A program made the position numbers and the translations under genes. The notes beneath the pieces are model-generated. The model searched no databases. It saw nothing but the letters and a program-made list of their open reading frames with translations, and was not told where the DNA came from. Shown here piece by piece: positions 1 through 64,000 of a DNA stretch of 64,000 nt. The stretch is from Firmicutes bacterium AM41-11 (GTDB lineage Bacteria; Bacillota_I; Bacilli_A; Erysipelotrichales; Erysipelotrichaceae). The stretch spans positions 132,301-196,300 of the forward strand of contig QUIQ01000003.1 in assembly GCA_003480165.1 (NCBI GenBank). Reading direction: 5' to 3'. Within the stretch, counting starts at the first letter, position 1. Each line of letters starts with the position of its first letter.

Positions 1-112
1 TTTTTGTACCATCCGTCTTTGTAGTTGTACCACCATCACTTGCACCACACGCGACTAGACTCAAGCCAATACCAAGCACAAACAGACTTGTTAATAACTT
101 ATTATTTTTCAT
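1..112 (-). CDS. Lipoprotein, N-terminal fragment (gene runs off the window)
   Basis: The first 37 codons are visible on the minus strand from an ATG at 112. They encode a lipoprotein signal peptide with a positively charged start (MKNNKLL), a hydrophobic core and the lipobox SLVAC, followed by a Gly/Thr-rich stretch. The signal peptide is nearly the same as in the five neighbouring genes at 130-3841, so this is the downstream member of the same tandem family. Its function is unknown; it is probably anchored to the outer face of the membrane by diacylglycerol on the Cys. Confidence 0.8.
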   Translation of the reverse strand, partial: MKNNKLLTSLFVLGIGLSLVACGASDGGTTTKTDGTK

Positions 113-129
113 ATTATGTTCTCCTATTA

Positions 130-1278
130 TTATTTAATTTCTACCTTCAATTGCTGCAAAGCCGCCAATAATATATCTTCTAATCCTGTCGTGTCATCCG
201 AATTATCACGAAGTGTTACAGAACATGACAATATTACATTTTTATCGCCCACTGGATAATTTAACTTATACCTATACGTCGTATCATTGGCACTATTCCA
301 ATAATTCGTGTAGCTCATAGAACGATATCCAGAATATTCACCCAATGTATACTCTGTGAATGGCTCTTCTCCTTTACTTAAATGCTCGTTATGGAAGACG
401 ATAGCCTCTTCAAGCGTATCACTTGAATCCGTACATATGTTTACGTATATTGAACGATCTGGATCTTTTCGACTTAATGTATAACCAATGTTTCCCTTAT
501 CCTGATTTCCCTTGATCGTGTCATACTCCATACTTGGCGTATAGAACGAAGTCAAATCTCTCGGTAATATTAATTTTGCACGAGACGATTCGCCAACAAT
601 TTCCTTGCTGTTTTCATCCACCTTCTCTTCTTTAACGTCCTGCTTTGCTTCCTCTTTCTTTTCTTCCTTCACCTTTTCTAGCTTCATATTCTTAATGATA
701 GCCTTCGCAAAAGGTTCTAAATCCGAAGTATCCTTTTCTTTATCATTCTTCTGGTTGATCTCAATAGAAACGACCTTATTGATATCCTCGACTGGATAAT
801 CTACATAATAGTGAAGTCTAGTATTTTCAACTGTACCCAGATTGATGGTGTGACTATACGCATCAAAGCCCTCAAACGTACAAGGCTTATACTTTTTATC
901 CTCGTCATTTTCTCCATACATTGAATTCTGTAGATCCGCACTCTTTTCAGCGGAGCTAGACGACAACAATTTAATTTCAGCATTCAACTCATACTTATTC
1001 TCTTCATTTAAACACTTATAGACAATCGAACCATTATCCTTTAACATACTCTCCATTTTACCTACACCCTCTCTAGATGAAGTAAAATAAGGAGATAGAT
1101 CTTCGGGAACACTCAATTTAGCCGTTCGATCCTGCGTATCCATTCGTTTTTCTTCTTTTTTCTTTTCTGCTACCTTAGCCTCTTCTTTTTTAGGCTCGGG
1201 TTTATCACTTGAACAAGCCACTAAACTCAGTCCCATACCCAAAACTAAGAAGCCGGTTAATAACTTATTCCGATTCAT
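130..1278 (-). CDS. Two-domain lipoprotein of the tandem paralogous family
   Basis: This 382-residue lipoprotein has the signal MNRNKLLTGFLVLG and the lipobox SLVACSS, then a Lys/Glu-rich linker. It carries two copies of the domain found once in its neighbours, about residues 50-200 and 235-382. Both copies show the family landmarks: a 'LP.DL..(Y/F)(Y/F)T' motif near the domain start, a 'Y.P(C/F)T.GE(Y/F)' motif in the middle and 'YPV.D.N.V' near the end. A second charged linker (about 200-230, EEKKEEAKQ) separates the copies. Internal domain duplication explains its greater length. It is 4 bp downstream of the next paralog, so they share an operon. Surface exposure is inferred; no enzyme motif is visible. 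Confidence 0.8.
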   Translation of the reverse strand: MNRNKLLTGFLVLGMGLSLVACSSDKPEPKKEEAKVAEKKKEEKRMDTQDRTAKLSVPEDLSPYFTSSREGVGKMESMLKDNGSIVYKCLNEENKYELNAEIKLLSSSSAEKSADLQNSMYGENDEDKKYKPCTFEGFDAYSHTINLGTVENTRLHYYVDYPVEDINKVVSIEINQKNDKEKDTSDLEPFAKAIIKNMKLEKVKEEKKEEAKQDVKEEKVDENSKEIVGESSRAKLILPRDLTSFYTPSMEYDTIKGNQDKGNIGYTLSRKDPDRSIYVNICTDSSDTLEEAIVFHNEHLSKGEEPFTEYTLGEYSGYRSMSYTNYWNSANDTTYRYKLNYPVGDKNVILSCSVTLRDNSDDTTGLEDILLAALQQLKVEIK

Positions 1279-1282
1279 ATTA

Positions 1283-1957
1283 TTATTCTCCTATTAATTC
1301 AATCTTTAAATTATGTACCACATCCAGCAACAATGGCTCTAATAAGGAAGTATCGTCATCATACCGTAATTCTTCACGAATGGTTAGTACGACATCTTGA
1401 CCATCCACTGGATAATCAAGCACATAATGATATTCAATCGATTTATCACTTGTCACCACATACTTATATCCAGAATATTCACCCACAGTACATGGCTCAT
1501 ACATTTTTGTTTCATCCTTACAAACCTTGTTGTGAGAAATACTGGCAGCCTCTGCTGAATCCCAGCCATCCGTTCCAATTGAGAAATGAATGGTAAACGT
1601 ACGATCTTTCGCATACAATGAATAACCAAGAACATTCGATTGTTCCATATAGCTATATCGAGAAATTTCTCTAGCAGGCGTATGGAAAGAAGTCAAATCT
1701 TTAGGTAAAGTAACTCTTACCTTTTTATTCGCATAACTAATAATCGTACTATCCTTTTCTTTTTCTTCCTCAGCTGCCTTAGCCTTTTCTTCTTCCTTCT
1801 TCTCTTCTTTTACCTTTTCTTCTTTTTCTTCGATTGCCTTAGTCTCTTCTATTTTCTTTTCTTTTACCTTTTCTTCTGGCTCATTAGATGAACAAGCCAC
1901 TAAACTAAGCCCTAACCCCAAGACTAAGAAACCAGTTAATAACTTATTCCTTTTCAC
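1283..1957 (-). CDS. Lipoprotein of the tandem paralogous family
   Basis: A lipoprotein of about 224 residues with signal KRNKLLTGFLVLGLGLS and lipobox SLVACSS. A long Glu/Lys-rich linker (about residues 28-75) precedes one copy of the family domain, with landmarks 'LPKDLTSFHTPARE', 'YEPCTVGEYSGYKY' and 'YPVDGQDVV'. The frame is open to an earlier GTG at 1966, but the GTG at 1957 is preferred: AGGTGAT lies 6 bases upstream, and it yields the same N-terminus as its neighbours (K/N-R-N-K-L-L). The role is unknown; it is part of the leftward operon. Confidence 0.75.
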   Translation of the reverse strand: MKRNKLLTGFLVLGLGLSLVACSSNEPEEKVKEKKIEETKAIEEKEEKVKEEKKEEEKAKAAEEEKEKDSTIISYANKKVRVTLPKDLTSFHTPAREISRYSYMEQSNVLGYSLYAKDRTFTIHFSIGTDGWDSAEAASISHNKVCKDETKMYEPCTVGEYSGYKYVVTSDKSIEYHYVLDYPVDGQDVVLTIREELRYDDDTSLLEPLLLDVVHNLKIELIGE

Positions 1958-1966
1958 TCTTATCAC

Positions 1967-2566
1967 CTACTCTTCCATACAAATTTCAACAACGATATTA
2001 TTCAATACAGCAAGTGTTACCTCATCCAAATCATTGGCTTTTTCTTGTTCTACATAAATTTGTAAGACAACATTATCTTCACCAACTGGATAATCGATCA
2101 ACATCTTAGAATAGGTTTTATCAGACGAATCATATACCGTCGTTTTCTTATAACCCGAATACTTACCAATTGTAAATGCCTTATATTGATCTGCTTCATC
2201 TTCAAAACCTGCATTCAAGACATCCGCCGTTTCCTTGGCTGCCTTACGATAATCGCAATCAATTGAAATTCGCGTGATATACGTACGATCATCCGAATGT
2301 AAATCATATTTAAGGATACGACCACCCTCTAGCTTACCCGATATATCTAAGCCCTCTTGTTTCGGTGTATAAACCGACAATAAATCTGGCATTGTCATCT
2401 TAATGAAATAGCCATTCATTTGTGCGACTCCAGTCATTTCGCCAATCTTTACCTTCTCTTCTTTTTTCACTTGTGAAGACCTTGGTTCTTCTGGCTTTTT
2501 TGCACAAGAAACTAGGCTTAATCCTATACCTAGCGCAAGCAAAATCTTAGCTAGCTTATGATTCAT
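1967..2566 (-). CDS. Lipoprotein of the tandem paralogous family
   Basis: A roughly 199-residue lipoprotein with signal MNHKLAKILLALGIGLS and lipobox SLVSCAK. Its charged linker is the shortest in the family, and it has a single family domain containing 'YTPKQEGLD', 'YKAFTIGKYSGYKK' and 'YPVGEDNVV'. The open frame extends to a TTG at 2593, but the ATG at 2566 lies 4 bases beyond the upstream stop (2571-2573) and gives a standard signal peptide, so coupled initiation there is preferred. No function is recognised. Confidence 0.72.
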   Translation of the reverse strand: MNHKLAKILLALGIGLSLVSCAKKPEEPRSSQVKKEEKVKIGEMTGVAQMNGYFIKMTMPDLLSVYTPKQEGLDISGKLEGGRILKYDLHSDDRTYITRISIDCDYRKAAKETADVLNAGFEDEADQYKAFTIGKYSGYKKTTVYDSSDKTYSKMLIDYPVGEDNVVLQIYVEQEKANDLDEVTLAVLNNIVVEICMEE

Positions 2567-2570
2567 AGAC

Positions 2571-3218
2571 TTACTCACATTTCTTCTTTTCAACTTTTAC
2601 ATGATCCAAAATTGCAGTAATAATAGCTTCTGTATCCGAATCATCCGCTTCCGCTTTTAGCTTTTCAACTACAACCTTAATCGTTCCTTTAAAACCATCT
2701 CGATCCAAATTGAAATACATATTGTACGTTACATAATCATCATAAGAATAATCCGAAATCTTATTTACACCTGTATAGTCACCCACTTGATAAGGCTTAT
2801 AAAGTTTACTCTCATCTTCTTCACCTTTATTGAAGGTTTCAGCCACTTCATCCGCTGTCGCATCTGCACTAGCTTCAATAGCCGCAATCTTTTTCGTATC
2901 GGCTTCTTTATTTTCAAAGCTATAGCGAATAAAGGAATCATTGACAATCTCTCCTGTAACCTCTACACCATCTGCTGGCGTATAAATCGTTGTGAAATCT
3001 TGAGGCATTGTGATGATGATCTCATACTTCTTGTTGTAGTTTTTACTCACCACAAAATCCGTTGACTTCTCTTCCTTCTTTTCCTCTTTCTTTTCTTCCT
3101 TTTTAGCTTCAACAACCTTTGTATCTTCCTTTTTAGGCTCTGGATCATTCGATGCACACGCAGCTAAACTTAAACCCATACCTACAACTAATAAGCTCTT
3201 CACAAATTTTGCGTTCAT
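2571..3218 (-). CDS. Lipoprotein of the tandem paralogous family
   Basis: A 215-residue lipoprotein with signal MNAKFVKSLLVVGMGLS and lipobox SLAACAS. A Lys/Glu linker containing repeated KKEEKKEE units covers about residues 30-50. The single family domain has 'MPQDFTTIYTPADGVEV' and 'YKPYQVGDYTGVN'. The usual YPV motif is replaced by 'FNLDRDGF', so this copy has diverged most in the last third. It is 2 bp from the next paralog and clearly in the same operon. The function is unknown. Confidence 0.75.
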   Translation of the reverse strand: MNAKFVKSLLVVGMGLSLAACASNDPEPKKEDTKVVEAKKEEKKEEKKEEKSTDFVVSKNYNKKYEIIITMPQDFTTIYTPADGVEVTGEIVNDSFIRYSFENKEADTKKIAAIEASADATADEVAETFNKGEEDESKLYKPYQVGDYTGVNKISDYSYDDYVTYNMYFNLDRDGFKGTIKVVVEKLKAEADDSDTEAIITAILDHVKVEKKKCE

Positions 3219-3220
3219 GC

Positions 3221-3841
3221 CTATTTAACCTCAACTTTCATATTGCTTAAAATAGCATTCATCGCTACTTCCATATCTGCTGTATCCGTATCATTGAATT
3301 GTTCTACCGTTACAGACATCACTACATTTTCAAAATCCAACAACAAGTTATCTTTACATTTGAAACTAGGATTTTCACTTGTAGTCACTTGTCTAAAGCC
3401 ATTGAAATCACCCACCGTGCTAGGCTTATATTGTTTTGATTCATCATCCTTAAATCCTTCATTAATACGATTCGCATAAGCTTCTGCACTATCAGCACTG
3501 ATTGGCTTTACATAAATAGCCATTTTAAAATCACCAAATTCATCTTCAAGCGTATATGTGATTTGTTGCTCACTTACTTCTGTTTTTACTTCTAAACCAT
3601 CTCTACTCGGTGTATAGAATGAAGTAAGTTCTGGAATTGTGACTGTATAAGTCTTACTAGAAATTTCTCTTACTAATACGGCATCCGTAGTTTCTTCTTT
3701 CTTTTCTTCCTTCTTCTCTTCTTTTTTCTCTTCCTTCTTTTCTACAACCTTTGTATCTTCCGGCTTTTCACTTGAACAAGCTGTTAATCCAAAAAACATA
3801 CTTAGTGCTAATGCACTCGCAAACAATTTTTTATTATTCAT
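3221..3841 (-). CDS. Lipoprotein of the tandem paralogous family
   Basis: A 206-residue lipoprotein with signal MNNKKLFASALALSMFFG and lipobox GLTACSS. Four KKEE-type repeats form the linker (about residues 33-52). The family domain shows 'ELTSFYTPSRDGLEV', 'YKPSTVGDFNGFRQ' and 'LLLDFENVVMSV'. Its start overlaps the end of the upstream lipoprotein gene by 8 bases, indicating translational coupling. The function is unknown. Confidence 0.75.
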   Translation of the reverse strand: MNNKKLFASALALSMFFGLTACSSEKPEDTKVVEKKEEKKEEKKEEKKEETTDAVLVREISSKTYTVTIPELTSFYTPSRDGLEVKTEVSEQQITYTLEDEFGDFKMAIYVKPISADSAEAYANRINEGFKDDESKQYKPSTVGDFNGFRQVTTSENPSFKCKDNLLLDFENVVMSVTVEQFNDTDTADMEVAMNAILSNMKVEVK

Positions 3842-5120
3842 ACTGATACTCCAATTCTAATTTTTCATGATCAAACATATTTTTGATCTCTAATTTTTCA
3901 TATAACGGCATTACTTTACAATACGATAAGACTTGTTGATTATAGTCATCATATCCATACACAAATCCATCTTCTTCCATACCCACACTAAACAATAGGC
4001 CAGAATGCGAATTTTCTAATTCCTGCATTGTATACAAACCATTTTCATCAATTTGAAGTGTTACACTCTCATTTCTATATGTACCCTCAAGACTAGGAAG
4101 CGGTTGATTTCGCAATGCTTCAAATAAATCAATCAACTGATCCTTTTCCGTCAGTGCCTGCCCACTACGAAGGCTTTTTACTTTATCTAACCCATATAAG
4201 GGTCCTTGACTACAAACACGCTCAATCGGCAAGCCATCCTCAATCGCGATCACTTCCACCAAACCATTTGTCGTTAGCGCAAAACCATAAGTGAGACCCG
4301 GACCTATTTCATATACATGAACTTGTTTATATTCATTAAAACAACCATGCACCTTATACGTTTTATCCGTTCCACTATAGTAAAGTGATATCTTATTATT
4401 CTTTAACGTCAGAGTCATCTGGTCAAACGCAGAAGAATCTTCTATCTTATAAGACTTCTTGCGACTTGGTCGATACAAAACCACCTTTGTTCCAGAACCA
4501 TAATTTGTGGCAATAGGAATCAATACATTCAATTTTCCTTTGTGGTAAAACACATCTAGACTTGAAGGCAACAACCCCATTGTTTGAGCTCTTAATTCCT
4601 TTACATTGTCATAATATTCATTGGCATATTCCTGATCAAAAGCCTGTGCAGCCCATACCTTCATATCTTTTTGACTGATTTTATATTTCTTATATAACTT
4701 TTTATTCGAAACACGCTTCTTCGTTTTAGAATCAAAATGATACACCTTATACCTAGGATATTCCGTCTCTACTTCTTCCTTAATAACTAAACTCAATAGA
4801 TTTGAATGTGTATACACATCATAACTAACCTTTGTGTCCGGCAATGTATACCCTAGTTCTTTTGCCTCATCTAAAGAATCCATCAAACCTTTATATTCAT
4901 TTTTAATGGTCTGATTCAACTTTTTTGCGCTCTTTGAATCACAATGAATATAAGGTAAGGAAATGTCGTACTTACCAACATTTCCCCATGCATCCTTATA
5001 TTCTTCATGAATATTGTAGAAATCTGAAATATATACCTCTTCATCAGGTTGTGATTTACAACCTGTAAACATTAGATTCAAACTAAGAAACAAGACCGAA
5101 CAAAATTTAGTCCAGATCAT
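3834..5120 (-). CDS. Large lipoprotein of unknown function
   Basis: A protein of about 428 residues with a lipoprotein signal (MIWTKFCSVLFLSLNLMF, lipobox MFTGC). It does not share the domain of the small neighbouring paralogs. The N-terminal half resembles a mixed alpha/beta extracellular domain rich in Tyr and Lys ('DISLPYIHCDSKSAKKLNQ'); no catalytic motif is recognised. The frame is open back to 5192, but the ATG at 5120 gives a proper signal peptide and overlaps the upstream gene's end (5107) by 14 bases. As the first and longest lipoprotein in the array it could be a partner or founder gene; that is inference. Confidence 0.7.
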   Translation of the reverse strand: MIWTKFCSVLFLSLNLMFTGCKSQPDEEVYISDFYNIHEEYKDAWGNVGKYDISLPYIHCDSKSAKKLNQTIKNEYKGLMDSLDEAKELGYTLPDTKVSYDVYTHSNLLSLVIKEEVETEYPRYKVYHFDSKTKKRVSNKKLYKKYKISQKDMKVWAAQAFDQEYANEYYDNVKELRAQTMGLLPSSLDVFYHKGKLNVLIPIATNYGSGTKVVLYRPSRKKSYKIEDSSAFDQMTLTLKNNKISLYYSGTDKTYKVHGCFNEYKQVHVYEIGPGLTYGFALTTNGLVEVIAIEDGLPIERVCSQGPLYGLDKVKSLRSGQALTEKDQLIDLFEALRNQPLPSLEGTYRNESVTLQIDENGLYTMQELENSHSGLLFSVGMEEDGFVYGYDDYNQQVLSYCKVMPLYEKLEIKNMFDHEKLELEYQYE

Positions 5121-5850
5121 AGTTCGCAAGAGCTTGATCGGCTGCATCTTTAAATTGCGTACGATCTCCAATGATCGTTGCCCCAAACGCATCCACAGTT
5201 TCTTTTGCCTTTTCCTCTAAGTTTTCACCATTCTTTTTAGCTTTCGCCAAATCCCACATACTCTTTGTTGCCTTAAATTGAGTTACAGACTTTTTAATGC
5301 CACTTCTAAATGAATCATCTAAGCCAAATAATTTATTTAGATAATCTACACATTGATGACATCTTGTTTCATCATCAAATGGAATATAGACATCATTTAA
5401 GCCTTTTGTATGTACAAAACCTAAGTGAACACACTTTTTATCTTTATCCGAACCACTTATTCTTGCGGGCATCCTTTCAGTTCTATATAGCTGAAGATTT
5501 TCTAAACGATATACACACGCATATGTTTTTGTATTAAACAAACCTCCACGAGCTTCAATAACCGCAATCAAGCCTAGACTTGGTGCAATATAAATAGGGT
5601 GGAAAGACTGCATCTTTTGATTTTTATCACGTGTTTTTTTCAAAGGTTCCATTAAATCTTGCCAAATCTTTGTACCCACCTCAGTTTGATGAATATGGTC
5701 CTTGACATTATCTAAATCAGAATGAACATAATCATAATATTTTAATCCTTTTGCACGACAACCCTTTGTACAAATATAATTTCCATCCATTAATTTCTGT
5801 GATTGTAAAACATTAATTGTTGCACCACAAATTGCACATGTATTTGCCAT
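5107..5850 (-). CDS. Zinc-ribbon protein with DUF4428-like N-terminus
   Basis: A 247-residue cytoplasmic protein. The N-terminus carries a Cys4 zinc-binding pattern (CAICG about residues 5-9, then CTKGC about 27-31) like the DUF4428 domain, which often starts proteins of unknown function in Bacillota. The middle (about residues 80-175) is a beta-rich domain with 'IYIAPSLGLIAVIEARGG' and 'VYIPFDDETRCHQCVDYLN', and may resemble a PH-like fold. The C-terminus is helical and charged. AGGAGG lies upstream of the ATG at 5850. It is cotranscribed with the related gene at 6015-6497. The function is unknown. Confidence 0.7.
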   Translation of the reverse strand: MANTCAICGATINVLQSQKLMDGNYICTKGCRAKGLKYYDYVHSDLDNVKDHIHQTEVGTKIWQDLMEPLKKTRDKNQKMQSFHPIYIAPSLGLIAVIEARGGLFNTKTYACVYRLENLQLYRTERMPARISGSDKDKKCVHLGFVHTKGLNDVYIPFDDETRCHQCVDYLNKLFGLDDSFRSGIKKSVTQFKATKSMWDLAKAKKNGENLEEKAKETVDAFGATIIGDRTQFKDAADQALANYDLD

Positions 5851-5877
5851 ATATGATTCCTCCTTTTCTGTGCATTA

Positions 5878-6018
5878 TTATGATTCAAGCGCATCCTTTA
5901 ATGCGTTTGCCACCTGTAAAGATTCCTGATACTTTTCGTTTGACTGTACCATTACTTCTTTATCCTGCATTTCTGAAATGATCTTGACATCCTCTTTGGT
6001 AATCTTCAAAGAAATCAT
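5878..6018 (-). CDS. Small 46-residue protein, translationally coupled
   Basis: A 46-codon frame running from ATG at 6018 to TAA at 5878. The start overlaps the stop of the upstream gene as ATGA, a standard coupling arrangement. The predicted peptide (MISLKITKEDVKIISEM...) is Lys/Glu-rich and likely helical. It fills the otherwise empty 164-bp gap between the two zinc-ribbon genes. No family is recognised. Confidence 0.55.
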   Translation of the reverse strand: MISLKITKEDVKIISEMQDKEVMVQSNEKYQESLQVANALKDALES

Positions 6019-6497
6019 TTTGATGAATGGATGATTCGTTTGATATTTACCTTGAATTGGTACGCAAATTCGTATCTTGCTGGTTTATAGGAACATGTCT
6101 TCCCTTTCTTATTTGTGAAATGAAGTTCGCGCTTATTCTCTTCAATTTCTACCAAAACATTTTGAATGTCACTTAAGTCAAACACATCTGGATTTTCATC
6201 ACTAAGCTTTGTTGCCTTTGTCACGATAAACCAGTTGTGCTTTCGATCAACCATTACCTTTGGATACTCACCAAACGTTTCAGCTGCCACAAACGCTTTG
6301 ACACGAGACTTGTTTGCCTCACGGTACACCAGATGCTCTTTGATTTTTTCAATCGGCGTGTTTTTATAATCTGTAAAAAGTGGTGACATTTTTTTCTTAC
6401 AGTCATTACAGATCGTACCATCCGCACATTTATAACCTTCCATCAATACCATCTTCTTTTTACACACATCACATTCCTTTTTAGAAAACAACCCCAT
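6015..6497 (-). CDS. DUF4428-type zinc-ribbon protein
   Basis: A 160-residue protein starting MGLFSKKECDVCKKK, with a Cys4 pattern at about residues 9-12 (CDVC) and 27-34 (GTICNDCKKK), typical of DUF4428. The remainder contains a beta-rich domain with 'DRKHNWFIVTKATKLSDE', which looks related to the middle domain of the 5107-5850 product. The start was set at 6497, where AAAGGAGGGAAATGAA precedes the ATG; upstream in-frame ATGs lack a ribosome-binding site. It is the first gene of the leftward lipoprotein operon. The function is unknown. Confidence 0.7.
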   Translation of the reverse strand: MGLFSKKECDVCKKKMVLMEGYKCADGTICNDCKKKMSPLFTDYKNTPIEKIKEHLVYREANKSRVKAFVAAETFGEYPKVMVDRKHNWFIVTKATKLSDENPDVFDLSDIQNVLVEIEENKRELHFTNKKGKTCSYKPARYEFAYQFKVNIKRIIHSSK

Positions 6498-6662
6498 TTC
6501 ATTTCCCTCCTTTCCTCCTTTAATTGACTTGTCATTCTGTGCTATATTGTTTTTAGAAAGCACTTTCAAAGCTTATGTAATCAACTTACATTTTCATTAT
6601 AGAAAGTATTATAAAATTTACCCCACCCCAAAACTTAAAAAGGGTGGGAACTGCGGTAAATA
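6498..6662. promoter_or_regulatory. Divergent intergenic region with a GC stem
   Basis: This A+T-rich gap separates the leftward zinc-ribbon/lipoprotein operon from the rightward solute-binding gene and must hold both promoters. Several TATAAT-like hexamers occur on both strands around 6595-6615, but no convincing -35/-10 pair stands out. A 7-bp G+C stem (CCCACCC with GGGTGGG, about 6622-6649) lies just before the rightward start codon. It might form a hairpin near the ribosome-binding site; this is inference. Confidence 0.35.
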
Positions 6663-8003
6663 ATGGGGAAAATCATGAAAAAAGTTATAAAATATTTATT
6701 AGTATTTGGTCTAGGCCTATGCAATCTATATGGGTGTTCATCAAAATCTTTACTCGATAAAGATAACCCCGTGACCCTGACAATGTGGCATGTTTATGGA
6801 GAACAAGCCAATTCTCCAATGAATCAATTGATTGCTGAATTCAATGAAACAGAAGGCAAGGACAAGGGCATTATAATTAATGTCACAAAAATAACCAATG
6901 CGAGTAAAATTGGTTCTGAGCTTGAAGAAAGTTTATCTAAAGAACCAGGTGCAGATCCAATGCCAGATCTTTATACAGGACATATTCATAATGCCAAACA
7001 GGTAGGATTAGATAAGAGTGTTGTATGGAATGATGTATTTACAGAGAAGGAAATTTCAAATTTTGTTGATGAGTTTTTAGATGCTGGAATGCTAGAAGAT
7101 AAGCTTGTGGATCTTCCATTATCAAAATCAACAATCGTTTTATTTATGAATGGTACACAATTTGAAAAGTTTTCTAACGATACCGCTGTTTCATTAAATG
7201 ATTTTGACACTTGGAATCAAACGTTTGATGTAGCCGAAAAATATTATGAATGGTCAAATGGAAAGCCGTTATTATGCTTTGATTATCTATTAAATTCCAT
7301 TGAATCTTATGCGATCGCATTAGGAACAAAGAATATGTTTACAGAGAATGGCTGGTACAATACGGAGGATCCTGCTTTTAAAGAAGCCTTTAGAACCTTT
7401 CTAGAACCATTGATCAAAGGCTATATTTCTGCTTCAGATTTCTATTCAAGCACAGAACTTACAACCGGAGAAACACTCATTGGTGTATCCAGCAGTGCAG
7501 CCTATCTCTATTTAAATGACATCGTTACATATCCAGATAATACAACGGAACCATTAAATGCGATTGCCCTGCCTTATCCAAAGGCCGATAAAGACCATGC
7601 CCTCATGACACAAGCTGGTGTTGGATTATGTGCCTATAAGACTACAGAACAAAAACAAGAAGCCGCTAGTGTCTTTGCACATTGGCTTGTAGAACCAAAA
7701 CGAAACATGGACTTTGTGATCCAAGCAGGTTACATGCCAGTCACAAAAAAAGCATTTAAAAACTTAAAAAATGAAAAGTTTGAAGATGAAGAAACACAAT
7801 CTTTATACAATACACTCACCGAAATGAAATCCGACTATACCGTTATTTCTAGAGAGGTTCCAAATGCGATTTCTAGAAAGGCCTATGCATTTTATGATCA
7901 AGTAAGAAGCCACCAACAAGAATGGCAAGCACGAGCTAATGCCGGTGAAGATATTGATGAAATTGTAGATGAAGCAATGAATATTTTAAAAAGTCTTTCT
8001 TGA
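6663..8003 (+). CDS. ABC transporter extracellular solute-binding lipoprotein (family 1, sugar type)
   Basis: A 446-residue protein with a lipoprotein signal (KYLLVFGLGLCNLYG, lipobox LYGCSS). It fits family 1 solute-binding proteins, which capture sugars or oligosaccharides for ABC importers. Typical signatures are the early 'VTLTMWHVYGE' strand, 'NQLIAEFNETEG' and the later 'DFVIQAGYMPVTKKAF' loop. It may start at 6663 or at the ATG at 6675. No permease or ATPase genes are adjacent, so it either serves a remote importer or acts as a sensory partner. The next gene downstream is a membrane-anchored LuxR-type regulator 8 bp away, and a sensing role together with that protein is plausible. Confidence 0.82.
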   Translation: MGKIMKKVIKYLLVFGLGLCNLYGCSSKSLLDKDNPVTLTMWHVYGEQANSPMNQLIAEFNETEGKDKGIIINVTKITNASKIGSELEESLSKEPGADPMPDLYTGHIHNAKQVGLDKSVVWNDVFTEKEISNFVDEFLDAGMLEDKLVDLPLSKSTIVLFMNGTQFEKFSNDTAVSLNDFDTWNQTFDVAEKYYEWSNGKPLLCFDYLLNSIESYAIALGTKNMFTENGWYNTEDPAFKEAFRTFLEPLIKGYISASDFYSSTELTTGETLIGVSSSAAYLYLNDIVTYPDNTTEPLNAIALPYPKADKDHALMTQAGVGLCAYKTTEQKQEAASVFAHWLVEPKRNMDFVIQAGYMPVTKKAFKNLKNEKFEDEETQSLYNTLTEMKSDYTVISREVPNAISRKAYAFYDQVRSHQQEWQARANAGEDIDEIVDEAMNILKSLS

Positions 8004-8011
8004 GGTTAGCC

Positions 8012-9666
8012 TATGCAATTAAGTTTTAAATCAAAAGAAAGATCCATGAAACGAAAGCTTTTCGTATATATGTTCTTTCTAGTGACTACCATCAGTATTA
8101 CTTTATTAATGGGACTCTTCCTATTTGGAAGAATTAATGGGACTCTTCCTATTTGGAAGACTTGGAACGACCGAACAAGATTTTCATAAAAAACTATCCA
8201 TTCAAAGTGAATACTTCACAAAGAATATGGAATCCTATTGGGATGACTTGGCCTCTATGAATATCGCATTGGCTGATAATATGGAAGCTATATTAGAAAC
8301 AACCCTAGCAAATCAAGGATTAACCTTTCAACAGCTGCAGGACAATCCCAATGCCATCTATTCTTTAGAAAACGATATGATTCAGCCTTTAGGACAATAT
8401 CTTGAACGATCTAATTGTTCAGGAGCTTATGTACAACTAGATACGACAATCAATTCCGCTTTGGATAATGCGCAGACACAACGAAGTGGTGTGTATCTTC
8501 AAAAAACGACAATGTCCTATTCAAAGGAAGACTTGATTTTATATCGTGGAATTGCCAATATCGGCAAAAAACATGGCATCATGCCACATCGTAAATGGAG
8601 ACAGGAATTTGATATTACACTTGTACCCGATTATGAAGAATTAAAAAAAGGGAACTTTGATTATTCCCTATCAAATATTATTCAATTGCCATACACAGGT
8701 GAAAGAATCGCCCTATTACGTGTTCCTTTAGTTGGAAAGGATGGTACCTTCTATGGTCTTTGTGGTTTTGAAATTTCACAAAGCTGGTTTAAATTTGCGC
8801 ATACCCAGCCCTCAACTCTCAACCATTTAACGTGTCTTTTAGTGCCAGACTCCGATTCAATCATCACAAATGAAGGCTTTAGTACGGGAAGCCAAAACGG
8901 ATTCTATTATATGCCAAATGGAGATCTTTCCATTAAGCCTATTGGCAACAACTTATTGAGAATCATAAGTAAAAATCGTAATTATATTGGGGTTAAGAAT
9001 ACCGTCAAAATTTCTAAGAATCAAACCTATTCGACATATGTTATGATTTTGGATTCTGACTACAATCGAGCCATCGCAAAAAGTAATATTGAATTATTCT
9101 TCTTTACCATTGTCTTATTATTATTTGTATTTTTAGGATGTTCCTTCTTCAGTCAAAGATACCTGTCCCCAATTCTAAAAGGATTAGAACAGCTGCGTAA
9201 AGACAATAAAAACAGTATGCGCTATGATGTACAAGAAATTGATGATCTTTTGGATTTCTTATCTTCAAAAGACTATGAAGTTGAGAATAAAATGTTGACG
9301 CTTGAGCTAGAAATGCAGGAAAATCGCAAGAAGCTGCAACAGATTGAAAATGAACATGAAGTCATTCAAAAGGAATATGACAGAGCTAAAAAAGAAGTGG
9401 AGCGGTTAACGACAAAACGTATCGATGATATTGATGAGGATGAATATAAACGTTTCCTTGAATGTCTTGCGACATTGACGCGCAAAGAAAAAGAGATCTT
9501 AGATCTCTATGTGAAAGGATATTCAAGTAAGGATATTCTAGAAACATTAAATATTACAGATAATACATTAAAGTATCACAATCGTAATATTTATAGTAAG
9601 CTAGGTGTAAAATCAAGAAAACAATTGTTGATGTACATGACATTATTGCAGAACAAAAGGAGCTAA
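8012..9666 (+). pseudogene. Membrane-anchored LuxR-type transcriptional regulator, frameshifted by a 28-bp duplication
   Basis: The gene starts at ATG 8012 (MQLSFKSKERSMKRKLF), with a first membrane segment at about residues 15-40. The reading frame is broken by a perfect 28-bp tandem duplication at 8105-8160; deleting one unit restores a single frame of about 540 residues. The extracellular part has a Cache-like sensor flavour ('FYGLCGFEISQSWFKF'). A second membrane segment follows (ELFFFTIVLLLFVFLG), then a coiled coil and a C-terminal LuxR/GerE HTH ('LTRKEKEILDLYVKGYSSKD'). It is therefore a one-component sensor that binds DNA while membrane-bound. From 8125 the downstream frame could produce a shorter protein with only part of the first membrane segment. 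Adjacency to the solute-binding gene suggests a shared signal. Confidence 0.75.
8105..8160 (+). repeat. Perfect 28-bp tandem duplication inside the regulator gene
   Basis: Units 8105-8132 and 8133-8160 are identical, each beginning ATTAATGGGACTC and ending TTTGGAAGA. As 28 is not a multiple of three, two units put the first membrane segment out of frame with the rest, and one unit restores it. This could be a reversible slipped-strand switch, a fixed mutation or an assembly error. Confidence 0.95.
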
Positions 9667-9680
9667 AATTAGCTCCTTTT
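9655..9680 (+). terminator. Rho-independent terminator after the LuxR-type regulator
   Basis: A near-perfect palindrome (AAAAGGAGCTAA with TTAGCTCCTTTT) overlaps the stop codon of the regulator gene and ends in a T-run, so it should end the rightward transcript. The A-run on the other side could make it act in both directions. Confidence 0.8.
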
Positions 9681-9691
9681 ACTGTACATAA

Positions 9692-11326
9692 GGGTATCAA
9701 AATTTTCTAGGGGGCTCGAATTTAGGGGGCAATCTGGGGGGGACAATAATGAGAAATGTATTTAGGGGTCTATGAAATGTAATTATTTCATTCCTGATTC
9801 ATTCTCTTTTTTTATGTCTGATATAACCATTTATAATTATTTTGTTATGTTCATTGTCTTCAACCAGGAGGTATATAAATGAACAATAACGAAAATATTT
9901 CTATTTCAAAACTATTAGCTGTACTTGATATTCAAGATGATGACTCTTTTATTATTACTGATGTTGAATTGATTGATGAGAATTAATATCTACACATCCA
10001 GAAGAAGTTGGAACCTATGTATTGTCCTAGATGTGGTTCAAGGATGCATTCTAAAGGTTTCTATACTCGTAAGCTTAATCATCCTGTTCTTCAGGATTCC
10101 ACTAAATTTTATATGATTGTTAAACAACGTAAGTGGCATTGTGATGAGTGTAATCTATATATGAATGATTCTTTTTCTTTTTTGGATAGATATGCTCATT
10201 CTACAACTATAACTCCACTTCTTATTCTAAATGAGTTTAAACATCTGGATCAAAGTACTGCAGCCATTGCCGAAAGATTCAATATTTCTGATACTCTCGC
10301 TCACATTTTATTTGAAAGGTATACAATAAATACTGCTGTTTACTTTTAGATTTTGAAACACAAAATCTGATTGACGTAGTTATCAATAGAAAAAAGTATA
10401 CACTTTTAAACTATTTTGAACAGATTCCGGAATCAGAAAGAAATCGAGTAGAATACGTATCTATAGATCTTTATGACACATACAGATCAGTCATAAGCTT
10501 TCGTCTTCCCAAGGCTAAAATATGTGCAGATCCATTTCATGTGATTAAAAATTATAATGATACGCTTGATAAGATCAGGAAGAGAGCCATGCAAAGTTAT
10601 CCAAAAGATTCTATTGAATATTACCTGTTAAAGAATTTTAACTGGACGCTCTTTAAAGATGAAGTGCATGAAAACGAAGCCAAATGGAACAAAAAACTAA
10701 AGAGATATATCAACTATCCTCAGATTTTAGATTTGATTCTCGAAATATCCGACGAATTAAAAACAGCGTACGATTTAAAAAGCGACTATGTCTTTTTCAA
10801 CAAGCAATCTGACTTAAACAATGCCGAAAATGATCTATGGAAACATATCGAAGAAATGAAGAAAAGTAATATACCAGAGATTCTCAAATTAAAGAATACA
10901 TTGATCAAATGGTCTCAGGAAATAGTTAATTCTTTTACCTTCATAGATGGCAGACGAATTACCAATGGCATCATGGAATCTAGAAATGGAGTTGCGAAAG
11001 AGATCAAGAAAAACGCAAATGGATACAAAAACTTTCCCCGGTTTAGAAACAGATGCTTGTATTGTATGAATAAAGATACTAAACCAAATTATGCCGGTTC
11101 ACACAAATCGATTCGCATGAAAGGCTCTTCCAGAGGGCATTATACGAAAAACAAATAAAATAGAGAAAAATCATTAGACCAAAAAACGGGCCTAATCACC
11201 ACGAAAGTGGTGATTATGACCCATTTTTTCATTTTCTCAATATTTTTAGTTTTTTCACTTTCGGTGAAACCCTACAATATTTTAGAGTCTGATTTTTCAC
11301 ACAACCCTAAACTATTTTAGAGACCC
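9692..11326 (+). mobile_element. Degenerate ISL3-like insertion sequence, copy 1 (chimeric)
   Basis: The left end begins GGGTATCAAAATTTTCTAGG and the right end, read inward on the minus strand, begins GGGTCTCTAAAATAGTTTAG; these are related imperfect terminal inverted repeats. The first 620 bp are almost identical to copy 2 at 13447. After about 10316 the sequence switches to a different ISL3-like transposase, and the codons around the first catalytic Asp are missing. This suggests a recombinational fusion of two related elements. No target duplication was found. A hairpin at about 11185-11225 precedes the right end. Confidence 0.7.
9879..11158 (+). pseudogene. ISL3-family transposase remnant (fused halves)
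   Basis: After a strong ribosome-binding site (AGGAGG, 7 bases away), a 35-codon frame (MNNNENISISKLL...) ends in TAA at 9986. The same frame then continues into a zinc-finger segment (CPRCGSRMHSKG, WHCDECNLYMND) typical of ISL3 transposase N-termini (10008-10349). A shifted frame carries the DDE-like core ('YVSIDLYDTYRSV', 'ICADPFHVIKNYNDTLDK') and a C-terminus with 'RRITNGIMESRNGVAKE' up to 11158. The stop plus frameshift and missing middle make it inactive. Confidence 0.75.
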
Positions 11327-12106
11327 AAAATAAGAAATATGGAACCCCTCTTCCAAATACTCCACATCAAGATCAGGAAGTTTATCATTAAAATAATTCA
11401 CCATGTTTTTTAAACCACCAATTTCACAACCAGCATGATTTACTACGATCATAGGCAAATCATTATCAATCGCATATTGAGCATCTTTGTAGTTTGTGAT
11501 TCCATCATCCGCAACAATAACTACATCTGGATTGAATTCTAACATCTCAAAAATATCCGTTCCAGCACCTGTACCAATGGCTAAATGAGATACTTCTTTA
11601 TTTACATTCCCAAAAACATAAACCCCCTCTTCACCATCTTCTTTTAATACATTAGCCACATGCGTTGCTAATTCTGAAACAGTTTGTTTAGGAATATTTG
11701 CAGATTGATAATATGAGTTAATCACTCTATCCCTAAAATCAAAACCAAGCTTTTTGGCCCATACATCACTCACACCATATTCAGGAATAGAATCCCAAAC
11801 ATCATGACAACGATACACACAAATATTACCCTTACTTAATAAGTCTTTCTTGTGTTCAATAGACTCAACTAGTTTAGTTTCCAAATGCGTTCCTGTCGTA
11901 TAGAAAATATTCTCATGAGAAATAATGAAGTTAATACCCTTTTTTAATGCTTGTTCAATCACTTTATTAGTAGCCACCCAACAAACACCAATCTTCTTTA
12001 CTTCTTGATCATCATCACCAAATAAAACACGATCCCTTGTACAACGATTCCAACGTACCCAAGTACCCTCATTCTTTAAACATTCAATTACATCTTTAAT
12101 CTTCAT
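11312..12106 (-). CDS. Nif3-like dinuclear-metal protein
   Basis: A protein of about 264 residues of the Nif3/NGG1p-interacting factor 3 family, which form toroidal hexamers with two metal ions per subunit; the reaction is not known. Metal-ligand motifs are visible: 'INFIISHENIFY' and 'CHDVWDSIP' near the N-terminus, and 'MIVVNHAGCEIGGL' near the C-terminus. The frame is open to 12169, but the ATG at 12106 starts the conserved sequence (MKIKDVIECL) and has GAGG upstream. The last four codons and the stop (G-S-L-K-TAG, 11312-11326) lie inside the terminal repeat of the ISL3 element, so the original C-terminus was probably replaced. Confidence 0.78.
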   Translation of the reverse strand: MKIKDVIECLKNEGTWVRWNRCTRDRVLFGDDDQEVKKIGVCWVATNKVIEQALKKGINFIISHENIFYTTGTHLETKLVESIEHKKDLLSKGNICVYRCHDVWDSIPEYGVSDVWAKKLGFDFRDRVINSYYQSANIPKQTVSELATHVANVLKEDGEEGVYVFGNVNKEVSHLAIGTGAGTDIFEMLEFNPDVVIVADDGITNYKDAQYAIDNDLPMIVVNHAGCEIGGLKNMVNYFNDKLPDLDVEYLEEGFHISYFGSLK

Positions 12107-12183
12107 GATTTTCAATCCTCTCAATAATTTTTCCAACTGATGATTCACATCATCAAAATCATCCGCCATAGTCTCTTTATCAA

Positions 12184-12825
12184 TTAGAGAATAGATATTT
12201 TTGTTACTGTATCAATTGACATCAAATCCTGAAACAATTCATTTTTATGGTCAATCCACCTATTATTTGTATCAAAAGTCATTAAATCTAGATTCTTATC
12301 AATTTTTATTTCATTGACCTCTATACCATACTTCTCAAATATTTTATATATTTCATCTTTGTCAGAAACAATATTAGTCTGAATCAATACATTAGGATGA
12401 TCAATTTGATTAAAGAAAGGATAATGAAATATCTTTTGAAGAACGACTAGAAATAATGTCGCAAAAACACCAATAAAAATCAATCCAGCACCAATACATG
12501 CAGCTATGCCAGAAGTAGTCCACATTCCAGCAGCTGTGGTAAGCCCTTGAATCAAATCATCTTTCACAAAGATTACGCCAGCACCAAGAAATCCAATTCC
12601 ACTAACAATTTGTGCTGCCACTCTAGCTCCATCCGCCGTCGACACATCAAAAAACGCATATTTAGAAATAATCATAAACATTGAAGATCCTAGTGCAATA
12701 ATCGCATGCGTTCGAATCCCAGCCGATTTATTTCGACTCGTCCTTTCATATCCAATGGCACAACCACATAAAGTAGCCAACACGATACGAAATATCCAAT
12801 TTAAATATACTTGTTCTGAATACAA
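12184..12825 (-). CDS. MgtC/SapB family membrane protein
   Basis: A 213-residue protein with four predicted membrane helices in the first 145 residues, including the family core 'CGCAIGYERTSRNKSAGIRTH' (first part), 'AARVAAQIVSGIGFLGAG' (as read around residues 68-84) and 'TTAAGMWTTSGIAACIG'. MgtC-type proteins are linked to magnesium limitation and virulence in other bacteria; biochemical roles differ. A soluble C-terminal domain of about 65 residues ('DEIYKIFEKYGIEVNEIKI') looks like an ACT-type fold. It sits 15 bp from the region of the nif3-like gene and shares its direction, so the two may form a small operon. Confidence 0.8.
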   Translation of the reverse strand: MYSEQVYLNWIFRIVLATLCGCAIGYERTSRNKSAGIRTHAIIALGSSMFMIISKYAFFDVSTADGARVAAQIVSGIGFLGAGVIFVKDDLIQGLTTAAGMWTTSGIAACIGAGLIFIGVFATLFLVVLQKIFHYPFFNQIDHPNVLIQTNIVSDKDEIYKIFEKYGIEVNEIKIDKNLDLMTFDTNNRWIDHKNELFQDLMSIDTVTKISIL

Positions 12826-13035
12826 AATATCATCTCCAAACTCAACTGCAATACATTTGTTTTAGTTTACTTATTTTCTCTTCAGTCAGAACATATTCCT
12901 ACCCCTAAAAATTTGTCAATTCAAATTGAAAACATCTTAAAATTATAATACCATCCTAAATCAAGCAAATATTTCTCACAATACATAAAACGTTATCATC
13001 CAACAACACACCAAAAAATTTGCCATTTTTTTGAA

Positions 13036-13185
13036 TCATTCAGTCTTTTGCGATAGGGCTCTTATCCATTCATTACGATCTTTTTCAAACTCACCCACTA
13101 ACACTCTTACTTCTTCACAATCTAGTACTACATCACTACAAGTATAATCCGCCAATTTTAGCTTATTTATACACGATCTAACAAT
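13036..13185 (-). pseudogene. Small open frame related to the 13202-13387 gene, without start codon
   Basis: An open minus-strand frame ending TGA at 13036 encodes about 48 codons ('INKLKLADYTCSDVVLDCEE'). It aligns loosely with the product of 13202-13387 ('NNKLRSARVTGSSVRLNSAE'). No ATG, GTG or TTG with a ribosome-binding site opens it, so it is probably a decayed paralog. The rest of 12826-13201 is A+T-rich with nothing else recognisable. Confidence 0.35.
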
Positions 13186-13201
13186 TCATAATCCTCATCA
13201 T

Positions 13202-13387
13202 TTAACATAATTGTTTATCATCCTCATCATCAAACATATCAGCCATCATAGCCATAAGATCCTCTTGATTCTTTAATATGATCTTTATCTCTGCACTGTT
13301 TAGTCTTACACTACTTCCCGTAACCCTAGCACTTCTTAGCTTATTATTAGCCTTCTCCAAGAAATCAAAATTCTCATCTGCCATCAT
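13202..13387 (-). CDS. Small acidic protein of unknown function
   Basis: A 61-residue frame (MMADENFDFLEKANNKL...) that ends in an acidic Met/Asp-rich tail (MADMFDDEDDKQLC). GGAGGTGTTTTCTA lies a short distance before the start. No family is recognised; it may be a phage- or element-derived accessory protein, and a decayed relative lies directly downstream. Confidence 0.5.
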   Translation of the reverse strand: MMADENFDFLEKANNKLRSARVTGSSVRLNSAEIKIILKNQEDLMAMMADMFDDEDDKQLC

Positions 13388-13446
13388 TAGAAAACACCTC
13401 CATCTACATAATACAACATAAAAAGACCATCATTACTATTTTAATT

Positions 13447-15296
13447 GGGTATCCAAATTTTCTAGGGGGCTCGAATTTAGGGGGCAATCTGGGGGACAAT
13501 AATGAGAAATGAATTTAGGGGTCTATGAAATGTAATTATTTCATTCCTGATTCATTCTCTTTTTTTATGTCTGATATAACCATTTATAATTATTTTGTTA
13601 TGTTCATTGTCTTCAACCAGGAGGTATATAAATGAACAATAACGAAAATATTTCTATTTCAAAACTATTAGCTGTACTTGATATTCAAGATGATGACTCT
13701 TTTATTATTACTGATGTTGAATTGATTGATGAGAATTAATATCTACACATCCAGAAGAAGTTGGAACCTATGTATTGTCCTAGATGTGGTTCAAGGATGC
13801 ATTCTAAAGGTTTCTATACTCGTAAGCTTAATCATCCTGTTCTTCAGGATTCCACTAAATTTTATATGATTGTTAAACAGCGTAAGTGGCATTGTGATGA
13901 GTGTAATCTTTATATGAATGATTCATTTCCTGTTCTAGATAGATATGCTCATTCTACAACTATCACTCCACTTCTTATTCTAAATGAGTTTAAACACCTG
14001 GATCAAAGTACTGCAGCCATGCCGAAAGATTTAATATTTCTGACACTCTCGCTCACATTTTATTTGAAAGGTATGTGGATCTTCCTAGACTTCCTCTTCC
14101 AGAATATATGTCAATTGATGAAGTATACTTGAACATCAGTAACTCTCAAAAGTATGCATTTGTCATTATGGATTTTTCAAATGGTGAGATTGTAGATATT
14201 GTGCATAATCGCTGAGTTCCACTCTAGAAGACTATTTCTGCACATTCCATTAGAGGAGCGTCTTAAAGTAAAAGCTGTAATCTGTGATGCATACCAGACT
14301 TATTTGACCATGCCAGAAAAGTATTTTCCCAATGCCTGTACAGTATTGGACTCGTTTCACGCTGTAAAAGTAATTATTACTTACCTAAATGGATATATCA
14401 ATAAAGTCATGAAGAAGTATCAGAATCGTGACAAAAAAAGCTCTTGAAGAAAAAAATCACGACACCAATCGTGACAATAAGACAATCAAAAAATCTAAAG
14501 AGGTCATTCTGCTTCAAAACTATCGATGGGTAATGCTCAAGAATCGAGATGAGATTAATTACTCGTACAATCGACACTATCATAAAATGCTTGGCATGAA
14601 TGTAGATACCTATACAATAGAAAAACTATTTCTTCAGCTAGATCCAAACTTTGAAGGTCTTCGCGATCTTAAGGAAGAATATATTCAATTCAATCATACA
14701 GAATACGATAACGAATTCGATGTTCTTCTTGATTTAAACGCATTGATTGATAAATATGACAAATCTGATCAGTCTATCTTTCGTGATTTCGCAGGTTTCT
14801 TAAGAAGGAATCTTAGACCTATAGTGAATTCCTTCACCCGTATAAAAGTGTATAGAAAAAGCGCACGTACAGAAAAAGAATATTACGCGCGCCTTTCCAA
14901 CGGACCAATGGAATCCTTTAATCGAAAACCAAAAGATTTAAAGAGAGATTCCAGAGGTTTTTCCGATTTTAATTATACACGTAATCGCATCCTATGGGCT
15001 ACAAGGAAAAATCCAAGTATCAAAGGAGTTCCAAAATCAATGGATCAGATTCTTTCAAAAAAAGGAAAGAAACGCGGATCATACAAAAAGAAAAATCAAA
15101 AGTAATAAATAGAAAATTATAATAATGTTGAACAATGAACATAACAAAAAAGGATCTCAGTTTTATAACCATAACTGAAATCCTTTTAATCATTAAAAAC
15201 AAATCTAGGGGTCTATAGGTTCATGCCGATATGGCATCAGTCCCCTAAATTGACCCCTAGATATTTCTTGGAAACCCCTAGATTATTTGGTTACCC
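13447..15296 (+). mobile_element. Degenerate ISL3-like insertion sequence, copy 2
   Basis: The left end GGGTATCCAAATTTTCTAGG and the right end (minus strand GGGTAACCAAATAATCTAGG) form good terminal inverted repeats, giving an 1850-bp element. Extra TTTAGGGG/CCCCTAAA and CCCCTAG motifs repeat near both ends and may be transposase-binding sites. It has the same orientation as copy 1, so the pair brackets the nif3-like and mgtC-like genes as direct repeats. No matching 8-bp target duplication was seen on either side. Confidence 0.75.
13632..15105 (+). pseudogene. ISL3-family transposase, multiply frameshifted
   Basis: The reading order is a 35-codon leader frame ending in TAA (13739), the zinc-finger N-terminus (13761 on), a one-base loss near 14020 ('GCAGCCATGCC' where copy 1 reads GCAGCCATTGCC), the catalytic region 'EYMSIDEVYLNISNSQKYAF', a stop near 14213, 'CTVLDSFHAVKVI', another frame change near 14440 and a complete C-terminus (to 15105) with 'LSNGPMESFNRKPKDLKRDS'. 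Joining these gives a normal-length ISL3 transposase, so this is a decayed copy of a once complete gene. Confidence 0.8.
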
Positions 15297-15567
15297 AAAG
15301 GAGTTTGTTCATATTGTCTTGTTTTATGTTTCTAATATTCTTATGTTTGACCACTCATCAAGTGTTCTTAAAAAATGAATATTAGCTGAGAGCCTATTTT
15401 TATTAGCTGGAAGTGGTCAAAATGTTCGAATCACGCCAATTTCTATTAGCTGGCATTTTATTCAAATTCAATTCGAGCTTAATTAAAAAAAGCGATAAAA
15501 TCAAATGATTTCACCGCAATTTATATATAGCCATAAAGTTTTAAAATTACTTTATTTATAGCAAATA
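15297..15567. other. Intergenic region downstream of the split tRNA, with repeated ATTAGCTGG motifs
   Basis: There is no convincing gene here. It contains a 10-bp inverted repeat (TTTGACCACT at 15346-15355 and its complement at 15412-15421) and three copies of ATTAGCTG(G/A) at 15381, 15402 and 15445. The same 9-mer family recurs at the other end of the ICE (61404-61497). It could be the edge of an older element inserted at the tRNA 3' end. Confidence 0.5.
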
Positions 15568-15612
15568 TGGCGTCCTCGAGGTGGTTCGAACACCCGATCT
15601 ATCGCTTAGGAG
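15568..15612 (-). pseudogene. 3' half of a split tRNA-Arg(CCU) gene
   Basis: Read on the minus strand it starts at the anticodon loop (CTCCTAAG) and continues through the 3' anticodon-stem strand GCGAT, the variable loop, a T-arm with TTCGAAC and the acceptor strand CGAGGAC, then G-CCA. The acceptor strand pairs exactly with GTCCTCG at 61851-61857, and GCGAT pairs with ATCGC in the same distant fragment. The gene has therefore been cut in its anticodon loop by the ICE. Confidence 0.9.
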
Positions 15613-16008
15613 TAGACCCGATACGATGAAACCAAGTGCAACACAGTGCAAGAAAATCCTTGGAAATACAAGGCTTTTCACAGTTTCAAATCCTATCTGG
15701 TATTACGCTTCATAAGCATTTTCATAGGGATTTTACACCGTCCAATTGGCTCGAAATTAGCAAGGCTTTCGATTTTCGGTGGACGTTGCAAGTGCAAGCA
15801 AATTCCTCTATGTAACTTCTCGTGATACGAAATGATAGGAAATCCTATTCATTCTCGTGCGGAGGCGCTGATGTCTTTAGACACCATCTTAGTCTGTTTA
15901 ATATATCATTTCAAAATAGATTTTTCAACCAGCATTATTAAGAATTTCAAAGGTTTTTTCAGACTCAATGATTCTATGTAATTTAGACCCGCCGAAGCAG
16001 GTCTTTTT
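15613..16008. other. Left-end non-coding region of the ICE
   Basis: This 396-bp stretch lies between the attachment core and the first ICE gene. No coding frame is convincing. Short repeats of AGTGCAA/GTGCAAG (about 15630-15650 and 15787-15800) may be integrase arm sites. A rightward terminator hairpin (AGACC ... GGTCTTTTTTT, 15985-16010) could shield the element from transcription entering from the chromosome. Confidence 0.45.
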
Positions 16009-16010
16009 TT
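15985..16010 (+). terminator. Rightward terminator at the left end of the ICE
   Basis: A hairpin with stem AGACC/GGTCT is followed by seven T on the plus strand. It faces into the element, opposite to the integrase operon. Confidence 0.6.
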
Positions 16011-16314
16011 ATTTCAGCATAATCTCTCTATCCTCAGCGCCGAGCATATAAGCACCCTTGGCAAAAGCATCCCTTGCCAGAAGCTCTGCTACATCAACCC
16101 TATCGAACAGCATCCATATTTCTTTCTCTTTCGGAGTCAGTTCATGGCTATGGTCAAACAAATGCTCAAGTCCCAATCCTTCAAGCAATGCCGACTTTGC
16201 TGCTTTGTATTCCTCAGCTCTGCCAACATATTCGTCGTTCCTTTCCTTGGAAAATGCCTCGATATTGTCAGCTCTCAGATGCTCGTAATACTCGTCCATA
16301 AAGATTCTATCCAT
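16009..16314 (-). CDS. Small ICE protein of unknown function
   Basis: A 101-residue acidic, helical protein (MDRIFMDEYYEHLRADNIEA...). The ATG at 16314 has ATGGAGGTCA upstream and is preferred over the longer frame. The sequence suggests two or three amphipathic helices and is reminiscent of small DUF6809-type proteins of clostridial mobile elements, though I am not sure. It is separated from the integrase gene by a strong terminator, so it is probably transcribed on its own or by read-through. Confidence 0.6.
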   Translation of the reverse strand: MDRIFMDEYYEHLRADNIEAFSKERNDEYVGRAEEYKAAKSALLEGLGLEHLFDHSHELTPKEKEIWMLFDRVDVAELLARDAFAKGAYMLGAEDREIMLK

Positions 16315-16333
16315 ACTCGTTGACCTCCATAAC

Positions 16334-16392
16334 AAAAAAATAAGGGCAGACCCTTTTACAGCTATTGTAGCTATGTAAAAGGATCTGCCCTT
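16334..16392 (-). terminator. Strong terminator after the integrase gene
   Basis: A long inverted repeat (AAGGGCAGA..CCTTTTACA with TGTAAAAGG..TCTGCCCTT, 16342-16392) is followed on the minus strand by an A/T tract ending in seven T, directly after the integrase stop codon. Confidence 0.85.
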
Positions 16393-16399
16393 GCAGTTA

Positions 16400-17773
16400 C
16401 TATAATGTTTTTGCCAGCGACTTCAGGAGTGCTGCCATTTCCGGATTTTGCAGAAGCTTCAGAAGAAGTTCTTTATCATCAGCGGAGCTTTCCGTTGCGG
16501 CTGGTTGAACCGGCTCAGGCGTTGCCTGTCTGCCTGAGTAGAACGCAGCTTCCATTCTTTCAGCGTTCAGTCTGCGGTCATCGTCGATGATATGAGAGTA
16601 AACATCCGCTACCATCTTGACCTGTGCATGACCGGAATCGCCTTGAACGGATTTCATATCGCCGCCGTTCAGCTTCAGCTTGTAAGTGATACTGGAATGT
16701 CGGAGACTATGGAAAACCACTTTCGGCAGTCCCTTCTCCTCAATCAGCTTATTGAAAGCACGGTTGATAACCTGCCCCTCAATCGGCTTGCCATTGGAAG
16801 AACAGAAAACCAGATTGAAGTCTACGAACTCGTCACCGAAAAGGTCTTTCAGTTCTTCGATGTCAGCCTTTCGCTGTACCAACATTTCCGCTACGGTTTT
16901 CGGTAAGAACACCTTGCGGACACTTGTTTTGGTCTTAGGAGTTTTGAGAACCAATGCGGTATGCGTACTGGCGAAGGTCGGCGGGAACTTGAACATGATG
17001 TCCTTACCGTCCAGATCTGCCATCGCTTCACGATTTACTCTCTGCAACTCCTTTTCAACGAAGATGCTTGCCTGACCAAGTTCAATACTGGTGGGGGAAA
17101 TGTCAATACAGTCCCAAGTAAGCCCCAGAAGCTCGCCCATTCGCAAGGAACAGGAGAAGGCAAGGTTAATGGCCAGACGAAGAATATCATCGTCACAGGC
17201 TTCCAGAGCCTTCTGGAGCACTTCTGCTGTCCAGATGTCCCTGGTCTTGTGTTCTTCCTTCGGCAGTGTAGCGTGCTCCACAGGGTTTCTGGTCATCAAT
17301 TCCCACTTGACCGCCTGATTGAAAGCATTTCGCAATGTCTTGTGAACCTCTCGGACAGTATGCGGAGTCAGATATTCTGTACGGGCTTTTACATACTTAG
17401 AAGAAACCGCTTTGACAGAAAGCAAATCTCGGTAATACTTGTCCATGATTCTCGGCGTGACATCCTCCAGCTTCATATCACCGATGAGGGGACGAATATA
17501 GTTTGCAATCAGGCTCTTTCTGCTTTCATAGGTAGACATCGCCCAGGTGTTCACACCATAGATTGACATATACTCATCCAAAAGATCGTTGACGGTTTTA
17601 GCAGAAGGGGGAATAAAGGTTCCGGACTCCTGCTCATATTCAACCTGCAACTTCCTTTTCTTTGCTTCAGCATTCGTTTCAAAGGTTTCCCACTTCTGAC
17701 GCTTGTTGCCGTTCTCATCGGTGTATGTATAAACCACAGAATACTTCTTTTTTCTCTTAACGATAGATGCCAT
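16400..17773 (-). CDS. int: Tyrosine recombinase (ICE integrase)
   Basis: A 457-residue integrase next to the left attachment core, expected to cut and join the CTTAGGAG core of tRNA-Arg(CCU). The N-terminus (VVYTYTDENGNKRQKWE) is an AP2-like arm-binding domain, followed by a SAM-like core-binding domain (about residues 60-170). The catalytic domain shows the first Arg in 'CSLRMGELLGLTW', the H-x-x-R box in 'HSLRHSSITYKL', and the nucleophile Tyr in 'ADVYSHIID' after 'DSGHAQVKMV'. A large insert separates the first Arg from the H-x-x-R box. A Pro/Ala/Glu-rich tail follows the Tyr. It is 4 bp from the triple-HTH gene upstream, so they form an operon. Confidence 0.92.
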   Translation of the reverse strand: MASIVKRKKKYSVVYTYTDENGNKRQKWETFETNAEAKKRKLQVEYEQESGTFIPPSAKTVNDLLDEYMSIYGVNTWAMSTYESRKSLIANYIRPLIGDMKLEDVTPRIMDKYYRDLLSVKAVSSKYVKARTEYLTPHTVREVHKTLRNAFNQAVKWELMTRNPVEHATLPKEEHKTRDIWTAEVLQKALEACDDDILRLAINLAFSCSLRMGELLGLTWDCIDISPTSIELGQASIFVEKELQRVNREAMADLDGKDIMFKFPPTFASTHTALVLKTPKTKTSVRKVFLPKTVAEMLVQRKADIEELKDLFGDEFVDFNLVFCSSNGKPIEGQVINRAFNKLIEEKGLPKVVFHSLRHSSITYKLKLNGGDMKSVQGDSGHAQVKMVADVYSHIIDDDRRLNAERMEAAFYSGRQATPEPVQPAATESSADDKELLLKLLQNPEMAALLKSLAKTL

Positions 17774-17777
17774 GTAA

Positions 17778-18401
17778 TCATCTCCTTTCCTGTCTATCTT
17801 CCGCTAACTGGTAGCGGGTCTGATTCTGATACCACTTCATAAAGCTCTCTTTTGTAGCTCGGTTATGCCTGCCCACTCGAATCAGCTCGAAGCTTCCCTT
17901 GGCGGCAATGCTGTAGATATTCTGGCGATTGGTGTCAAGCATTCTTGCAATCTCTGGCAGACCGTAGGTGGATGCCATAATATCTGCATCAAGTTCCTGA
18001 TCCTCTACCGTGCGGTAATCGGTTTGAGAAGCATACCATCTTTCAAAGCTCTCCTTGGTCACTCTGCGCTTGCCCAGGACATCGACCACATCAAAATGCC
18101 CTTTGGCAACCAGTTCGTAAGCAGTCGCTTCTTTCAGCCCAAGGCGCTGTCCAAGCTCCTCCATTGAATATGTAGTTTTCTTCAGTTCCTCACCGGGAGG
18201 GGTTCCATCGACCTTCTGGTATTTGAACTGATTGGCATACCATTCTTCAAAGCTGTCGATCATCACCCTCATGGTGTTGCCGACAAGAATGGTTTTGAAG
18301 TAATTCTTCTTAATGAGCCAGTATGACTCCGTTTTTCCAAGACCAAGCATCCTGCCCATTTCCGGAACAGACATACTCGTGCGTTTTCTCATTTCCGCCA
18401 T
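17778..18401 (-). CDS. DNA-binding protein with three tandem excisionase-type HTH domains
   Basis: A 207-residue protein built from three similar modules of about 65 residues. Each has a winged-HTH/MerR-like core followed by an 'SFE(E/R)WY.(N/S)Q' signature: about residues 10-60 (SFEEWYANQ), 76-125 (SFERWYASQ) and 140-200 (SFMKWYQNQ). Single-domain relatives act as excisionases or control the direction of integrase action. Three linked domains could bind repeated arm sites at the element ends. The gene lies directly upstream of int in the same operon, supporting a recombination-directionality role; that role is inference. Confidence 0.75.
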   Translation of the reverse strand: MAEMRKRTSMSVPEMGRMLGLGKTESYWLIKKNYFKTILVGNTMRVMIDSFEEWYANQFKYQKVDGTPPGEELKKTTYSMEELGQRLGLKEATAYELVAKGHFDVVDVLGKRRVTKESFERWYASQTDYRTVEDQELDADIMASTYGLPEIARMLDTNRQNIYSIAAKGSFELIRVGRHNRATKESFMKWYQNQTRYQLAEDRQERR

Positions 18402-18518
18402 CGTACAACCTCCTATGTAAAAAATGTAGCCATGTGTTTCTTGTCATGGCTACATTTTATCGAACTCTCAATATGTTTTGAAGTTTGTCGCCGGGTTGTA
18501 CGACACCCTTGACAAATC

Positions 18519-18755
18519 TTACATTTGATGATCCAACCACTCATCAAAACTCTTTTTGGAGATTCTGATGCTGCCGCCAATGCGGACACTATGAAAAACC
18601 TTCTTTTTCACAAGGTTGTATGCACTGGTTCTGCTGATGCCCAGAATATCCTGAATCTCATCAACCGTATAGGTTCTCTTATCAAACTGAACTGTGTTAG
18701 CAGCTATCGCTTCTTCGGTGCGCTGATTCATGGCAGCGATTCTTTCTTCAAACAT
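18519..18755 (-). CDS. Excisionase-type HTH protein
   Basis: A 78-residue protein with a single HTH_17/excisionase domain ('YTVDEIQDILGISRTSAYNL', 'SVRIGGSIRISKKSFDEWL'). It is shorter than, but related to, the modules of the next gene. It is placed between the MazF-like gene (6 bp away) and the triple-HTH gene, in the int operon. A likely Xis or a regulator of the operon. Confidence 0.78.
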   Translation of the reverse strand: MFEERIAAMNQRTEEAIAANTVQFDKRTYTVDEIQDILGISRTSAYNLVKKKVFHSVRIGGSIRISKKSFDEWLDHQM

Positions 18756-18761
18756 TTATGT

Positions 18762-19169
18762 TCACTCCTTCGTTTTCTTTGCTTTATGTTTTGTGGAACG
18801 CTTTTTCAGCTGCTCCATTGCCAGGCTGACGGATAAGGCTTTCTCAATCGCTACCATTTCACGGGGCGTTACCTTACCTAAGTAATTATCAATCCTGCTC
18901 TTATCAATGGTGCGAATCTGTTCCAGCTGAACAACGGACGCTTCTTTGAATGCAGGATTGTCGTAAATAACAAAGTGCGTCGGCATATTCGCTTTCTTAT
19001 GGATTCTGGTGGTGACCGTTGCCACAATCAATGTGGGAGCGTGTTTATTACCGGTATCGTTCTGAATGACGATAACCGGACGGATGCCGCCTTGTTCCGA
19101 CCCAACTACCGGGTCCAGATTGGCGCAATAAATATCACCACGGCAATATACCCAATTTTCTTTCATCAT
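18762..19169 (-). CDS. MazF/PemK-family protein
   Basis: A 135-residue protein with the PemK/MazF fold signature: 'RGDIYCANLDPVVGSEQGG' then 'RPVIVIQND', 'TLIVATVTT', and 'EQIRTIDKSRIDNYLGKV'. Family members are sequence-specific endoribonucleases of toxin-antitoxin pairs. Basic residues crowd the C-terminus (KKRSTKHKAKKTK). No classical MazE-like antitoxin gene is adjacent; the downstream excisionase-type protein or another DNA-binding protein might serve. In Tn1549-type elements such a gene often sits here. It could stabilise the ICE, or have lost toxicity. Confidence 0.8.
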   Translation of the reverse strand: MMKENWVYCRGDIYCANLDPVVGSEQGGIRPVIVIQNDTGNKHAPTLIVATVTTRIHKKANMPTHFVIYDNPAFKEASVVQLEQIRTIDKSRIDNYLGKVTPREMVAIEKALSVSLAMEQLKKRSTKHKAKKTKE

Positions 19170-19683
19170 TTGCCATGACCTCCTTTCGTTGGGTATGTAA
19201 TAACTGACTGCCTGAAATGAATCAGGCAGTCAGTCCAAAAGTCTATGTGTCCCATATTTGCCACGCACCCCTGAGAAAGAGGGCTTACGCCCTCAGGGAA
19301 TCACCGAACGACTGATTGCGAATCAGTTCCATAGGAATCTAACCTCTGCCGGGTTCTCCGCCAGCTCCGTAGAGAAGTATCTTTAATCCTGTTGCTTTCA
19401 TGGCCGTATTGGGAGCAACCCAATATTTACAAGCCAGTATTGATCGCTGGCATCGGGAGAGAGACAACTGCTTAATTTATAGAAGAAAGTCGTTCTGTTT
19501 CTCTGTCCGATACGTCACGGCGTACCGCTGATGTGGCTGATGCTCTCGCACCGGCAACAGGAACGTATTCGATGACTGTGTATTCAGTTTTCAAGGATCA
19601 AGCAGCCGATTTTCTTTGGCTGTATCTAAATTGTACCTGTTCCTCATGCAAGTTTTTATTGCCTCGTAGGTATAGTTTTGAGG
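19170..19683. other. Structured leader region upstream of the mazF-like gene
   Basis: This 514-bp region has no large gene but several strong hairpins: GACTGCCTGA/TCAGGCAGTC (about 19208-19232) and CCTGAG..AGGGC with GCCCTCAGG (about 19270-19297). On the minus strand there are tiny frames, including MKATGLKILLYGAGGEPGRG (stop near 19336) and MELIRNQSFGDSLRA with AGAGG upstream. It looks like a 5' leader or a set of leader peptides; the function is unknown. Confidence 0.4.
19472..19594 (-). CDS. Possible 40-residue small protein
   Basis: A TTG-initiated frame (19594 to stop 19472) encodes KTEYTVIEYVPVAGARAS followed by a charged tail. Composition is protein-like, but no clear ribosome-binding site is visible. 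It might be a remnant of a larger gene or an unrecognised leader peptide. Confidence 0.3.
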   Translation of the reverse strand: MKTEYTVIEYVPVAGARASATSAVRRDVSDRETERLSSIN

Positions 19684-19899
19684 TTATTCACGACCTAAAA
19701 ATATGTAATCAAGGGTTGTATCAAAGCGCACGACCAATTCGATTGCCAAATCAATAGAGATGCCTCTGTTGCCGGTTTCAATTCGTGCAATGGTGTTTGC
19801 GGCAACGCCCAACTGCTCCGCAAGCTGTTCCTGTGTAAGCCCATGTTTCTTTCTCAATGCTTTAATTCTTTTTCCGCTTTCAACCAAGTCGTAATACAT
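19684..19899 (-). CDS. XRE-family HTH regulator
   Basis: A 71-residue protein consisting almost entirely of a lambda-repressor-like HTH ('RIKALRKKHGLTQEQLAEQL', 'GVAANTIARIETGNRGI'). The start at 19899 has GGAGGAACGAAA upstream; the longer frame to 19989 lacks this. A terminator directly upstream (20012-20046) separates it from the next gene, so it has its own promoter or depends on read-through. A probable repressor of the int-side operon. Confidence 0.78.
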   Translation of the reverse strand: MYYDLVESGKRIKALRKKHGLTQEQLAEQLGVAANTIARIETGNRGISIDLAIELVVRFDTTLDYIFLGRE

Positions 19900-20011
19900 T
19901 TTCGTTCCTCCGTGTTTTTGAATTTGTGAAGTTGCAAAATCAAAAACGGAGGGAGGAGATCGTGACTGGTTCTCAATGCCCTTTGCCATCTGCCTGTCCT
20001 CCTTGCAGGCA

Positions 20012-20046
20012 TAAAAAAAGAGCCGGAGTACATTACTCCAAGCTCT
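20012..20046 (-). terminator. Terminator containing the GGAGTACATTACTCC palindrome
   Basis: The stem AGAGC/GCTCT encloses a 15-base palindrome (20025-20039) and is followed by seven T on the minus strand. The palindrome shares 15 bases (TGGAGTAATGTACTC on the minus strand) with the 25-bp inverted repeats of the invertible segment at 22.9-24.3 kb. Confidence 0.75.
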
Positions 20047-20089
20047 CGTTCATGCCTTTGTGTTAAAATGAAGGAAGATAGGCTGGTAT

Positions 20090-20124
20090 AAAAAAAGCCC
20101 CGTACCCATTACAGGCACGAGGCG
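20090..20124 (-). terminator. Terminator downstream of the sigma/ArpU-like gene
   Basis: The minus strand reads a stem GCCTCGTGCC / GGTACGGGGC followed by seven T. It lies about 130 bp after the stop codon of the 20251-20814 gene. The intervening 20125-20250 stretch holds no convincing gene. Confidence 0.75.
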
Positions 20125-20250
20125 TAACTCTCTCTATTCAATTTTATGCCGCTATCTCCCAGCATAGCCATTCTAACACTGGACAAGTCGGACTTTCAGT
20201 ATGGAAACCGTCGTATTTTCATCGGATTTTAGTCGGACTAAAATCCTGTC

Positions 20251-20814
20251 TTAGCACTCACAATAACACAATGCTTCTTCCTCCCTGGCACTTTCCAGGA
20301 AATCTTTCAATTTAGGAATGGCTGTTCCCCAAAGTGACAGACCAAATAACAGTATCGCTTCTTTCTTTCGGTCATAATAGCTGCTGCGTTCCATATTCAG
20401 AACCTCCAGCATTTCTGATTCTTTGTACTTGAAGCGATTGAGATATGCCTTTGAGATAATCTCACAGTACAGAGCGCCTTTATCCGGATATTCTCTGATT
20501 TTCAGCATCGCCATATCTACCAGTTCAATGATCCACTTTGTCTCGAATAAGCTTCGAATACGTTCTTCAAATCGTTCTCTCGCTTCATCCGGAGCAAAGT
20601 TCTCCAGATAAATCAATGCTCCATCTAAGCTGTCACCGTAAGTACAAATAAGGGTATCACATACATCATTCGCACGATCAATAGTAGACCAGCACACCTC
20701 TCGATATATGGATAAAATCAGCTTTGCTCTTTCATACAGAACCTTTTCGTCAATGTTCTGCATCCGGCAAAGCATTCGAATATTGCTTAATACCTGTGTA
20801 TTATATCTGCTCAT
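20251..20814 (-). CDS. Helical regulator-like protein (sigma/ArpU-like)
   Basis: A 187-residue soluble all-helical protein. The C-terminal part ('ESEMLEVLNMERSSYYDRKK') resembles the HTH of sigma-70-like or ArpU/RinA late-transcription regulators of phages, with an N-terminal helical domain rich in Asp/Glu. It ends with an unusual Cys-rich tail (CYCEC). It is divergent from the ImmR-like repressor gene across a promoter region. It may activate ICE genes, but no direct evidence is visible. Confidence 0.55.
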   Translation of the reverse strand: MSRYNTQVLSNIRMLCRMQNIDEKVLYERAKLILSIYREVCWSTIDRANDVCDTLICTYGDSLDGALIYLENFAPDEARERFEERIRSLFETKWIIELVDMAMLKIREYPDKGALYCEIISKAYLNRFKYKESEMLEVLNMERSSYYDRKKEAILLFGLSLWGTAIPKLKDFLESAREEEALCYCEC

Positions 20815-20914
20815 TCAGAATCTCCTTTCAGCCTAATCCATAAAATAAGAATTCCTTTCTAACTCCTGTCACTTGGCTAAAGGGAAACAAATACCATGGG
20901 ACAAGAATGACTAT

Positions 20915-21065
20915 AACTTCCGATATTTGATTAAAATAACAGAAGCAAAATTGGAAGTTCTTGACTTTATAAAAGTTCCGATATATAATTAAGTGGAACT
21001 AATACTTCTGTTCTGATTCTCATTATAGCATTTTCCAGAAGTTTGTCAACAAATAATCGGAAGTT
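20915..21065. promoter_or_regulatory. Divergent control region with GGAAGTT-type operators
   Basis: Copies of AACTTCCGATAT (20915-20926), AAGTTCCGATAT (20973-20984) and the inverted ATCGGAAGTT (21056-21065), plus further GGAAGTT/GGAACT matches, flank and overlap the rightward promoter. They are likely binding sites for the ImmR-like repressor encoded at 21101. The middle site lies between the -35 and -10 elements, so binding would block transcription. Confidence 0.6.
20961..20989 (+). promoter_or_regulatory. Sigma-A-type promoter for immR-immA
   Basis: TTGACT (20961-20966), 17-base spacer, TATAAT (20984-20989). It is near consensus and points to the ImmR-like gene 110 bp downstream. Confidence 0.8.
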
Positions 21066-21100
21066 ACGAATAAATATTTTTTGAAAGGAAGGACAGTACC

Positions 21101-21550
21101 ATGACATTTGGAGAAAAAATTAAAGAAGCTCGTTTGGCTATGAACCTATCTCAAACGGAGCTTGCCCAGATGACCGGCATTTCCGAAAGATCCCTTTACA
21201 CCTATGAGCAGCTCGGAACACTCCCCAGAAAAAGCAACATCAGAAAACTTGCTGAAGCGCTGCATATCTCTGTGTCCTATCTTTTGGATGAATCTGAAAC
21301 GGACAGCCAGAGCCATATAGATCAGGATATGTTTATTTTAGAGGCAAAGGAAAACTTCGGTTCAAAGGGAGCAAAAGAAGCTCAGGAAGTGCTGGGTCGT
21401 GTAAATTCTCTGTTTGCCGGTGGAGAATTGGACGAGGACGCAAAAGATGTATTCTTCCAGGCGATTATGTCAGTTTATATGGACTCTAAGAAAACAGCAC
21501 GGGAAAAGTACACTCCGAAGAAATACAGAAAGCATAAAGATAAAGAGTAA
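21101..21550 (+). CDS. ImmR-like XRE repressor
   Basis: A 149-residue protein with an N-terminal lambda-repressor-type HTH (residues 1-62: 'IKEARLAMNLSQTELAQMTG', 'ISERSLYTYEQLGTLPRKSN') and a helical C-terminal domain. AAAGGAAGGACAGTACC precedes the ATG. It is followed 51 bp later by an ImmA/IrrE metallopeptidase gene. The pair matches the ImmR/ImmA control unit known from ICEBs1 and phages: the repressor silences the element and the protease cleaves it when induced. Operator-like repeats upstream fit autoregulation. Confidence 0.85.
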   Translation: MTFGEKIKEARLAMNLSQTELAQMTGISERSLYTYEQLGTLPRKSNIRKLAEALHISVSYLLDESETDSQSHIDQDMFILEAKENFGSKGAKEAQEVLGRVNSLFAGGELDEDAKDVFFQAIMSVYMDSKKTAREKYTPKKYRKHKDKE

Positions 21551-21601
21551 AATCCTCAAGCACAGAATATGTTTTCTGTGTGCGATTCGGAGGTGAAGCA
21601 A

Positions 21602-22156
21602 ATGAAAACGGCAGAGCATATCATTGAAACTGTCGATAAGCTTGTGCGAAAATATCACACCAGAGACCCTTACGAACTATGTCAGCTGTTAGGTATCAAA
21701 ATCCACTATTACGATTTACAGAAGAAATTGAAGGGCTTCTTCTATTACCAGTCCAGACAGAAGAATATCGTGATAGATCACAATGTGAACGGCATCCTGG
21801 AACGTATCTTAGTCGCACATGAATTAGGACACGCTGTCCTGCATACAAAAATCGCCATGATGCACGGCTTTCAAGAAATGGAAGTTTTTGATGATAGATC
21901 AATCGAAGAAAATGAAGCAAACTTTTTTGCGGCGGAGCTTCTGTTAGAAGATGGGGAAGTTCTGGAATGCCTTTCGGAACACACATTTTTTGAAACGGCT
22001 AAAATGCTCTATGTACCGGCAGCATTATTAGACTACAAATTCAGCCTGCTCCACGAAAAAGGAGAGCTGGTAAATTCGATGTATATTCGTAAAGCAGATT
22101 TCCTGAAAGAAGATCTTCATGCCTACGATAACGACATTAGTTATGGCGATATATGA
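21602..22156 (+). CDS. ImmA/IrrE-family metallopeptidase (anti-repressor)
   Basis: A 184-residue protein with the zinc-protease motif HELGHAVLH (about residues 75-83) and a downstream acidic stretch ending EENEANFFAAELLL, which supplies the third metal ligand in the family. In related elements this protease cleaves the partner repressor to derepress excision and transfer genes. The start at 21602 has GGAGGTGAAGCAA upstream; the earlier ATG at 21569 lacks one. It is cotranscribed with the repressor gene and followed by a strong terminator at 22181. Confidence 0.88.
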   Translation: MKTAEHIIETVDKLVRKYHTRDPYELCQLLGIKIHYYDLQKKLKGFFYYQSRQKNIVIDHNVNGILERILVAHELGHAVLHTKIAMMHGFQEMEVFDDRSIEENEANFFAAELLLEDGEVLECLSEHTFFETAKMLYVPAALLDYKFSLLHEKGELVNSMYIRKADFLKEDLHAYDNDISYGDI

Positions 22157-22180
22157 ATATCTATTTTTATATCTTTACAG

Positions 22181-22230
22181 AAAAAGTCCACCAGTACGAT
22201 GCGCAGTGCATCATGACTGGTGGACTTTTT
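22181..22230 (+). terminator. Terminator of the immR-immA operon
   Basis: A stem AAAAAGTCCACCAGT / ACTGGTGGACTTTTT with a 20-base loop that is itself palindromic (ATGCGCAGTGCAT). The T-run is on the plus strand; the leading A-run means it may also work leftward. Confidence 0.85.
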
Positions 22231-22263
22231 GTTTCTTAAAGGATCAGTATATTGTATTGCAAC

Positions 22264-22312
22264 AAAAGAAACCCACAGCAGTTCACTCAGAACCGTCAAT
22301 GGGCTTCTTTTT
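22264..22312 (-). terminator. Terminator of the leftward XRE gene
   Basis: On the minus strand, a stem AGAAGCCCA / TGGGTTTCT around a 30-base loop is followed by a T-rich tract. It lies 8 bp beyond the stop of the XRE gene at 22320, converging with the immR-immA terminator. Confidence 0.6.
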
Positions 22313-22319
22313 CATTATA

Positions 22320-22682
22320 TCAATCAAGCTCCGCTTTTTTTATCATCTCTTGCTGGTCAATCAAGACATCAATCATCTTTCCTACGGTTATCAATGTTGT
22401 TACATTACACTTTTTCAGTTTTGCAGCAATCTCATCATCGATGATGCTGTCGCATTTTGCATATGGGGTATCCAGCAAAAAATAGTCAAAGTTCTTTTCC
22501 AAGACGAATGCCAGTTTTAGAAGCATTGCCAAAGAAACTTTCGTCTGTCCAACTTCAACATGGCTCATATGATTGTTCGAGCAACCAACCAACGCACCCA
22601 AGTCTGCTTGGCTGTATCCCTTCTCCTGGCGAGCAGCTTTAATGCGCTGACCGATTTTTATATAGTCAACTTCCGGTTGCAT
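22320..22682 (-). CDS. XRE-family HTH regulator at the left edge of the resistance island
   Basis: A 120-residue protein with a lambda-repressor-type HTH in the first 70 residues ('IGQRIKAARQEKGYSQADLG', 'GCSNNHMSHVEVGQTKVSLA') and a short helical tail. The start at 22682 is chosen because GGAGGTGATTGAA precedes that ATG. An 18-bp perfect palindrome (22766-22783) lies about 85 bp upstream and is a likely operator. It borders the invertible segment carrying the second recombinase, and its transcription could change when that segment flips, although a terminator lies between. Confidence 0.78.
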   Translation of the reverse strand: MQPEVDYIKIGQRIKAARQEKGYSQADLGALVGCSNNHMSHVEVGQTKVSLAMLLKLAFVLEKNFDYFLLDTPYAKCDSIIDDEIAAKLKKCNVTTLITVGKMIDVLIDQQEMIKKAELD

Positions 22683-22765
22683 TTCAATCACCTCCATGCT
22701 GTGTATGATTCTGCTATACATTATAAAATGTACCAAAAATCTCAACAACCAACATTGGGTGCAAG

Positions 22766-22783
22766 TTGCATTTATAAATGCAA
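22766..22783. promoter_or_regulatory. 18-bp palindromic operator candidate
   Basis: TTGCATTTATAAATGCAA is a perfect palindrome upstream of the XRE gene, with a partial second copy (TTGCATTAAATG) at about 22807. It is typical of a dimeric HTH repressor site. Confidence 0.6.
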
Positions 22784-22825
22784 TATGATAAAATTTTATA
22801 GGCAGATTGCATTAAATGATAGAAT

Positions 22826-22870
22826 GAAAAGAACCCCAAGACGACAATATGAGCTATCTTGAGGTTCTTT
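22826..22870 (-). terminator. Leftward terminator between the invertible segment and the XRE gene
   Basis: On the minus strand, a stem AGAACCTCAAGA / TCTTGGGGTTCT is followed by a short T-tract. It would stop leftward transcripts leaving the invertible segment. Confidence 0.65.
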
Positions 22871-22881
22871 AAAATAAAAAA

Positions 22882-22906
22882 TTCGTAGAGTACATTACTC
22901 CACGAA
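22882..22906 (+). repeat. Left 25-bp inverted repeat (IR-L) of the invertible segment
   Basis: Begins TTCGTAGAGTAC and ends TTACTCCACGAA. Its reverse complement is identical, base for base, to 24269-24293. Each repeat is itself nearly palindromic, with 11-base half-sites around a 3-base centre, as expected for a tyrosine-recombinase core. As a hairpin followed by a T-rich tract on the minus strand it also resembles a terminator for the recombinase gene. Confidence 0.95.
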
Positions 22907-22956
22907 AAAACACCGCCAAACACTGAAAACTCAGCATTATTTGACGGTGTTGACAA
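22882..22956 (-). pseudogene. N-terminal 25 codons of the HTH gene, detached by inversion
   Basis: A TTG at 22956, one base after the recombinase stop codon, opens a frame reading MSTPSNNAEFSVFGGVFS then WSNVLYE, which ends at the left edge of IR-L. In the present orientation it runs on into unrelated sequence. If the segment 22882-24293 is inverted, the frame continues without a break into the start-less HTH frame at 24294 (RVYPGGDLLIQFVG...). The joined protein would have 147 residues. I infer this is the true N-terminus of that gene. Start by translational coupling (TAA-A-TTG) is likely; a GTG ten codons further is an alternative. Confidence 0.8.
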
Positions 22957-22957
22957 T

Positions 22958-24094
22958 TTATTTGACGGCTAATAAATCAGAAAGCCGTTGCATATTTTCT
23001 TTTTTTAAATCCATGGATGGGTGTACATAGCGATTCATTGTAATATTCACGCTGGCATGACCCAATATCTCGCTGAGACTTTTTACATCGAATCCAAGCT
23101 CTATGCACCTTGTAGCAAATGTATGACGTAACGAGTGATAATTTGCGGAGTTGATTCCGCTGTTTTTCAATACCTTCTTGAAATGATTTTGCATGGTTCT
23201 TGGTTCTAATGGATTCTGATCGCTATTGGTTAGAATGTAGCCAGTAGAAGAAGCTTTGTGTGCTGTAAGAATAGTCATTAAGCCATGGGGTACTGGAATA
23301 GTACGGATGGAGCAAGCACTTTTGGGTGTGGTAACAACAATCCTTGTCTTGCATTCACTGTTGGTTCTATCTTGGATTCTCTGGAGCGTTTGATGCACAT
23401 GGATTGTGTAATCTGAGAATGAAACATCTTCCCATCGCAACGCACAAATTTCACCTACTCTGAGACCAGTGAATAAACATACTAATATACCAATATTGCA
23501 GGAATCAAGATTAGAATACAAGTATTGGCATAATTTTTCCTGTTCAGCACGACTCAAAACTCTCATTTCCTTCGTTTGACGTTTTATCTGTATAGATCGT
23601 GCGTCACAAGAAATGGCTTTCCCGTTTCGGGTGGCAAATTGTAAGATATTTCGAATTAGAGATAAAATATCTGAAACAGTTTTAGAGGAAAGTCCATTCT
23701 CCTTTAATCCACCAGAAACAAGGAAAAAATTACACTGCGTTTCAATAAACTCGTGTGTTATATCACGCAATTGTTTGCTTCCGAACACAGGAAGTATATA
23801 CGAGTTGAGAAGATTCCTATATTTGTTGCTTGTAGATTCTTTCACTTTAGGACATATAGCTTGAAACCATTCCATAGCAACCTGTTCAAATTGATCTGAG
23901 CTAATTTCTGGATCGACAGTGACAGAATTACTCGTGCACGAACTTTGACTGATAAGTTTTGCTTTGACTTCTCGATATGATTTTGCATAAACATAACCGT
24001 AATTGGCTTTGCCTGTAGAAGATCGGGACTTAATGTATCTTCCTTCCCATCTGCCGTCTTTCCTTTTGTAAATATTTTCTCCTTTTCGTGCCAT
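22958..24094 (-). CDS. Second tyrosine recombinase, inside the invertible segment
   Basis: A 378-residue phage-type integrase. The N-terminal arm-binding domain is AP2-like ('IYKRKDGRWEGRYIKSRSS'). A SAM-like core-binding domain spans about residues 65-165. The catalytic domain has the first Arg in 'LFTGLRVGEICALRW', the H-x-x-R box in 'YHSLRHTFATRC', and the nucleophile Tyr in 'NITMNRYVHPSMD' after 'EILGHAS'. The start at 24094 has GAAGGAGGTGTACCTT upstream. The gene is bounded by perfect 25-bp inverted repeats, so it most likely inverts the segment in which it sits; it may alternatively be the integrase of a past insertion. All catalytic residues appear present. Confidence 0.9.
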   Translation of the reverse strand: MARKGENIYKRKDGRWEGRYIKSRSSTGKANYGYVYAKSYREVKAKLISQSSCTSNSVTVDPEISSDQFEQVAMEWFQAICPKVKESTSNKYRNLLNSYILPVFGSKQLRDITHEFIETQCNFFLVSGGLKENGLSSKTVSDILSLIRNILQFATRNGKAISCDARSIQIKRQTKEMRVLSRAEQEKLCQYLYSNLDSCNIGILVCLFTGLRVGEICALRWEDVSFSDYTIHVHQTLQRIQDRTNSECKTRIVVTTPKSACSIRTIPVPHGLMTILTAHKASSTGYILTNSDQNPLEPRTMQNHFKKVLKNSGINSANYHSLRHTFATRCIELGFDVKSLSEILGHASVNITMNRYVHPSMDLKKENMQRLSDLLAVK

Positions 24095-24202
24095 AAGGTA
24101 CACCTCCTTCAATATGACTATAATTCTGACGGCAAATTGTGACTTTGGAACTTCCTAAGACGGATTTTTGCGCAAAACCTCGTGTTTTATGTCCCTAACA
24201 TA

Positions 24203-24231
24203 TTGACAAACAGTGCGACAACTTGTAAAAT
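24203..24231 (+). promoter_or_regulatory. Outward promoter inside the invertible segment, facing erm(B)
   Basis: TTGACA (24203-24208), 17-base spacer, TAAAAT (24226-24231). It is close to consensus and points across the right inverted repeat to the HTH fragment and erm(B). It lies inside the inverted repeats, so inversion would turn it away from erm(B) and toward the leftward XRE gene. Confidence 0.8.
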
Positions 24232-24268
24232 AGAGATGTAAATTAAAAAAAAACAGAGAAGAATGCGA

Positions 24269-24293
24269 TTCGTGGAGTAATGTACTCTACGAA
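24269..24293 (+). repeat. Right 25-bp inverted repeat (IR-R) of the invertible segment
   Basis: Begins TTCGTGGAGTAA and ends TGTACTCTACGAA; it is the exact reverse complement of IR-L. It forms part of an open frame that continues into the HTH gene (WSNVLYE codons), which explains why the sequence must be kept for both recombination and coding. Confidence 0.95.
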
Positions 24294-24662
24294 AGAGTAT
24301 ACCCAGGAGGAGATTTATTAATTCAATTTGTAGGGCGAGATGCTTATAAGCAGTTTTGGAATTTTAGTAAAGATGAGAAAGAGAACTTGGCCACTCAATT
24401 GGCGATTGAGTTACCCGCACTCAGAGGAAAAGTTGGTGCATCACAAGAAGAAATTGCTTCGGCTGTTGGTATTTCACGACAAACTTATAGTGCCTACGAA
24501 AATCGGACACGCCCAATTCCATGGAGTTTATATCTAGCACTATTGTTTTATTTTGATTACATTCCAAGTACACATTATATGATTCGCCAGCTTGAATTAT
24601 TCCCAAATGAATTAGACGAATGTTGGTTAGCTGGTAGAGTTTTTATTGAGGAAGAAAAATGA
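24270..24662 (+). pseudogene. XRE-type HTH gene upstream of erm(B), start lost in this orientation
   Basis: The frame is open from 24234 to TGA at 24662 but has no ATG, GTG or TTG before a TTG at 24387. From 24294 it encodes a domain 'LIQFVGRDAYKQFWNFSKDE' and then a lambda-type HTH ('ASQEEIASAVGISRQTYSAY', 'ENRTRPIPWSLYLALLF'). The missing N-terminus is found inverted at 22956-22882. From TTG 24387 a 91-residue protein with the intact HTH could still be made, giving a shortened regulator. A ribosome-binding-like AGGAGGAG at 24305 is followed only by ATT codons in frame. It is 34 bp upstream of erm(B) in one transcription unit. Confidence 0.78.
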
Positions 24663-24696
24663 GCGAATATTCACAGCAAATAAAAAGGGATATTAC

Positions 24697-25434
24697 ATGA
24701 ACAAAAATATAAAATATTCTCAAAACTTTTTAACGAGTGAAAAAGTACTCAACCAAATAATAAAACAATTGAATTTAAAAGAAACCGATACCGTTTACGA
24801 AATTGGAACAGGTAAAGGGCATTTAACGACGAAACTGGCTAAAATAAGTAAACAGGTAACGTCTATTGAATTAGACAGTCATCTATTCAACTTATCGTCA
24901 GAAAAATTAAAACTGAATACTCGTGTCACTTTAATTCACCAAGATATTCTACAGTTTCAATTCCCTAACAAACAGAGGTATAAAATTGTTGGGAGTATTC
25001 CTTACCATTTAAGCACACAAATTATTAAAAAAGTGGTTTTTGAAAGCCATGCGTCTGACATCTATCTGATTGTTGAAGAAGGATTCTACAAGCGTACCTT
25101 GGATATTCACCGAACACTAGGGTTGCTCTTGCACACTCAAGTCTCGATTCAGCAATTGCTTAAGCTGCCAGCGGAATGCTTTCATCCTAAACCAAAAGTA
25201 AACAGTGTCTTAATAAAACTTACCCGCCATACCACAGATGTTCCAGATAAATATTGGAAGCTATATACGTACTTTGTTTCAAAATGGGTCAATCGAGAAT
25301 ATCGTCAACTGTTTACTAAAAATCAGTTTCATCAAGCAATGAAACACGCCAAAGTAAACAATTTAAGTACCGTTACTTATGAGCAAGTATTGTCTATTTT
25401 TAATAGTTATCTATTATTTAACGGGAGGAAATAA
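24697..25434 (+). CDS. erm(B): 23S rRNA adenine-N6 dimethyltransferase Erm(B), MLS-B resistance
   Basis: A 245-residue protein, the standard Erm(B) length and sequence as I know it ([17 protein letters not shown]...). It dimethylates A2058 of 23S rRNA and so blocks macrolides, lincosamides and streptogramin B. SAM-binding motif I ('[17 protein letters not shown]') and the catalytic '[10 protein letters not shown]' (N-x-P-Y variant) are present. AAAAGGGA lies 6 bases before the ATG. The usual 5' leader with its ErmBL peptide and attenuator stems is missing: the sequence directly upstream is the HTH gene instead. Expression is therefore probably not drug-inducible in the classical way, but follows the upstream promoter. 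Confidence 0.97.
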
Positions 25435-25446
25435 TTAAACTATGTT

Positions 25447-25632
25447 TTGAACCATGAATTAAATAAAAATGACTCTCAATTATTGGAAGTCAATTTATTA
25501 AACCAATTAAAGCTTGCAAAACGTGTAAATCTTTTTGATTATTCTTTAGAAGAATTACAAGCCGTTCATGAGTATTGGCGGTCAATGAATCGTTACTCAA
25601 AACAAGTTTTGAATAAAGAGAAAGTGGCTTAA
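25447..25632 (+). pseudogene. Epsilon antitoxin, C-terminal remnant
   Basis: The 61 codons after a TTG at 25447 (NHELNKNDSQLLEVNLLN..., ending VLNKEKVA) match the C-terminal two-thirds of the epsilon antitoxin of Inc18-plasmid omega-epsilon-zeta systems, as remembered. The first 30 or so residues are missing and erm(B) directly abuts the remnant. It is followed in the normal order by the zeta start at 25634. It is probably non-functional as an antitoxin. Confidence 0.8.
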
Positions 25633-25633
25633 T

Positions 25634-25785
25634 ATGGCAAATATAGTCAATTTTACTGACAAACAGTTTGAGAATCGCTTAAATGATAATTTAGAAGAAT
25701 TGGTTCAAGTAAAAAAGCGGTTGAATCGCCAACCGCTTTTTTACTTGGTGGGCAATCAGGGTCAGGGAAAACCAGTTTGCGAAGA
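25634..25785 (+). pseudogene. Zeta toxin, N-terminal fragment with frameshift
   Basis: Starts [20 protein letters not shown] as in zeta toxin (a UDP-N-acetylglucosamine kinase). A one-base loss near 25708 (GTAAAAAAGCGG) shifts the frame; in the corrected frame the Walker A motif [12 protein letters not shown] is readable up to about 25780. The gene then breaks off where a different P-loop kinase gene begins. The matching C-terminus lies 0.9 kb downstream (26675-26978). It is inactive as a toxin. Confidence 0.8.
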
Positions 25786-25842
25786 AGATGATTGAGCAGG
25801 CAGGAACAAAGTGATAAATTCAAATTGTGAGGGAAAATACAG

Positions 25843-26388
25843 ATGAATCAAGGAAGAATTATTGTGATTACAGGCTCACCGGGGACAGGAAAAACAACAA
25901 CTGCGTCAATTGTCGCAAAGGAATCAGATATGGATAAATCAGTGCATATGCACACCGATGACTTTTTTCATTACTTAAGCAAAGGCGCAATACCACCACA
26001 TTTGCCAGAATCCAACAAGCAAAATCTGGTTGTCATTGAAGCCTTTTTAGAAGCTGCAAAGCGATATGCTCGTGGCGGATATGATGTAATTGTAGATGGG
26101 ATTGTCGGGCCATGGTTTTTGGAGCCATGGAAAGCTCTTGCCCAAGAAGATTACGAGGTACACTATATTGTATTAAGAGCGAGTAAAAAAGAAACTATGA
26201 AGCGAGCTGTGGAACGCTCAAAATTAGATAGAAAAACAAATATTGAATTAGTGGAAACAATGTGGGAGCAATTTTCCGGTTTGGGGATATATGAATCAAA
26301 TGTCATAGACACAACTACATTCACAATTAAAGATACGGTTTCCGCAATAAAAGAAAGAGTTGCATGTGGGACGTCTTTACTATCTTAG
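25843..26388 (+). CDS. P-loop kinase-like ATPase inserted in the zeta gene
   Basis: A 181-residue protein with Walker A 'TGSPGTGKTTTAS' (about residues 9-21), a DDFFHY motif at about residues 42-47, and a downstream region 'VIVDGIVGPWFLEPW' resembling chloramphenicol-phosphotransferase-like or shikimate-kinase-like enzymes. The ATG at 25843 follows GAGGGAAAATACAG. It is intact, unlike the surrounding epsilon-zeta fragments, and may have replaced the middle of zeta as part of a composite cassette. Its substrate is unknown; a small-molecule kinase is most likely, and a drug-modifying role cannot be excluded. Confidence 0.72.
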   Translation: MNQGRIIVITGSPGTGKTTTASIVAKESDMDKSVHMHTDDFFHYLSKGAIPPHLPESNKQNLVVIEAFLEAAKRYARGGYDVIVDGIVGPWFLEPWKALAQEDYEVHYIVLRASKKETMKRAVERSKLDRKTNIELVETMWEQFSGLGIYESNVIDTTTFTIKDTVSAIKERVACGTSLLS

Positions 26389-26674
26389 ACATTCCCATTT
26401 GTCAGGAAGATAGCAAAGCCAGCCGAGCCAGTCAACGGTCAAGATGAACGGCGCATTTCATGCGCCGCCGTTGACAGTCACGCCCGTCTTTGCTAAAAAG
26501 TAATCAAGGCGGGAAAGCCCTAAAATGGCTTCCCGCCCATTTCAATTTTTAGAAAAGAAACGCTCCAAAATCAGAAAGAGAGCGTCCAAGCACTTTGAGG
26601 GATTGGCCGCCTTGTCCACCCATTCAGCGGGACAGCGGGCGGAGGTCAAGGCCGGGTGTAAACCCGTTCATTTC
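26389..26674. other. G+C-rich spacer with hairpins between kinase gene and zeta C-terminus
   Basis: Richer in G+C than its surroundings. It contains a hairpin GGCGCAT/ATGCGCC (26450-26466) and a strong one GGCGGGAAAGCC / GGCTTCCCGCC (26508-26537) that could be a terminator. A translated frame ([12 protein letters not shown]..., 26525 on) runs into the zeta fragment but is probably not a native gene. The origin is likely another plasmid or ICE. Confidence 0.5.
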
Positions 26675-26978
26675 AGCTTAGAAACCCTTCATAAAACGGG
26701 CTTATTTAGCGATATAAGGCTTTATAATAGAGAAGGAGTGAAACTTCTATTCAAGTTTAGAAACGCCTTCCATTAGTCCGAAAGAGACCTTAGAAAGAGA
26801 ATTAAATCGTAAAGTATCAGGGAAAGAAATTCAACCGACTTTGGAGAGAATAGAGCAAAAAATGGTTCAAAATCAACACCAAGAAACCCCTGAATTTAAA
26901 GCAATTCAACAAAAATTGGAAAGCTTGCAGCTACCTACACCACCAATACCCAAAACACCTAAACTTCCAGGACTTTAA
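26675..26978 (+). pseudogene. Zeta toxin, C-terminal fragment with frameshift
   Basis: Reads [20 protein letters not shown] then, after a one-base insertion near 26748 (CTTCTATTC), [20 protein letters not shown] and the proline-rich end PKTPKLPGL of zeta. It is separated from the N-terminal fragment by the kinase gene and spacer. It is followed by the zeta terminator at 26994. Confidence 0.85.
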
Positions 26979-26993
26979 ACCTTAAAAAAGGAA

Positions 26994-27031
26994 AAGAGTA
27001 GTTACCAAAAAACGGTAACTACTCTTTTTTT
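26994..27031 (+). terminator. Terminator after the zeta remnant
   Basis: A perfect 13-bp stem AAGAGTAGTTACC / GGTAACTACTCTT with a 7-base loop, followed by a T-run. It ends the erm(B) island transcript. Confidence 0.92.
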
Positions 27032-27481
27032 ATAAAAACCTTTCCTCATGTTTGAAAAGCTGATCGAGAAATAAAGCACACAACGGTATTCTTTCTTTTT
27101 TCAGTTGGTACATTTTGCAGTCTGTAACGTGTCATTTACTGTTTGTTACCTTAACATATCCAGTCGAAAACACAAGGGTATATAAACGAGCAAGCTCGCC
27201 CTTGTGTTTTCTTTGTGTCTATGTTGCGTTCTCGTCACAGCAAACGACACGAACACACTGGCGAAAATGAACCAACAAAACGAAAAAAGAAAGGAGCGTA
27301 TACTTCACAGACGGTGTTAAGGATACTTACCAGATGAAACCGTACATTGCACCGACCGCTGCTGAGTTGGAACAATTTCTTTCCTCTCTAAATTAAATCT
27401 TGCCGAAGCAGTGATGTGTCAGACTTTCCTGACACATCGCCGCTTTGCACTTCACAAAATCCGCTGCCAGGAGGTGATGAA
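27032..27481. other. Spacer between the erm(B) island and the cargo operon
   Basis: Contains a double hairpin at 27166-27211 (outer stem GAAAACACAAGGG / CCCTTGTGTTTTC, inner CGAG/CTCG) and a short frame at 27334-27396 (MKPYIAPTAAELEQFLSSLN) that may be the tail of a truncated ICE gene, since an open frame (FTDGVKDTYQ) precedes it. The promoter of the cargo operon should lie here, but none is clear. Confidence 0.4.
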
Positions 27482-28351
27482 ATGAGTATGGTAAATGCTG
27501 ACTCCGTTCAGCTATTCGCAATGCTGAAAAAAATGCAGGATTCCATTTCCTCCATCGAAACTACCAAAAAATCTGTAAAGATGAAATATGAACAGTTAGG
27601 TGCTGGATGGCAAGATAAAAAATACAACGAGTTGGGCGTGGTTGTAAGAGACTGCAACAAGGCTCTCAATGACATATTGGTAATTATGCTTCAAGCAGAA
27701 AAATATGTGGCTTTACTCGCCAAGAGCCTTAGTGAATACGAAAGTGTTCAACTAGGATCTACAAATGGAATATCTGCAAGCACACCTCAGACCAGTAGTT
27801 TTGCTGTTACACCATCAAGTGCAGATACAACCACCTTTGAGTCAAATACCTTTGGTTCTAATCTTGCATTTGTTCAAGACAGACTATCAGCTGAACGATA
27901 TTTTTCCCGTGGAAATCACTATGAAGAATATCGAGATTATTGGGAGAACGGGAACTATACCTTTTCTCGAAATGAAAATCCAGAACTCGTATACGTTAGA
28001 GCAAGGGATATTGAAGGAGTTTATCTCAGTGACCGAGAACTTGGGAACCCGGAAGGATTTTGGACACGGAATGGTCGAGAGGGATGGTCGAGAGAAAACA
28101 TTCTAAGGCGAGCTTCGCACATCCAAGATGTTCGTCAAAATACTGAGTCAGGAATGTCTTTGGATGAGCTTTCACAAAACCCAGTGTTAGATGATACCAT
28201 TCGTAGCTATTACAATAATCCTGTCCAGGTTGCGCAGGTAGGTTCTTATTATGTATTTCAGAGTGATGGGCGACATCGAACACTTGCAGCTCAATCGCTT
28301 GATACATATATCCCGGTTTTAGTAACAGGTAGCTACACTCGAAATGATTAA
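27482..28351 (+). CDS. WXG100-like protein with ParB/sulfiredoxin-like C-terminal domain (candidate secreted toxin)
   Basis: A 289-residue protein. Residues 1-90 form a helical hairpin with the central W-x-x motif 'GAGWQDKKYNELG', as in WXG100/LXG proteins that direct type VII secretion. A Ser/Thr-rich linker (about 95-125) leads to a C-terminal domain with 'YYVFQSDGRHRTLAAQSLD', which resembles the G-x-(H/R)-R box of ParB/sulfiredoxin-fold nucleases. The start at 27482 has GGAGGTGATGA directly upstream; the frame to 27416 is not needed. The next gene has almost the same N-terminus, so a common targeting module carries two different effector ends. It is inferred to be a polymorphic toxin; immunity is expected from the small genes downstream. 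Confidence 0.7.
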   Translation: MSMVNADSVQLFAMLKKMQDSISSIETTKKSVKMKYEQLGAGWQDKKYNELGVVVRDCNKALNDILVIMLQAEKYVALLAKSLSEYESVQLGSTNGISASTPQTSSFAVTPSSADTTTFESNTFGSNLAFVQDRLSAERYFSRGNHYEEYRDYWENGNYTFSRNENPELVYVRARDIEGVYLSDRELGNPEGFWTRNGREGWSRENILRRASHIQDVRQNTESGMSLDELSQNPVLDDTIRSYYNNPVQVAQVGSYYVFQSDGRHRTLAAQSLDTYIPVLVTGSYTRND

Positions 28352-28370
28352 CAAATGAGGAGGTGAGTGT

Positions 28371-29411
28371 TTGAGCAACGTAAATGCTGATGCAACTCAA
28401 TTACTGACAATACTGAAAAATATGCGGACCTCCATTTCTTCTATCGAAACTACAAGAAGTTCTGTGAAGATGAAATATCAGCAATTGGGAATTGGATGGA
28501 ATGACAAGAAGTACGATGAGCTGGGAACTATCGTAAAAGATTGCAACAAAGCCCTGAATGATATTTTACAGATTATGCTTCAGGCCGAAAAATACGTTGC
28601 TTCACTTGCCAAAAGTGTACAAGAATATGATAATGTTAATTTGGACACTCCTTCTGCACGAAATTCTTTCCTCCAGGGTCTGCAAACACCTAATGTTGGT
28701 AATTCGTCTTATCAGTATTGCCTTGGCGTGCTAACCCAAGGTAGCACACCAGACGGATATATCGCTGTTATATCACAACGCCATGAAAATGCAGAGCAGA
28801 ATGTCAGAGAAGTGTTTGACCATTTCGCTGGTAAACTGATGATACAAGATTCTGAATATCCACCGGATCAGACAGCACATTACTCACCGGGAAATTATAT
28901 AGGGCATTCACGAGGAGTCTACTACAATGCAGCTTCTGATATGACAAATCCAAGAGGTGCAGGAACAACTTATTTCCACGAGCTTGCTCACATGATCGAC
29001 CATGCTTCGTGCAACTATCGGAGCAATCTATCCAATACTCCAGAATTTGCTGAGGCACTGGTTGAGGACGGACAAAGAATCCTGAGCTTATATAACAATC
29101 TTCCAGTGGAAAAGCAAACTGCTTTTCTGACCCGTATTAGGCAGGATTCAGCTCACTCCTTCTCGGACTTAATTGATGCGACAACAAATGGTCAATTGCA
29201 CGGAAATTATGGTCACTCAAGGAACTATTGGACGAGACCGGGCAATCTACAAGCAGAAGCCTTTGCCCACTTTTTTGAAGCGTCTATGGGAGACCAAGGC
29301 AAATTAGAGCTATTAGCAAATTTCTTTCCTACAGCGTTTGGTATTTTTTCTTCAATGATTGATTCTATTAGACCAGATAATCATGTTAGGGTCTTGAGCA
29401 GAGAAAGGTAG
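28371..29411 (+). CDS. WXG100-like protein with zinc-metalloprotease C-terminal domain (candidate secreted toxin)
   Basis: A 346-residue protein starting with TTG at 28371 after GGAGGTGAGTG. Residues 1-90 closely match the N-terminus of the previous gene's product ('VNADATQLLTILKNMRTSIS', 'GIGWNDKKYDELG'). The C-terminal part has 'TTYFHELAHMIDHASCN' (about residue 202), a classical H-E-x-x-H zinc site, and a later 'NLQAEAFAHFFEASMGD' that could give the third ligand (Glu). The domain recalls anthrax lethal-factor-like or polymorphic-toxin metalloproteases. It is probably secreted by a chromosomal type VII system of the host, because no secretion genes lie in the window. Confidence 0.72.
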   Translation: MSNVNADATQLLTILKNMRTSISSIETTRSSVKMKYQQLGIGWNDKKYDELGTIVKDCNKALNDILQIMLQAEKYVASLAKSVQEYDNVNLDTPSARNSFLQGLQTPNVGNSSYQYCLGVLTQGSTPDGYIAVISQRHENAEQNVREVFDHFAGKLMIQDSEYPPDQTAHYSPGNYIGHSRGVYYNAASDMTNPRGAGTTYFHELAHMIDHASCNYRSNLSNTPEFAEALVEDGQRILSLYNNLPVEKQTAFLTRIRQDSAHSFSDLIDATTNGQLHGNYGHSRNYWTRPGNLQAEAFAHFFEASMGDQGKLELLANFFPTAFGIFSSMIDSIRPDNHVRVLSRER

Positions 29412-29420
29412 GTGCATACA

Positions 29421-29675
29421 ATGGACAAAAACAAGAGCGTTGCAGATTTTATGAATAGCTTCCTTAATACACCTGAACCGAAAATTGATAATGAGTATTA
29501 TGAAATCGAAGAACAGTATTTTCGGCAATTCGGTCATGGTGTCCCAAGGGAAATGTTGCCTGATAGCATTTCAACGGAACAAATTAAACAAGCCATGAAA
29601 AAATGCATTCTTTCCAAAAAGGATAATCTCTTTGAACTATTAGGCATCATTATCAACGATAATTATTTATATTAA
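29421..29675 (+). CDS. Small protein of the cargo operon (immunity candidate)
   Basis: An 84-residue acidic soluble protein (MDKNKSVADFMNSFLNTPEP...). It starts 9 bp after the metalloprotease gene's stop, with GAAAGGTAGGTGCATACA upstream. No family is recognised. Position directly after a toxin-like gene suggests an immunity protein, but that rests only on context. Confidence 0.6.
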   Translation: MDKNKSVADFMNSFLNTPEPKIDNEYYEIEEQYFRQFGHGVPREMLPDSISTEQIKQAMKKCILSKKDNLFELLGIIINDNYLY

Positions 29676-29691
29676 GAAAAGGAACGACGAC

Positions 29692-29955
29692 ATGGATGAA
29701 GACAACATTATAACTTTGAATGATGAGAATGGGAACGAAGTTGAATTTGAATTTCTTGACTTAATACCGTATCGCCAGAACGAATATGTTGTCCTGCTTC
29801 CTATTGGAGATTCGGATGGGCAAGTTGTTATTTTGCAGCTGAAAGAAATTGACGATGAAACAGAAGAATATGTTGGTGTTGAAAACGAATTTGTGTTAGA
29901 GACTGTCTTTGCTCTGTTCAAAGAGCGAAACAAAGATTTCTTTACATTTGAGTAA
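29692..29955 (+). CDS. DUF1292-like small acidic protein
   Basis: An 87-residue protein with 20 or more acidic residues. The pattern 'ITLNDENGNEVEFEFLDLIP ... Y.VLLPIGD.DGQVVILQL' matches DUF1292 proteins of Bacillota, whose function is unknown. It lies in the cargo operon between the immunity candidate and the M48 protease gene. Confidence 0.75.
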   Translation: MDEDNIITLNDENGNEVEFEFLDLIPYRQNEYVVLLPIGDSDGQVVILQLKEIDDETEEYVGVENEFVLETVFALFKERNKDFFTFE

Positions 29956-30004
29956 TTAAACAATGCAAGCTCAAACCAACAACACGATAAAAGGGGGGTG
30001 CATT

Positions 30005-30874
30005 ATGGATATTTGGCATCGTGTAGGCAGAATTGTTCGCTTCTCAAACTTAGGAACTCTTCTGTTCTTTACTCTTAATATTCTGCTGATTGTTGCTGTG
30101 TTCGGTTCGTCAGGAAGCATTGTTGAACTGATTTGTATTTACTTTTTCACAGTAGCTATCAGCTTATCCCCATTAGGCGAAATGTGCCTGGCTGCCTTCG
30201 CAGGAGCAAGCGATATAAAAAGAGTAGATATAAAACTTCGAGTTGTCCCGCTGGTTCAATATGTTTTAGATAAAGCAAAAGAGAACACATCATACTGTCC
30301 TAAAAAAGTGAAAGTGAAGATTATCCATGATCCTGCTCCAAATGCATTTGCTCTAGGTAGGCAAACACTATGCATAACTGACGGATTGCTTTTACTCTCC
30401 GATGATATGATACTTGGAATTCTCGCCCATGAGATCGGACATCTCTCATACGGACATACTGTTATCCAATTATTGATTGGCGGGGGCAATATATTTATAT
30501 CCGGGTGCCTCCTGTTAATCAAAATATCCTACTGGATTTTTTCTGCAATCATGGGGCTGTTCGCAATATGCTCTCGTAGTGGTGTAATGGGTATAATTAC
30601 CGCAGTTTTCGCAGGAATATCAACAGCACTTTCTTGGTTATGGGTAAAGTTCTGTATGCTTTTTCTGATGTGGTCTATGAGACAAAATGAGTATCTGGCT
30701 GATGAATTTGCTTATAAAATTGGTTTTGGTCTTGAATTAGCGACGGTATTAGACCAACATATCTCAGATGTTCCGCATGATGGTTTTCTCAGTGCAATAT
30801 ACTCAACTCATCCATGCAACGATGATAGGGTTGCAGCATTGCAAAATTTAGGTGTACCCTATTCTCGATACTAA
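30005..30874 (+). CDS. M48 (HtpX-like) membrane metalloprotease
   Basis: A 289-residue membrane protein with two N-terminal and two internal hydrophobic segments (around residues 15-60 and 155-210). The zinc site HEIGHLSYGH at about residues 144-153 and the later 'NEYLADEFAYKIG' (third ligand Glu) are typical of M48/HtpX peptidases. The start at 30005 follows AAAGGGGGGTGCATT; the frame upstream to 29963 is not needed. As the last gene of the toxin-like cargo operon it might mature or degrade the neighbouring proteins, or protect the envelope. Confidence 0.82.
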   Translation: MDIWHRVGRIVRFSNLGTLLFFTLNILLIVAVFGSSGSIVELICIYFFTVAISLSPLGEMCLAAFAGASDIKRVDIKLRVVPLVQYVLDKAKENTSYCPKKVKVKIIHDPAPNAFALGRQTLCITDGLLLLSDDMILGILAHEIGHLSYGHTVIQLLIGGGNIFISGCLLLIKISYWIFSAIMGLFAICSRSGVMGIITAVFAGISTALSWLWVKFCMLFLMWSMRQNEYLADEFAYKIGFGLELATVLDQHISDVPHDGFLSAIYSTHPCNDDRVAALQNLGVPYSRY

Positions 30875-31103
30875 ATTCATAATCTCACAAATTGGCAAAT
30901 TGGCAAGCAGTGTAAACCTGTACAGGTTCACTCATTTTCTCGATTTTCCCTTCGGTGCAATCTTCGCAAATTTGCTTGTTGGGGAAGCATCCCCAATCCC
31001 CTTTGAACATCATCTGCCGATGATGGCTACACGATTTTCAATCGTTTCTCAAAGAACAGTAGAATAAAAATTTGCCCATGGTTGAAAGCACCGAAATCGA
31101 AAA
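30875..31103. other. Spacer after the cargo operon
   Basis: No gene is recognised. It contains short inverted stretches (GGAAGCATCCCC; CATCTGCCGATGATG) and repeated CGATTTTC-type words. It separates the rightward cargo operon from the leftward transfer module. Confidence 0.4.
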
Positions 31104-31160
31104 GCAAAAAAGCAGCCACGATCCGCACCCTTTGGGGAGTGCAGACCGTGGCTTTTTGCT
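31104..31160. terminator. Bidirectional terminator between cargo operon and relaxase gene
   Basis: A stem AGCCACG..CACCC / GGGGAGTG..CGTGGCT is flanked by an A-run on the left and a T-run on the right (GGCTTTTTGC), so it can stop transcripts arriving from both sides. It abuts the relaxase stop codon. Confidence 0.8.
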
Positions 31161-32573
31161 TTAACGGAAGTTCTTCTTTTCCTCTTTCTCTTTCTCTTTT
31201 TCCTGCTCTTTCTGCCTGTCGATATTCAAAATCGTTTCAACCGTCCGTTTGGCAATCAGCAGTTCTTCTTTCTCTTTTCTGATCTGACGGTACTCAGCGT
31301 AGTCCTGCTTTTTCTGGACTGCCAGCTGATGAAACTCCTCATACAATGATTGCATGGACGGGAGCTTTGTAATCTGCAATTCATCAAAGGCTTGCTTCGC
31401 CGCTTTATGAATTGTGATTTCCTGACGGTGTTCTTCAAAGAATTTTTTGCTATATCCAGACTTGCGGTACTCGATATAAATTTGCCTTGTGTTGCGATAA
31501 TTTTTGATGTGCTGCTGCAACGCCTGAACCTCAACCATACGTTTCTCTGCGACCTTGATAGAATCAGAAAGCGCATCGAACCGGGCAGACAGATTTTCAA
31601 TATGAGCAGTCAGATCGTCGTAGTTGCCCAAGCCTTTTTCTTTCAGTAGGATTACCGTTCGGGCAGCTTCTTTTCGGTTGAACTTCTTCGCCCACTTTTC
31701 ATAACCGACCGTCTTGCCCTCGGCCATCTTTGCCTGAATATCAATCAGCATCTGGAACTGCTTCGGGGCAGGAGCCTTGGCAGAGCCGCCTTTTGATTTG
31801 TGCAGGTTCTTGCCGGAGATAACCGCTTGAATTTCCTCTTTGCTATATCCTTCGCCCAGGGAACGCAGCCGAATGAAACGCTTCTGATTCTCGCCCTTGA
31901 ACGCAGGCTGCTTTCCATCCTTGAACTCAAATCCCATGTCAGCCAGAGCCTGAACAAAGCCATCAAAGCTCTTTGGTTTCTGCTTCAGCACCGCATCAAT
32001 CGCATCACATAATTCGTCACGCTGGGTACGCTTCTTGGGATAAACAGTTCTTTTCTGGCGCTCCCGATACGGCTTCGGTGTAATAATGGACAGCCCGTGT
32101 TCCAGGCAAACCATATCACTGAGTCTTTGCACCGCCAGACCGGAAAGAAAGAAGTTTTTGAATTTCCGTGTGGCATCCAGCGAGGTCGAATTATAAATGA
32201 TATGATTGTGAATGTGGGATTTGTCGATGTGGGTCGCAACGATGAAAGCGTGTTTTCCCTTTGTCCATCGCATCGCTGTTTCATAGCCGACTTGGTTCGC
32301 TTCTTCCGGGGTGATTTCTCCCGGCTTAAAGGACTGGCGTATCTGGTATGCGATGATATTGTTCTTCTGCTGTCTGCCGGTAATATGCTGATACTGCCGT
32401 TTGGAAAGCAGAAATTCCTCATCTGCTGTCTTTGGATCACACTCATAGGAACTGATAAATTCGCCATCATTGGTTTTTGCGGCATTTTGTGAGTAGTCGG
32501 TTCTGTCTGCCAAACATTGAGCGACCGTCTTTCCCTTATTCACATGGAGTGCAATCAATCTTGTCGCTGCCAT
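31161..32573 (-). CDS. MobP-type relaxase
   Basis: A roughly 470-residue relaxase that nicks oriT and pilots the strand. The N-terminal nuclease domain has 'ATRLIALHVNKGKTVAQCL' with Tyr in 'DRTDYSQNA' as candidate nucleophile, and the metal-binding histidines in 'THIDKSHIHNHIIYNS' (about residue 120). The C-terminal half is a long coiled coil ending in a Lys/Glu run. The frame opens at a GTG (32582), but the ATG at 32573 has GGAAG at a better distance. It is the last gene of the leftward transfer operon. Confidence 0.88.
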   Translation of the reverse strand: MAATRLIALHVNKGKTVAQCLADRTDYSQNAAKTNDGEFISSYECDPKTADEEFLLSKRQYQHITGRQQKNNIIAYQIRQSFKPGEITPEEANQVGYETAMRWTKGKHAFIVATHIDKSHIHNHIIYNSTSLDATRKFKNFFLSGLAVQRLSDMVCLEHGLSIITPKPYRERQKRTVYPKKRTQRDELCDAIDAVLKQKPKSFDGFVQALADMGFEFKDGKQPAFKGENQKRFIRLRSLGEGYSKEEIQAVISGKNLHKSKGGSAKAPAPKQFQMLIDIQAKMAEGKTVGYEKWAKKFNRKEAARTVILLKEKGLGNYDDLTAHIENLSARFDALSDSIKVAEKRMVEVQALQQHIKNYRNTRQIYIEYRKSGYSKKFFEEHRQEITIHKAAKQAFDELQITKLPSMQSLYEEFHQLAVQKKQDYAEYRQIRKEKEELLIAKRTVETILNIDRQKEQEKEKEKEEKKNFR

Positions 32574-32635
32574 TCCCATCACTTCCTTCCCAAAAAGAAA
32601 AAGCCACCGGTCGGTGACTTTTCTCTGATATTATC

Positions 32636-32920
32636 TTATGACCTGATAAATGCTCCCAGACTTTCTCCAATATTCTCGACTTTCATAACAGCCCAGACGA
32701 GCAAGAACACCGCTGCTATTGTCGCAATTCCAAGAACCACAAGAATAAGCAGGGACTGCCACAAAGCCTTTACAATGCAGTAAATCGCAGATCCGCCAAT
32801 GACCAAGAGCAATAAACCAATTACATAGGACACAACATTTGTAAGCAGATTTCCAAGAATGCAAATCACTTTTACAACGAACAGCACCGGCAGTGCCAAT
32901 ATCTTCAATACCAGCTTCAT
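32636..32920 (-). CDS. Small membrane protein of the transfer operon
   Basis: A 94-residue very hydrophobic protein with two to three membrane segments ('LLTNVVSYVIGLLLLVIGGS', 'LLILVVLGIATIAAVFLLVW'). AAGGGGTTGAGCC precedes the ATG. It is often found between mobC and the relaxase gene in this ICE family, where its role is unknown. Confidence 0.7.
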   Translation of the reverse strand: MKLVLKILALPVLFVVKVICILGNLLTNVVSYVIGLLLLVIGGSAIYCIVKALWQSLLILVVLGIATIAAVFLLVWAVMKVENIGESLGAFIRS

Positions 32921-32947
32921 AGGCTCAACCCCTTTCTTTTAATTATA

Positions 32948-32998
32948 TTGTACAAGGGTATCTGCCATAACGCAATGATGTCAACCCTTATGTAAAAG
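32948..32998. other. Candidate oriT region
   Basis: The gap between mobC and the small membrane gene holds an imperfect inverted repeat (ACAAGGGTAT ... AACCCTTATGT) around CATAACGCAATGATG. A position beside mobC and the relaxase gene is typical for oriT, but no known nic sequence was recognised. Confidence 0.3.
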
Positions 32999-33036
32999 CC
33001 GCAGCCGAAACTGCGACTTCCCAACAAGTTGTCGGA

Positions 33037-33369
33037 TTACTGGATTGAGGACAGGCGAACAAGAACTTCTCTCATGTCCGTCCAGATCTCCTCCAGCCGT
33101 TTTTGCAAATCCTCAATGTCAGCACGATAGATGCTGCCTGTTTCGTTCGCTCGCTTTGCGTACTGGTTCAGGTTGTTGGAGCAGATTCGCAGGAGCGAAA
33201 CCAGGGCTTTCACATCCTGCAAATCCAGTCTGATACAGTAACCATCCAGAGCCATTTTCCGCAGATAGGCTCCCATGCTGCGGATGCCAAGCTCGTCCAT
33301 CTTCTCATGGATTCGCTCGACCTCCTCCTTGGATGCAAGGAAATGAACATCCTGATCTCGCTTTGCCAT
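33037..33369 (-). CDS. MobC-type relaxosome protein
   Basis: A 110-residue protein with an N-terminal ribbon-helix-helix-like part ('VHFLASKEEVERIHEKMDE', 'SMGAYLRKMALDGY') and a helical C-terminus with 'LLRICSNNLNQYAKRANE', the MobC signature. It helps the relaxase recognise and open oriT. The start codon overlaps the stop of the giant gene upstream by one base (TAATG), so translation is coupled. Confidence 0.88.
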   Translation of the reverse strand: MAKRDQDVHFLASKEEVERIHEKMDELGIRSMGAYLRKMALDGYCIRLDLQDVKALVSLLRICSNNLNQYAKRANETGSIYRADIEDLQKRLEEIWTDMREVLVRLSSIQ

Positions 33370-36300
33370 TACAACACCTCCTCACGGGTTTCAGAGTATT
33401 TTGCAGGCGGGATATGCTCCGCTTTGGATTTCAGATCAGCCAACACAGAAGGACGCTCTGACTCGCTTCTTTCGTCACGATTTTCCACAGAGTCCTCCAT
33501 ATTCAGGGCTGCATCCAGTTCTGCCAGTCGCTGACTTTTGGCTGTCAGCTCTGCTTCCTGCGGGAACGGTTTTCCAACCTCCGCCTTGGCTGCTTCCTGC
33601 TGATTGTAGAGATTATTCAACTGCTCATTGGCTCGTTCTAAGCGCTCAAGGATGCCTGCAAGGGCATTGTCCAGTCGGGTGATATTTCCTCGTGCGTCCG
33701 TTCCAAGGGCTACTCTGTGGCTCACAGCGCCCTTCAGGGTCACATCGAACTCGTTCCGGAAACTGTCAAACGAAAGCTCCATCTGAAAGCCACGGTAACT
33801 GCCAAGAGGAACCGGATCGGCACTTTTCGTGTCCTTACAAGCCGCAAGGAGGATTTCACCGGCATCTGCCTTTTCGGTGTAGGCTTTGCCCATGATTTCC
33901 ATGCCGCAAAAGCCATCGGCAATCTGCGGGTGTGCTTCCACGGTTTTAATATCAGCTTCAAAGCCATGAATATAGCCTGTCTGCTTTTCAATCTCAGCCG
34001 GGAAGTATTTCAGAAGCTTATCTTCCATACGGTACTGCTGGCTCTGGTGGTCAGCTTTCAGCACCTTCAGCCTTGCCACATCAATGTCCAAGTCCATCTT
34101 TTCCTTGATAAGCGGATTGCCGGCACACAGCGCCTTGATCTCCGCATAGGACAGCGCCTGCTCATCCACATCGTCACAGGAGCGAACCGGTGATTTGGAG
34201 GTCATAATCTGAGAAATAAACTTCTGCTTGTTTTCCAAGGTCTGATACAGGTAGGCATCGAAGGTTCCCTCGGTCACATACTGATACACCTGAACCTCTT
34301 TGTTCCGGTTGCCCTGACGGATGATACGACCGTTTCTCTGGGTCATATCAGACGGACGCCAACCCACATCCAAGTGGTGAACTGCCACCAATTTGTCCTG
34401 GACGTTGGTTCCTGCACCCATCTTTTGCGTACTGCCAAGAAGCACTCGCACCTGCCCGGTACGAACCTTGGCAAAGAGGTCTTTTTTCTTTGCCTCGGTA
34501 TCTGCATCATGGATAAAGGCAACTTCTTCCGCAGGCACACCGTTTGCAATCAGCTTGGTTTTGACATCATCATAGACATTGAAGGTTCCATCATTTTTCG
34601 GTGTGCTAAGGTCGCAGAACACCAACTGGGTCAATTTGTCAGCCTGACCGTCCTGCCAGATACGCAGGATATTTCCCACGCAGGCATTGAGCTTGCTGTC
34701 AGGGTCATCGGGTAACAGGGTGTTCATTAGCCGCTGATCCAGTCCCAATTTTCGTCCGTCGCTGGTAATCTTGAGCATATTATCGACGGACGGGTCTACA
34801 ATACCGGCATGAACATCTGCTGCTCTCTCTGAAAGGGAAGCCACCATATCCTTCTGGTACTCAGAGGGCTGAACCACAACCGTTTCAAACTTTGCTTCGG
34901 GAACAGGGAGATGCAACTGGTCAGAGGTCTTGATGTCGGCAACCTCCTTGAACATATTCATCAGTTCAGACAGGTTGAAGAACTTCGCAAATCGGGTTCT
35001 GGCACGATAGCCGGTTCCCTCCGGTGCAAGCTCAATCGCAGTTGTTGTTTCTCCGAAGGTCGATGCCCAGGAATCAAAATGGGTCAGGTTCTTTTGCTGG
35101 AGCGTACTGTACTGGAGATAGCGCATGACCGTATAAAGCTCGGTCATCGAGTTACTTACTGGAGTACCGGTTGCAAAGATCACACCACGCCCGCCGGTCA
35201 GCTCATCCATATAGCGGCACTTCATAAACATATCCGAAGATTTCTGGGCTTCGGAGGTGGACAGACCTGCCACATTTCGCATTTTTGTGTAGAGGAACAA
35301 ATTCTTGAACGCATGGCTTTCGTCCACAAACAGCCGGTCTACACCCAACTGCTCAAAGGTAATGACATCATCTTTCTTGTCAGCGGCAAGGAGCTTGTCC
35401 AGTCTGGCTTCCAATGATTTTCGTGTTTTCTCCATCTGCTTGATCGTGAAGTTTTCGCCACGCTGCCATTTCAGCTCCGCAATCGCACCCTCGATCTCAT
35501 CAATCTGCTCCCGCAGCTGCCGTTCCTGTCGTTCGGCAGAAAGCGGGATTTTTTCAAACTGGCTGTGACCGATGATGACTGCATCATAGTCACCCGTTGC
35601 GATACGAGCGCAGAACTTCTTACGGTTTGCTGTTTCAAAATCCTTCTTGGTGGCAACAAGGAGCTTGGCACTCGGATAGAGGTGCAGGAACTCGTTTGCC
35701 CACTGTAAGGTCAAGTGATTCGGCACAACGAACAGGGATTTCTGGCTCAATCCAAGCCGTTTACTCTCCATAGCCGATGCAGCCATCTCGAAGGTCTTGC
35801 CCGCACCAACTTCGTGTGCAAGCAGCGTATTTCCACCATATAGCACATGAGCGATAGCATTTCTCTGGTGTTCACGGAGGGTAATATCCGGGTTCATGCC
35901 GCCGAAACGGATATGAGAGCCATCATACTCACGAGGTCTGGTGGAGTTAAAAAGTTCGTTGTACTTGGTGGAAAGGGTTTCTCGTCTGTGCGGATCTCTC
36001 CAAATCCAATCTCGGAACGCATCCTTGATTGCCTGCTGTTTCTGCTGTGCCAGGGTAGTTTCTTTTTTATTGAGGACACGCTTCTGCTTACCATCTGCAT
36101 CTTCAATCGTATCATAGATACGAATATCCTTCAGATTCAGCGTTTCCTCCAGAATCCGATATGCGTTGGCTCGCTCTGTACCGTAGGTGACATACGCCGC
36201 CACATCGTTGTAGTTGGGAGAACTCTTACCGTTGATGCGCCACTCTGCGGTCAGCTCGGAGAACTTGACCTCAATGGAACGGCGCAAGTAATACGGCGTT

Positions 36301-39300
36301 TCAAAGGTTTCCTCCATGAACTGCTGAATATAATCGGCATCAATCCATGTTGCACCCAAACGCACATCAATCTCGGACGCATCCAAGTCCTTCGGCTGTG
36401 CTTTCTGCAAGGCTTCCACATTGATGTGGAAGGAAGAATCCCTGTCTGCCGCCATCTGTGCGACACGCAGCTTGCTTCTTACATCACCGGAAAGGTAATC
36501 ATCGGCAGTCTGCCATCCAACTTCCACAGCATCGGGAGCCATCGGGTCTTTGAAGATCACCCCTCGAAGCTCTGCCTGAATCGCATCGTATTCTCCAGGT
36601 GTTCCAAGCAGCTGTGCCATAAACGGCAAATCCACCTTGCCACGCTCACCGATAGAGATTGCCAGAGCTTCGGACGGCGTATCCACGCTCGTCACTCTGC
36701 GTTCCGGCTTGATGGTTCGCTTGGTGAACATATCCGCCTTGCTTTTCAGATTGCCGTCCTCATCCACATTTTCCAGAGAACACAGGAGATAGTAGGAGGA
36801 ATCGTCAGCAAATGCCTGACCATTGGCTCGATTATTGATAAGCCCGTTCTTTGCGGCAAACGCATCGTAGGCATCATTCAGTTCTGCCTGTTTCTGAGTA
36901 ATCATTTCATCCGGGTAATCCTCAAGCTGATATTCGATCAGCTCGTTGACGATACCACGAAGTTCCACCATGCCCATCACACGGTCTTTTGCTTTCTCAT
37001 TCAGGTCTACACGGCGCATCAGGGAGTTTTCACGGAAGTACACATTGCCATCCACCACGGTATAAGAGAAATTCTTTACATCCGGGGTTGCAGGAATGGT
37101 TTCGATTTCCTTACCCTTGTCAGCTTCGGGAAGCTCCACAGCCTGATAGGTTCCTTGGATGTGGGAAACTGCTTCTTTCAGAAGTTCGGACAGTTCCATG
37201 CCCTCAATGGGACGCACTGTAATGTCCATGCCGTAGGCGGTACTTTCTTCCACCGTATCGCCCAGAACCATTTCAGGATGAGCGACAAAGTAGCTGTTCA
37301 TGGTGTGTCCTTCTTCGGTGCGGTCAAGGTTTACCCATTCCGGTACAATGTCAATCGGATGGTCACGCTTTTGCAGGAACAGGATGTCGGACACGACTTC
37401 CGTGCCTGCGTTTTTCTTAAAGGCATCGTTTGGCAGACGGATTGCACCAAGCAGTTCCGCCCTCTGCGCCATATATCGCCTTGCGTCAGAGTTCTTGGAA
37501 TCCATGGTGTAACGGCTTGTCACAAAAGCGACCACACCACCGGGACGAACCTGATCCAAAGCCTTGGCAAAGAAATAGTTGTGAATGGAGAATCCCAGCT
37601 TGTCATACGGCTTGTCGGACACTTTGTAGTTGCCGAAAGGGACATTACCCACAGCCAGATCGTAAAAGTCTCGGCGGTCTGTCGTTTCAAAACCGGCTAC
37701 TTTGATTTCTGCGTTGGGATAGAGCTTCTGAGCAATTCTGCCGGTGATGGAATCCAGTTCCACACCATACAAACGGCTGCTCTGCATTTCAGGAGGGAGC
37801 ATACCAAAGAAGTTGCCGATACCCATAGCAGGCTCCAGAATATTTCCTGTTTCAAAGCCCATCTGTCCGACCGCATCGTAGATGGAGCGAATGACCGTAG
37901 GGCTGGTGTAATGTGCGTTCAGGGTGGAAGCTCTTGCCGCAGCATATTCATCTTCGGAAAGCAGGTTTTTCAGTGTCTGATACTCCTTCGCCCAATTTCC
38001 CTTGTCCGGGTCAAAGGCATCTGCCAGACCGCCCCAACCGACATAATTCGACAAAATCTCCTGTTCTTCGGTAGTGGCGTTCCTGTTCTCGCTTTCCAGT
38101 TTGAACAGAGTTTCAATGGCTGCGATGTTTCTTGCGAATTTCTGCTTCGGTCCACCTTCACCGATGTTGTCATCCGTGATGTGGAAGTTCACCGCAGGAA
38201 CAGGTGGGATTTCTCTGGTGGTGATGGACTGCTCAAGCTGAGCGATAATGTCCATGACTTCGGCATTCTGCCATCCGTCCACCTGGGCATAATCCTGAAT
38301 GATGGTGTCCTTTCCATCTACGCACTGTACGAAGTCCAGACTACCCGGCAGATCTCTGGTATTCATTGCACCCAGGGCTTTTCTCTGCGTGTCAGGAAGT
38401 GCATAGTAGGCTCGCAGGGCATCATCAAAGGAACTGTATTCCTTGATGTCCAGCGCACCCCGCTTCTGAATGTCCTCGGCAACATAAAAATGATCGATGA
38501 AGTGTTCCGGTTCCTGCTGTTCGGGTTCCGCACTGGCTCTGACCTGTGCGTGTGCCTTTTCGTCAGGGTAGTCCCCATAGATACGGATGCACTTATGCTC
38601 CTGCTGATCGTAAACGGCAGCACCATCGTACTTGAATCCGTCATCCTCCATGGTTCCGTCCACATAGCCCTGGGCAGCTTTTTCCGCTTCTTCCAGAGTG
38701 TAGTAGTCCAGTTTATCATCGAAGCCGTTTTCAAAGTGATGGTAGGCGGCAACCAGATAGCGGGGAGCCATGCGCTCCTCGTAGCTGTTAATCATCTCAG
38801 GTGTCAGCCATTCTGGTTTGTCGGGAATCATTTCATACAGCTCACGCATCTTGGCAATCTGTGCATGGCGGTTGCCTGCCCACAGATGCTTTTCGCTGTG
38901 CTGTCCTGCACCAAGGAAGTATTCGCAGTCCATACGCAGACGGTCTAACAGCTGATACTCAGGGGTGTAGTCCCTCGGTTCGGTTTTGCCCAGAAAATCC
39001 TCTGTAACGGGCTTTTCTTCGGTTTGGGCATCAACCCTTACCGCATGGTTTCTTTCGTCCTGAGAGAGCATACGCTCGAAATTCTCACGATTCTCGGCAC
39101 GGAAGATGGGATAAGCAAGCGTAGGGTCACGCAGCTGAACTTCTCTGTCCGTGATCTGCTCCACACGGAAAGCTGTATCGTCCAGATATACCGTGTCACC
39201 GACCTGATAATTCCATTTCGGTTCCTCGGAAGCAGATGCTTCCACAACTTCGGCAGGCTCTGCCACAGGCGCTTCTGGCTGAACCGACTCCATCGCAGCT

Positions 39301-41699
39301 ACGGACTGACGAACTTCCTCCAAATAGTCATTGGCAAGCCATTCGTCCGTGAAGTATTCCGTAACGCCTTCCGGGTCTACATAGTAGTCATCGGTCTGAT
39401 TATCCCAGATCGCATACTCGCCATCCTCGGTATCAATCACTGCGAAACGGTCATAAACATCTTCCAACGGATCAGTTTTAGCTTCTTCGATAGCCTGTCG
39501 TTCCGCTTCTTCCTCCGGGCTGAGGTAGCGTCCCTTTCGTATCAGACCGTCGATTCTCTGCACCACCTGCGCCCAGGACATCTGCAATTTATCGCAACCG
39601 CTCTTGGTGTAAGCAACACCCTTGGCATCGTGATCCTGACCGCTGTGCGTTGCACCAGAGCAGGCATGGGAATGACCACCGGTTCCGTATTCATGCTTCA
39701 GGAAGTCCATCTTTTCCTTGGCAGAATGATTCTCCTGCCAGTAGTTATAAATACGGGCTTTACCACCGGAAAAGCCGCTTCCACGGGTCAAGTCTGCATT
39801 GACTTCATCATCCGTAATGAACTGGCGGACAAGGGGCATCTGCATCATATCGGTCTGATACTCACGCAAAGGCATATTCAACTCATACAGCTGTTTCTGA
39901 ATGAGATTCAGCTTGTGATAGTGAAAACGAAGCAGATCGGGATTTTCCGCAAGGGTTTTTCTAAATTCCGAATACTGCTGTACCAAGGTTGCGTGGAAAC
40001 GAGGGTCATCCAACTTTTCAGCCAAGTCTGCGGTTTCGTCAGGGAAACCACGAAACGGTTCCTGATGAAGAATTGCCAGATAGTTGCTGGAACGGGCTTC
40101 TTCACTCAAATCGTGATAAAGATGCCACAGGGATTCTGCCAACTTCTGACGCTCATATCCGGATGCTTCTACCAGTTCCACATTAGTTGCGAACCGACCA
40201 TTTTCAAGCAGTTCTCCAATGCGCTCGGCAACCGTTTCCCAAGAAACGATCTGCGCTCTGGGGCTGTCAATGGCAGAGGAACCTTTGGCAAGGTGGATAC
40301 CGTCCTCGGCATACCACGCACAGATATTCCCGCTATCTTCTTTCAGACCATAGCCGCCGTGATAGACCTGCTTTAAGGTCTGAACGATTTCTTCCAACGG
40401 CTTCTGCTTCATATATTCCAGCGCTACGACTTTTCGGGCTTCATCGGTATTGCTACCAAGCAGAAGGAAGTGGTCGATTTCTTCCTGGGCAAAAGAAAAA
40501 GCAGAGGGCGTAAAGCTCTCTGCTCGGTCGATAAAACTGATTTGTTCATTTTCGGAGAGGAAAAGGTTCAGACTCAGCTGTTGATAAGCTCCGTCATCAC
40601 GACTTCCTCCGCCTGTGCTTTCAGGCTGTTCATGTGCTGCACCCACGCCATCTGCTGCGTTTCCTTGTCCGGTGCGGGGCTGTCCTTCAGGTACTGCTCC
40701 ATCAGAAACTCCACTCTGGCTTTCGCTGTTTCCTCGATCTCCCACAGGTGCGGGAACAGGCTCTCCGTCAGAATCATGTCGTTCAGGAGCATCGGATTGT
40801 TCTGTTCCAAAAATGCTCGACGCATCCTGCCGTACTTGCCCAGAGGTTTCTCTCCCTCGTTCTCCAACTGAAGGTTCGGAATCTGATAATCTCCGGCCTG
40901 TCTGTAAGTCATCTCGCTCATAATCTGTACTCCTTTCGGTAGCTTTAATCTGCTCATGTTCTCCAATCGCTTTTTCGATTTCCTGAAACATCCTTGTGCT
41001 GATGGCATTCACCGCAGTACCAAGGGCATTTACCGTCTGTCTGGTGTTAAAATCAAACACCTTCTGGAAATCCTCATGCTCGAAGTAGTTGTCGGGACTT
41101 TCCACGAACCGGCAATACATCGTATAGGATACGCTGTTTGCCACCGCATTTTTGAAAGCTACTTCGATGTTGAGTTCATCATACTCCTCAAGGAAGCTGT
41201 TGGCAACGATGTCGAGGAACTGCTTTTTGTAATCGTCCCAATACTCAGCCGCCAGTGCGGATGCAATATCTTCAAGCTGTGCTTCCAGTACCCCGTCAGC
41301 GGCAACACCGAAGGTACGCTCCATCGCTTCCATGACATAGGAGCGGTTTTCAGGCGTCACCTCCCACGGTTTCAGTTCCGGGGAAGAACGGCGAACGCCG
41401 GTATCCGCCACATCAAACACATAGCGCAGATACGGTTTATCCCTGTTCATCACAAACAGAGCAATGCCGGTAGAGCCACGCTTTACATATCTGCGGTAAT
41501 TTTCAGCGTTCCAGTCCTCATAGGGCTTGCAAAAGGTCGCATTGGGGCGCTGAGCATAAATCATCACCTGTTCCGGATAGGTGAACTCATAGTTGCGGGA
41601 CATCGTTCTCAAAAACGAAGTCCAGTTATCTGTGTTCGAGGTGATTTTCCCAATCGTTTCTTTTGCTAATCCGGAATAAAATCGCTCTTTTGCGTTCAT
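33369..41699 (-). CDS. Giant methyltransferase-helicase protein (LtrC/DarB-like)
   Basis: At 2776 residues this is the longest gene. The N-terminal part has an ICE-specific domain (residues 1-235, 'FLRTMSRNYEFTYPEQVMIY'), then a low-complexity polar linker (about 255-375) that overlaps the tnpV-like gene in another frame. Several ICE-associated modules follow (about 380-1190). An N6-adenine methyltransferase-like domain has motif I 'NILEPAMGIGNFFGML' (about 1290) and 'VGNVPFGNYKVSDK' (about 1354; NVPF in place of the usual NPPY). A SNF2-type helicase has Walker A 'LAHEVGAGKTFEM' (about 1968), DESH (about 2127), 'ATGTPVSNSMTELY', and motif VI 'QRNGRIIRQGNRN' (about 2460). Such proteins accompany Tn1549-type transfer modules and resemble phage DarB anti-restriction proteins; protecting incoming DNA is a plausible role. 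Confidence 0.88.
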   Translation of the reverse strand: MNAKERFYSGLAKETIGKITSNTDNWTSFLRTMSRNYEFTYPEQVMIYAQRPNATFCKPYEDWNAENYRRYVKRGSTGIALFVMNRDKPYLRYVFDVADTGVRRSSPELKPWEVTPENRSYVMEAMERTFGVAADGVLEAQLEDIASALAAEYWDDYKKQFLDIVANSFLEEYDELNIEVAFKNAVANSVSYTMYCRFVESPDNYFEHEDFQKVFDFNTRQTVNALGTAVNAISTRMFQEIEKAIGEHEQIKATERSTDYERDDLQTGRRLSDSEPSVGERGRETSGQVRQDASSIFGTEQSDAPERHDSDGEPVPAPVGDRGNSESQSGVSDGAVPEGQPRTGQGNAADGVGAAHEQPESTGGGSRDDGAYQQLSLNLFLSENEQISFIDRAESFTPSAFSFAQEEIDHFLLLGSNTDEARKVVALEYMKQKPLEEIVQTLKQVYHGGYGLKEDSGNICAWYAEDGIHLAKGSSAIDSPRAQIVSWETVAERIGELLENGRFATNVELVEASGYERQKLAESLWHLYHDLSEEARSSNYLAILHQEPFRGFPDETADLAEKLDDPRFHATLVQQYSEFRKTLAENPDLLRFHYHKLNLIQKQLYELNMPLREYQTDMMQMPLVRQFITDDEVNADLTRGSGFSGGKARIYNYWQENHSAKEKMDFLKHEYGTGGHSHACSGATHSGQDHDAKGVAYTKSGCDKLQMSWAQVVQRIDGLIRKGRYLSPEEEAERQAIEEAKTDPLEDVYDRFAVIDTEDGEYAIWDNQTDDYYVDPEGVTEYFTDEWLANDYLEEVRQSVAAMESVQPEAPVAEPAEVVEASASEEPKWNYQVGDTVYLDDTAFRVEQITDREVQLRDPTLAYPIFRAENRENFERMLSQDERNHAVRVDAQTEEKPVTEDFLGKTEPRDYTPEYQLLDRLRMDCEYFLGAGQHSEKHLWAGNRHAQIAKMRELYEMIPDKPEWLTPEMINSYEERMAPRYLVAAYHHFENGFDDKLDYYTLEEAEKAAQGYVDGTMEDDGFKYDGAAVYDQQEHKCIRIYGDYPDEKAHAQVRASAEPEQQEPEHFIDHFYVAEDIQKRGALDIKEYSSFDDALRAYYALPDTQRKALGAMNTRDLPGSLDFVQCVDGKDTIIQDYAQVDGWQNAEVMDIIAQLEQSITTREIPPVPAVNFHITDDNIGEGGPKQKFARNIAAIETLFKLESENRNATTEEQEILSNYVGWGGLADAFDPDKGNWAKEYQTLKNLLSEDEYAAARASTLNAHYTSPTVIRSIYDAVGQMGFETGNILEPAMGIGNFFGMLPPEMQSSRLYGVELDSITGRIAQKLYPNAEIKVAGFETTDRRDFYDLAVGNVPFGNYKVSDKPYDKLGFSIHNYFFAKALDQVRPGGVVAFVTSRYTMDSKNSDARRYMAQRAELLGAIRLPNDAFKKNAGTEVVSDILFLQKRDHPIDIVPEWVNLDRTEEGHTMNSYFVAHPEMVLGDTVEESTAYGMDITVRPIEGMELSELLKEAVSHIQGTYQAVELPEADKGKEIETIPATPDVKNFSYTVVDGNVYFRENSLMRRVDLNEKAKDRVMGMVELRGIVNELIEYQLEDYPDEMITQKQAELNDAYDAFAAKNGLINNRANGQAFADDSSYYLLCSLENVDEDGNLKSKADMFTKRTIKPERRVTSVDTPSEALAISIGERGKVDLPFMAQLLGTPGEYDAIQAELRGVIFKDPMAPDAVEVGWQTADDYLSGDVRSKLRVAQMAADRDSSFHINVEALQKAQPKDLDASEIDVRLGATWIDADYIQQFMEETFETPYYLRRSIEVKFSELTAEWRINGKSSPNYNDVAAYVTYGTERANAYRILEETLNLKDIRIYDTIEDADGKQKRVLNKKETTLAQQKQQAIKDAFRDWIWRDPHRRETLSTKYNELFNSTRPREYDGSHIRFGGMNPDITLREHQRNAIAHVLYGGNTLLAHEVGAGKTFEMAASAMESKRLGLSQKSLFVVPNHLTLQWANEFLHLYPSAKLLVATKKDFETANRKKFCARIATGDYDAVIIGHSQFEKIPLSAERQERQLREQIDEIEGAIAELKWQRGENFTIKQMEKTRKSLEARLDKLLAADKKDDVITFEQLGVDRLFVDESHAFKNLFLYTKMRNVAGLSTSEAQKSSDMFMKCRYMDELTGGRGVIFATGTPVSNSMTELYTVMRYLQYSTLQQKNLTHFDSWASTFGETTTAIELAPEGTGYRARTRFAKFFNLSELMNMFKEVADIKTSDQLHLPVPEAKFETVVVQPSEYQKDMVASLSERAADVHAGIVDPSVDNMLKITSDGRKLGLDQRLMNTLLPDDPDSKLNACVGNILRIWQDGQADKLTQLVFCDLSTPKNDGTFNVYDDVKTKLIANGVPAEEVAFIHDADTEAKKKDLFAKVRTGQVRVLLGSTQKMGAGTNVQDKLVAVHHLDVGWRPSDMTQRNGRIIRQGNRNKEVQVYQYVTEGTFDAYLYQTLENKQKFISQIMTSKSPVRSCDDVDEQALSYAEIKALCAGNPLIKEKMDLDIDVARLKVLKADHQSQQYRMEDKLLKYFPAEIEKQTGYIHGFEADIKTVEAHPQIADGFCGMEIMGKAYTEKADAGEILLAACKDTKSADPVPLGSYRGFQMELSFDSFRNEFDVTLKGAVSHRVALGTDARGNITRLDNALAGILERLERANEQLNNLYNQQEAAKAEVGKPFPQEAELTAKSQRLAELDAALNMEDSVENRDERSESERPSVLADLKSKAEHIPPAKYSETREEVL
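40574..40921 (-). CDS. TnpV-like protein overprinted in the giant gene
   Basis: A 115-residue frame that lies entirely within the giant gene, on the same strand but in a different frame. It matches TnpV-type transposon proteins as remembered (MSEMTYRQAGDYQIPNL, 'KPLGKYGRMRRAFLEQN', 'LFPHLWEIEETAKARVEFLM'). A strong ribosome-binding site (AAAGGAGTACAGATT) precedes the ATG at 40921. In the giant protein this stretch encodes a featureless polar linker, so the TnpV frame is likely the older, selected one here. The role of TnpV is not known. Confidence 0.82.
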   Translation of the reverse strand: MSEMTYRQAGDYQIPNLQLENEGEKPLGKYGRMRRAFLEQNNPMLLNDMILTESLFPHLWEIEETAKARVEFLMEQYLKDSPAPDKETQQMAWVQHMNSLKAQAEEVVMTELINS

Positions 41700-41717
41700 T
41701 GTATCCCTCCAATCCTA

Positions 41718-41924
41718 TCAATCCGGATAAAGGTTCAGCTTCTCAAAGGCGGCATCGTCCATGGCTGAAACTTTACGGAGAACCGAGTCTGCCAAAGCAA
41801 AAAGCTCTGACTCGTCCTCCGAAAGCTGTTCCTTCATCAGTGTCAGTGCTTCACACAGCCCTGACCTTGTGCCAGGGCTGTAAAGCATCATCATGTTCCG
41901 CTCATCCTGTGTGAAATCCATCAT
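41718..41924 (-). CDS. TTRAP-like small protein
   Basis: A 68-residue protein (MMDFTQDERNMMMLYSPGTR...) matching the 'transposon-transfer assisting protein' family of clostridial ICEs. It begins 4 bases before the upstream gene's stop (overlap of ATGA type) and lies 18 bp before the giant gene. The function is not established beyond its association with transfer modules. Confidence 0.8.
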   Translation of the reverse strand: MMDFTQDERNMMMLYSPGTRSGLCEALTLMKEQLSEDESELFALADSVLRKVSAMDDAAFEKLNLYPD

Positions 41925-42517
41925 TCAATCTCCCTTTCCGGGTGGCTCTTGGGCGGCTTATGGGAAACATCCGGCACGGGCTTTTCCTTTAACTGCTCCA
42001 ACACCGAAGGACGTTCCTCTAATCCGGACGCTTTTCCGTTATTGATGATACCGTCAATCATCCCATAATCATCTTCCATTGCCATCTCTGCGTTTTTCAG
42101 GTAGTTTTCGGACTTCATAAAGTTTTCCAGCTTCTGAAACCCAACAGAATCTACATAGTGAAAGGATACCTCACCGACTACCTTTAAGGCTACGATGTCG
42201 CTGACCGACATACTGTGACCACGGAAATCATCCGGGTGGTCAATATTGAACTTTACATACAAATCTTCCAGCTGCCGATTCACATCCTCGGACATAGAAA
42301 TGGAGCCATGATAGACCACCTCGTAACGGTCAATCTCAGGCTCCATTTCTTTCTTCTGAAGGTAGCTGTAATTTGCAAACATGAGCGGGATATTATCGTC
42401 TACATCTTCCCGCAGCTGAAGAATCGCATAGGAATCCGTGGGGCTTTCCAGAAAAGCAACCATTCTGTCATCCGGGGTGGTATTTCCGTGAACATCATCC
42501 CATTTTTCGTTTTTCAT
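41921..42517 (-). CDS. YodL/DUF4316-like ICE protein
   Basis: A 198-residue protein. The N-terminal half ('DSYAILQLREDVDDNIPLMF', 'DRYEVVYHGSISM') fits the YodL-type domain; the middle has 'SMSVSDIVALKVVGEVSFHY', typical of DUF4316-associated proteins, and the end is Pro/Lys/Glu-rich ('RPSVLEQLKEKPVPD'), a tail seen in several proteins of this ICE. The start at 42517 follows GGAGGACACGGAT; the frame upstream is noise. Confidence 0.72.
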   Translation of the reverse strand: MKNEKWDDVHGNTTPDDRMVAFLESPTDSYAILQLREDVDDNIPLMFANYSYLQKKEMEPEIDRYEVVYHGSISMSEDVNRQLEDLYVKFNIDHPDDFRGHSMSVSDIVALKVVGEVSFHYVDSVGFQKLENFMKSENYLKNAEMAMEDDYGMIDGIINNGKASGLEERPSVLEQLKEKPVPDVSHKPPKSHPEREIE

Positions 42518-42530
42518 ATCCGTGTCCTCC

Positions 42531-43376
42531 TTATCGTTCAGGCTCTTTGCGTTTGGGAGAGGGACTGGCAGGCGCAGCTTTTTCTGCGGCCTGTGCCAGT
42601 TTTTCCATGACCGACTCACGCTTCGGAGAGTCGAGCTTATCCAGCTGACTTTTCAGCACTTTGGCAACCTCAACCGCAGTTTCCTCACGGGCTTCTTCAA
42701 TGGCTGTATTCAGGAACTCACGATACGGAGCCGTATTACCAGCGGCAAGATCTGCCTTGATTTCTTGGATATGCGCCTGCACATCATCGACCTGATCCAT
42801 ATATTCATAGGGGTCGAAGTTCTCTGCAAAACGGTCGAGCTTAAAAGCAAGCTCAGCGATAGGGTCATTGACCACCACCGCCTGTCTGCCGACTTCAAAA
42901 GCCTGCTCCATGACATCCTCATAGAACATTGCCCGCAGTTCCCGGCGCTCCAGCCCGAAGGATTCCAGAATATCCCGGCGGACTTCGAGCATGGACAGTT
43001 CAGGGTTATCAACCTGACCGCCATCAATCTCGTTGTAGTTTTCATCCAACAGGGTGTAGTCGTAACCATCTTCGCAGGTCTGCACCGCAAGGATTCTATC
43101 CTTTCCGACCTTCCATGCGGCTTCATCGCCCATAATCTCAGGCTCCGGCATATAGCTTGCGCCGTTGCGCTCCATAATTTCTGCAAACTGGCAGATATGA
43201 AACACATTGTATCCGATCTGCGTATGATACTCGTCAATGAAGGTGCAGGGCTTCACAACCATTTCATCCGGGTAGTGAATCTGCACACAGCTGCCATCGG
43301 GGATATGAAACAAATCCTTATAATGGCTGTCGATAAATCGGATTTCCTTACCATCCGGGTTGTACTCATTTGTCAT
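42531..43376 (-). CDS. ICE protein of unknown function, LPD16/DUF4316-like
   Basis: A 281-residue acidic protein (MTNEYNPDGKEIRFIDSHYK...). It has a beta-rich N-terminal half ('LFHIPDGSCVQIHYPDEMVV') and a helical C-terminal half with 'DPIAELAFKLDRFAENFDPY', as in large polyvalent-protein-associated domains of this ICE family, then a Pro/Ser/Lys-rich tail. Its start overlaps the topoisomerase stop by 4 bases. The exact function is unknown. Confidence 0.65.
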   Translation of the reverse strand: MTNEYNPDGKEIRFIDSHYKDLFHIPDGSCVQIHYPDEMVVKPCTFIDEYHTQIGYNVFHICQFAEIMERNGASYMPEPEIMGDEAAWKVGKDRILAVQTCEDGYDYTLLDENYNEIDGGQVDNPELSMLEVRRDILESFGLERRELRAMFYEDVMEQAFEVGRQAVVVNDPIAELAFKLDRFAENFDPYEYMDQVDDVQAHIQEIKADLAAGNTAPYREFLNTAIEEAREETAVEVAKVLKSQLDKLDSPKRESVMEKLAQAAEKAAPASPSPKRKEPER

Positions 43377-45454
43377 TTGCGCTTTCCTCCATTTTCAAAT
43401 TCCATACTGAACTTCGTTTTGCCATCATCTGATACCTCCATAAAGACGGTGGCATCAAAGGTGTTGCCCGTTCTTTCGGACTTGCAATTCTTGAGCTTTA
43501 CCTTGCCGGAACCAAGCAATTTCTGCGCCGTGGCAGAAGTCATGCTCTTGCCGATGCTCGCAAAGTAGCGATTGTTTTTCCAGAGGGCAAATTTGCAAGC
43601 TCTGTTGGAACAGAAAAATGCCTTGGCTTTGTCCTCTACAGCACTGCCGCAGAGCGGGCATTTGCCGATAGAATTGGCTTCTTTCGACATCATAACCTCG
43701 GAATCACGGATTACTTCATAGTTCTGAATCAGACCGGCAATCACATCTTTGATCTCGTCCATAAAGTCCTCGCTGGCATATTCGCCTTTCTCAATGAGCA
43801 ACAATTTTTCTTCCCAATCCGCCGTCATGGATGGGGACTGAATCTGTTCCGGCATGACTGTTACCAGAGCCGTACCCTTGTGGGTCGGAATCAGGTGTTT
43901 GGTTTTCTTATCACCCTTACGCTCCAGAAAACCGATGCGAACCAGCTTCTCAATGATACCGGCACGGGTCGCAGGCGTTCCCAAACCTTTGCGCTCCACC
44001 TCATCAGGCATTTCGTCCGCACCGGCAGTTTCCATAGCAGAAAGCAGAGTATCCTCGGTAAAGTGTTTAGGGGGAGATGTTTTCCCTTCCTTGATTTCCG
44101 TGCCGCTGACGGTCATTTCGTCACCAACGGAAACAGAAGGGAGTGTCTGCACGTTTTCGTCGGATTTTGTCGAATCATTTTTCTGAACCAGAGCTTTCCA
44201 TCCATCCTGCACAACAGTTTTGCCTTTGGTGGAAAACACGGTACCGCCACAGTCCAGCTCAATAACTGTCTCTGCGTATCGGTGCGGATCGCCAACAGCT
44301 ACGCACAACCGATTCGAGATCAGTTGCAAAATTGCAAGTTCACCCTTGGGAAGTTCGCTCAGATTGCATTTCTGCAATTCTCTGGTCGGAATGATGGCAT
44401 GGTGATCTGTGACCTTTTTGTTATTCACAACCTGCTCTGCATGAACTGGTATGTTATCCACATCCTCCACGGGGAATGTGTGGAAAGCCAGCTTTACGAG
44501 GTCGGTCAGGCTATGTGCCATATCTTCCGTCAGAAACCTGCTGTCGGTACGGGGATAAGTGACCAGTTTCTTTTCATAGAGGTTCTGCGTGTAGTCCAAG
44601 GTCTGCTGTGCCGTGTAGCCAAGCACACGGTTGGCTTCTCTCTGTAAACTGGTCAGGTCATAGAGCGCAGGCGGCTTTTCTGTTTTCTCCTTACATTCAG
44701 CTTTCTGAACGATTGCCACCGAACAGCTTTGTTTGACAGCTTCGGCTGCTGCCTTGGTTTTGAAGCGTTCGCTTGCAGCCGTAAAACCATCCAATCCAAT
44801 CTGAACTGTGTAGAACAGTTCAGGCTTGAATGCGGAAATGGCAGCTTCTCGCATAACAGCCATAGCAAGGGTAGGGGTCATAACACGACCAACATTCAGG
44901 GTCTGCCCGTAAAGGGTCGAAAAAAGTCGAGTAGCGTTAATACCAACAATCCAGTCGGCTCGTTCTCGACACAGTGCTGCTTCATACAAAGCATCATATT
45001 CCGTTCCAGACCTGAGATTTTCAAAGCCCTCCTTGATTGCTACATCTTCCATCGAGGAAATCCAAAGCCGCTCAAACGGCTTTCTGCACCCGGCTTTGTG
45101 GTACACCAACCGAAAGATCAGCTCGCCCTCACGACCGGCATCTGTTGCACACACAAGACTCGCAACATCTTCTCTGGCCATGAGCTTTTTCAGAATCCCA
45201 AACTGTTTTTTCGTACCGGCAGAAACCTCATACTGCCAGTCCATCGGGAAGATAGGAAGGTCTGCATAAGCCCATTTGCTGTACTTCGCATCATAGACTT
45301 CCGGCTGTGCCAGCTCCACCAAATGCCCTACACACCAGCTGACCACATATCCGTTTCCCTCTAAGTAGCCATCCTCACGCTTGGCAGCACCTAACACTTT
45401 GGCAATACTCTGTGCAACCGAAGGCTTTTCAGCCAAAACTAATTTCATTTGCAT
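43373..45454 (-). CDS. topB: DNA topoisomerase III
   Basis: A 693-residue type IA topoisomerase. The Toprim domain opens with 'LVLAEKPSVAQSIAKVLGA' and has 'CATDAGREGELIFRLVY' (about residues 105-120). The catalytic Tyr lies in 'LVTYPRTDSRFLTEDM' (about residue 298). A C-terminal zinc-finger-like part has 'GKCPLCGSAVEDKAKAFFCS'. ICE-borne TopB relaxes or decatenates DNA during conjugative replication. The start codon is ATG at 45454, with AAAGGAGCAGATGCAA around it; the second Met two codons on is the likelier initiator by family alignment. Confidence 0.93.
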   Translation of the reverse strand: MQMKLVLAEKPSVAQSIAKVLGAAKREDGYLEGNGYVVSWCVGHLVELAQPEVYDAKYSKWAYADLPIFPMDWQYEVSAGTKKQFGILKKLMAREDVASLVCATDAGREGELIFRLVYHKAGCRKPFERLWISSMEDVAIKEGFENLRSGTEYDALYEAALCRERADWIVGINATRLFSTLYGQTLNVGRVMTPTLAMAVMREAAISAFKPELFYTVQIGLDGFTAASERFKTKAAAEAVKQSCSVAIVQKAECKEKTEKPPALYDLTSLQREANRVLGYTAQQTLDYTQNLYEKKLVTYPRTDSRFLTEDMAHSLTDLVKLAFHTFPVEDVDNIPVHAEQVVNNKKVTDHHAIIPTRELQKCNLSELPKGELAILQLISNRLCVAVGDPHRYAETVIELDCGGTVFSTKGKTVVQDGWKALVQKNDSTKSDENVQTLPSVSVGDEMTVSGTEIKEGKTSPPKHFTEDTLLSAMETAGADEMPDEVERKGLGTPATRAGIIEKLVRIGFLERKGDKKTKHLIPTHKGTALVTVMPEQIQSPSMTADWEEKLLLIEKGEYASEDFMDEIKDVIAGLIQNYEVIRDSEVMMSKEANSIGKCPLCGSAVEDKAKAFFCSNRACKFALWKNNRYFASIGKSMTSATAQKLLGSGKVKLKNCKSERTGNTFDATVFMEVSDDGKTKFSMEFENGGKRK

Positions 45455-45465
45455 CTGCTCCTTTC

Positions 45466-45506
45466 ACAAAAAAATAAGCAGCCACACACCGTAGTGCATG
45501 ACTGCT
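45466..45506 (-). terminator. Terminator upstream of topB
   Basis: On the minus strand a stem AGCAGTCATGCAC / GTGTGTGGCTGCT is followed by an A/T tract with seven T. It separates the transcript of the ATPase gene from topB and may act as an attenuator. Confidence 0.6.
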
Positions 45507-45555
45507 ATGTAAAAAGTTCGGAAAGGATTTTTGCAACCTGATACAATTTTCTGTT

Positions 45556-45618
45556 CTACAATCTCCGTCATAATAAAAATATCTCCATCATTTCAAAAGA
45601 GAATGACGGAGATATTTC
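45556..45618 (-). terminator. Terminator of the AAA/DUF4143 ATPase gene
   Basis: On the minus strand a stem AATATCTCCGTCATT / AATGATGGAGATATT is followed by TTTATT. It lies directly after the ATPase stop codon. Confidence 0.75.
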
Positions 45619-45625
45619 ACCTTGC

Positions 45626-46822
45626 TTATTCTTGTAGCAACCAATCGGCTATATCGTGAATTTCGATTCCTTCATAGCTATATTGGGGATGTTTGGTTCT
45701 GGCAATAATCATTTTCGGATAAGCGTCTCGAATCTGAAGCAGAGGAGAGCATTCTCTCTCAAATGTTTCCTGCCCGGAAATGTTGTCGCTGACCTGAATA
45801 TAAATCTTTTCGCTACCTCTCTGAGCAACAAAGTCGATTTCCTTTTGATAGAGCTTGCCGACATAGACATCATATCCACGGCGAAGAAGCTCGATACAAA
45901 CAACGTTTTCATATACTCTGCCATAGTCTATATTTCTGCTTCCCAGTATTGCATATCGAATACCGCTGTCACACAAATAGAACTTTTCAGAGCTTTCAAG
46001 GTATTTCTTACCTCGGATGTCATATCTCTTAATATCATAAAATACAAAAGCATTGCACAAATACTTAATGTACTTGCCGACGGTTACATGATTGGTTGGA
46101 GTCTCATTTGCTGTCAGTAGCTGACTGACCTTATTCGGAGAAGTCAGGTTGCTGATATTATCCATAAGGAACTCGCTCAGACGTTGTAAAACCAAAGTGT
46201 CCGGGAGAGTATATTTCTGTACCAAATCCCTTGTAACAATCGTTTCGTAGACCTCTTTGATATAGTTTGTTCTGTCTTTTTCGGTTCTATAAGCATAGGA
46301 ACCTGCTAAACCGCCCTTGATAGCGTACTCATCAAAGAGCTTATCTTTGTCACTAATATCATCATAATACTGGCAATATTCCTGGAAGCTGAAAGGAAAC
46401 ACATGAATTTCAATATAGCGTCCGGTAAACAGAGTTGCCAGATCTGCACTCAACAGGAAAGCATTAGAGCCTGTTACATAGATGTCGTATTTTCCCTTAG
46501 AGTACAGGCTATTGATTGCCAACTCAAACTTGGGACACATCTGAACCTCGTCTACAAACAGGTAGTTCGTTTTTCCTTCCTGATAATGTTCTTCCACATA
46601 GGCGTGTAAGGCATGGTATTCCTTGATTTCTTCATACGCCAAATCCATGAAGTCGATGAAGATAATATTGATGTTTTCAAAATTGCTTTTCAGATACGCA
46701 ATATACGCCTGCATCAATTTGGACTTACCAGATCGACGAATGCCCGTGATGATCTTGATGTCAGGAGTACCATTCAGTTCAATGATTCTATCGAGATATT
46801 TTGCTCTCGTGATTGTTTTCAT
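45626..46822 (-). CDS. AAA-type ATPase with DUF4143 C-terminus
   Basis: A 398-residue protein with Walker A 'GIRRSGKSKLMQAY' (about residue 25), Walker B 'TNYLFVDEVQMCPKFE' (about residue 90), sensor-like 'IYVTGSNAFLL' and a C-terminal DUF4143/PD-(D/E)xK-like part ('LLRRGYDVYVGKLYQKEIDF'). This AAA_14-DUF4143 family is common in anaerobes; its function is unknown, and links to defence or toxin-like systems are only suggested. It has its own promoter (46884-46912) and terminator, so it is an independent cargo gene inserted between topB and the DUF4366 gene. The start at 46822 has GCGGGTGACTAT upstream. Confidence 0.85.
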   Translation of the reverse strand: MKTITRAKYLDRIIELNGTPDIKIITGIRRSGKSKLMQAYIAYLKSNFENINIIFIDFMDLAYEEIKEYHALHAYVEEHYQEGKTNYLFVDEVQMCPKFELAINSLYSKGKYDIYVTGSNAFLLSADLATLFTGRYIEIHVFPFSFQEYCQYYDDISDKDKLFDEYAIKGGLAGSYAYRTEKDRTNYIKEVYETIVTRDLVQKYTLPDTLVLQRLSEFLMDNISNLTSPNKVSQLLTANETPTNHVTVGKYIKYLCNAFVFYDIKRYDIRGKKYLESSEKFYLCDSGIRYAILGSRNIDYGRVYENVVCIELLRRGYDVYVGKLYQKEIDFVAQRGSEKIYIQVSDNISGQETFERECSPLLQIRDAYPKMIIARTKHPQYSYEGIEIHDIADWLLQE

Positions 46823-46883
46823 ATAGTCACCCGCTTTCAAAAATTGAAATTTTTTCATTTCTCGAAACCGCTTCGCTGTACTT

Positions 46884-46912
46884 ATTATACTGTCTGCTAA
46901 TAGTATATGCAA
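46884..46912 (-). promoter_or_regulatory. Promoter of the AAA/DUF4143 ATPase gene
   Basis: On the minus strand TTGCAT, 17-base spacer, TATAAT. Two direct repeats of a TTTTTGAAAG(T/C)G word flank it (about 46840 and 46922) and could be regulatory sites. Confidence 0.75.
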
Positions 46913-46963
46913 GATGTCACTTTCAAAAACGCAAATTTTTTTATTTTTTGAAAGCGGAAACTA

Positions 46964-46990
46964 TGTAAAGGCAACCCGAAGGCTGCCCCA
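46964..46990 (-). terminator. Terminator-like hairpin after the DUF4366 gene
   Basis: On the minus strand GGCAGCC-TTC-GGGTTGCC followed by TTTACAT. A compact hairpin with a short T-stretch 20-45 bp after the stop codon at 47010. Confidence 0.5.
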
Positions 46991-47009
46991 GGCATCAAGC
47001 CTATCCTGT

Positions 47010-47693
47010 TTACACAGGTTCATTATCATCTTCATCGACGGAGCTATCTTCATCGTCGTCCTCAAACTCCGGATCGTACCCATAGTCCTCGTCATCGTCC
47101 ACATAATCAGCATCTGGGTCAGGCTTTGCCGCTTCCTGTGCCTTCTTCTTTTCCTGGACTTTCTTAAATACGAAGAATCCACCACCACAGGCAAGCACAA
47201 TCAGAGTAAGAATCGCCGGGAGCATATTTGTGGATTTCGGCTTTTCCTCCGGTGTCGGTTCTGTAATTTCAGGAACTGTTTCAACTACTTCCGGCTTTGT
47301 TTCCTCAACCGGCTTGGTGAACTCTGCAACTTCTTCCTCGTCCATCAGCTTGAGCAGGTCGGCTTCATCCACCTGATTCAGAAAATGCACGGTTTCCTCG
47401 CCCTTATCATCACGGTCAATGATGATATAGAAGTAGTTTCCGTTTTTGGTTACAGCGGTAATGAACTGCTTTCCGCTTTTCGTAGGCGAGCCAGCGTCAT
47501 CAACCAAAGTCAGATTGCCGTCGGGAGTAAGCGGTAGCATCGGCTCCTCCGGCTCTGTTTCGGGAACTTTTTCTTCGACCGCAGGTTCTTCAGTCGCTAC
47601 GCTTTCATCTACATAGGCAAATGCCGTTGTAGAAAACACGCCAAAACACATTGCACACGCCAGCAATGCGGCTCCAATTTTCTTAAATCTCAT
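47010..47693 (-). CDS. DUF4366-type exported membrane protein
   Basis: A 227-residue protein with a signal peptide (MRFKKIGAALLACAMCFGVF, cleavage near TAFA). It has an extracellular part with 'KSGKQFITAVTKNGNYFYII' and 'TVHFLNQVDEADLLKLMDEE', then a membrane segment ('MLPAILTLIVLACGGGFFVF') and a very acidic cytoplasmic tail. This matches DUF4366 proteins of Tn1549-type ICEs, presumed parts of the mating channel. The start at 47693 has GAGGAGGAAACGCAGA upstream and overlaps the previous gene. Confidence 0.82.
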   Translation of the reverse strand: MRFKKIGAALLACAMCFGVFSTTAFAYVDESVATEEPAVEEKVPETEPEEPMLPLTPDGNLTLVDDAGSPTKSGKQFITAVTKNGNYFYIIIDRDDKGEETVHFLNQVDEADLLKLMDEEEVAEFTKPVEETKPEVVETVPEITEPTPEEKPKSTNMLPAILTLIVLACGGGFFVFKKVQEKKKAQEAAKPDPDADYVDDDEDYGYDPEFEDDDEDSSVDEDDNEPV

Positions 47694-47940
47694 TCTGCGT
47701 TTCCTCCTCATTCATAGTATTGATCGTATCAGGCTTCGGAGCCATATCCGCAGCAAACATACGGAGCAGCTCAGAAAGCTGTTCGGGATTCAGGTTCGCA
47801 GCATGAACCATCTCATGGATTTCGGAATTTTCCTCCTCACGGTATCTGCGTTCCAGGTCTTTCACCTTAGCATCCCATTCTGCCCGTTTCTTACGGGCTT
47901 TTTCAAGGTCTGCACCTATTCTGTCTAACTTGGCACTCAA
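47683..47940 (-). CDS. DUF4315-like small coiled-coil protein
   Basis: An 85-residue protein; the first 45 residues form a charged coiled coil ('LDRIGADLEKARKKRAEWDA'), followed by 'NLNPEQLSELLRMFA', typical of DUF4315 proteins of clostridial ICEs. It starts 14 bp after the NlpC/P60 gene and overlaps the DUF4366 gene by 11 bases. Confidence 0.82.
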   Translation of the reverse strand: MSAKLDRIGADLEKARKKRAEWDAKVKDLERRYREEENSEIHEMVHAANLNPEQLSELLRMFAADMAPKPDTINTMNEEETQNEI

Positions 47941-47954
47941 TCGCCATCCCTCCT

Positions 47955-49691
47955 TTAGTTTCTGATTCTGCCGAAGCAGTAAAAATGCTGTTGCCAGTAA
48001 TTCGATTCGATAGAAGCGTAGGAAATGGGGTTTCCGCAGTGGATCATCATACCATTGCCAACATAGATACCAACGTGTGATGCACCGGAGGTATCATAAG
48101 TGCCTTGGAAGAAAATCAAATCTCCCGGTTTGGCAGAGCTTTTCGGGATAATGTCGCATACGCCCATCAAACCGTTTGCGGTCAAACGACCAACACTCCA
48201 ACCGTTTCCGCAGTGATTGATTACATAGGAAACAAATCCGGAGCAGTCAAAGGAGGTAGACGGGCTGCTGCCGCCCCACACATACGGGTATCCCAGATAT
48301 TTTTCAGCTTCCCGAATCATATTGGCAAATCTTGTGTCTGTCAGCGCTTCGCCCGGAATATCATAATCGGTGTACTCGCCGCCAGGGGTGGCGTAAATGT
48401 CATTTCCGAAAATATCCGGTCTGTTGCCCCTTGTCTGAAGCAAAATTCTATATCGCTCCATATCATCTTCCGACAAGCCGGAATTTGAAATCACACTGTT
48501 CAAGCCCTTATTTCTGAGCTTCACATTCAGAATATAATATTCGTAATCTTCTTCCTCTGTTGTTGTCTCTCCCGTTTCGGGATCAGTAGAAGATGTTGTT
48601 CGTGTACGAATCTCTACTACTTCCGTCAGGGTCAGCTCATATTGTTGCTCAAATAGCCATTGCAGGGTAGCCTGCACCTCATCTCTGGTGTAATCCTCAA
48701 ACTTCACCGTCAAATACGCCGCCAGCTCATAAGGATTGTGGTTGATTTCATCAAGGTCATACCGGTACTCGTCATATCCGCTATGAGTACGCTCGATATT
48801 ATTGATTTTATTGCGGAGCGCAGCTTCCAAAGCCTTGTAATCATTGTCCGCACCAATAATATCTTCCTCTTTTGCAGTAAAAGAAGTTCCCAGAATGATC
48901 TGTGTGCCGCCTTGGAACATAGCCGAACAAGACGAGAACATCCCTGAGAGTATCATAAAAAGCAGTCCGGCAATCAAAACAAACAGAATCGTTTTAGAGT
49001 GTGTGGTGCAGAACTCCGTTACTCTTTCTGTGATGTTCTTGGCTCCCTGAGCTGCTTTGCCCGTTGCCTTGCCTGCACCCTTAGATGCAGAAGCCGTTGT
49101 CGAAGCGGTATTCTTACCGGCTTTGGCGGCAGCATATTCTTTCTTGATTGCCCTTTTCTGTTGCCAACGGGAAAAGGGATTGGAACCGGCATCGGGGTTG
49201 TCCTTTTTGAACTTCTCATACAGGGCATTTACATTTGCTTTATCTGACTTCTCAACCAGCTTTTCCGCCTTGTCGTAGGCTTTCAGCTTGTGACTGTAAA
49301 CGGCATGATCGACGGTATAGACAGTGGATTCAACAGCCTTGGTCGTTTCCTGCACAGCCTGAACGCCGATATTATCATCCTCATATTCTGACACCGCCCG
49401 ATGTGCTTTGGATGTGAGCGTGACTGCGGCACCACGGCTTGCCATGTGCTTTGCCACAGATGGGCGCTCGATTTCCGTAAACTCCGCTTTTTCAAAACGG
49501 AGCTTTGCTTTACGGGAACCGGCTGCATCTGTTTCCAGCTTTAGCTTCGGCTTTGCCTTTTTAGAAGCCAATTTGTCTGCCGCTTTTTCAGCCCTATCAA
49601 CCGCCTTATCTGCACGGTCGGCAGCTTTCTTCACATGAGAATCTGCAAGGTCATCTTCGGTAAAACGGAGTCGTGTAGGTCTTTTCGCCAT
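47955..49691 (-). CDS. NlpC/P60 cell-wall hydrolase of the transfer apparatus (CD1108-like)
   Basis: A 578-residue protein. A basic, Lys/Ala-rich cytoplasmic N-terminus (about 1-240) leads to one membrane segment ('TILFVLIAGLLFMILSGMF', about 235-255). The extracellular part ends in an NlpC/P60 peptidase domain with catalytic Cys in 'SFDCSGFVSYVINH' (about residue 482) and His in 'SHVGIYVGNGMMIHC' (about residue 540). It is expected to open peptidoglycan for the mating channel. It lies 3 bp after virB4. Confidence 0.88.
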   Translation of the reverse strand: MAKRPTRLRFTEDDLADSHVKKAADRADKAVDRAEKAADKLASKKAKPKLKLETDAAGSRKAKLRFEKAEFTEIERPSVAKHMASRGAAVTLTSKAHRAVSEYEDDNIGVQAVQETTKAVESTVYTVDHAVYSHKLKAYDKAEKLVEKSDKANVNALYEKFKKDNPDAGSNPFSRWQQKRAIKKEYAAAKAGKNTASTTASASKGAGKATGKAAQGAKNITERVTEFCTTHSKTILFVLIAGLLFMILSGMFSSCSAMFQGGTQIILGTSFTAKEEDIIGADNDYKALEAALRNKINNIERTHSGYDEYRYDLDEINHNPYELAAYLTVKFEDYTRDEVQATLQWLFEQQYELTLTEVVEIRTRTTSSTDPETGETTTEEEDYEYYILNVKLRNKGLNSVISNSGLSEDDMERYRILLQTRGNRPDIFGNDIYATPGGEYTDYDIPGEALTDTRFANMIREAEKYLGYPYVWGGSSPSTSFDCSGFVSYVINHCGNGWSVGRLTANGLMGVCDIIPKSSAKPGDLIFFQGTYDTSGASHVGIYVGNGMMIHCGNPISYASIESNYWQQHFYCFGRIRN

Positions 49692-49694
49692 ACA

Positions 49695-52121
49695 TTACGC
49701 CTCCTTTTCCTGTGCCACCTCGTTTAACTTCGTGGTCATAATGCGATACAGTTCCAGATCTGTCGGGAATCGGTCAATGAACGGCAGAATCACATTGCCA
49801 TAGAACAGAAGTCCTTCGCCCTCACCGGAGTTGGTTACATAGGACAGCTGATGCGGCGAAATGTTCAACCGCTGTGCCAGAATACTTCGGTCATCGCTTG
49901 CCTGATTCAGCATATAGATGAAATCAGAGTTTTCGAGGATGTTGGCAATCTCCGGGGAACGAAGCAGGTCTTTGACATTCTGAGTAATACCGGTCGGCAA
50001 GCCGCCCCATTTACGGAATCGCTTCCAGATTTCTACGGAATAGGTTGCCGTCTGTTCTTCCTTCAGAAGCAGATGGAACTCGTCAATATAATATCTGGTC
50101 GATTTACCGGCAGAACGGTTGGCAGTTACACGCCCCCAGACCTGATCCTGAACGATCAGCATACCGATTTTTTTCAGCTGATTGCCCAGCTCCTTAATGT
50201 CGAAGCACACCAGACGATTCTGAATATCCACATTGGTTCTGTTGTTAAACAGTTTCAGAGAACCCTTAACATAGATTTCCAAGGCGGTCGCTACATGGTG
50301 GGCTTCCTTTTCGTCCTGTTTCAGAAGGGCATCATACAAATCCTCAAGGATCGGCATATTCTCAGGGGCAGGATTGTCGAAATATCTCTGGTAAATCTGA
50401 TGCACACAACGGTCGATAACCGTCTTTTCGATAGGCTGCAAGCCATCCTTACTGCCCATAATCAACTCACAGAGGGACAGGATAAAATCAGCTTTCAGTG
50501 CTACCGGGTTGTCATCCTCAGAGTAGTTCAGGTTGATGTCCATAGGGTTGATATAGTTGGTACTGGAGGAGCTGATTTTTACCACCTGACCATTGAACTT
50601 GTGAACCAGAGCCGCATATTCCGCTTCGGGGTCGCAGATGATAATATCGTCATCCGTAACCAGGAACGCATTGGTGATTTCACGCTTTGCGGAAAAGGAT
50701 TTACCGGAACCGGGAGTACCCAGAATCAGTCCGTTGGGGTTCTTGAGCTTCTTTCTGTCCACCATGATAAGGTTGTTCGACAGAGCATTCAGCCCGTAAT
50801 AGAGCGTTTCTCCACCATTCTGGAACAGCTCCTGCGTGGTGAAAGGCACAAAAATAGCCGTGGAACTGGTAGTCAGGCCACGACGAATCTCAATCAGGTT
50901 TTGTGCCAAAGGCAGGCTGCTCATCAGTCCGGATTCCTGCTGAAAATCCAAACGACGCAGATTGCAGTTATGCTTCTGGGCGATGCTCTGTGCCTGGAAC
51001 ACATTGTTCTCCAGTTCCTGCTCGGTGCGCCCGGTGTTCAGCACCAGAAATGTCACCATGAACATTCGCTCATTCTGGCTCTGCAATTCTTTCAGAAGTG
51101 ACTTCGCATCTTTACCATAGGTAGCAAGGTCAGATGGGATAATGTCCATGTCATAGCCAGAACGCACAGCCTTTTTCTGTTCCTCGATTTTGGAACGGTC
51201 AAGCTCGGTGATGATTCTCTTGATGGTCTTAATCGCCGCAGTCTGGTCAACCGACTGGATGTGCATGGTCACGATCTGCGTGGATTCCATATCCAGAAAA
51301 TCCGCCAGCATACGATCAGACAGGTCTGATGCCGTAATTGCCAGATAAGACATCGAACCGAAGATACTGCCCATCTGGAAGGTGCGGTTGGTCTTAAAGG
51401 CAAACGCCGTCGGAGCAATGAAGTCCTTTACGGACAGCCCGGATTCCACAAGATACTTCCAATCGAAGAAGAACTTATCATTATCACCCATGTGGAACAT
51501 AGAGTGCATCAGATGCAGCCGCTCTTTGCCGTTCATGGTAGTGGCAATGACACCCAAACGCCGAAAGTTATTGAGCAGATCGTTTTCGATATGGTTGAGT
51601 CTCGGCTTTGCCTGCCGCATGGATTCGGCTTCAATGCCGAATGTCAGGTACTTGGTTTTGGTCAAGCCGTTGTTGCCCTGCGCCAACTGCTTTTTCAGCA
51701 TCTGGCTATACTCGGCACGGACGGGATTGAAGCTGTCCTTCTTGAACGGGATACGGATACTCTTTTCAAAGCTTTCAGCATCGGTACTCAGGTTCATAAA
51801 GGAAAGCTCAAAGTGAATGGAGCTGTCAAAGAAATTCAGGAAACTGCACCACTCATCGAAGATGGCAGTCTTATCTTCCTGCTGTGCCAGCTGATAGTTG
51901 ATGTCCTGAAACTGAATGGTCTTGGTGTAATAACTGTCAGTGACACGGCAGATGCCATCCGGGAACATTCTCTGAAAGGGAATGGACTGCTGTGCAGTCT
52001 GCGGAATACCGTTGTCCTTCTTTGCCCGTTCCACAACAGCTTTAATTTCTCGCTGCTGCTTCCGATTCAGATTTGCAGGCATTTTGATGTTTCTTGCCTG
52101 TGGCTTCTTTTTGAAAAACAA
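49695..52121 (-). CDS. VirB4-type conjugation ATPase
   Basis: A protein of about 808 residues that energises assembly of the mating channel. Walker A lies at about residue 470 ('GLILGTPGSGKSFSAKRE'), followed by 'DDDIIICDPEAEYAAL'; Walker B is in 'TRYYIDEFHLLLKEE' (about residue 683), with a later 'PTGITQNVKDLL'. The frame is open to a TTG at 52130, but GGAGG directly abuts that codon; the TTG three codons on (52121) has GGAGG at the normal 9-base distance and is preferred. It overlaps the prgI-like gene by 80 bases, an unusually long overlap. Confidence 0.92.
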   Translation of the reverse strand: MFFKKKPQARNIKMPANLNRKQQREIKAVVERAKKDNGIPQTAQQSIPFQRMFPDGICRVTDSYYTKTIQFQDINYQLAQQEDKTAIFDEWCSFLNFFDSSIHFELSFMNLSTDAESFEKSIRIPFKKDSFNPVRAEYSQMLKKQLAQGNNGLTKTKYLTFGIEAESMRQAKPRLNHIENDLLNNFRRLGVIATTMNGKERLHLMHSMFHMGDNDKFFFDWKYLVESGLSVKDFIAPTAFAFKTNRTFQMGSIFGSMSYLAITASDLSDRMLADFLDMESTQIVTMHIQSVDQTAAIKTIKRIITELDRSKIEEQKKAVRSGYDMDIIPSDLATYGKDAKSLLKELQSQNERMFMVTFLVLNTGRTEQELENNVFQAQSIAQKHNCNLRRLDFQQESGLMSSLPLAQNLIEIRRGLTTSSTAIFVPFTTQELFQNGGETLYYGLNALSNNLIMVDRKKLKNPNGLILGTPGSGKSFSAKREITNAFLVTDDDIIICDPEAEYAALVHKFNGQVVKISSSSTNYINPMDINLNYSEDDNPVALKADFILSLCELIMGSKDGLQPIEKTVIDRCVHQIYQRYFDNPAPENMPILEDLYDALLKQDEKEAHHVATALEIYVKGSLKLFNNRTNVDIQNRLVCFDIKELGNQLKKIGMLIVQDQVWGRVTANRSAGKSTRYYIDEFHLLLKEEQTATYSVEIWKRFRKWGGLPTGITQNVKDLLRSPEIANILENSDFIYMLNQASDDRSILAQRLNISPHQLSYVTNSGEGEGLLFYGNVILPFIDRFPTDLELYRIMTTKLNEVAQEKEA

Positions 52122-52476
52122 TTCGTTCAACCTCCTTTTCCAGTTTGTACTGACGCATCAAAGCGTCATAATAGTTGTCCGTCTGATAAGGGCGAACCTT
52201 GGGACGAACGAATTTGGTCTGAATGAAGTGTTCTACAACCACTTCCAACGGCTGACTATCCTTTTCATACATTGCCAGAAAGAACAACGGTAACATGACG
52301 ATCATCATGGACAGTGCTGCAAGGCTCACATTTCCGGTTGCTTTGACCAGAAAGAAAATCGGCACTCCGATGAGCGCCGCCGCACCAAAGCAAAGTAACT
52401 GCCGTTTCGTCAGATTGAAGAACACTTTTGTTTTTACCCTCGTCAGGTCACGAGGTACGGGAATATACGCTGCCAA
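52042..52476 (-). CDS. PrgI-like membrane protein (VirB3-like)
   Basis: A 144-residue protein with two membrane segments in the first 75 residues ('LLCFGAAALIGVPIFFLVK', 'LAALSMMIVMLPLFFLAMY') and 'PVPRDLTRVKTKVFFNLTKR' at the start, as in PrgI-family proteins of Gram-positive type IV secretion. It ends with a basic tail that overlaps virB4. It probably recruits VirB4 to the membrane, as VirB3 does. Confidence 0.88.
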   Translation of the reverse strand: MAAYIPVPRDLTRVKTKVFFNLTKRQLLCFGAAALIGVPIFFLVKATGNVSLAALSMMIVMLPLFFLAMYEKDSQPLEVVVEHFIQTKFVRPKVRPYQTDNYYDALMRQYKLEKEVERIVFQKEATGKKHQNACKSESEAAARN

Positions 52477-52493
52477 ACAATTTCCTCCTTCCC

Positions 52494-53360
52494 TTAGTGA
52501 GCGCTGAATACACCCTTCGCAAGCGAACCAGTCTTAAACAGGGTGAAGCACAAAAGGACGGTGTAGCCCATAACACCCCAGATAGAACCGATGATGTCAT
52601 CACTGAATGCGATAGACTGAATCAGCACCGCATAAATGCCCACGCAGATCATAATCAGGAATCCCTGGAATCCGATTGCAAACAGCGAACGCAGATAATT
52701 CTGTCCGATATTGCTCTGTTCTCTGTTTCCAAAAGTGGAAAGCGGAATCGGGGCAAGGCTGACCATCAGATAAATTTCAATCATTCGACCGTAGACGATC
52801 ACAAAGATGATGATTGCCAAAGCGGACATCGTGACCTGCACGATAAAGGATTGCAGGAACAAGCCGAGCAAAGGACCCAAATCCATTGCCATCAGCGTTT
52901 CTTCCATTGTTTCCAATGCCGAAGCATCTATGGCAGTATTTCCGGATATGATACCGGCGCTTGCGTTTATAACGTGCTGTGTCACATCAAACACAGCCAT
53001 CGTGATATTGAATGTGTTTGTGATTAACATGACCGCAACAAAAGTCTTGAACACCCATTTGAAGAAGATCCAGGTTTCAAAATTTGCCAGATTGTTGTGG
53101 TCAATAATCATCTGAATTAGCTCATAACAGGCAATGAAGGTCAGAATCAAGCCTGCGATTGGGATAATCACTGACTCGGAGATGTTTCGTACCATGGCAA
53201 AGACACCCGGCGAAAAATTCGCCGGGGTCATGCCAACGGAGGTTGCTATCTCGCCAACCTGGTTGTTGACGGACTCAAACATCCCCGACAGATTTCCCAT
53301 AATAGCTGAAACGAGCATTTCTTTCAGCCAGTCTGTGATCTGTTGGAGTATGCTGTCCAA
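52494..53360 (-). CDS. VirB6/TrbL-like channel protein
   Basis: A 288-residue polytopic protein with about six membrane segments (for example 'IIPIAGLILTFIACYELIQM', 'VTMSALAIIIFVIVYGRMIE', 'IWGVMGYTVLLCFTLFKTGS'). 'LMVSLAPIPLSTFGNREQS' is the conserved VirB6/TrbL loop seen in CD0411-like proteins. It forms part of the inner channel. It is 17 bp upstream of prgI and downstream of maff2, all in one operon. Confidence 0.87.
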   Translation of the reverse strand: MDSILQQITDWLKEMLVSAIMGNLSGMFESVNNQVGEIATSVGMTPANFSPGVFAMVRNISESVIIPIAGLILTFIACYELIQMIIDHNNLANFETWIFFKWVFKTFVAVMLITNTFNITMAVFDVTQHVINASAGIISGNTAIDASALETMEETLMAMDLGPLLGLFLQSFIVQVTMSALAIIIFVIVYGRMIEIYLMVSLAPIPLSTFGNREQSNIGQNYLRSLFAIGFQGFLIMICVGIYAVLIQSIAFSDDIIGSIWGVMGYTVLLCFTLFKTGSLAKGVFSAH

Positions 53361-53385
53361 AGGCGATTACCTCCTTGTTTTGTGA

Positions 53386-53601
53386 TTAACCGAACAGTCC
53401 GGAGAGCAGAGGTACAAGGGTGGTGCCGATGAGGGCAACACCGCCGCCAGCCATGAGCTGCTTCATGCCCTGGGACTTTGCGCCGGGGTTATCGTTGCCG
53501 TAGCCCTCAAGCAGATTGATTGCACCCCAGATGCCAAGACCTGCGCCCAGAGCGATAACGAGAGTCTGAAGAACGGTTACTGCGCTATTGAAAAATGCCA
53601 T
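53386..53601 (-). CDS. Maff2-family small membrane protein (VirB2-like)
   Basis: A 71-residue protein with two membrane segments ('TVLQTLVIALGAGLGIWGAI', 'GGGVALIGTTLVPLLSGLF') separated by a polar Gly/Asn loop. It matches the Maff2 family present in all Tn1549-type modules and is similar in build to VirB2 pilins. AGGAGGAAAATATT precedes the ATG. Confidence 0.9.
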   Translation of the reverse strand: MAFFNSAVTVLQTLVIALGAGLGIWGAINLLEGYGNDNPGAKSQGMKQLMAGGGVALIGTTLVPLLSGLFG

Positions 53602-53639
53602 AATATTTTCCTCCTAAAATTTGAAATTGTTTTGAGAAT

Positions 53640-53684
53640 AGAAAAAGCCCTCCGTACTACCGGCATCAAAACCGGACGGAAGGC
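53640..53684 (-). terminator. Terminator/attenuator between the XRE gene and maff2
   Basis: On the minus strand a stem AGCCTTCCGT / ACGGAGGGCT (with an inner CCGG stem) is followed by TTTTTC. It lies just after the XRE stop and 40 bp before maff2, so partial read-through could set the level of channel genes. Confidence 0.75.
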
Positions 53685-54077
53685 TTAGTTTACGAGAATC
53701 TTTTCAAGGAACTCCTCGACGGTTATCACGCCAAGTTTCTGTTCCATTCTGCTTCTTGCATATTCAGTTTCACAATCATATATATCACCACCACCTTTCA
53801 TAAGAAACAGCCAATACATTGACTGCAACAAATCTTCACGAGAAGCACAGATTGTCGGTGAAAAAACGACAGGTGAAACCTTCAGAACCTCTGCGAGTTT
53901 CGCTGTGGTTTCTGCATTAGGGGTTCGAGCGTTTTTCTCATACTGAGCAATACGGACATCCGCTGTTTTCTCGGAATACCCCATCAGGAGTCCAAGCTCT
54001 TTCTGGGTAAGGCGGCGAAATCGTCTAACGAACTTCAATCGCTGCCCAATAGAGGTATCCGTGATCCACCAAGTCAT
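53685..54077 (-). CDS. XRE-family HTH protein within the transfer operon
   Basis: A 130-residue protein with an N-terminal HTH ('LKFVRRFRRLTQKELGLLMG', 'YSEKTADVRIAQYEKNARTP') and a C-terminal helical part. It sits between virD4-side and virB-side genes of the transfer module, directly upstream of an attenuator-like terminator, and may regulate the channel genes. Confidence 0.75.
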   Translation of the reverse strand: MTWWITDTSIGQRLKFVRRFRRLTQKELGLLMGYSEKTADVRIAQYEKNARTPNAETTAKLAEVLKVSPVVFSPTICASREDLLQSMYWLFLMKGGGDIYDCETEYARSRMEQKLGVITVEEFLEKILVN

Positions 54078-54082
54078 TTTTT

Positions 54083-54403
54083 TTACACCTCGCTTTCTGC
54101 AAATTCTCGATATACAACCTCATTTTTTGCTCTGCGCTTGCCTACGGCTTCACTGGGAGCAAGGTCAGGGTAGGTTGCCTGCACTTTCTGTCTGCTTCTG
54201 CGGACAGTTTCAAACCCCGGAAAGCTGCGTCTATCCAGTTCCTTCAAAAACACAGGAACCGTCATGGCATGAATGTCGATGCCACGCAGACCGGAATAGT
54301 GTTCCAGTACCATCAGGTACAAATGATTGTCGGTATTTCTTGCCTTGTGGTCGTGTTCCAAGATGTTCTTAACCAGGGCAGATACCGTTTTCAGATTTTC
54401 CAA
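54083..54403 (-). CDS. Conserved ICE protein of unknown function
   Basis: A 106-residue basic protein. 'DNHLYLMVLEHYSGLRGID' followed by 'FPGFETVRRSRQKVQATYPD' gives a pattern typical of phage and ICE proteins annotated only as hypothetical; a DNA-binding role is possible from 'VRRSRQKVQ'. It lies 12 bp after virD4 and 5 bp before the XRE gene. Confidence 0.65.
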   Translation of the reverse strand: MENLKTVSALVKNILEHDHKARNTDNHLYLMVLEHYSGLRGIDIHAMTVPVFLKELDRRSFPGFETVRRSRQKVQATYPDLAPSEAVGKRRAKNEVVYREFAESEV

Positions 54404-54415
54404 ACAGAAACCTCC

Positions 54416-56170
54416 TTAATCCGCATCGACTACCACAAACTCATCACCTGCCTTGAGCTTCAACCTTCGACTCAGAAACTGCTCAATGTTGAACTCATTT
54501 CTCTTATCAAAGTCTGATGTGTACTTATAATTGGGGTGCTGCGTCAGATCGTACTTGTCAGAAAGAAACGGTCTGACACCACGCAACTGCAAAATACACT
54601 TGCTGCCATCCAGAACCGCAAGCTCATCTACGCTCGCAAGGTCTTTGCCTAACTTCTGATAATTCAAGCCGTAAGACGGGCTGTTACCTCTGGTGTTGGA
54701 GGTGTTGTAGGTGTCGATAGTTTCTTTTCCCAATGCCTGATTCAGTTCTTTGAGCGTGGTTGGCTCAGAACCACCCAGGAAAATTCGGGAATCCATGTTG
54801 CCGATGATGGTATCGGCATTGTCTTTATAAATGGCTTTCAGCTGTGATTGTGCCTGGAGAACAAGGCAAGCCGATATTTCACGGCTTCGGATTGTCGCTA
54901 CCAGTTTTTCCAGATTGGGAATCTGACCGATGTTTGCCATCTCATCAATCAAGCAGCGCACATGAACCGGCAGTCTGCCGCCGTACACATCATCTGCTTT
55001 CTCGCACAACAAGTTGAACAGCTGTGTGTAAATCATGGAGATCAAAAAATTAAACGTCGCATCCGTATCTGACATAATCAGAAAGAGCGCCGTTTTCTTA
55101 TCTCCGAGAGTATCCAACTGCAACTCGTCATAGGCAGTCACATCTCTGACCTCCTGAATATCAAAAGGAGCCAGACGAGCGCCGCAGGAAATCAAAATCG
55201 ACTTAGCGGTCTTGCCGGCAGCCAGCTTGTATTTTTTATACTGACGGACTGCAAAGTGATTCGGCTTTTTCTTTTCCAGGGCTTCAAACATCAGATCCAC
55301 CGGGTTCTGGAACTCCTCATCATCTTCCCGCACCTCCATTGCGTTCAGGAACTCAATCAGGGTGGAGAAATTCTGTTCCTCAACCGGAGCTTCATAGTGG
55401 ATATATCCGATCAAGGCACAGTAGAGCAGCGTTTCCGCCTTCGTCCAGAACTCATCACCGGCTTTTCCATCACCCTTTGTGTTGGCAATCAGCGTTGTCA
55501 CCAGTTTCAGAATGTCTTTTTCTGAATGGATATAGGCAAATGGGTTATAGTGCATCGACTTCTGAAAGTTGATGGTGTTGAAAATCTTGATGGTGTAGCC
55601 ATGCTTCAAAAGGGCGTTGCCGCACTCAATCACGATGCTGCCTTTCGGGTCAGTGACCACATAGGAACTGTGCATCTGGAGAAGGTTTGGCTTCAACCAA
55701 AAGCGAGTTTTACCGGAACCCGAACCGCCGATAATCAGAACATTCTTATTTCGGGCATTGGCAGGATTCTTCGGGCGATTGCTCATCATCAGCCGCTCCG
55801 TTTTCGTCAGGATCACATTGTCCTCGAACTTTGGTGCAATAAACGGCTCAATATCTTTTGCCGTTCCCCAACGAGCAGAACCGTACTCAACATTGTGTCG
55901 GTACTTCTTTGCGTTTTTGCCTTTTAGATAGACAGCCAGCCGAAGTCCTGCGCCGCAGAGAATACCAATCAGCAAATCCAACGGGTGAAAGCTGGGAAAC
56001 GGATTGTTCAGGGCTATCGGAAGGGCATGAAAAAAGCTGAGGATTTTCGCAGATGAATCTGCCCCCTCAGCCAATCTCCATGCTTCTCCTAAATTCGTAG
56101 CGAACAACCCTACCAGAAAATACGGTAAATTCAGAATCAGGAGCTTTTTCATTTTTCTCTTATCCATCAC
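54416..56170 (-). CDS. VirD4/TraG-type coupling protein
   Basis: A 584-residue coupling ATPase that delivers the relaxase-DNA complex to the channel. Two N-terminal membrane segments (about 8-30 and 60-80) precede Walker A 'LIIGGSGSGKTRFWLKPNLL' (about residue 147) and 'VTDPKGSIVIECG'. Walker B is in 'VRCLIDEMANIGQIPNLEKL' (about residue 400), followed by 'IRSREISACLVLQAQSQLKA'. The start overlaps the pcfB-like gene by 4 bases. Confidence 0.93.
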   Translation of the reverse strand: MMDKRKMKKLLILNLPYFLVGLFATNLGEAWRLAEGADSSAKILSFFHALPIALNNPFPSFHPLDLLIGILCGAGLRLAVYLKGKNAKKYRHNVEYGSARWGTAKDIEPFIAPKFEDNVILTKTERLMMSNRPKNPANARNKNVLIIGGSGSGKTRFWLKPNLLQMHSSYVVTDPKGSIVIECGNALLKHGYTIKIFNTINFQKSMHYNPFAYIHSEKDILKLVTTLIANTKGDGKAGDEFWTKAETLLYCALIGYIHYEAPVEEQNFSTLIEFLNAMEVREDDEEFQNPVDLMFEALEKKKPNHFAVRQYKKYKLAAGKTAKSILISCGARLAPFDIQEVRDVTAYDELQLDTLGDKKTALFLIMSDTDATFNFLISMIYTQLFNLLCEKADDVYGGRLPVHVRCLIDEMANIGQIPNLEKLVATIRSREISACLVLQAQSQLKAIYKDNADTIIGNMDSRIFLGGSEPTTLKELNQALGKETIDTYNTSNTRGNSPSYGLNYQKLGKDLASVDELAVLDGSKCILQLRGVRPFLSDKYDLTQHPNYKYTSDFDKRNEFNIEQFLSRRLKLKAGDEFVVVDAD

Positions 56171-56649
56171 AGATCACGCTCCTGTTTCTTCTCTCGAACC
56201 TTCTTCGGAATCGCTGCGACAATTTCCTTGAACTTCTTCAGCTGCGCCAGAACGCTCGGCTTTTCATTCTTGGTTAATGCCCTTGCCTGATGTTCCTTGC
56301 AGATTGCATCCAAAGCATCTGCATCTTTAGAACGGACAAAAACAAGAAACCGGGGAGGATCAACGGACTTATCTTTTCTTACGGCAAAGTCCACGCCATA
56401 CTTCTTGGCGAGCTTTTCAAAATCACGGATACTCTCTTTGTCGATCTCAACATTCGTAGCACCCTGATTCTGTCCCAAAAGCTGTTTCACGGATTGCTTT
56501 CCATGAACGGCAGGGTCTCGTGCCTTTTTCATCTTCACTTTTTCCCGGTGCTGCAAATACTTGCGGATACCGGCAATGATAGTGCGCCCCGTCAGCTTGG
56601 TTGTGCTGATCGCCAGGTTTACTGTTCTGTTTTCAACTTCTTCCTGCAT
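56167..56649 (-). CDS. PcfB/DUF3801-like protein
   Basis: A 160-residue basic soluble protein. 'LAISTTKLTGRTIIAGIRKY', then 'FEKLAKKYGVDFAVRKDKSV', and 'FLVFVRSKDADALDAICKEH' match PcfB (DUF3801), which helps recruit the relaxase to the coupling protein in enterococcal plasmids. Its position directly before virD4 agrees. Confidence 0.87.
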   Translation of the reverse strand: MQEEVENRTVNLAISTTKLTGRTIIAGIRKYLQHREKVKMKKARDPAVHGKQSVKQLLGQNQGATNVEIDKESIRDFEKLAKKYGVDFAVRKDKSVDPPRFLVFVRSKDADALDAICKEHQARALTKNEKPSVLAQLKKFKEIVAAIPKKVREKKQERDL

Positions 56650-56685
56650 GATTCATCACCTCCTGCAAGCAGTAGAGTGAACAGA

Positions 56686-56997
56686 TTATCGTGCCATATC
56701 TCTGTGGTCGTAATACAGATTGCCCTTGGCAACTGCGGCATGGCTGATAATCTTGATATTGCCAGCTTTCTGGTTATCCAGAGCCTTCTGATAACCCACA
56801 TCGCTCAAATACAGGCGATTTCTTTCGCCTTTCCAACCGACAGGCGATTCATCGGTCAGCACATCGAAAATAATCATGTGCTTGGTGGCGTCATCAAATC
56901 GTGCCAAGTCCATATAGGTATGTCCCTGGTACTCCTTGGCACCATCCTGAATCCGCTTTCGCTCCATCAGCTCTCCAATCGTCGAATTTCTTTGCAT
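56686..56997 (-). CDS. Conserved ICE protein of unknown function
   Basis: A 103-residue protein (MQRNSTIGELMERKRIQDGA...). 'YLSDVGYQKALDNQKAGNIK' near the C-terminus recurs in Tn1549-type elements as remembered; no motif gives a function. The ATG at 56997 has GGAGGTTCTT upstream. Confidence 0.65.
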   Translation of the reverse strand: MQRNSTIGELMERKRIQDGAKEYQGHTYMDLARFDDATKHMIIFDVLTDESPVGWKGERNRLYLSDVGYQKALDNQKAGNIKIISHAAVAKGNLYYDHRDMAR

Positions 56998-57007
56998 AAG
57001 AACCTCC

Positions 57008-57649
57008 TTACAGAACATCTCGGTCAGGGTTACTTTTGTGGGGAACCGAATCAGCTTTGACAGGTGCATCTTCTTTCTTCACCATGTCATCCGGCAGGGG
57101 AAGCGCCATAATGCTGCGCCCCATGCGTACAAAAGTCTCAGGCTGATGAAAGTGTTCCTCAAACTGCTTCATCAGTTCCGGGGACAGAGAACAAAAATCA
57201 TCCTCGCCCAATCCCACAACCAGAAAATCACCGGCGATAATGTCATAAATATCGCCGTCATCATCACGCAGCGCACGGTTCAGTTCTTTGCCTACGAGTT
57301 TACCTTCGTCGTGCATCACCAGTGCAACCGGCTCATTGAACGGATAAGTTGCCTCAATATCGCCACCTACGGCTTTCTGCAAATCCTCCAGCTCACAGCC
57401 GATCTGCACAGCCTGCGGATACATGAACGGCTTTACCAGCAACACATTCATGGTATCTGCCTGTTCTTTCTGAACCTCCCGTTCCTCGGTCGTGCCGAAC
57501 GCAACACCGGTAAAGTTTTCGGAGTCCAGAATGTACTCCGAATTGTAATAAGCGGCTCTAACCTGTTCCTCTGCCGCATCGTGAGATTCTGCTTGCACCG
57601 TAACCGTTTTCTCCAAGGTTTCGGTGATCTTCACATCGTATTCTTTCAA
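57008..57649 (-). CDS. DpnD/PcfM-like plus DUF3846 fusion protein
   Basis: A 213-residue protein. Residues 1-60 ('KITETLEKTVTVQAESHDAA', 'YYNSEYILDSENFTG') match DpnD/PcfM-type proteins, and residues 65-175 ('MNVLLVKPFMYPQAVQIGC', 'YDIIAGDFLVVGLGED') match DUF3846. Two small ICE families are thus fused here. The function is unknown; the C-terminal tail ends with the Lys/Pro/Asp-rich sequence common to this ICE. Confidence 0.72.
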   Translation of the reverse strand: MKEYDVKITETLEKTVTVQAESHDAAEEQVRAAYYNSEYILDSENFTGVAFGTTEEREVQKEQADTMNVLLVKPFMYPQAVQIGCELEDLQKAVGGDIEATYPFNEPVALVMHDEGKLVGKELNRALRDDDGDIYDIIAGDFLVVGLGEDDFCSLSPELMKQFEEHFHQPETFVRMGRSIMALPLPDDMVKKEDAPVKADSVPHKSNPDRDVL

Positions 57650-57659
57650 GTTTCGATAC

Positions 57660-57715
57660 CTCCGTTTCTTTGGAAATAAGAAAAGCGACCATCCATGAAC
57701 CTGTTACAGTTCATA
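57660..57715 (-). terminator. Terminator overlapping the end of the 57704-58231 gene
   Basis: On the minus strand a stem GCGACTATTTATGAACTGT / ACAGGTTCATGGATGGTCGC (imperfect) is followed by TTTTC. It would end or attenuate the rep-par transcript before the downstream transfer genes. Confidence 0.65.
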
Positions 57716-58231
57716 AATAGTCGCATCCACATCGGCTAAAAGCTCGAACAAGCAAATATCGTCCAGTTCGCAAATCAGGGAACCCATGTCGAAGAAAATA
57801 TCGTCCTCGCATTCCACCGTAGTAACCACGCTGCGGTGTTCGTTAAGACAAATGGCTTCTTCCTTGTCCATCGTGATCGTAGACATACAGGACACCACAT
57901 AGAATGTCATATCTTCTGCTAACCACAGCTCCTTGCTCTGAATCGTGCGAACTTTTTCATCGCCGCTCATATCTTCTACATAGGACAGAAGCCGCACGGC
58001 TCTGCTGTTCAGAAGTACCTTTCCCTGATAGTCGATACCCTCACCAGCAGAGGACAATACTCGATACTCGCTAATCATCTCGGCATTTTTCTGAAACGAC
58101 TTTGCCAGAAGCGCAGGAGAAATATCATCGAACTCCTCACTGTAGTTTACGAGCATATCTACCATATAATCAGGATCGCAAAGGTCGTAGAGTTCTTCCA
58201 AAGCGCCCTGAATGTTTTTGGGTGTAAACAT
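57704..58231 (-). CDS. Acidic ICE protein of unknown function
   Basis: A 175-residue strongly acidic protein (MFTPKNIQGALEELYDLCDP...). No family is recognised. It lies 8 bp downstream of parB and ends at a terminator, so it is the last gene of the rep-par operon. An accessory maintenance role is possible. Confidence 0.6.
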   Translation of the reverse strand: MFTPKNIQGALEELYDLCDPDYMVDMLVNYSEEFDDISPALLAKSFQKNAEMISEYRVLSSAGEGIDYQGKVLLNSRAVRLLSYVEDMSGDEKVRTIQSKELWLAEDMTFYVVSCMSTITMDKEEAICLNEHRSVVTTVECEDDIFFDMGSLICELDDICLFELLADVDATIYEL

Positions 58232-58239
58232 TTTTTACC

Positions 58240-59166
58240 TTACCTTTCCATTGATTTTTCTCTTTTTTTCTGCCATTGCTCCAAAAGCTGAATGATTTTA
58301 TCCTCCATCTGCTTGTTGGTATAGGACTTCGGGAAGTATTTTCGCAACGAATCCGTTTTGAAGGTTACTCTGTCCAGCTCTCCCTTCTTGATTTCATTCA
58401 TAATCTCGCACATCGCATCCAGCGTACACTCGCCCTCCTGTGCGAGCTTTTTAATTCGCTGTGCTTGCGAAAGGGAAGGAGCTGCTTGAGCATAATCCAT
58501 TGCAGAAAGAAAATCCTTCTGTTCTTCACTTGCCAGATAGGAAAGCTCCACCGCAGGATTGAATTTGATCTGACCCGTATCTACCATATCCAGCAGTTCC
58601 GGAATCAGTTCGGTCAGACGGATATAACGGTGTACCTGATTTCTGCTTTCTCCTGCCTCCTGACCGACTATATCCATTGCCTGCAACTTCATCCCAACTT
58701 GGGATGAAGTTAAATCGGTGCGTTGACCTTGATGTTTAATCGCATCCAGCTTCATCTTATAAGCAAATGCTCTTTCACTCGGCAGGATACTCTCCCTCTG
58801 CAAATTCGCATCAACCATCAAAATAATGGCTGCATCATCGTCCAGGTCACGAACAATCGCAGGCATGGTTTCCTTACCCGCAAGCTCCGATGCCCGGTGC
58901 CGCCTGTGACCAGAAACGATTTCATAACCACCGTCGGGGTCAGGACGGACAATCGCAGGAGTGAGAACTCCGAAATCTCGGACGCTCTCTGCCGTTTTCA
59001 TCATTTCTTCATCATCAACCACACGGAAGGGGTGTCCCTCAAAGGGGTGTAGCTCAGAAAGCGGAATTTCCTGCACACGCTCCTGCTGGGCTTCAGCTCT
59101 GGATTGATCGGTGGAGAAAATATCATCGTACCCCTTCAAGCTGATGTTTGCGCCTTTTTTCTGCAT
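58240..59166 (-). CDS. parB: ParB-family partition protein
   Basis: A 308-residue protein with the ParB nuclease-like domain 'QEIPLSELHPFEGHPFRVVD' then 'GYEIVSGHRRHRASELAGK' (the G-H-R-R box, about residue 85), a helix-turn-helix region ('EAGESRNQVHRYIRLTELIP') and a basic C-terminal part. It binds centromere-like sites and works with ParA to maintain the excised element. Its start overlaps the parA end by 44 bases. Confidence 0.9.
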   Translation of the reverse strand: MQKKGANISLKGYDDIFSTDQSRAEAQQERVQEIPLSELHPFEGHPFRVVDDEEMMKTAESVRDFGVLTPAIVRPDPDGGYEIVSGHRRHRASELAGKETMPAIVRDLDDDAAIILMVDANLQRESILPSERAFAYKMKLDAIKHQGQRTDLTSSQVGMKLQAMDIVGQEAGESRNQVHRYIRLTELIPELLDMVDTGQIKFNPAVELSYLASEEQKDFLSAMDYAQAAPSLSQAQRIKKLAQEGECTLDAMCEIMNEIKKGELDRVTFKTDSLRKYFPKSYTNKQMEDKIIQLLEQWQKKREKSMER

Positions 59167-59950
59167 TGTTTAACACCTCCTTCGTCAGAATTTTATAGGC
59201 TTCGGCAACTTTGCCTTTGGGATCATGCTTGAAGATACTGGTTCCCTCTGCGCTGATTTCCTCTGCACGGACAGAGCGGGGAATGTCGGTCTTGTAAACC
59301 TTCAGCTTTCCGCCGTAGCTCTCCCGAATCAGATTGCTGATGTCTTTGGAGTAGTTGGTGCGGCTGTCCACCATCGTCAGAAGAATCCCTTCAATCCTCA
59401 GTTTCGGGTTGATTTGCCTCTTGACCTTGTTGATGGTTCCAAGCAGCTGTTCCAGACCCTTTGCAGGAAGGTATGCTGCCTGAACCGGTATCAGCACATT
59501 GTCGGCAGCTGCCAACGCATTGACGGTCAGCATACCCAAAGACGGCATACAGTCAAGAAGAATGTAATCATAATTCTGTTTGACTGTATCCAGGTATTGC
59601 CGGAGAATGGTTTCCCGGCTCATGGCATTGACCAGTGCTACCTCCATACCTGAGAGTTCGATGTTGGACGGCACCAAATCAACGCCCTCCGGATGATGAA
59701 GAATCCCTTCATCGGGAGTAATAGGGTTTTCCATCATAATCTTTCCCATCAGATCGGAAAGTGTCGGAGACAGATCATCCGGGCAGGGATTGCCCAAACT
59801 GACCGTCAGGGAAGCCTGGGGATCGGTGTCTACCAGAAGCACCTTTTTTCCTTCAAGAGCCAAGCCAACGCCCAGATTCTCGGTGGTGGTGGTCTTTCCA
59901 GTGCCTCCTTTCTGATTGACCACCGCAATGATGGTTGCTTTTTTCGACAT
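59123..59950 (-). CDS. parA: ParA-family partition ATPase
   Basis: A 275-residue Walker-type ATPase with the deviant Walker A 'VVNQKGGTGKTTTTENL' (about residues 10-26), 'LLVDTDPQASLTVSLG', and Walker B 'YDYILLDCMPSLGMLTVNAL' (about residue 128). It belongs to the Soj/ParA group that segregates plasmids and ICE circles. It is preceded by the replication initiator gene by 6 bp. Confidence 0.93.
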   Translation of the reverse strand: MSKKATIIAVVNQKGGTGKTTTTENLGVGLALEGKKVLLVDTDPQASLTVSLGNPCPDDLSPTLSDLMGKIMMENPITPDEGILHHPEGVDLVPSNIELSGMEVALVNAMSRETILRQYLDTVKQNYDYILLDCMPSLGMLTVNALAAADNVLIPVQAAYLPAKGLEQLLGTINKVKRQINPKLRIEGILLTMVDSRTNYSKDISNLIRESYGGKLKVYKTDIPRSVRAEEISAEGTSIFKHDPKGKVAEAYKILTKEVLNNAEKRRKHQLEGVR

Positions 59951-59956
59951 TTATCG

Positions 59957-60886
59957 TCACTCTCCTTCCTCTCGCTTCATTTTCAATTTCTTAAATCCTC
60001 CTTCCAAATATCCGTGTGACATATCGTGCCGAACAAGAGCATCGTAGTAGGTGTCTATTGTCGTCGGCGCATTGTATATCGTAGTCAGCATATACTGACG
60101 GATATTTCTAATCTTTGTGGTGTTCTCCTTGAAGCAGTCCATAACATATCGAATGTGTTCGGCATTCAGTTTCATAAACCGACTGCGGACAATTTCTGCC
60201 GGACGCTCCTCTGCACCAATGCGAATCAACGGTCGCTTCGTGCAAACTGTTTCAACGATCAACTCCAGAATGTTATCCAGCATTTCGGAATCGTAAGGGT
60301 AATCCTTCTTCAACAAATCCATACTGAGCTGATCCGAGAAATAATCAAAGTATTCTTGATACCGGTCATTCTCGTCCATCATTCCACCATTTCCGGAAGG
60401 AAAGATAGAATCAGTATCACTAAATTCAGTATTTTTAATATCAGTATTATTACATTGTGATTTCGGAAGTTCTTGAGTTGTGATTTCCATTGTTCCAGAA
60501 TTGTGATTTTCACAATTCAAGAGTTGTGAATCCACAGCAGAGATAAAGTTCTTCACATAGATCAGGTTGGGCTTTCCCAAACCCTGGCGCTTACGTTCAA
60601 TCAATCCTGCTTTCTTCTCAAGTTCACTGAGCAGCTTGATAGCCTTTTGTTCAGCACAGTTCAGAGCCATCTTCGCTTCGTCGATTGTAAAAATGATATA
60701 CACTCTACCGTTTTTATCTATCCAACCATTCTTGGCAGACAGGCTCATGCGGTCAAGCAAAATGCCATACAGCATCTTGGCATCGGCAGAAATATTCCAG
60801 AACCTCTCGTTCGTGAACAACACCTTCGGAACTCGATAGAATGTGAATAGATCGGATTGCTGACCGTAAAAATAATCAAAACTCAC
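59957..60886 (-). CDS. Replication initiator protein (RepA_N-type)
   Basis: A 309-residue protein with the RepA N-terminal pattern 'FYRVPKVLFTNERFWNISAD', 'KMLYGILLDRMSLSAKNGWI', and a DUF6017-like C-terminal domain ('RPLIRIGAEERPAEIVRSRF'). It starts with GTG, and the GTGA overlaps the upstream stop codon. It probably starts replication of the excised circle. The repeated ATTAGC(T/A)(G/A)G words at 61404-61497, upstream of the operon, are candidate initiator-binding sites. Confidence 0.88.
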   Translation of the reverse strand: MSFDYFYGQQSDLFTFYRVPKVLFTNERFWNISADAKMLYGILLDRMSLSAKNGWIDKNGRVYIIFTIDEAKMALNCAEQKAIKLLSELEKKAGLIERKRQGLGKPNLIYVKNFISAVDSQLLNCENHNSGTMEITTQELPKSQCNNTDIKNTEFSDTDSIFPSGNGGMMDENDRYQEYFDYFSDQLSMDLLKKDYPYDSEMLDNILELIVETVCTKRPLIRIGAEERPAEIVRSRFMKLNAEHIRYVMDCFKENTTKIRNIRQYMLTTIYNAPTTIDTYYDALVRHDMSHGYLEGGFKKLKMKREEGE

Positions 60887-61017
60887 ACGGCTTCACCACC
60901 TTCTTTCTGCGGAAAACTTTCTGTTGTCAGCGGAATGCTGCGGAAAGTCGTATCCGTCTTTTCGTAAGGACATCGGGCAAAATAGTAGAAGCGGTATTCC
61001 TGTTCATACACATCCAT
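60883..61017 (-). CDS. Small 44-residue protein between the Cys-rich gene and rep
   Basis: An ATG at 61017, one base after the upstream stop, opens MDVYEQEYRFYYFARCPYEK and a 44-residue product. It overlaps the rep start by 4 bases (GTGA). The longer frame to 61101 only overlaps the Cys-rich gene and is not needed. The function is unknown. Confidence 0.55.
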   Translation of the reverse strand: MDVYEQEYRFYYFARCPYEKTDTTFRSIPLTTESFPQKEGGEAV

Positions 61018-61018
61018 A

Positions 61019-61276
61019 TCAACGAAGCCCCACTTCACGCATAACCTTCTTCGTACACCAACCAATGCACGGGTGATCTCGCCCATAGGGACAGCCATCA
61101 CATTCCGACTTGGGTTTCGGCGGCAAAGAGATTAAGTAGTAGCAATTATTTCTACCCAGACGGCAGCCCTTTCTGCCATTCGTCCAGAAGTAGCAGTAAT
61201 GACAGTCGCTCGGCTTGTCTGCGGTATAAACAGGCTTGCTCAAATAAAACACCTCCAATCTCTTGTATTTGCCCAT
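61019..61276 (-). CDS. Cys-rich small protein, first gene of the rep-par operon
   Basis: An 85-residue protein (MGKYKRLEVFYLSKPVYTAD...) with eight cysteines in a zinc-binding arrangement: 'DCHYCYF', 'GCRLGRNNC', 'CDGCPYGRDHPCIGWC'. The frame is open to 61465, but the ATG at 61276 begins the conserved part; an alternative is ATG 61288. It lies directly after a terminator-like hairpin (61294-61340), so its expression may need antitermination or a promoter within the hairpin region. A DNA- or RNA-binding regulator is possible. Confidence 0.65.
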   Translation of the reverse strand: MGKYKRLEVFYLSKPVYTADKPSDCHYCYFWTNGRKGCRLGRNNCYYLISLPPKPKSECDGCPYGRDHPCIGWCTKKVMREVGLR

Positions 61277-61289
61277 GGGTTTGGGCATA

Positions 61290-61338
61290 AAAAAAGAGCG
61301 CCTATCCATCCCCAATGCGGGGCAAATAGACGCTCTAT
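61290..61338 (-). terminator. Attenuator-like hairpin before the rep-par operon
   Basis: On the minus strand a stem AGAGCGTCTATTTGCCCC / GGGGATGGATAGGCGCTCT with a 4-base loop is followed by seven T and then at once by ATG. It has all marks of a rho-independent terminator but sits immediately upstream of the first gene of the operon. Confidence 0.75.
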
Positions 61339-61403
61339 GTACATAACGATATTTAATTTTATCTGCTATAACTGCATGGTATTCAAAACATCCGCCTTTT
61401 TTG

Positions 61404-61497
61404 ATTAGCTGGATTTTTGGCACGATTTTGGGGCTGATTAGCAGGAAGGGCATTTTCATTAGCAAGAACAGCCCGTTTTCTGCTAAAAATTAGCTGG
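61404..61497 (+). repeat. Iteron-like ATTAGC(T/A)(G/A)G repeats
   Basis: Four copies of a 9-mer lie at 61404, 61437, 61458 and 61489 (ATTAGCTGG, ATTAGCAGG, ATTAGCAAG, ATTAGCTGG), spaced 33, 21 and 31 bp. They lie between the rep operon and the right end of the ICE. They could be initiator-binding sites or integrase arm sites; three further copies lie outside the left end. Confidence 0.6.
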
Positions 61498-61604
61498 CGA
61501 TTTTGTCTTATAACAACCGTTCGATTCTGGAGGGGTTGTCAAAAATCAAATTTTGGAGTAGAATTTTATCTCATACAGTGAAAGAGCTTTTTCGTAGCTT
61601 TTTA

Positions 61605-61650
61605 TATAAGAAAAGCCGAAAACCCTTGAAAACAAAGGCTTTCGGCGTTG
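61605..61650 (-). terminator. Terminator of the ICE-borne tRNA-Arg gene
   Basis: On the minus strand a stem GCCGAAAGCCTT / AAGGGTTTTCGGC is followed by TTTTC. It is placed 6 bp after the encoded CCA of the tRNA. Confidence 0.8.
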
Positions 61651-61655
61651 TTCAC

Positions 61656-61732
61656 TGGCGTCCATAAGAGGATTTGAACCTCCGACCCCACGCTTAGGAG
61701 GCGTGTGCTCTATCCAGCTGAGCTATATGGAC
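61656..61732 (-). tRNA. tRNA-Arg(CCU), complete, carried by the ICE
   Basis: A 77-nt gene including encoded CCA. The acceptor stem GTCCATA/TATGGAC, D-arm GCTC/GAGC, anticodon stem CACGC/GCGTG with loop CTCCTAA (anticodon CCU, reading AGG), and T-arm with TTCAAAT all pair well. It lies inside the element, 86 bp from the right attachment core. Its acceptor and anticodon stems differ from the split chromosomal tRNA-Arg(CCU), so it is a distinct gene and not a regenerated copy. It would supply the AGG-reading tRNA lost by the insertion. Confidence 0.95.
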
Positions 61733-61817
61733 GTGTCTGATATATGATCATAGCCCGATCAAAGTCGAACTGCAATCCCTTATTTAGTTTTTTTTGAGGT
61801 GGCCGTTGTAACGCAAC

Positions 61818-61857
61818 CTTAGGAGGCGATTGCATTCTCCAGCTGTGCTACGAGGAC
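61818..61857 (-). pseudogene. 5' half of the split tRNA-Arg(CCU) gene
   Basis: Read on the minus strand: acceptor strand GTCCTCG, TA, a D-arm (GCA...TGC), anticodon-stem strand ATCGC and loop CTCCTAAG, where the tRNA sequence stops. What follows inside the element (GTTGCGTTACAACGG) does not rebuild a T-arm. Joined to 15568-15612 it makes a fully paired tRNA-Arg(CCU). Confidence 0.9.
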
Positions 61858-61869
61858 ATGGATACACAC

Positions 61870-62502
61870 TTACTTCTCTATTAACGAACGAAAATCTGGA
61901 ATTATATCTACTTGATGTTCCGCAAATTCTTTTCGATTCCAATCATTGACTAAACCAACACAATGAATGCCCAAAGAAGATGCTGTTTGAATCGCATACA
62001 TAGAATCTTCAAAAACCGTCGTAGTCTCCGGGTTGGCATCTAAAGTATCTAACGCAATTTGATAGATTTCTGGCTTTCGCTTCGTCAAAGACATCTGTTC
62101 TGCAGAAAAAATATGTGAAATATAAGGAAGCATTCCCAAACGATCTAAAACCAATTTTGACAATGTCTCATCATTAGAAGTAACGATAGCCATTGGAATC
62201 TGCTTCTTGGCACATTGTTGAATAAATGCCAGGGCTCCTGGTTTTTCTGGAACATGGTACATATATTCATTTTTAATATACTTCATTGTATATTCTTCCA
62301 TTTCTTCGATAGACATTTTTGCCCCAAAGTATTTGCGAATATACACAAGCACTTCGGAAAAACGATAGGACATAAACGTTTTCTTCATACGATTAAAATC
62401 TGTATCAATACCAAGATGTTGGAACAAATCGCTGATAGCATCTTCCCAAACATACATTGATTCAATTAACGTATCATCCATATCGAAAAAAATAGTCTGC
62501 AT
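61870..62502 (-). CDS. HAD-family phosphatase (phosphoglucomutase/phosphatase-like)
   Basis: A 210-residue HAD hydrolase. Motif I 'IFFDMDDTLIESM' (nucleophile Asp about residue 7), a helical cap (about 15-80), motif II 'MAIVTSNDE' (about residue 108), motif III Lys in 'TKRKPEIYQIAL', and motif IV 'TTVFEDSMYAI'. It may hydrolyse sugar phosphates or similar metabolites. It is a chromosomal gene flanking the ICE. The next feature upstream is tRNA-Arg(CCG). Confidence 0.88.
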   Translation of the reverse strand: MQTIFFDMDDTLIESMYVWEDAISDLFQHLGIDTDFNRMKKTFMSYRFSEVLVYIRKYFGAKMSIEEMEEYTMKYIKNEYMYHVPEKPGALAFIQQCAKKQIPMAIVTSNDETLSKLVLDRLGMLPYISHIFSAEQMSLTKRKPEIYQIALDTLDANPETTTVFEDSMYAIQTASSLGIHCVGLVNDWNRKEFAEHQVDIIPDFRSLIEK

Positions 62503-62519
62503 ACAATCTCCTAAAAAAA

Positions 62520-62596
62520 TGGCGCGCTCGACAGGGATTGAACCCGCAACCTTCAGAATCGGAATCTGACACTCTATCCAATTGAGCTACGAGCGC
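62520..62596 (-). tRNA. tRNA-Arg(CCG)
   Basis: A 77-nt gene including CCA. Acceptor stem GCGCTCG/CGAGCGC, anticodon stem TCAGA/TCTGA with loop TTCCGAT (anticodon CCG, reading CGG), T-loop TTCAATC. It is chromosomal. Confidence 0.93.
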
Positions 62597-62624
62597 ACTC
62601 CTATATACTATAACACAAACCGTC

Positions 62625-62654
62625 TTGAATGCACTAATGAAAATATGGTATAAA
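62625..62654 (+). promoter_or_regulatory. Promoter of the permease gene
   Basis: TTGAAT (62625-62630), 18-base spacer, TATAAA (62649-62654), about 32 bp before the start codon of the permease gene. No PyrR-type attenuator is visible in the short leader. Confidence 0.6.
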
Positions 62655-62686
62655 TATCAAAGAGAAATTTAGGAGGAAAGAAATTT

Positions 62687-63940
62687 ATGGCAAAAAGAAT
62701 TATTCAAGTTCAAGAGAAAGTTCCTGCCAAACTTATGATTCCCTTGAGCATCCAACATATGTTTGCGATGTTTGGTGCTAGTGTACTCGTACCCTTTGTC
62801 TTAGGAATCAACCCATCCATCGTATTATTTATGAATGGAATCGGAACCCTGTTGTTCATTTTAATCACCAAAGGAAAAGCCCCAGCGTATTTAGGAAGTA
62901 GTTTTGCCTTTTTAGGACCTGCATCCATCGTTATCGCAAAATTTGGTTTTCCCTATGCCCAAGGTGGCTTCGTTATCACTGGTTTATGTGGATGTTTACT
63001 AGCCTTTTTAATTTATAAGGTCGGAACAAAATGGATAGATATCGTTCTACCAAGTGCAGCCATGGGTCCAGTTGTCGCATTAATTGGTTTAGAATTATCC
63101 AGTTCCGCTGCCAGCAATGCCGGTTTACTTGATAAAGTCATTGATCCTGCGAACATTATTGTATTTGCGGTAACCATTGGCGTTGCGATTATCGGAAGTG
63201 TTTGTTTCCGAAAATTCTTAAGTGTTATCCCTATTTTAATTGCGATTATCTGCGGATATATTGCCGCCATTTGTGTAGGAATGGTTGATTTAAAACCCGT
63301 GATGGAAGCATCCTTATTTTCTATTCCTCACTTCCAGGCACCAAAGTTTGATATCAACGCAATACTAATGATCTTACCTGTATTACTTGTCATTACTTCC
63401 GAACACATCGGTCACCAAATCGTAACTGGAGAAGTCGTTGGAAAAGACTTATTGAAAGATCCCGGTCTACATCGTTCCTTATTTGCGGATAACTTCTCAA
63501 GTATGATTAGCGGTCTAGTTGGTTCTGTTCCAACAACAACCTATGGAGAAAACATTGGGGTTATGGCAATCACTGGCGTATACAGTGTCCAAGTAATTGG
63601 CGGTGCCGCTATTCTTTCCATCCTTTGTTCTTTTATCGGTCCATTATCTGCTTTGATTCAATCCATTCCAAGTCCTGTCATCGGAGGAATCAGTTTCTTA
63701 CTATACGGAATGATTGGAACATCCGGATTACGTATCTTAGTCGATAATCATGTTGACTATGCCAAAAGTACAAATATGATTTTGACTTCTGTTGTATTCG
63801 TAACCGGATTATCTGGCGCAGCCGTTACAATTGGAACCGTAGAATTAAAAGGTATGGTTTTAGCTTGTGTAGTCGCAATGTTATTGAGTTTATTATTCTA
63901 TATCTTTGATAAACTACACTTATTAAATCCTGATGCATAA
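62687..63940 (+). CDS. uraA: Uracil/xanthine permease (NCS2 family)
   Basis: A 417-residue membrane protein with about 12-14 membrane segments. Family signatures are 'PLSIQHMFAMFGASVLVPF' at the start, 'YLGSSFAFLGP', 'VITSEHIGHQIVTGEVVGKD' (conserved Glu and His of the NCS2 substrate site), 'TTYGENIGVMAITGVYSVQV', and 'GGISFLLYGMIGTSGLRIL'. It most resembles UraA-type uracil:proton symporters; xanthine cannot be excluded from sequence alone. GGAGGAAAGAAATTT precedes the ATG. Confidence 0.9.
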   Translation: MAKRIIQVQEKVPAKLMIPLSIQHMFAMFGASVLVPFVLGINPSIVLFMNGIGTLLFILITKGKAPAYLGSSFAFLGPASIVIAKFGFPYAQGGFVITGLCGCLLAFLIYKVGTKWIDIVLPSAAMGPVVALIGLELSSSAASNAGLLDKVIDPANIIVFAVTIGVAIIGSVCFRKFLSVIPILIAIICGYIAAICVGMVDLKPVMEASLFSIPHFQAPKFDINAILMILPVLLVITSEHIGHQIVTGEVVGKDLLKDPGLHRSLFADNFSSMISGLVGSVPTTTYGENIGVMAITGVYSVQVIGGAAILSILCSFIGPLSALIQSIPSPVIGGISFLLYGMIGTSGLRILVDNHVDYAKSTNMILTSVVFVTGLSGAAVTIGTVELKGMVLACVVAMLLSLLFYIFDKLHLLNPDA

Positions 63941-63953
63941 GAAAAAGGCCCAT

Positions 63954-64000
63954 TGTACTGAGCCCCAAATTTTGGACAAAAGTTAAATAGATTTTAAGGC
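63954..64000 (+). mobile_element. Probable left end of an IS3-family insertion sequence (truncated by window)
   Basis: TGTACTGAGCCCCAAATTTTG followed by GACAAAAGTT resembles the terminal inverted repeat of IS150-group IS3 elements, as remembered. No transposase is visible within the window. Confidence 0.45.

What the first reader, a model, noticed from the sequence alone, without database searches (positions are those of the whole stretch)
22882..24293. Self-encoded invertible DNA segment upstream of erm(B) that splits an HTH gene
The 25-bp sequences at 22882-22906 and 24269-24293 are exact reverse complements and enclose a complete tyrosine recombinase gene and a near-consensus outward promoter (24203-24231). 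The frame upstream of erm(B) has an intact HTH domain but no start codon. On the other strand, at the left repeat, a TTG-started frame of 25 codons (22956 to 22882) runs into junk. Inverting the segment in silico joins the two frames through the repeat without a stop, giving a 147-residue protein (...WSNVLYE + RVYPGGDLLIQ...). This restoration is hard to explain by chance. The two states would be: (A, as seen) promoter facing erm(B) with a truncated regulator; (B) recombinase - full HTH - erm(B) in one direction, promoter facing left. This would be a recombinase-controlled phase switch for a macrolide-resistance transcription unit. Invertible promoters near resistance genes have been reported in gut bacteria, but one carrying its own recombinase and remaking a regulator gene would be notable.
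Basis: partly seen in the sequence, partly recalled or inferred. Interest (0 to 1): 0.95.

Follow-up and report, generated by a model that had tools for sequence, protein, structure and literature searches.

The report
Self-flipping promoter upstream of erm(B)
A mobile element in Clostridia carries a small DNA cassette holding its own flipping enzyme and a promoter, and related genomes show it pointing either towards or away from a macrolide-resistance gene, so that resistance may be switched on and off at random.

Summary
The exact 25-bp inverted repeats, intact tyrosine recombinase and outward promoter (11 of 12 consensus letters) are real. Natural copies show both orientations between the same flanks: 2 like the window (window, G001), 9 reversed. 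A 78% identical erm-free sibling is also reversed. This is an invertible promoter that encodes its own recombinase: in the window's orientation it faces a small HTH gene and erm(B), in the other a hairpin.

The claim that flipping rebuilds a split HTH gene is not supported. The gene has its own ribosome-binding site outside the repeat and is complete in G001 in the same orientation; the proposed N-terminus lies on the recombinase's terminator hairpin.

59 of 82 recombinase relatives have usable repeat pairs around the gene; 49 of those 59 have a near-perfect outward promoter. In the erm-free sibling the HTH gene heads a type VII-like secretion locus; erm(B) sits where that was. A survey (PMC8748976) found resistance genes under invertible promoters only in Bacteroidales, after discarding invertible regions that contain coding sequence. 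Switching within one strain and its effect on erm(B) are untested; orientation follows lineage in this small sample.

The parts
22820..22881 (-). hairpin in the left flank just beyond the repeat; probable dead end for the promoter in the reversed orientation
   Evidence: folds at -21.9 kcal/mol; a different sequence at the same place in L099 folds at -13.2
22882..22906 (-). left copy of the 25-bp recombination site
   Evidence: perfect in 10 of 10 loci checked
22907..22960 (-). terminator hairpin between recombinase stop and repeat
   Evidence: -22.3 kcal/mol, L099 -24.7; one stem pair differs on both sides, read by eye
22958..24112 (-). tyrosine recombinase inside the segment (TTG start 24112; ATG at 24094 likely)
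   Evidence: PF00589, PF14659; alignment A2
24203..24231 (+). outward sigma-70-type promoter TTGACA-17-TAAAAT
   Evidence: kept in the 78% sibling L099
24269..24293 (+). right copy of the 25-bp recombination site
24305..24310 (+). Shine-Dalgarno-like AGGAGG of the HTH gene, outside the segment
   Evidence: sequence
24294..24662 (+). HTH gene; reading frame open from the repeat, start region right of it, non-standard start codon in this copy
   Evidence: PF13560, PF01381; complete in G001
24697..25434 (+). erm(B)
   Evidence: NF012220, 565.7 bits against cut-off 525
25843..26388 (+). AAA/zeta-toxin-like kinase gene in the erm(B) block
   Evidence: PF13238, PF06414
22320..22694 (-). XRE-type regulator left of the segment, also beside it in L099, L090 and L051
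   Evidence: PF01381
28371..29411 (+). protein with a weak WXG100 match, in the place of the sibling's secretion locus
   Evidence: PF06013 E 6.8e-4, below the cut-off
16400..17773 (-). integrase of the integrative conjugative element that carries the switch
   Evidence: PF00589 E 7.8e-18
31161..32582 (-). relaxase of the element; coupling protein at 54416-56170 and a TraG-type ATPase at 49695-52130
   Evidence: PF03432, PF02534, PF19044

Best explanation
A self-contained invertible promoter inside an integrative conjugative element (ICE) of Clostridia. The tyrosine recombinase encoded in the 1.4-kb segment recombines the two 25-bp repeats and flips the whole segment, its own gene included. 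In the window's orientation the TTGACA/TAAAAT promoter reads across the right repeat into a small HTH gene and erm(B) (ON). In the other orientation it reads into a hairpin of the left flank, the recombinase transcript meets its own terminator, and HTH-erm(B) is left without a strong promoter (OFF). The switch first served an operon headed by the HTH gene, in a sibling ICE a type VII-like secretion locus, whose place an erm(B) block now holds. Shown: both orientations in nature, kept promoter, hairpins and active-site residues, the erm-free sibling. Inferred: that this recombinase does the flipping, that flipping recurs within a strain, that orientation sets erm(B) expression, and the order of events.
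For: Both orientations between the same flanks, 2 of 11 versus 9 of 11 copies. Intact recombinase with invariant active-site residues. Promoter 37 bp from the repeat, kept in a 78% copy. Hairpins on the dead-end side and behind the recombinase in both. Family: 59 of 82 relatives with a usable repeat pair; control 43 of 51 against 1 of 50 with flanks moved 2 kb and 0 of 51 shuffled; outward promoter of 11-12 of 12 in 49 of 59, inward 0 of 59. A second, independent case: a six-gene operon lies on opposite sides of the segment in L016 and L018. Erm-free sibling with the same ICE and a secretion locus behind the HTH gene.
Against: No read-level data: ongoing switching is not shown. The 2 ON and 9 OFF copies belong to two sequence lineages (left flank 95% alike), so orientation could be fixed by lineage. 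23 of 82 relatives gave no usable repeat pair, 10 of them within 350 bases of the end of the locus. A weak promoter-like site (9 of 12, about 1.6 expected by chance) lies inside the HTH gene and could serve erm(B) in either state. In L008-L011 and L014 erm(B) has a longer upstream region with a TATAAT box (the scan found no full promoter there), so there it may not depend on the switch. The repeat itself is palindromic and could weaken read-through.
Confidence: 0.8

Rival explanations
1. One reading: inversion also rebuilds a longer, 147-residue HTH regulator reading through the repeat, so the switch alters a protein as well as a promoter.
For: The frame is open in the natural reversed copy L001 (147 residues) and in L008 (138 residues). 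In L058 and L059 the mechanical HTH frame also crosses the repeat.
Against: The HTH gene is complete outside the segment in G001 in the window's orientation. The sibling L099 starts its HTH gene beyond the repeat. 7 of 7 relatives tested lack an in-frame upstream start (5 further HTH hits, L050, L053, L085, L101 and L109, were not tested). The would-be N-terminus overlaps the kept terminator hairpin. Such a frame is common by chance.
Confidence: 0.06
2. A rare, one-time inversion: the sites recombined long ago and each ICE lineage is now fixed, without phase variation.
For: Orientation follows lineage: both A copies and all nine B copies are close kin among themselves.
Against: The recombinase and both sites are intact in all copies looked at. 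Opposite arrangements recur elsewhere in the family (L016 versus L018 and L020).
Confidence: 0.2
3. The segment is an insertion cassette (mobile element with terminal inverted repeats) and its orientation reflects separate insertions.
For: The family lies beside many unrelated genes, and L088 and L089 carry the recombinase with a single repeat next to phage genes.
Against: Both flanks are the same in all 11 copies, and the left regulator and the HTH gene persist beside diverged cassettes (L099, L090, L051). No copy without the segment was seen, but no search was made for empty sites as such.
Confidence: 0.05

Closest known systems
IP-ARG classes 1-3: resistance genes under invertible promoters on ICEs of Bacteroidales (Yan et al. 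2022, PMC8748976; passages read)
   Same: Invertible promoter facing a resistance gene (ermB in class 2) on an ICE; tyrosine-type invertase; resistance gene inserted into an operon already under a switch; mostly OFF (only 4 of 96 cases predominantly ON in that paper).
   Different: There the invertase lies outside, upstream of the invertible region; the promoter is of the Bacteroides type; the older operon is for glycan synthesis; hosts are Bacteroidales only. Here the recombinase is inside, the promoter is TTGACA/TAAAAT, the sibling operon is type VII-like, and the hosts are Clostridia.
Hin switch of Salmonella flagella (recalled; mentioned in passages of PMC11868660)
   Same: The recombinase gene lies inside the segment that it inverts, together with an outward promoter.
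   Different: Hin is a serine recombinase; this one is a tyrosine recombinase. Other targets, other host group.
Inverton group 139 of Clostridia with invertase group 35 (PMC11892184; passages and section 8 read)
   Same: Clostridial invertons linked to a tyrosine-type recombinase group, with orientation shifts seen in culture.
   Different: The two examples quoted with coordinates are about 255 bp long, so too short to hold a recombinase. Whether the sequences are kin was not tested.
Phase switches of Clostridioides difficile (recalled; titles seen in the listings)
   Same: DNA inversion controlling genes in Clostridia.
   Different: Recombinase encoded elsewhere and no resistance gene (recalled).

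Membership tests
Invertible promoter (inverton) | Inverted repeats flanking a segment with a promoter | tested here: met
Invertible promoter (inverton) | Both orientations occur between the same flanks | tested here: met
   2 of 11 and 9 of 11 copies, across strains, not within one
Invertible promoter (inverton) | Both orientations within one clonal population | not testable with these tools
   no reads are held
Bacteroidales IP-ARG | Resistance gene downstream of the promoter, on an ICE | tested here: met
   erm(B); integrase, relaxase, coupling protein
Bacteroidales IP-ARG | Invertase upstream of, and outside, the invertible region | tested here: not met
   recombinase lies between the repeats
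Bacteroidales IP-ARG | Bacteroides promoter type (-33 TTTG, -7 TANNTTTGY as quoted) | tested here: not met
   TTGACA-17-TAAAAT
Bacteroidales IP-ARG | Host in Bacteroidales | tested here: not met
Hin-type switch | Recombinase gene inside the inverted segment | tested here: met
Hin-type switch | Serine recombinase | tested here: not met
   PF00589 tyrosine recombinase
Inverton group 139 (PMC11892184) | Same repeat motif and recombinase group | not tested

The most novel reading that the evidence does not exclude
Clostridia hold a large family of self-inverting promoter cassettes, each carrying its own tyrosine recombinase, that phase-vary secretion, surface and TnpB/Cas12f-like loci. One of them, on an ICE seen in at least nine genomes, has captured erm(B) in the place of a type VII-like secretion operon, so that macrolide resistance is switched at random outside Bacteroidales, by convergence, and was missed because the resistance-gene survey dropped invertible regions with genes inside.
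Probability: 0.6. Interest if true: 0.85.

Novelty: new variant of a known kind. Interest (0 to 1): 0.75.

Why it matters
A strain could carry erm(B) and yet be mostly OFF, so that gene-based forecasts and growth tests disagree. It would extend switchable resistance from Bacteroidales to Clostridia, with a second route of origin (capture by a secretion operon's switch instead of a glycan locus). It shows a class of invertible promoters that the resistance-gene survey removed by its coding-sequence filter. Because the recombinase travels inside the switch, the module needs no separately encoded invertase and can move as one piece with its ICE.

Tried and rejected
Split HTH gene: rejected; the two relatives against this, L058 and L059, are told above. 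Insertion cassette: weakened, not excluded. Plasmid or phage home of the segment: of 1362 plasmid records with a match, the best covers 42% of the query, and in the 30 rows shown no match begins before query base 2487, which is beyond the segment; among 11 phage records one holds the segment, and that scaffold carries this ICE and, by eye, chromosome-like genes. Exact repeat in viral contigs: 0. The window's own assembly is not held. Copies were sought in 396 family, 394 order, 391 class, 70 and 87 further family genomes, sampled sets that overlap; what they gave at 98% is told in the report. Likeness of the window's two right-hand proteins to the sibling's: none at E 0.01. A full erm(B) promoter in L008: the scan found one site, on the wrong strand.

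Literature: 10 searches. No listed title, abstract or passage read described a resistance gene under an invertible promoter in Clostridia, or a tyrosine recombinase inside such a segment. Only openly licensed PMC text is searched; Jiang et al. 2019 is not held and is recalled only.

Counts and what was dropped. One search tested 82 loci: L008 stood for its near-identical sisters L009-L014, and L040, cut by a contig end, was left out. 23 of 82 were dropped: 20 with no pair found and 3 (L023, L061, L073) with weak or cut pairs; in 10 of the 23 the recombinase lies within 350 bases of the end of the locus. One search used 51 of the 82, chosen for long flanks. One search gave 56 of the 59 to the gene-direction count.

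Full report
Observation. The 25-bp repeats at 22882-22906 and 24269-24293 are exact reverse complements; no other site within 3 mismatches lies in the window. They enclose a complete tyrosine recombinase gene (PF00589, E 1.1e-27), whose R212, K258, H320, R323, H346 and Y356 are invariant in 14 aligned relatives (their roles are recalled), and a TTGACA-17-TAAAAT promoter facing right. erm(B) is intact. The whole lies in an ICE with integrase, relaxase, topoisomerase, NlpC/P60, TraG-type ATPase, coupling protein, ParB and ParA genes.

Both orientations exist in nature. Eleven distinct copies at 98% or more were compared. The window and G001 share one orientation (A). L001 (MT836186.1, an unannotated human faecal scaffold filed as 'Bacteriophage sp.'), L008-L014 (Butyricicoccus, Blautia, Agathobaculum, Negativibacillus, Eisenbergiella, Brotaphodocola, Clostridium; titles) and G707 have the segment reversed between the same two flanks (B). 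G146, G500 and G696 are taken to be the genomes of L011, L008 and L010 because the contig lengths agree and are not counted again. A 78% copy in G390 is also B. The breakpoints fall at the repeats, which are perfect in 10 of 10 loci checked. The A copies differ from the B copies by 5% in the left flank and 1.6% in the segment: orientation follows lineage in this small sample.

Why A should be ON. The promoter ends 37 bp before the repeat; beyond the repeat come the Shine-Dalgarno (24305-24310), the HTH gene and erm(B). The only other promoter-like site on that strand before erm(B) matches 9 of 12, with about 1.6 such sites expected by chance. In B the promoter would read into a hairpin of the left flank (-21.9 kcal/mol; in L099 a different sequence at the same place folds at -13.2), and the recombinase transcript would meet its own hairpin (-22.3; L099 -24.7) before reaching HTH-erm(B). 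By eye one stem pair of that second hairpin differs on both sides between window and L099, others on one side. Expression itself is inferred.

The HTH gene is not split. Its start region lies outside the repeat, and G001, in the window's orientation, has a complete 114-residue gene. The window's copy has a non-standard start codon; intact copies exist. In the sibling L099 the gene starts 18 nt beyond the repeat and has a different N-terminus. Of nine relatives looked at, 7 of 7 have no in-frame start upstream, while in L058 and L059 the mechanical frame does cross the repeat; five further HTH hits were not tested. The 147-residue open frame is real in L001, but a start codon with an open frame of 25 or more codons precedes 28.5% of random points in this window and 7.6% in random DNA of like GC.

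A family of such cassettes. Of 82 tested (38-99% identity) 59 have a usable repeat pair around the gene, mostly near TTCGTAGAGTA-nnn-TACTCTACGAA. In 51 loci with long flanks, 43 score 15 or more, against 1 of 50 with flanks moved 2 kb outward and 0 of 51 shuffled. Between the 5' repeat and the gene, 49 of 59 hold an outward promoter with 11 or 12 of 12 consensus letters, against 0 of 59 on the inward strand; 3 of 59 have 9 or fewer outward. Opposite arrangements elsewhere: an operon of six genes (50-74% identity) lies on opposite sides of the segment in L016 and L018, and two of its genes likewise in L016 and L020; only that side was compared. A TnpB-like gene lies left in L036, with its first part also right, and right in L038, L041 and L044. 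In 49 of 56 loci the first gene beyond the recombinase 3' end points away from it, as in the OFF state here. Targets vary: among 121 proteins next to the switch the commonest Pfam matches are HTH_3 (7), zinc ribbon (5), FHA (5) and HSP70 (3).

Where erm(B) came in. G390 has the same ICE backbone (left arm 96.6%, right from window 30896 on about 96%) without erm(B). There the HTH gene is followed by a 155-residue protein, a weak TPR match, an SPFH, an FtsK/SpoIIIE+FHA, a YukD, three WXG100 and a PP2C gene: a type VII-like secretion locus. In the window this stretch holds erm(B), an AAA/zeta-like kinase gene and two proteins, one of which weakly matches WXG100; neither resembles the sibling's at E 0.01. 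That erm(B) replaced the locus is inferred. Two junctions exist: the HTH gene with its longer 3' end followed by erm(B) (window, G001, L001, L012, L013, G707), and an HTH gene cut short by a longer erm(B) upstream region (L008-L011, L014). Dependence on the switch is clearer in the first; both ON copies are of that kind (2 of 6 against 0 of 5, too few to weigh).

What is known. Yan et al. 2022 (PMC8748976; passages read) found resistance genes under invertible promoters only in Bacteroidales, on ICEs, one class with ermB, 4 of 96 cases mainly ON. Their methods removed invertible regions containing or overlapping coding sequence, which would remove a cassette like this; they themselves note that a limit of the tool may explain the absence elsewhere. 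A gut-community survey (PMC11892184; passages and section 8 read) kept invertons that intersect genes and links a clostridial inverton group to a tyrosine recombinase group; its two examples quoted with coordinates are about 255 bp long. Ten paper searches showed no case in Clostridia (see Tried and rejected).

Verdict. It works like the Bacteroidales switches, with the layout of Hin, and is a member of neither. Confidence 0.8 in the switch as described; ongoing switching and its effect on erm(B) need reads and RNA.

Noticed in passing
L036 3371-4738 (-), L038 6324-7637, L041 6255-7604, L044 6258-7583: The gene beside the cassette is a TnpB/Cas12f-like protein of 437-455 residues (PF07282, E 1.9e-5 to 5.2e-9; L038 is just below the cut-off). 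In L036 an inverted 366-bp repeat doubles its first part on both sides of the segment. A possibly phase-variable TnpB-like nuclease.
   Followed up: partly
L051 and L068, behind the HTH gene: ThiF-family protein in both loci and a YukD match in L068: a second secretion- or ubiquitin-like operon next to such a cassette.
   Followed up: partly
L039 2244 and 6175: Matching repeats 3.9 kb apart, so a larger segment than the usual 1.4 kb.
   Followed up: no
L088 and L089 near 6190: Recombinase with a single repeat, the XRE regulator on one side and phage-like genes (by eye) on the other: the same recombinase may also serve as an integrase.
   Followed up: no
window 27025 versus G001: G001 has about 5.2 kb more than the window at this point.
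   Followed up: no
L139 203-5741: A second stretch about 80% alike to the window's right ICE arm lies before the ICE: two related elements side by side.
   Followed up: no
window 18762-19169 (-): MazF/PemK-like toxin gene near the ICE integrase (PF02452, E 7.1e-32).
   Followed up: no
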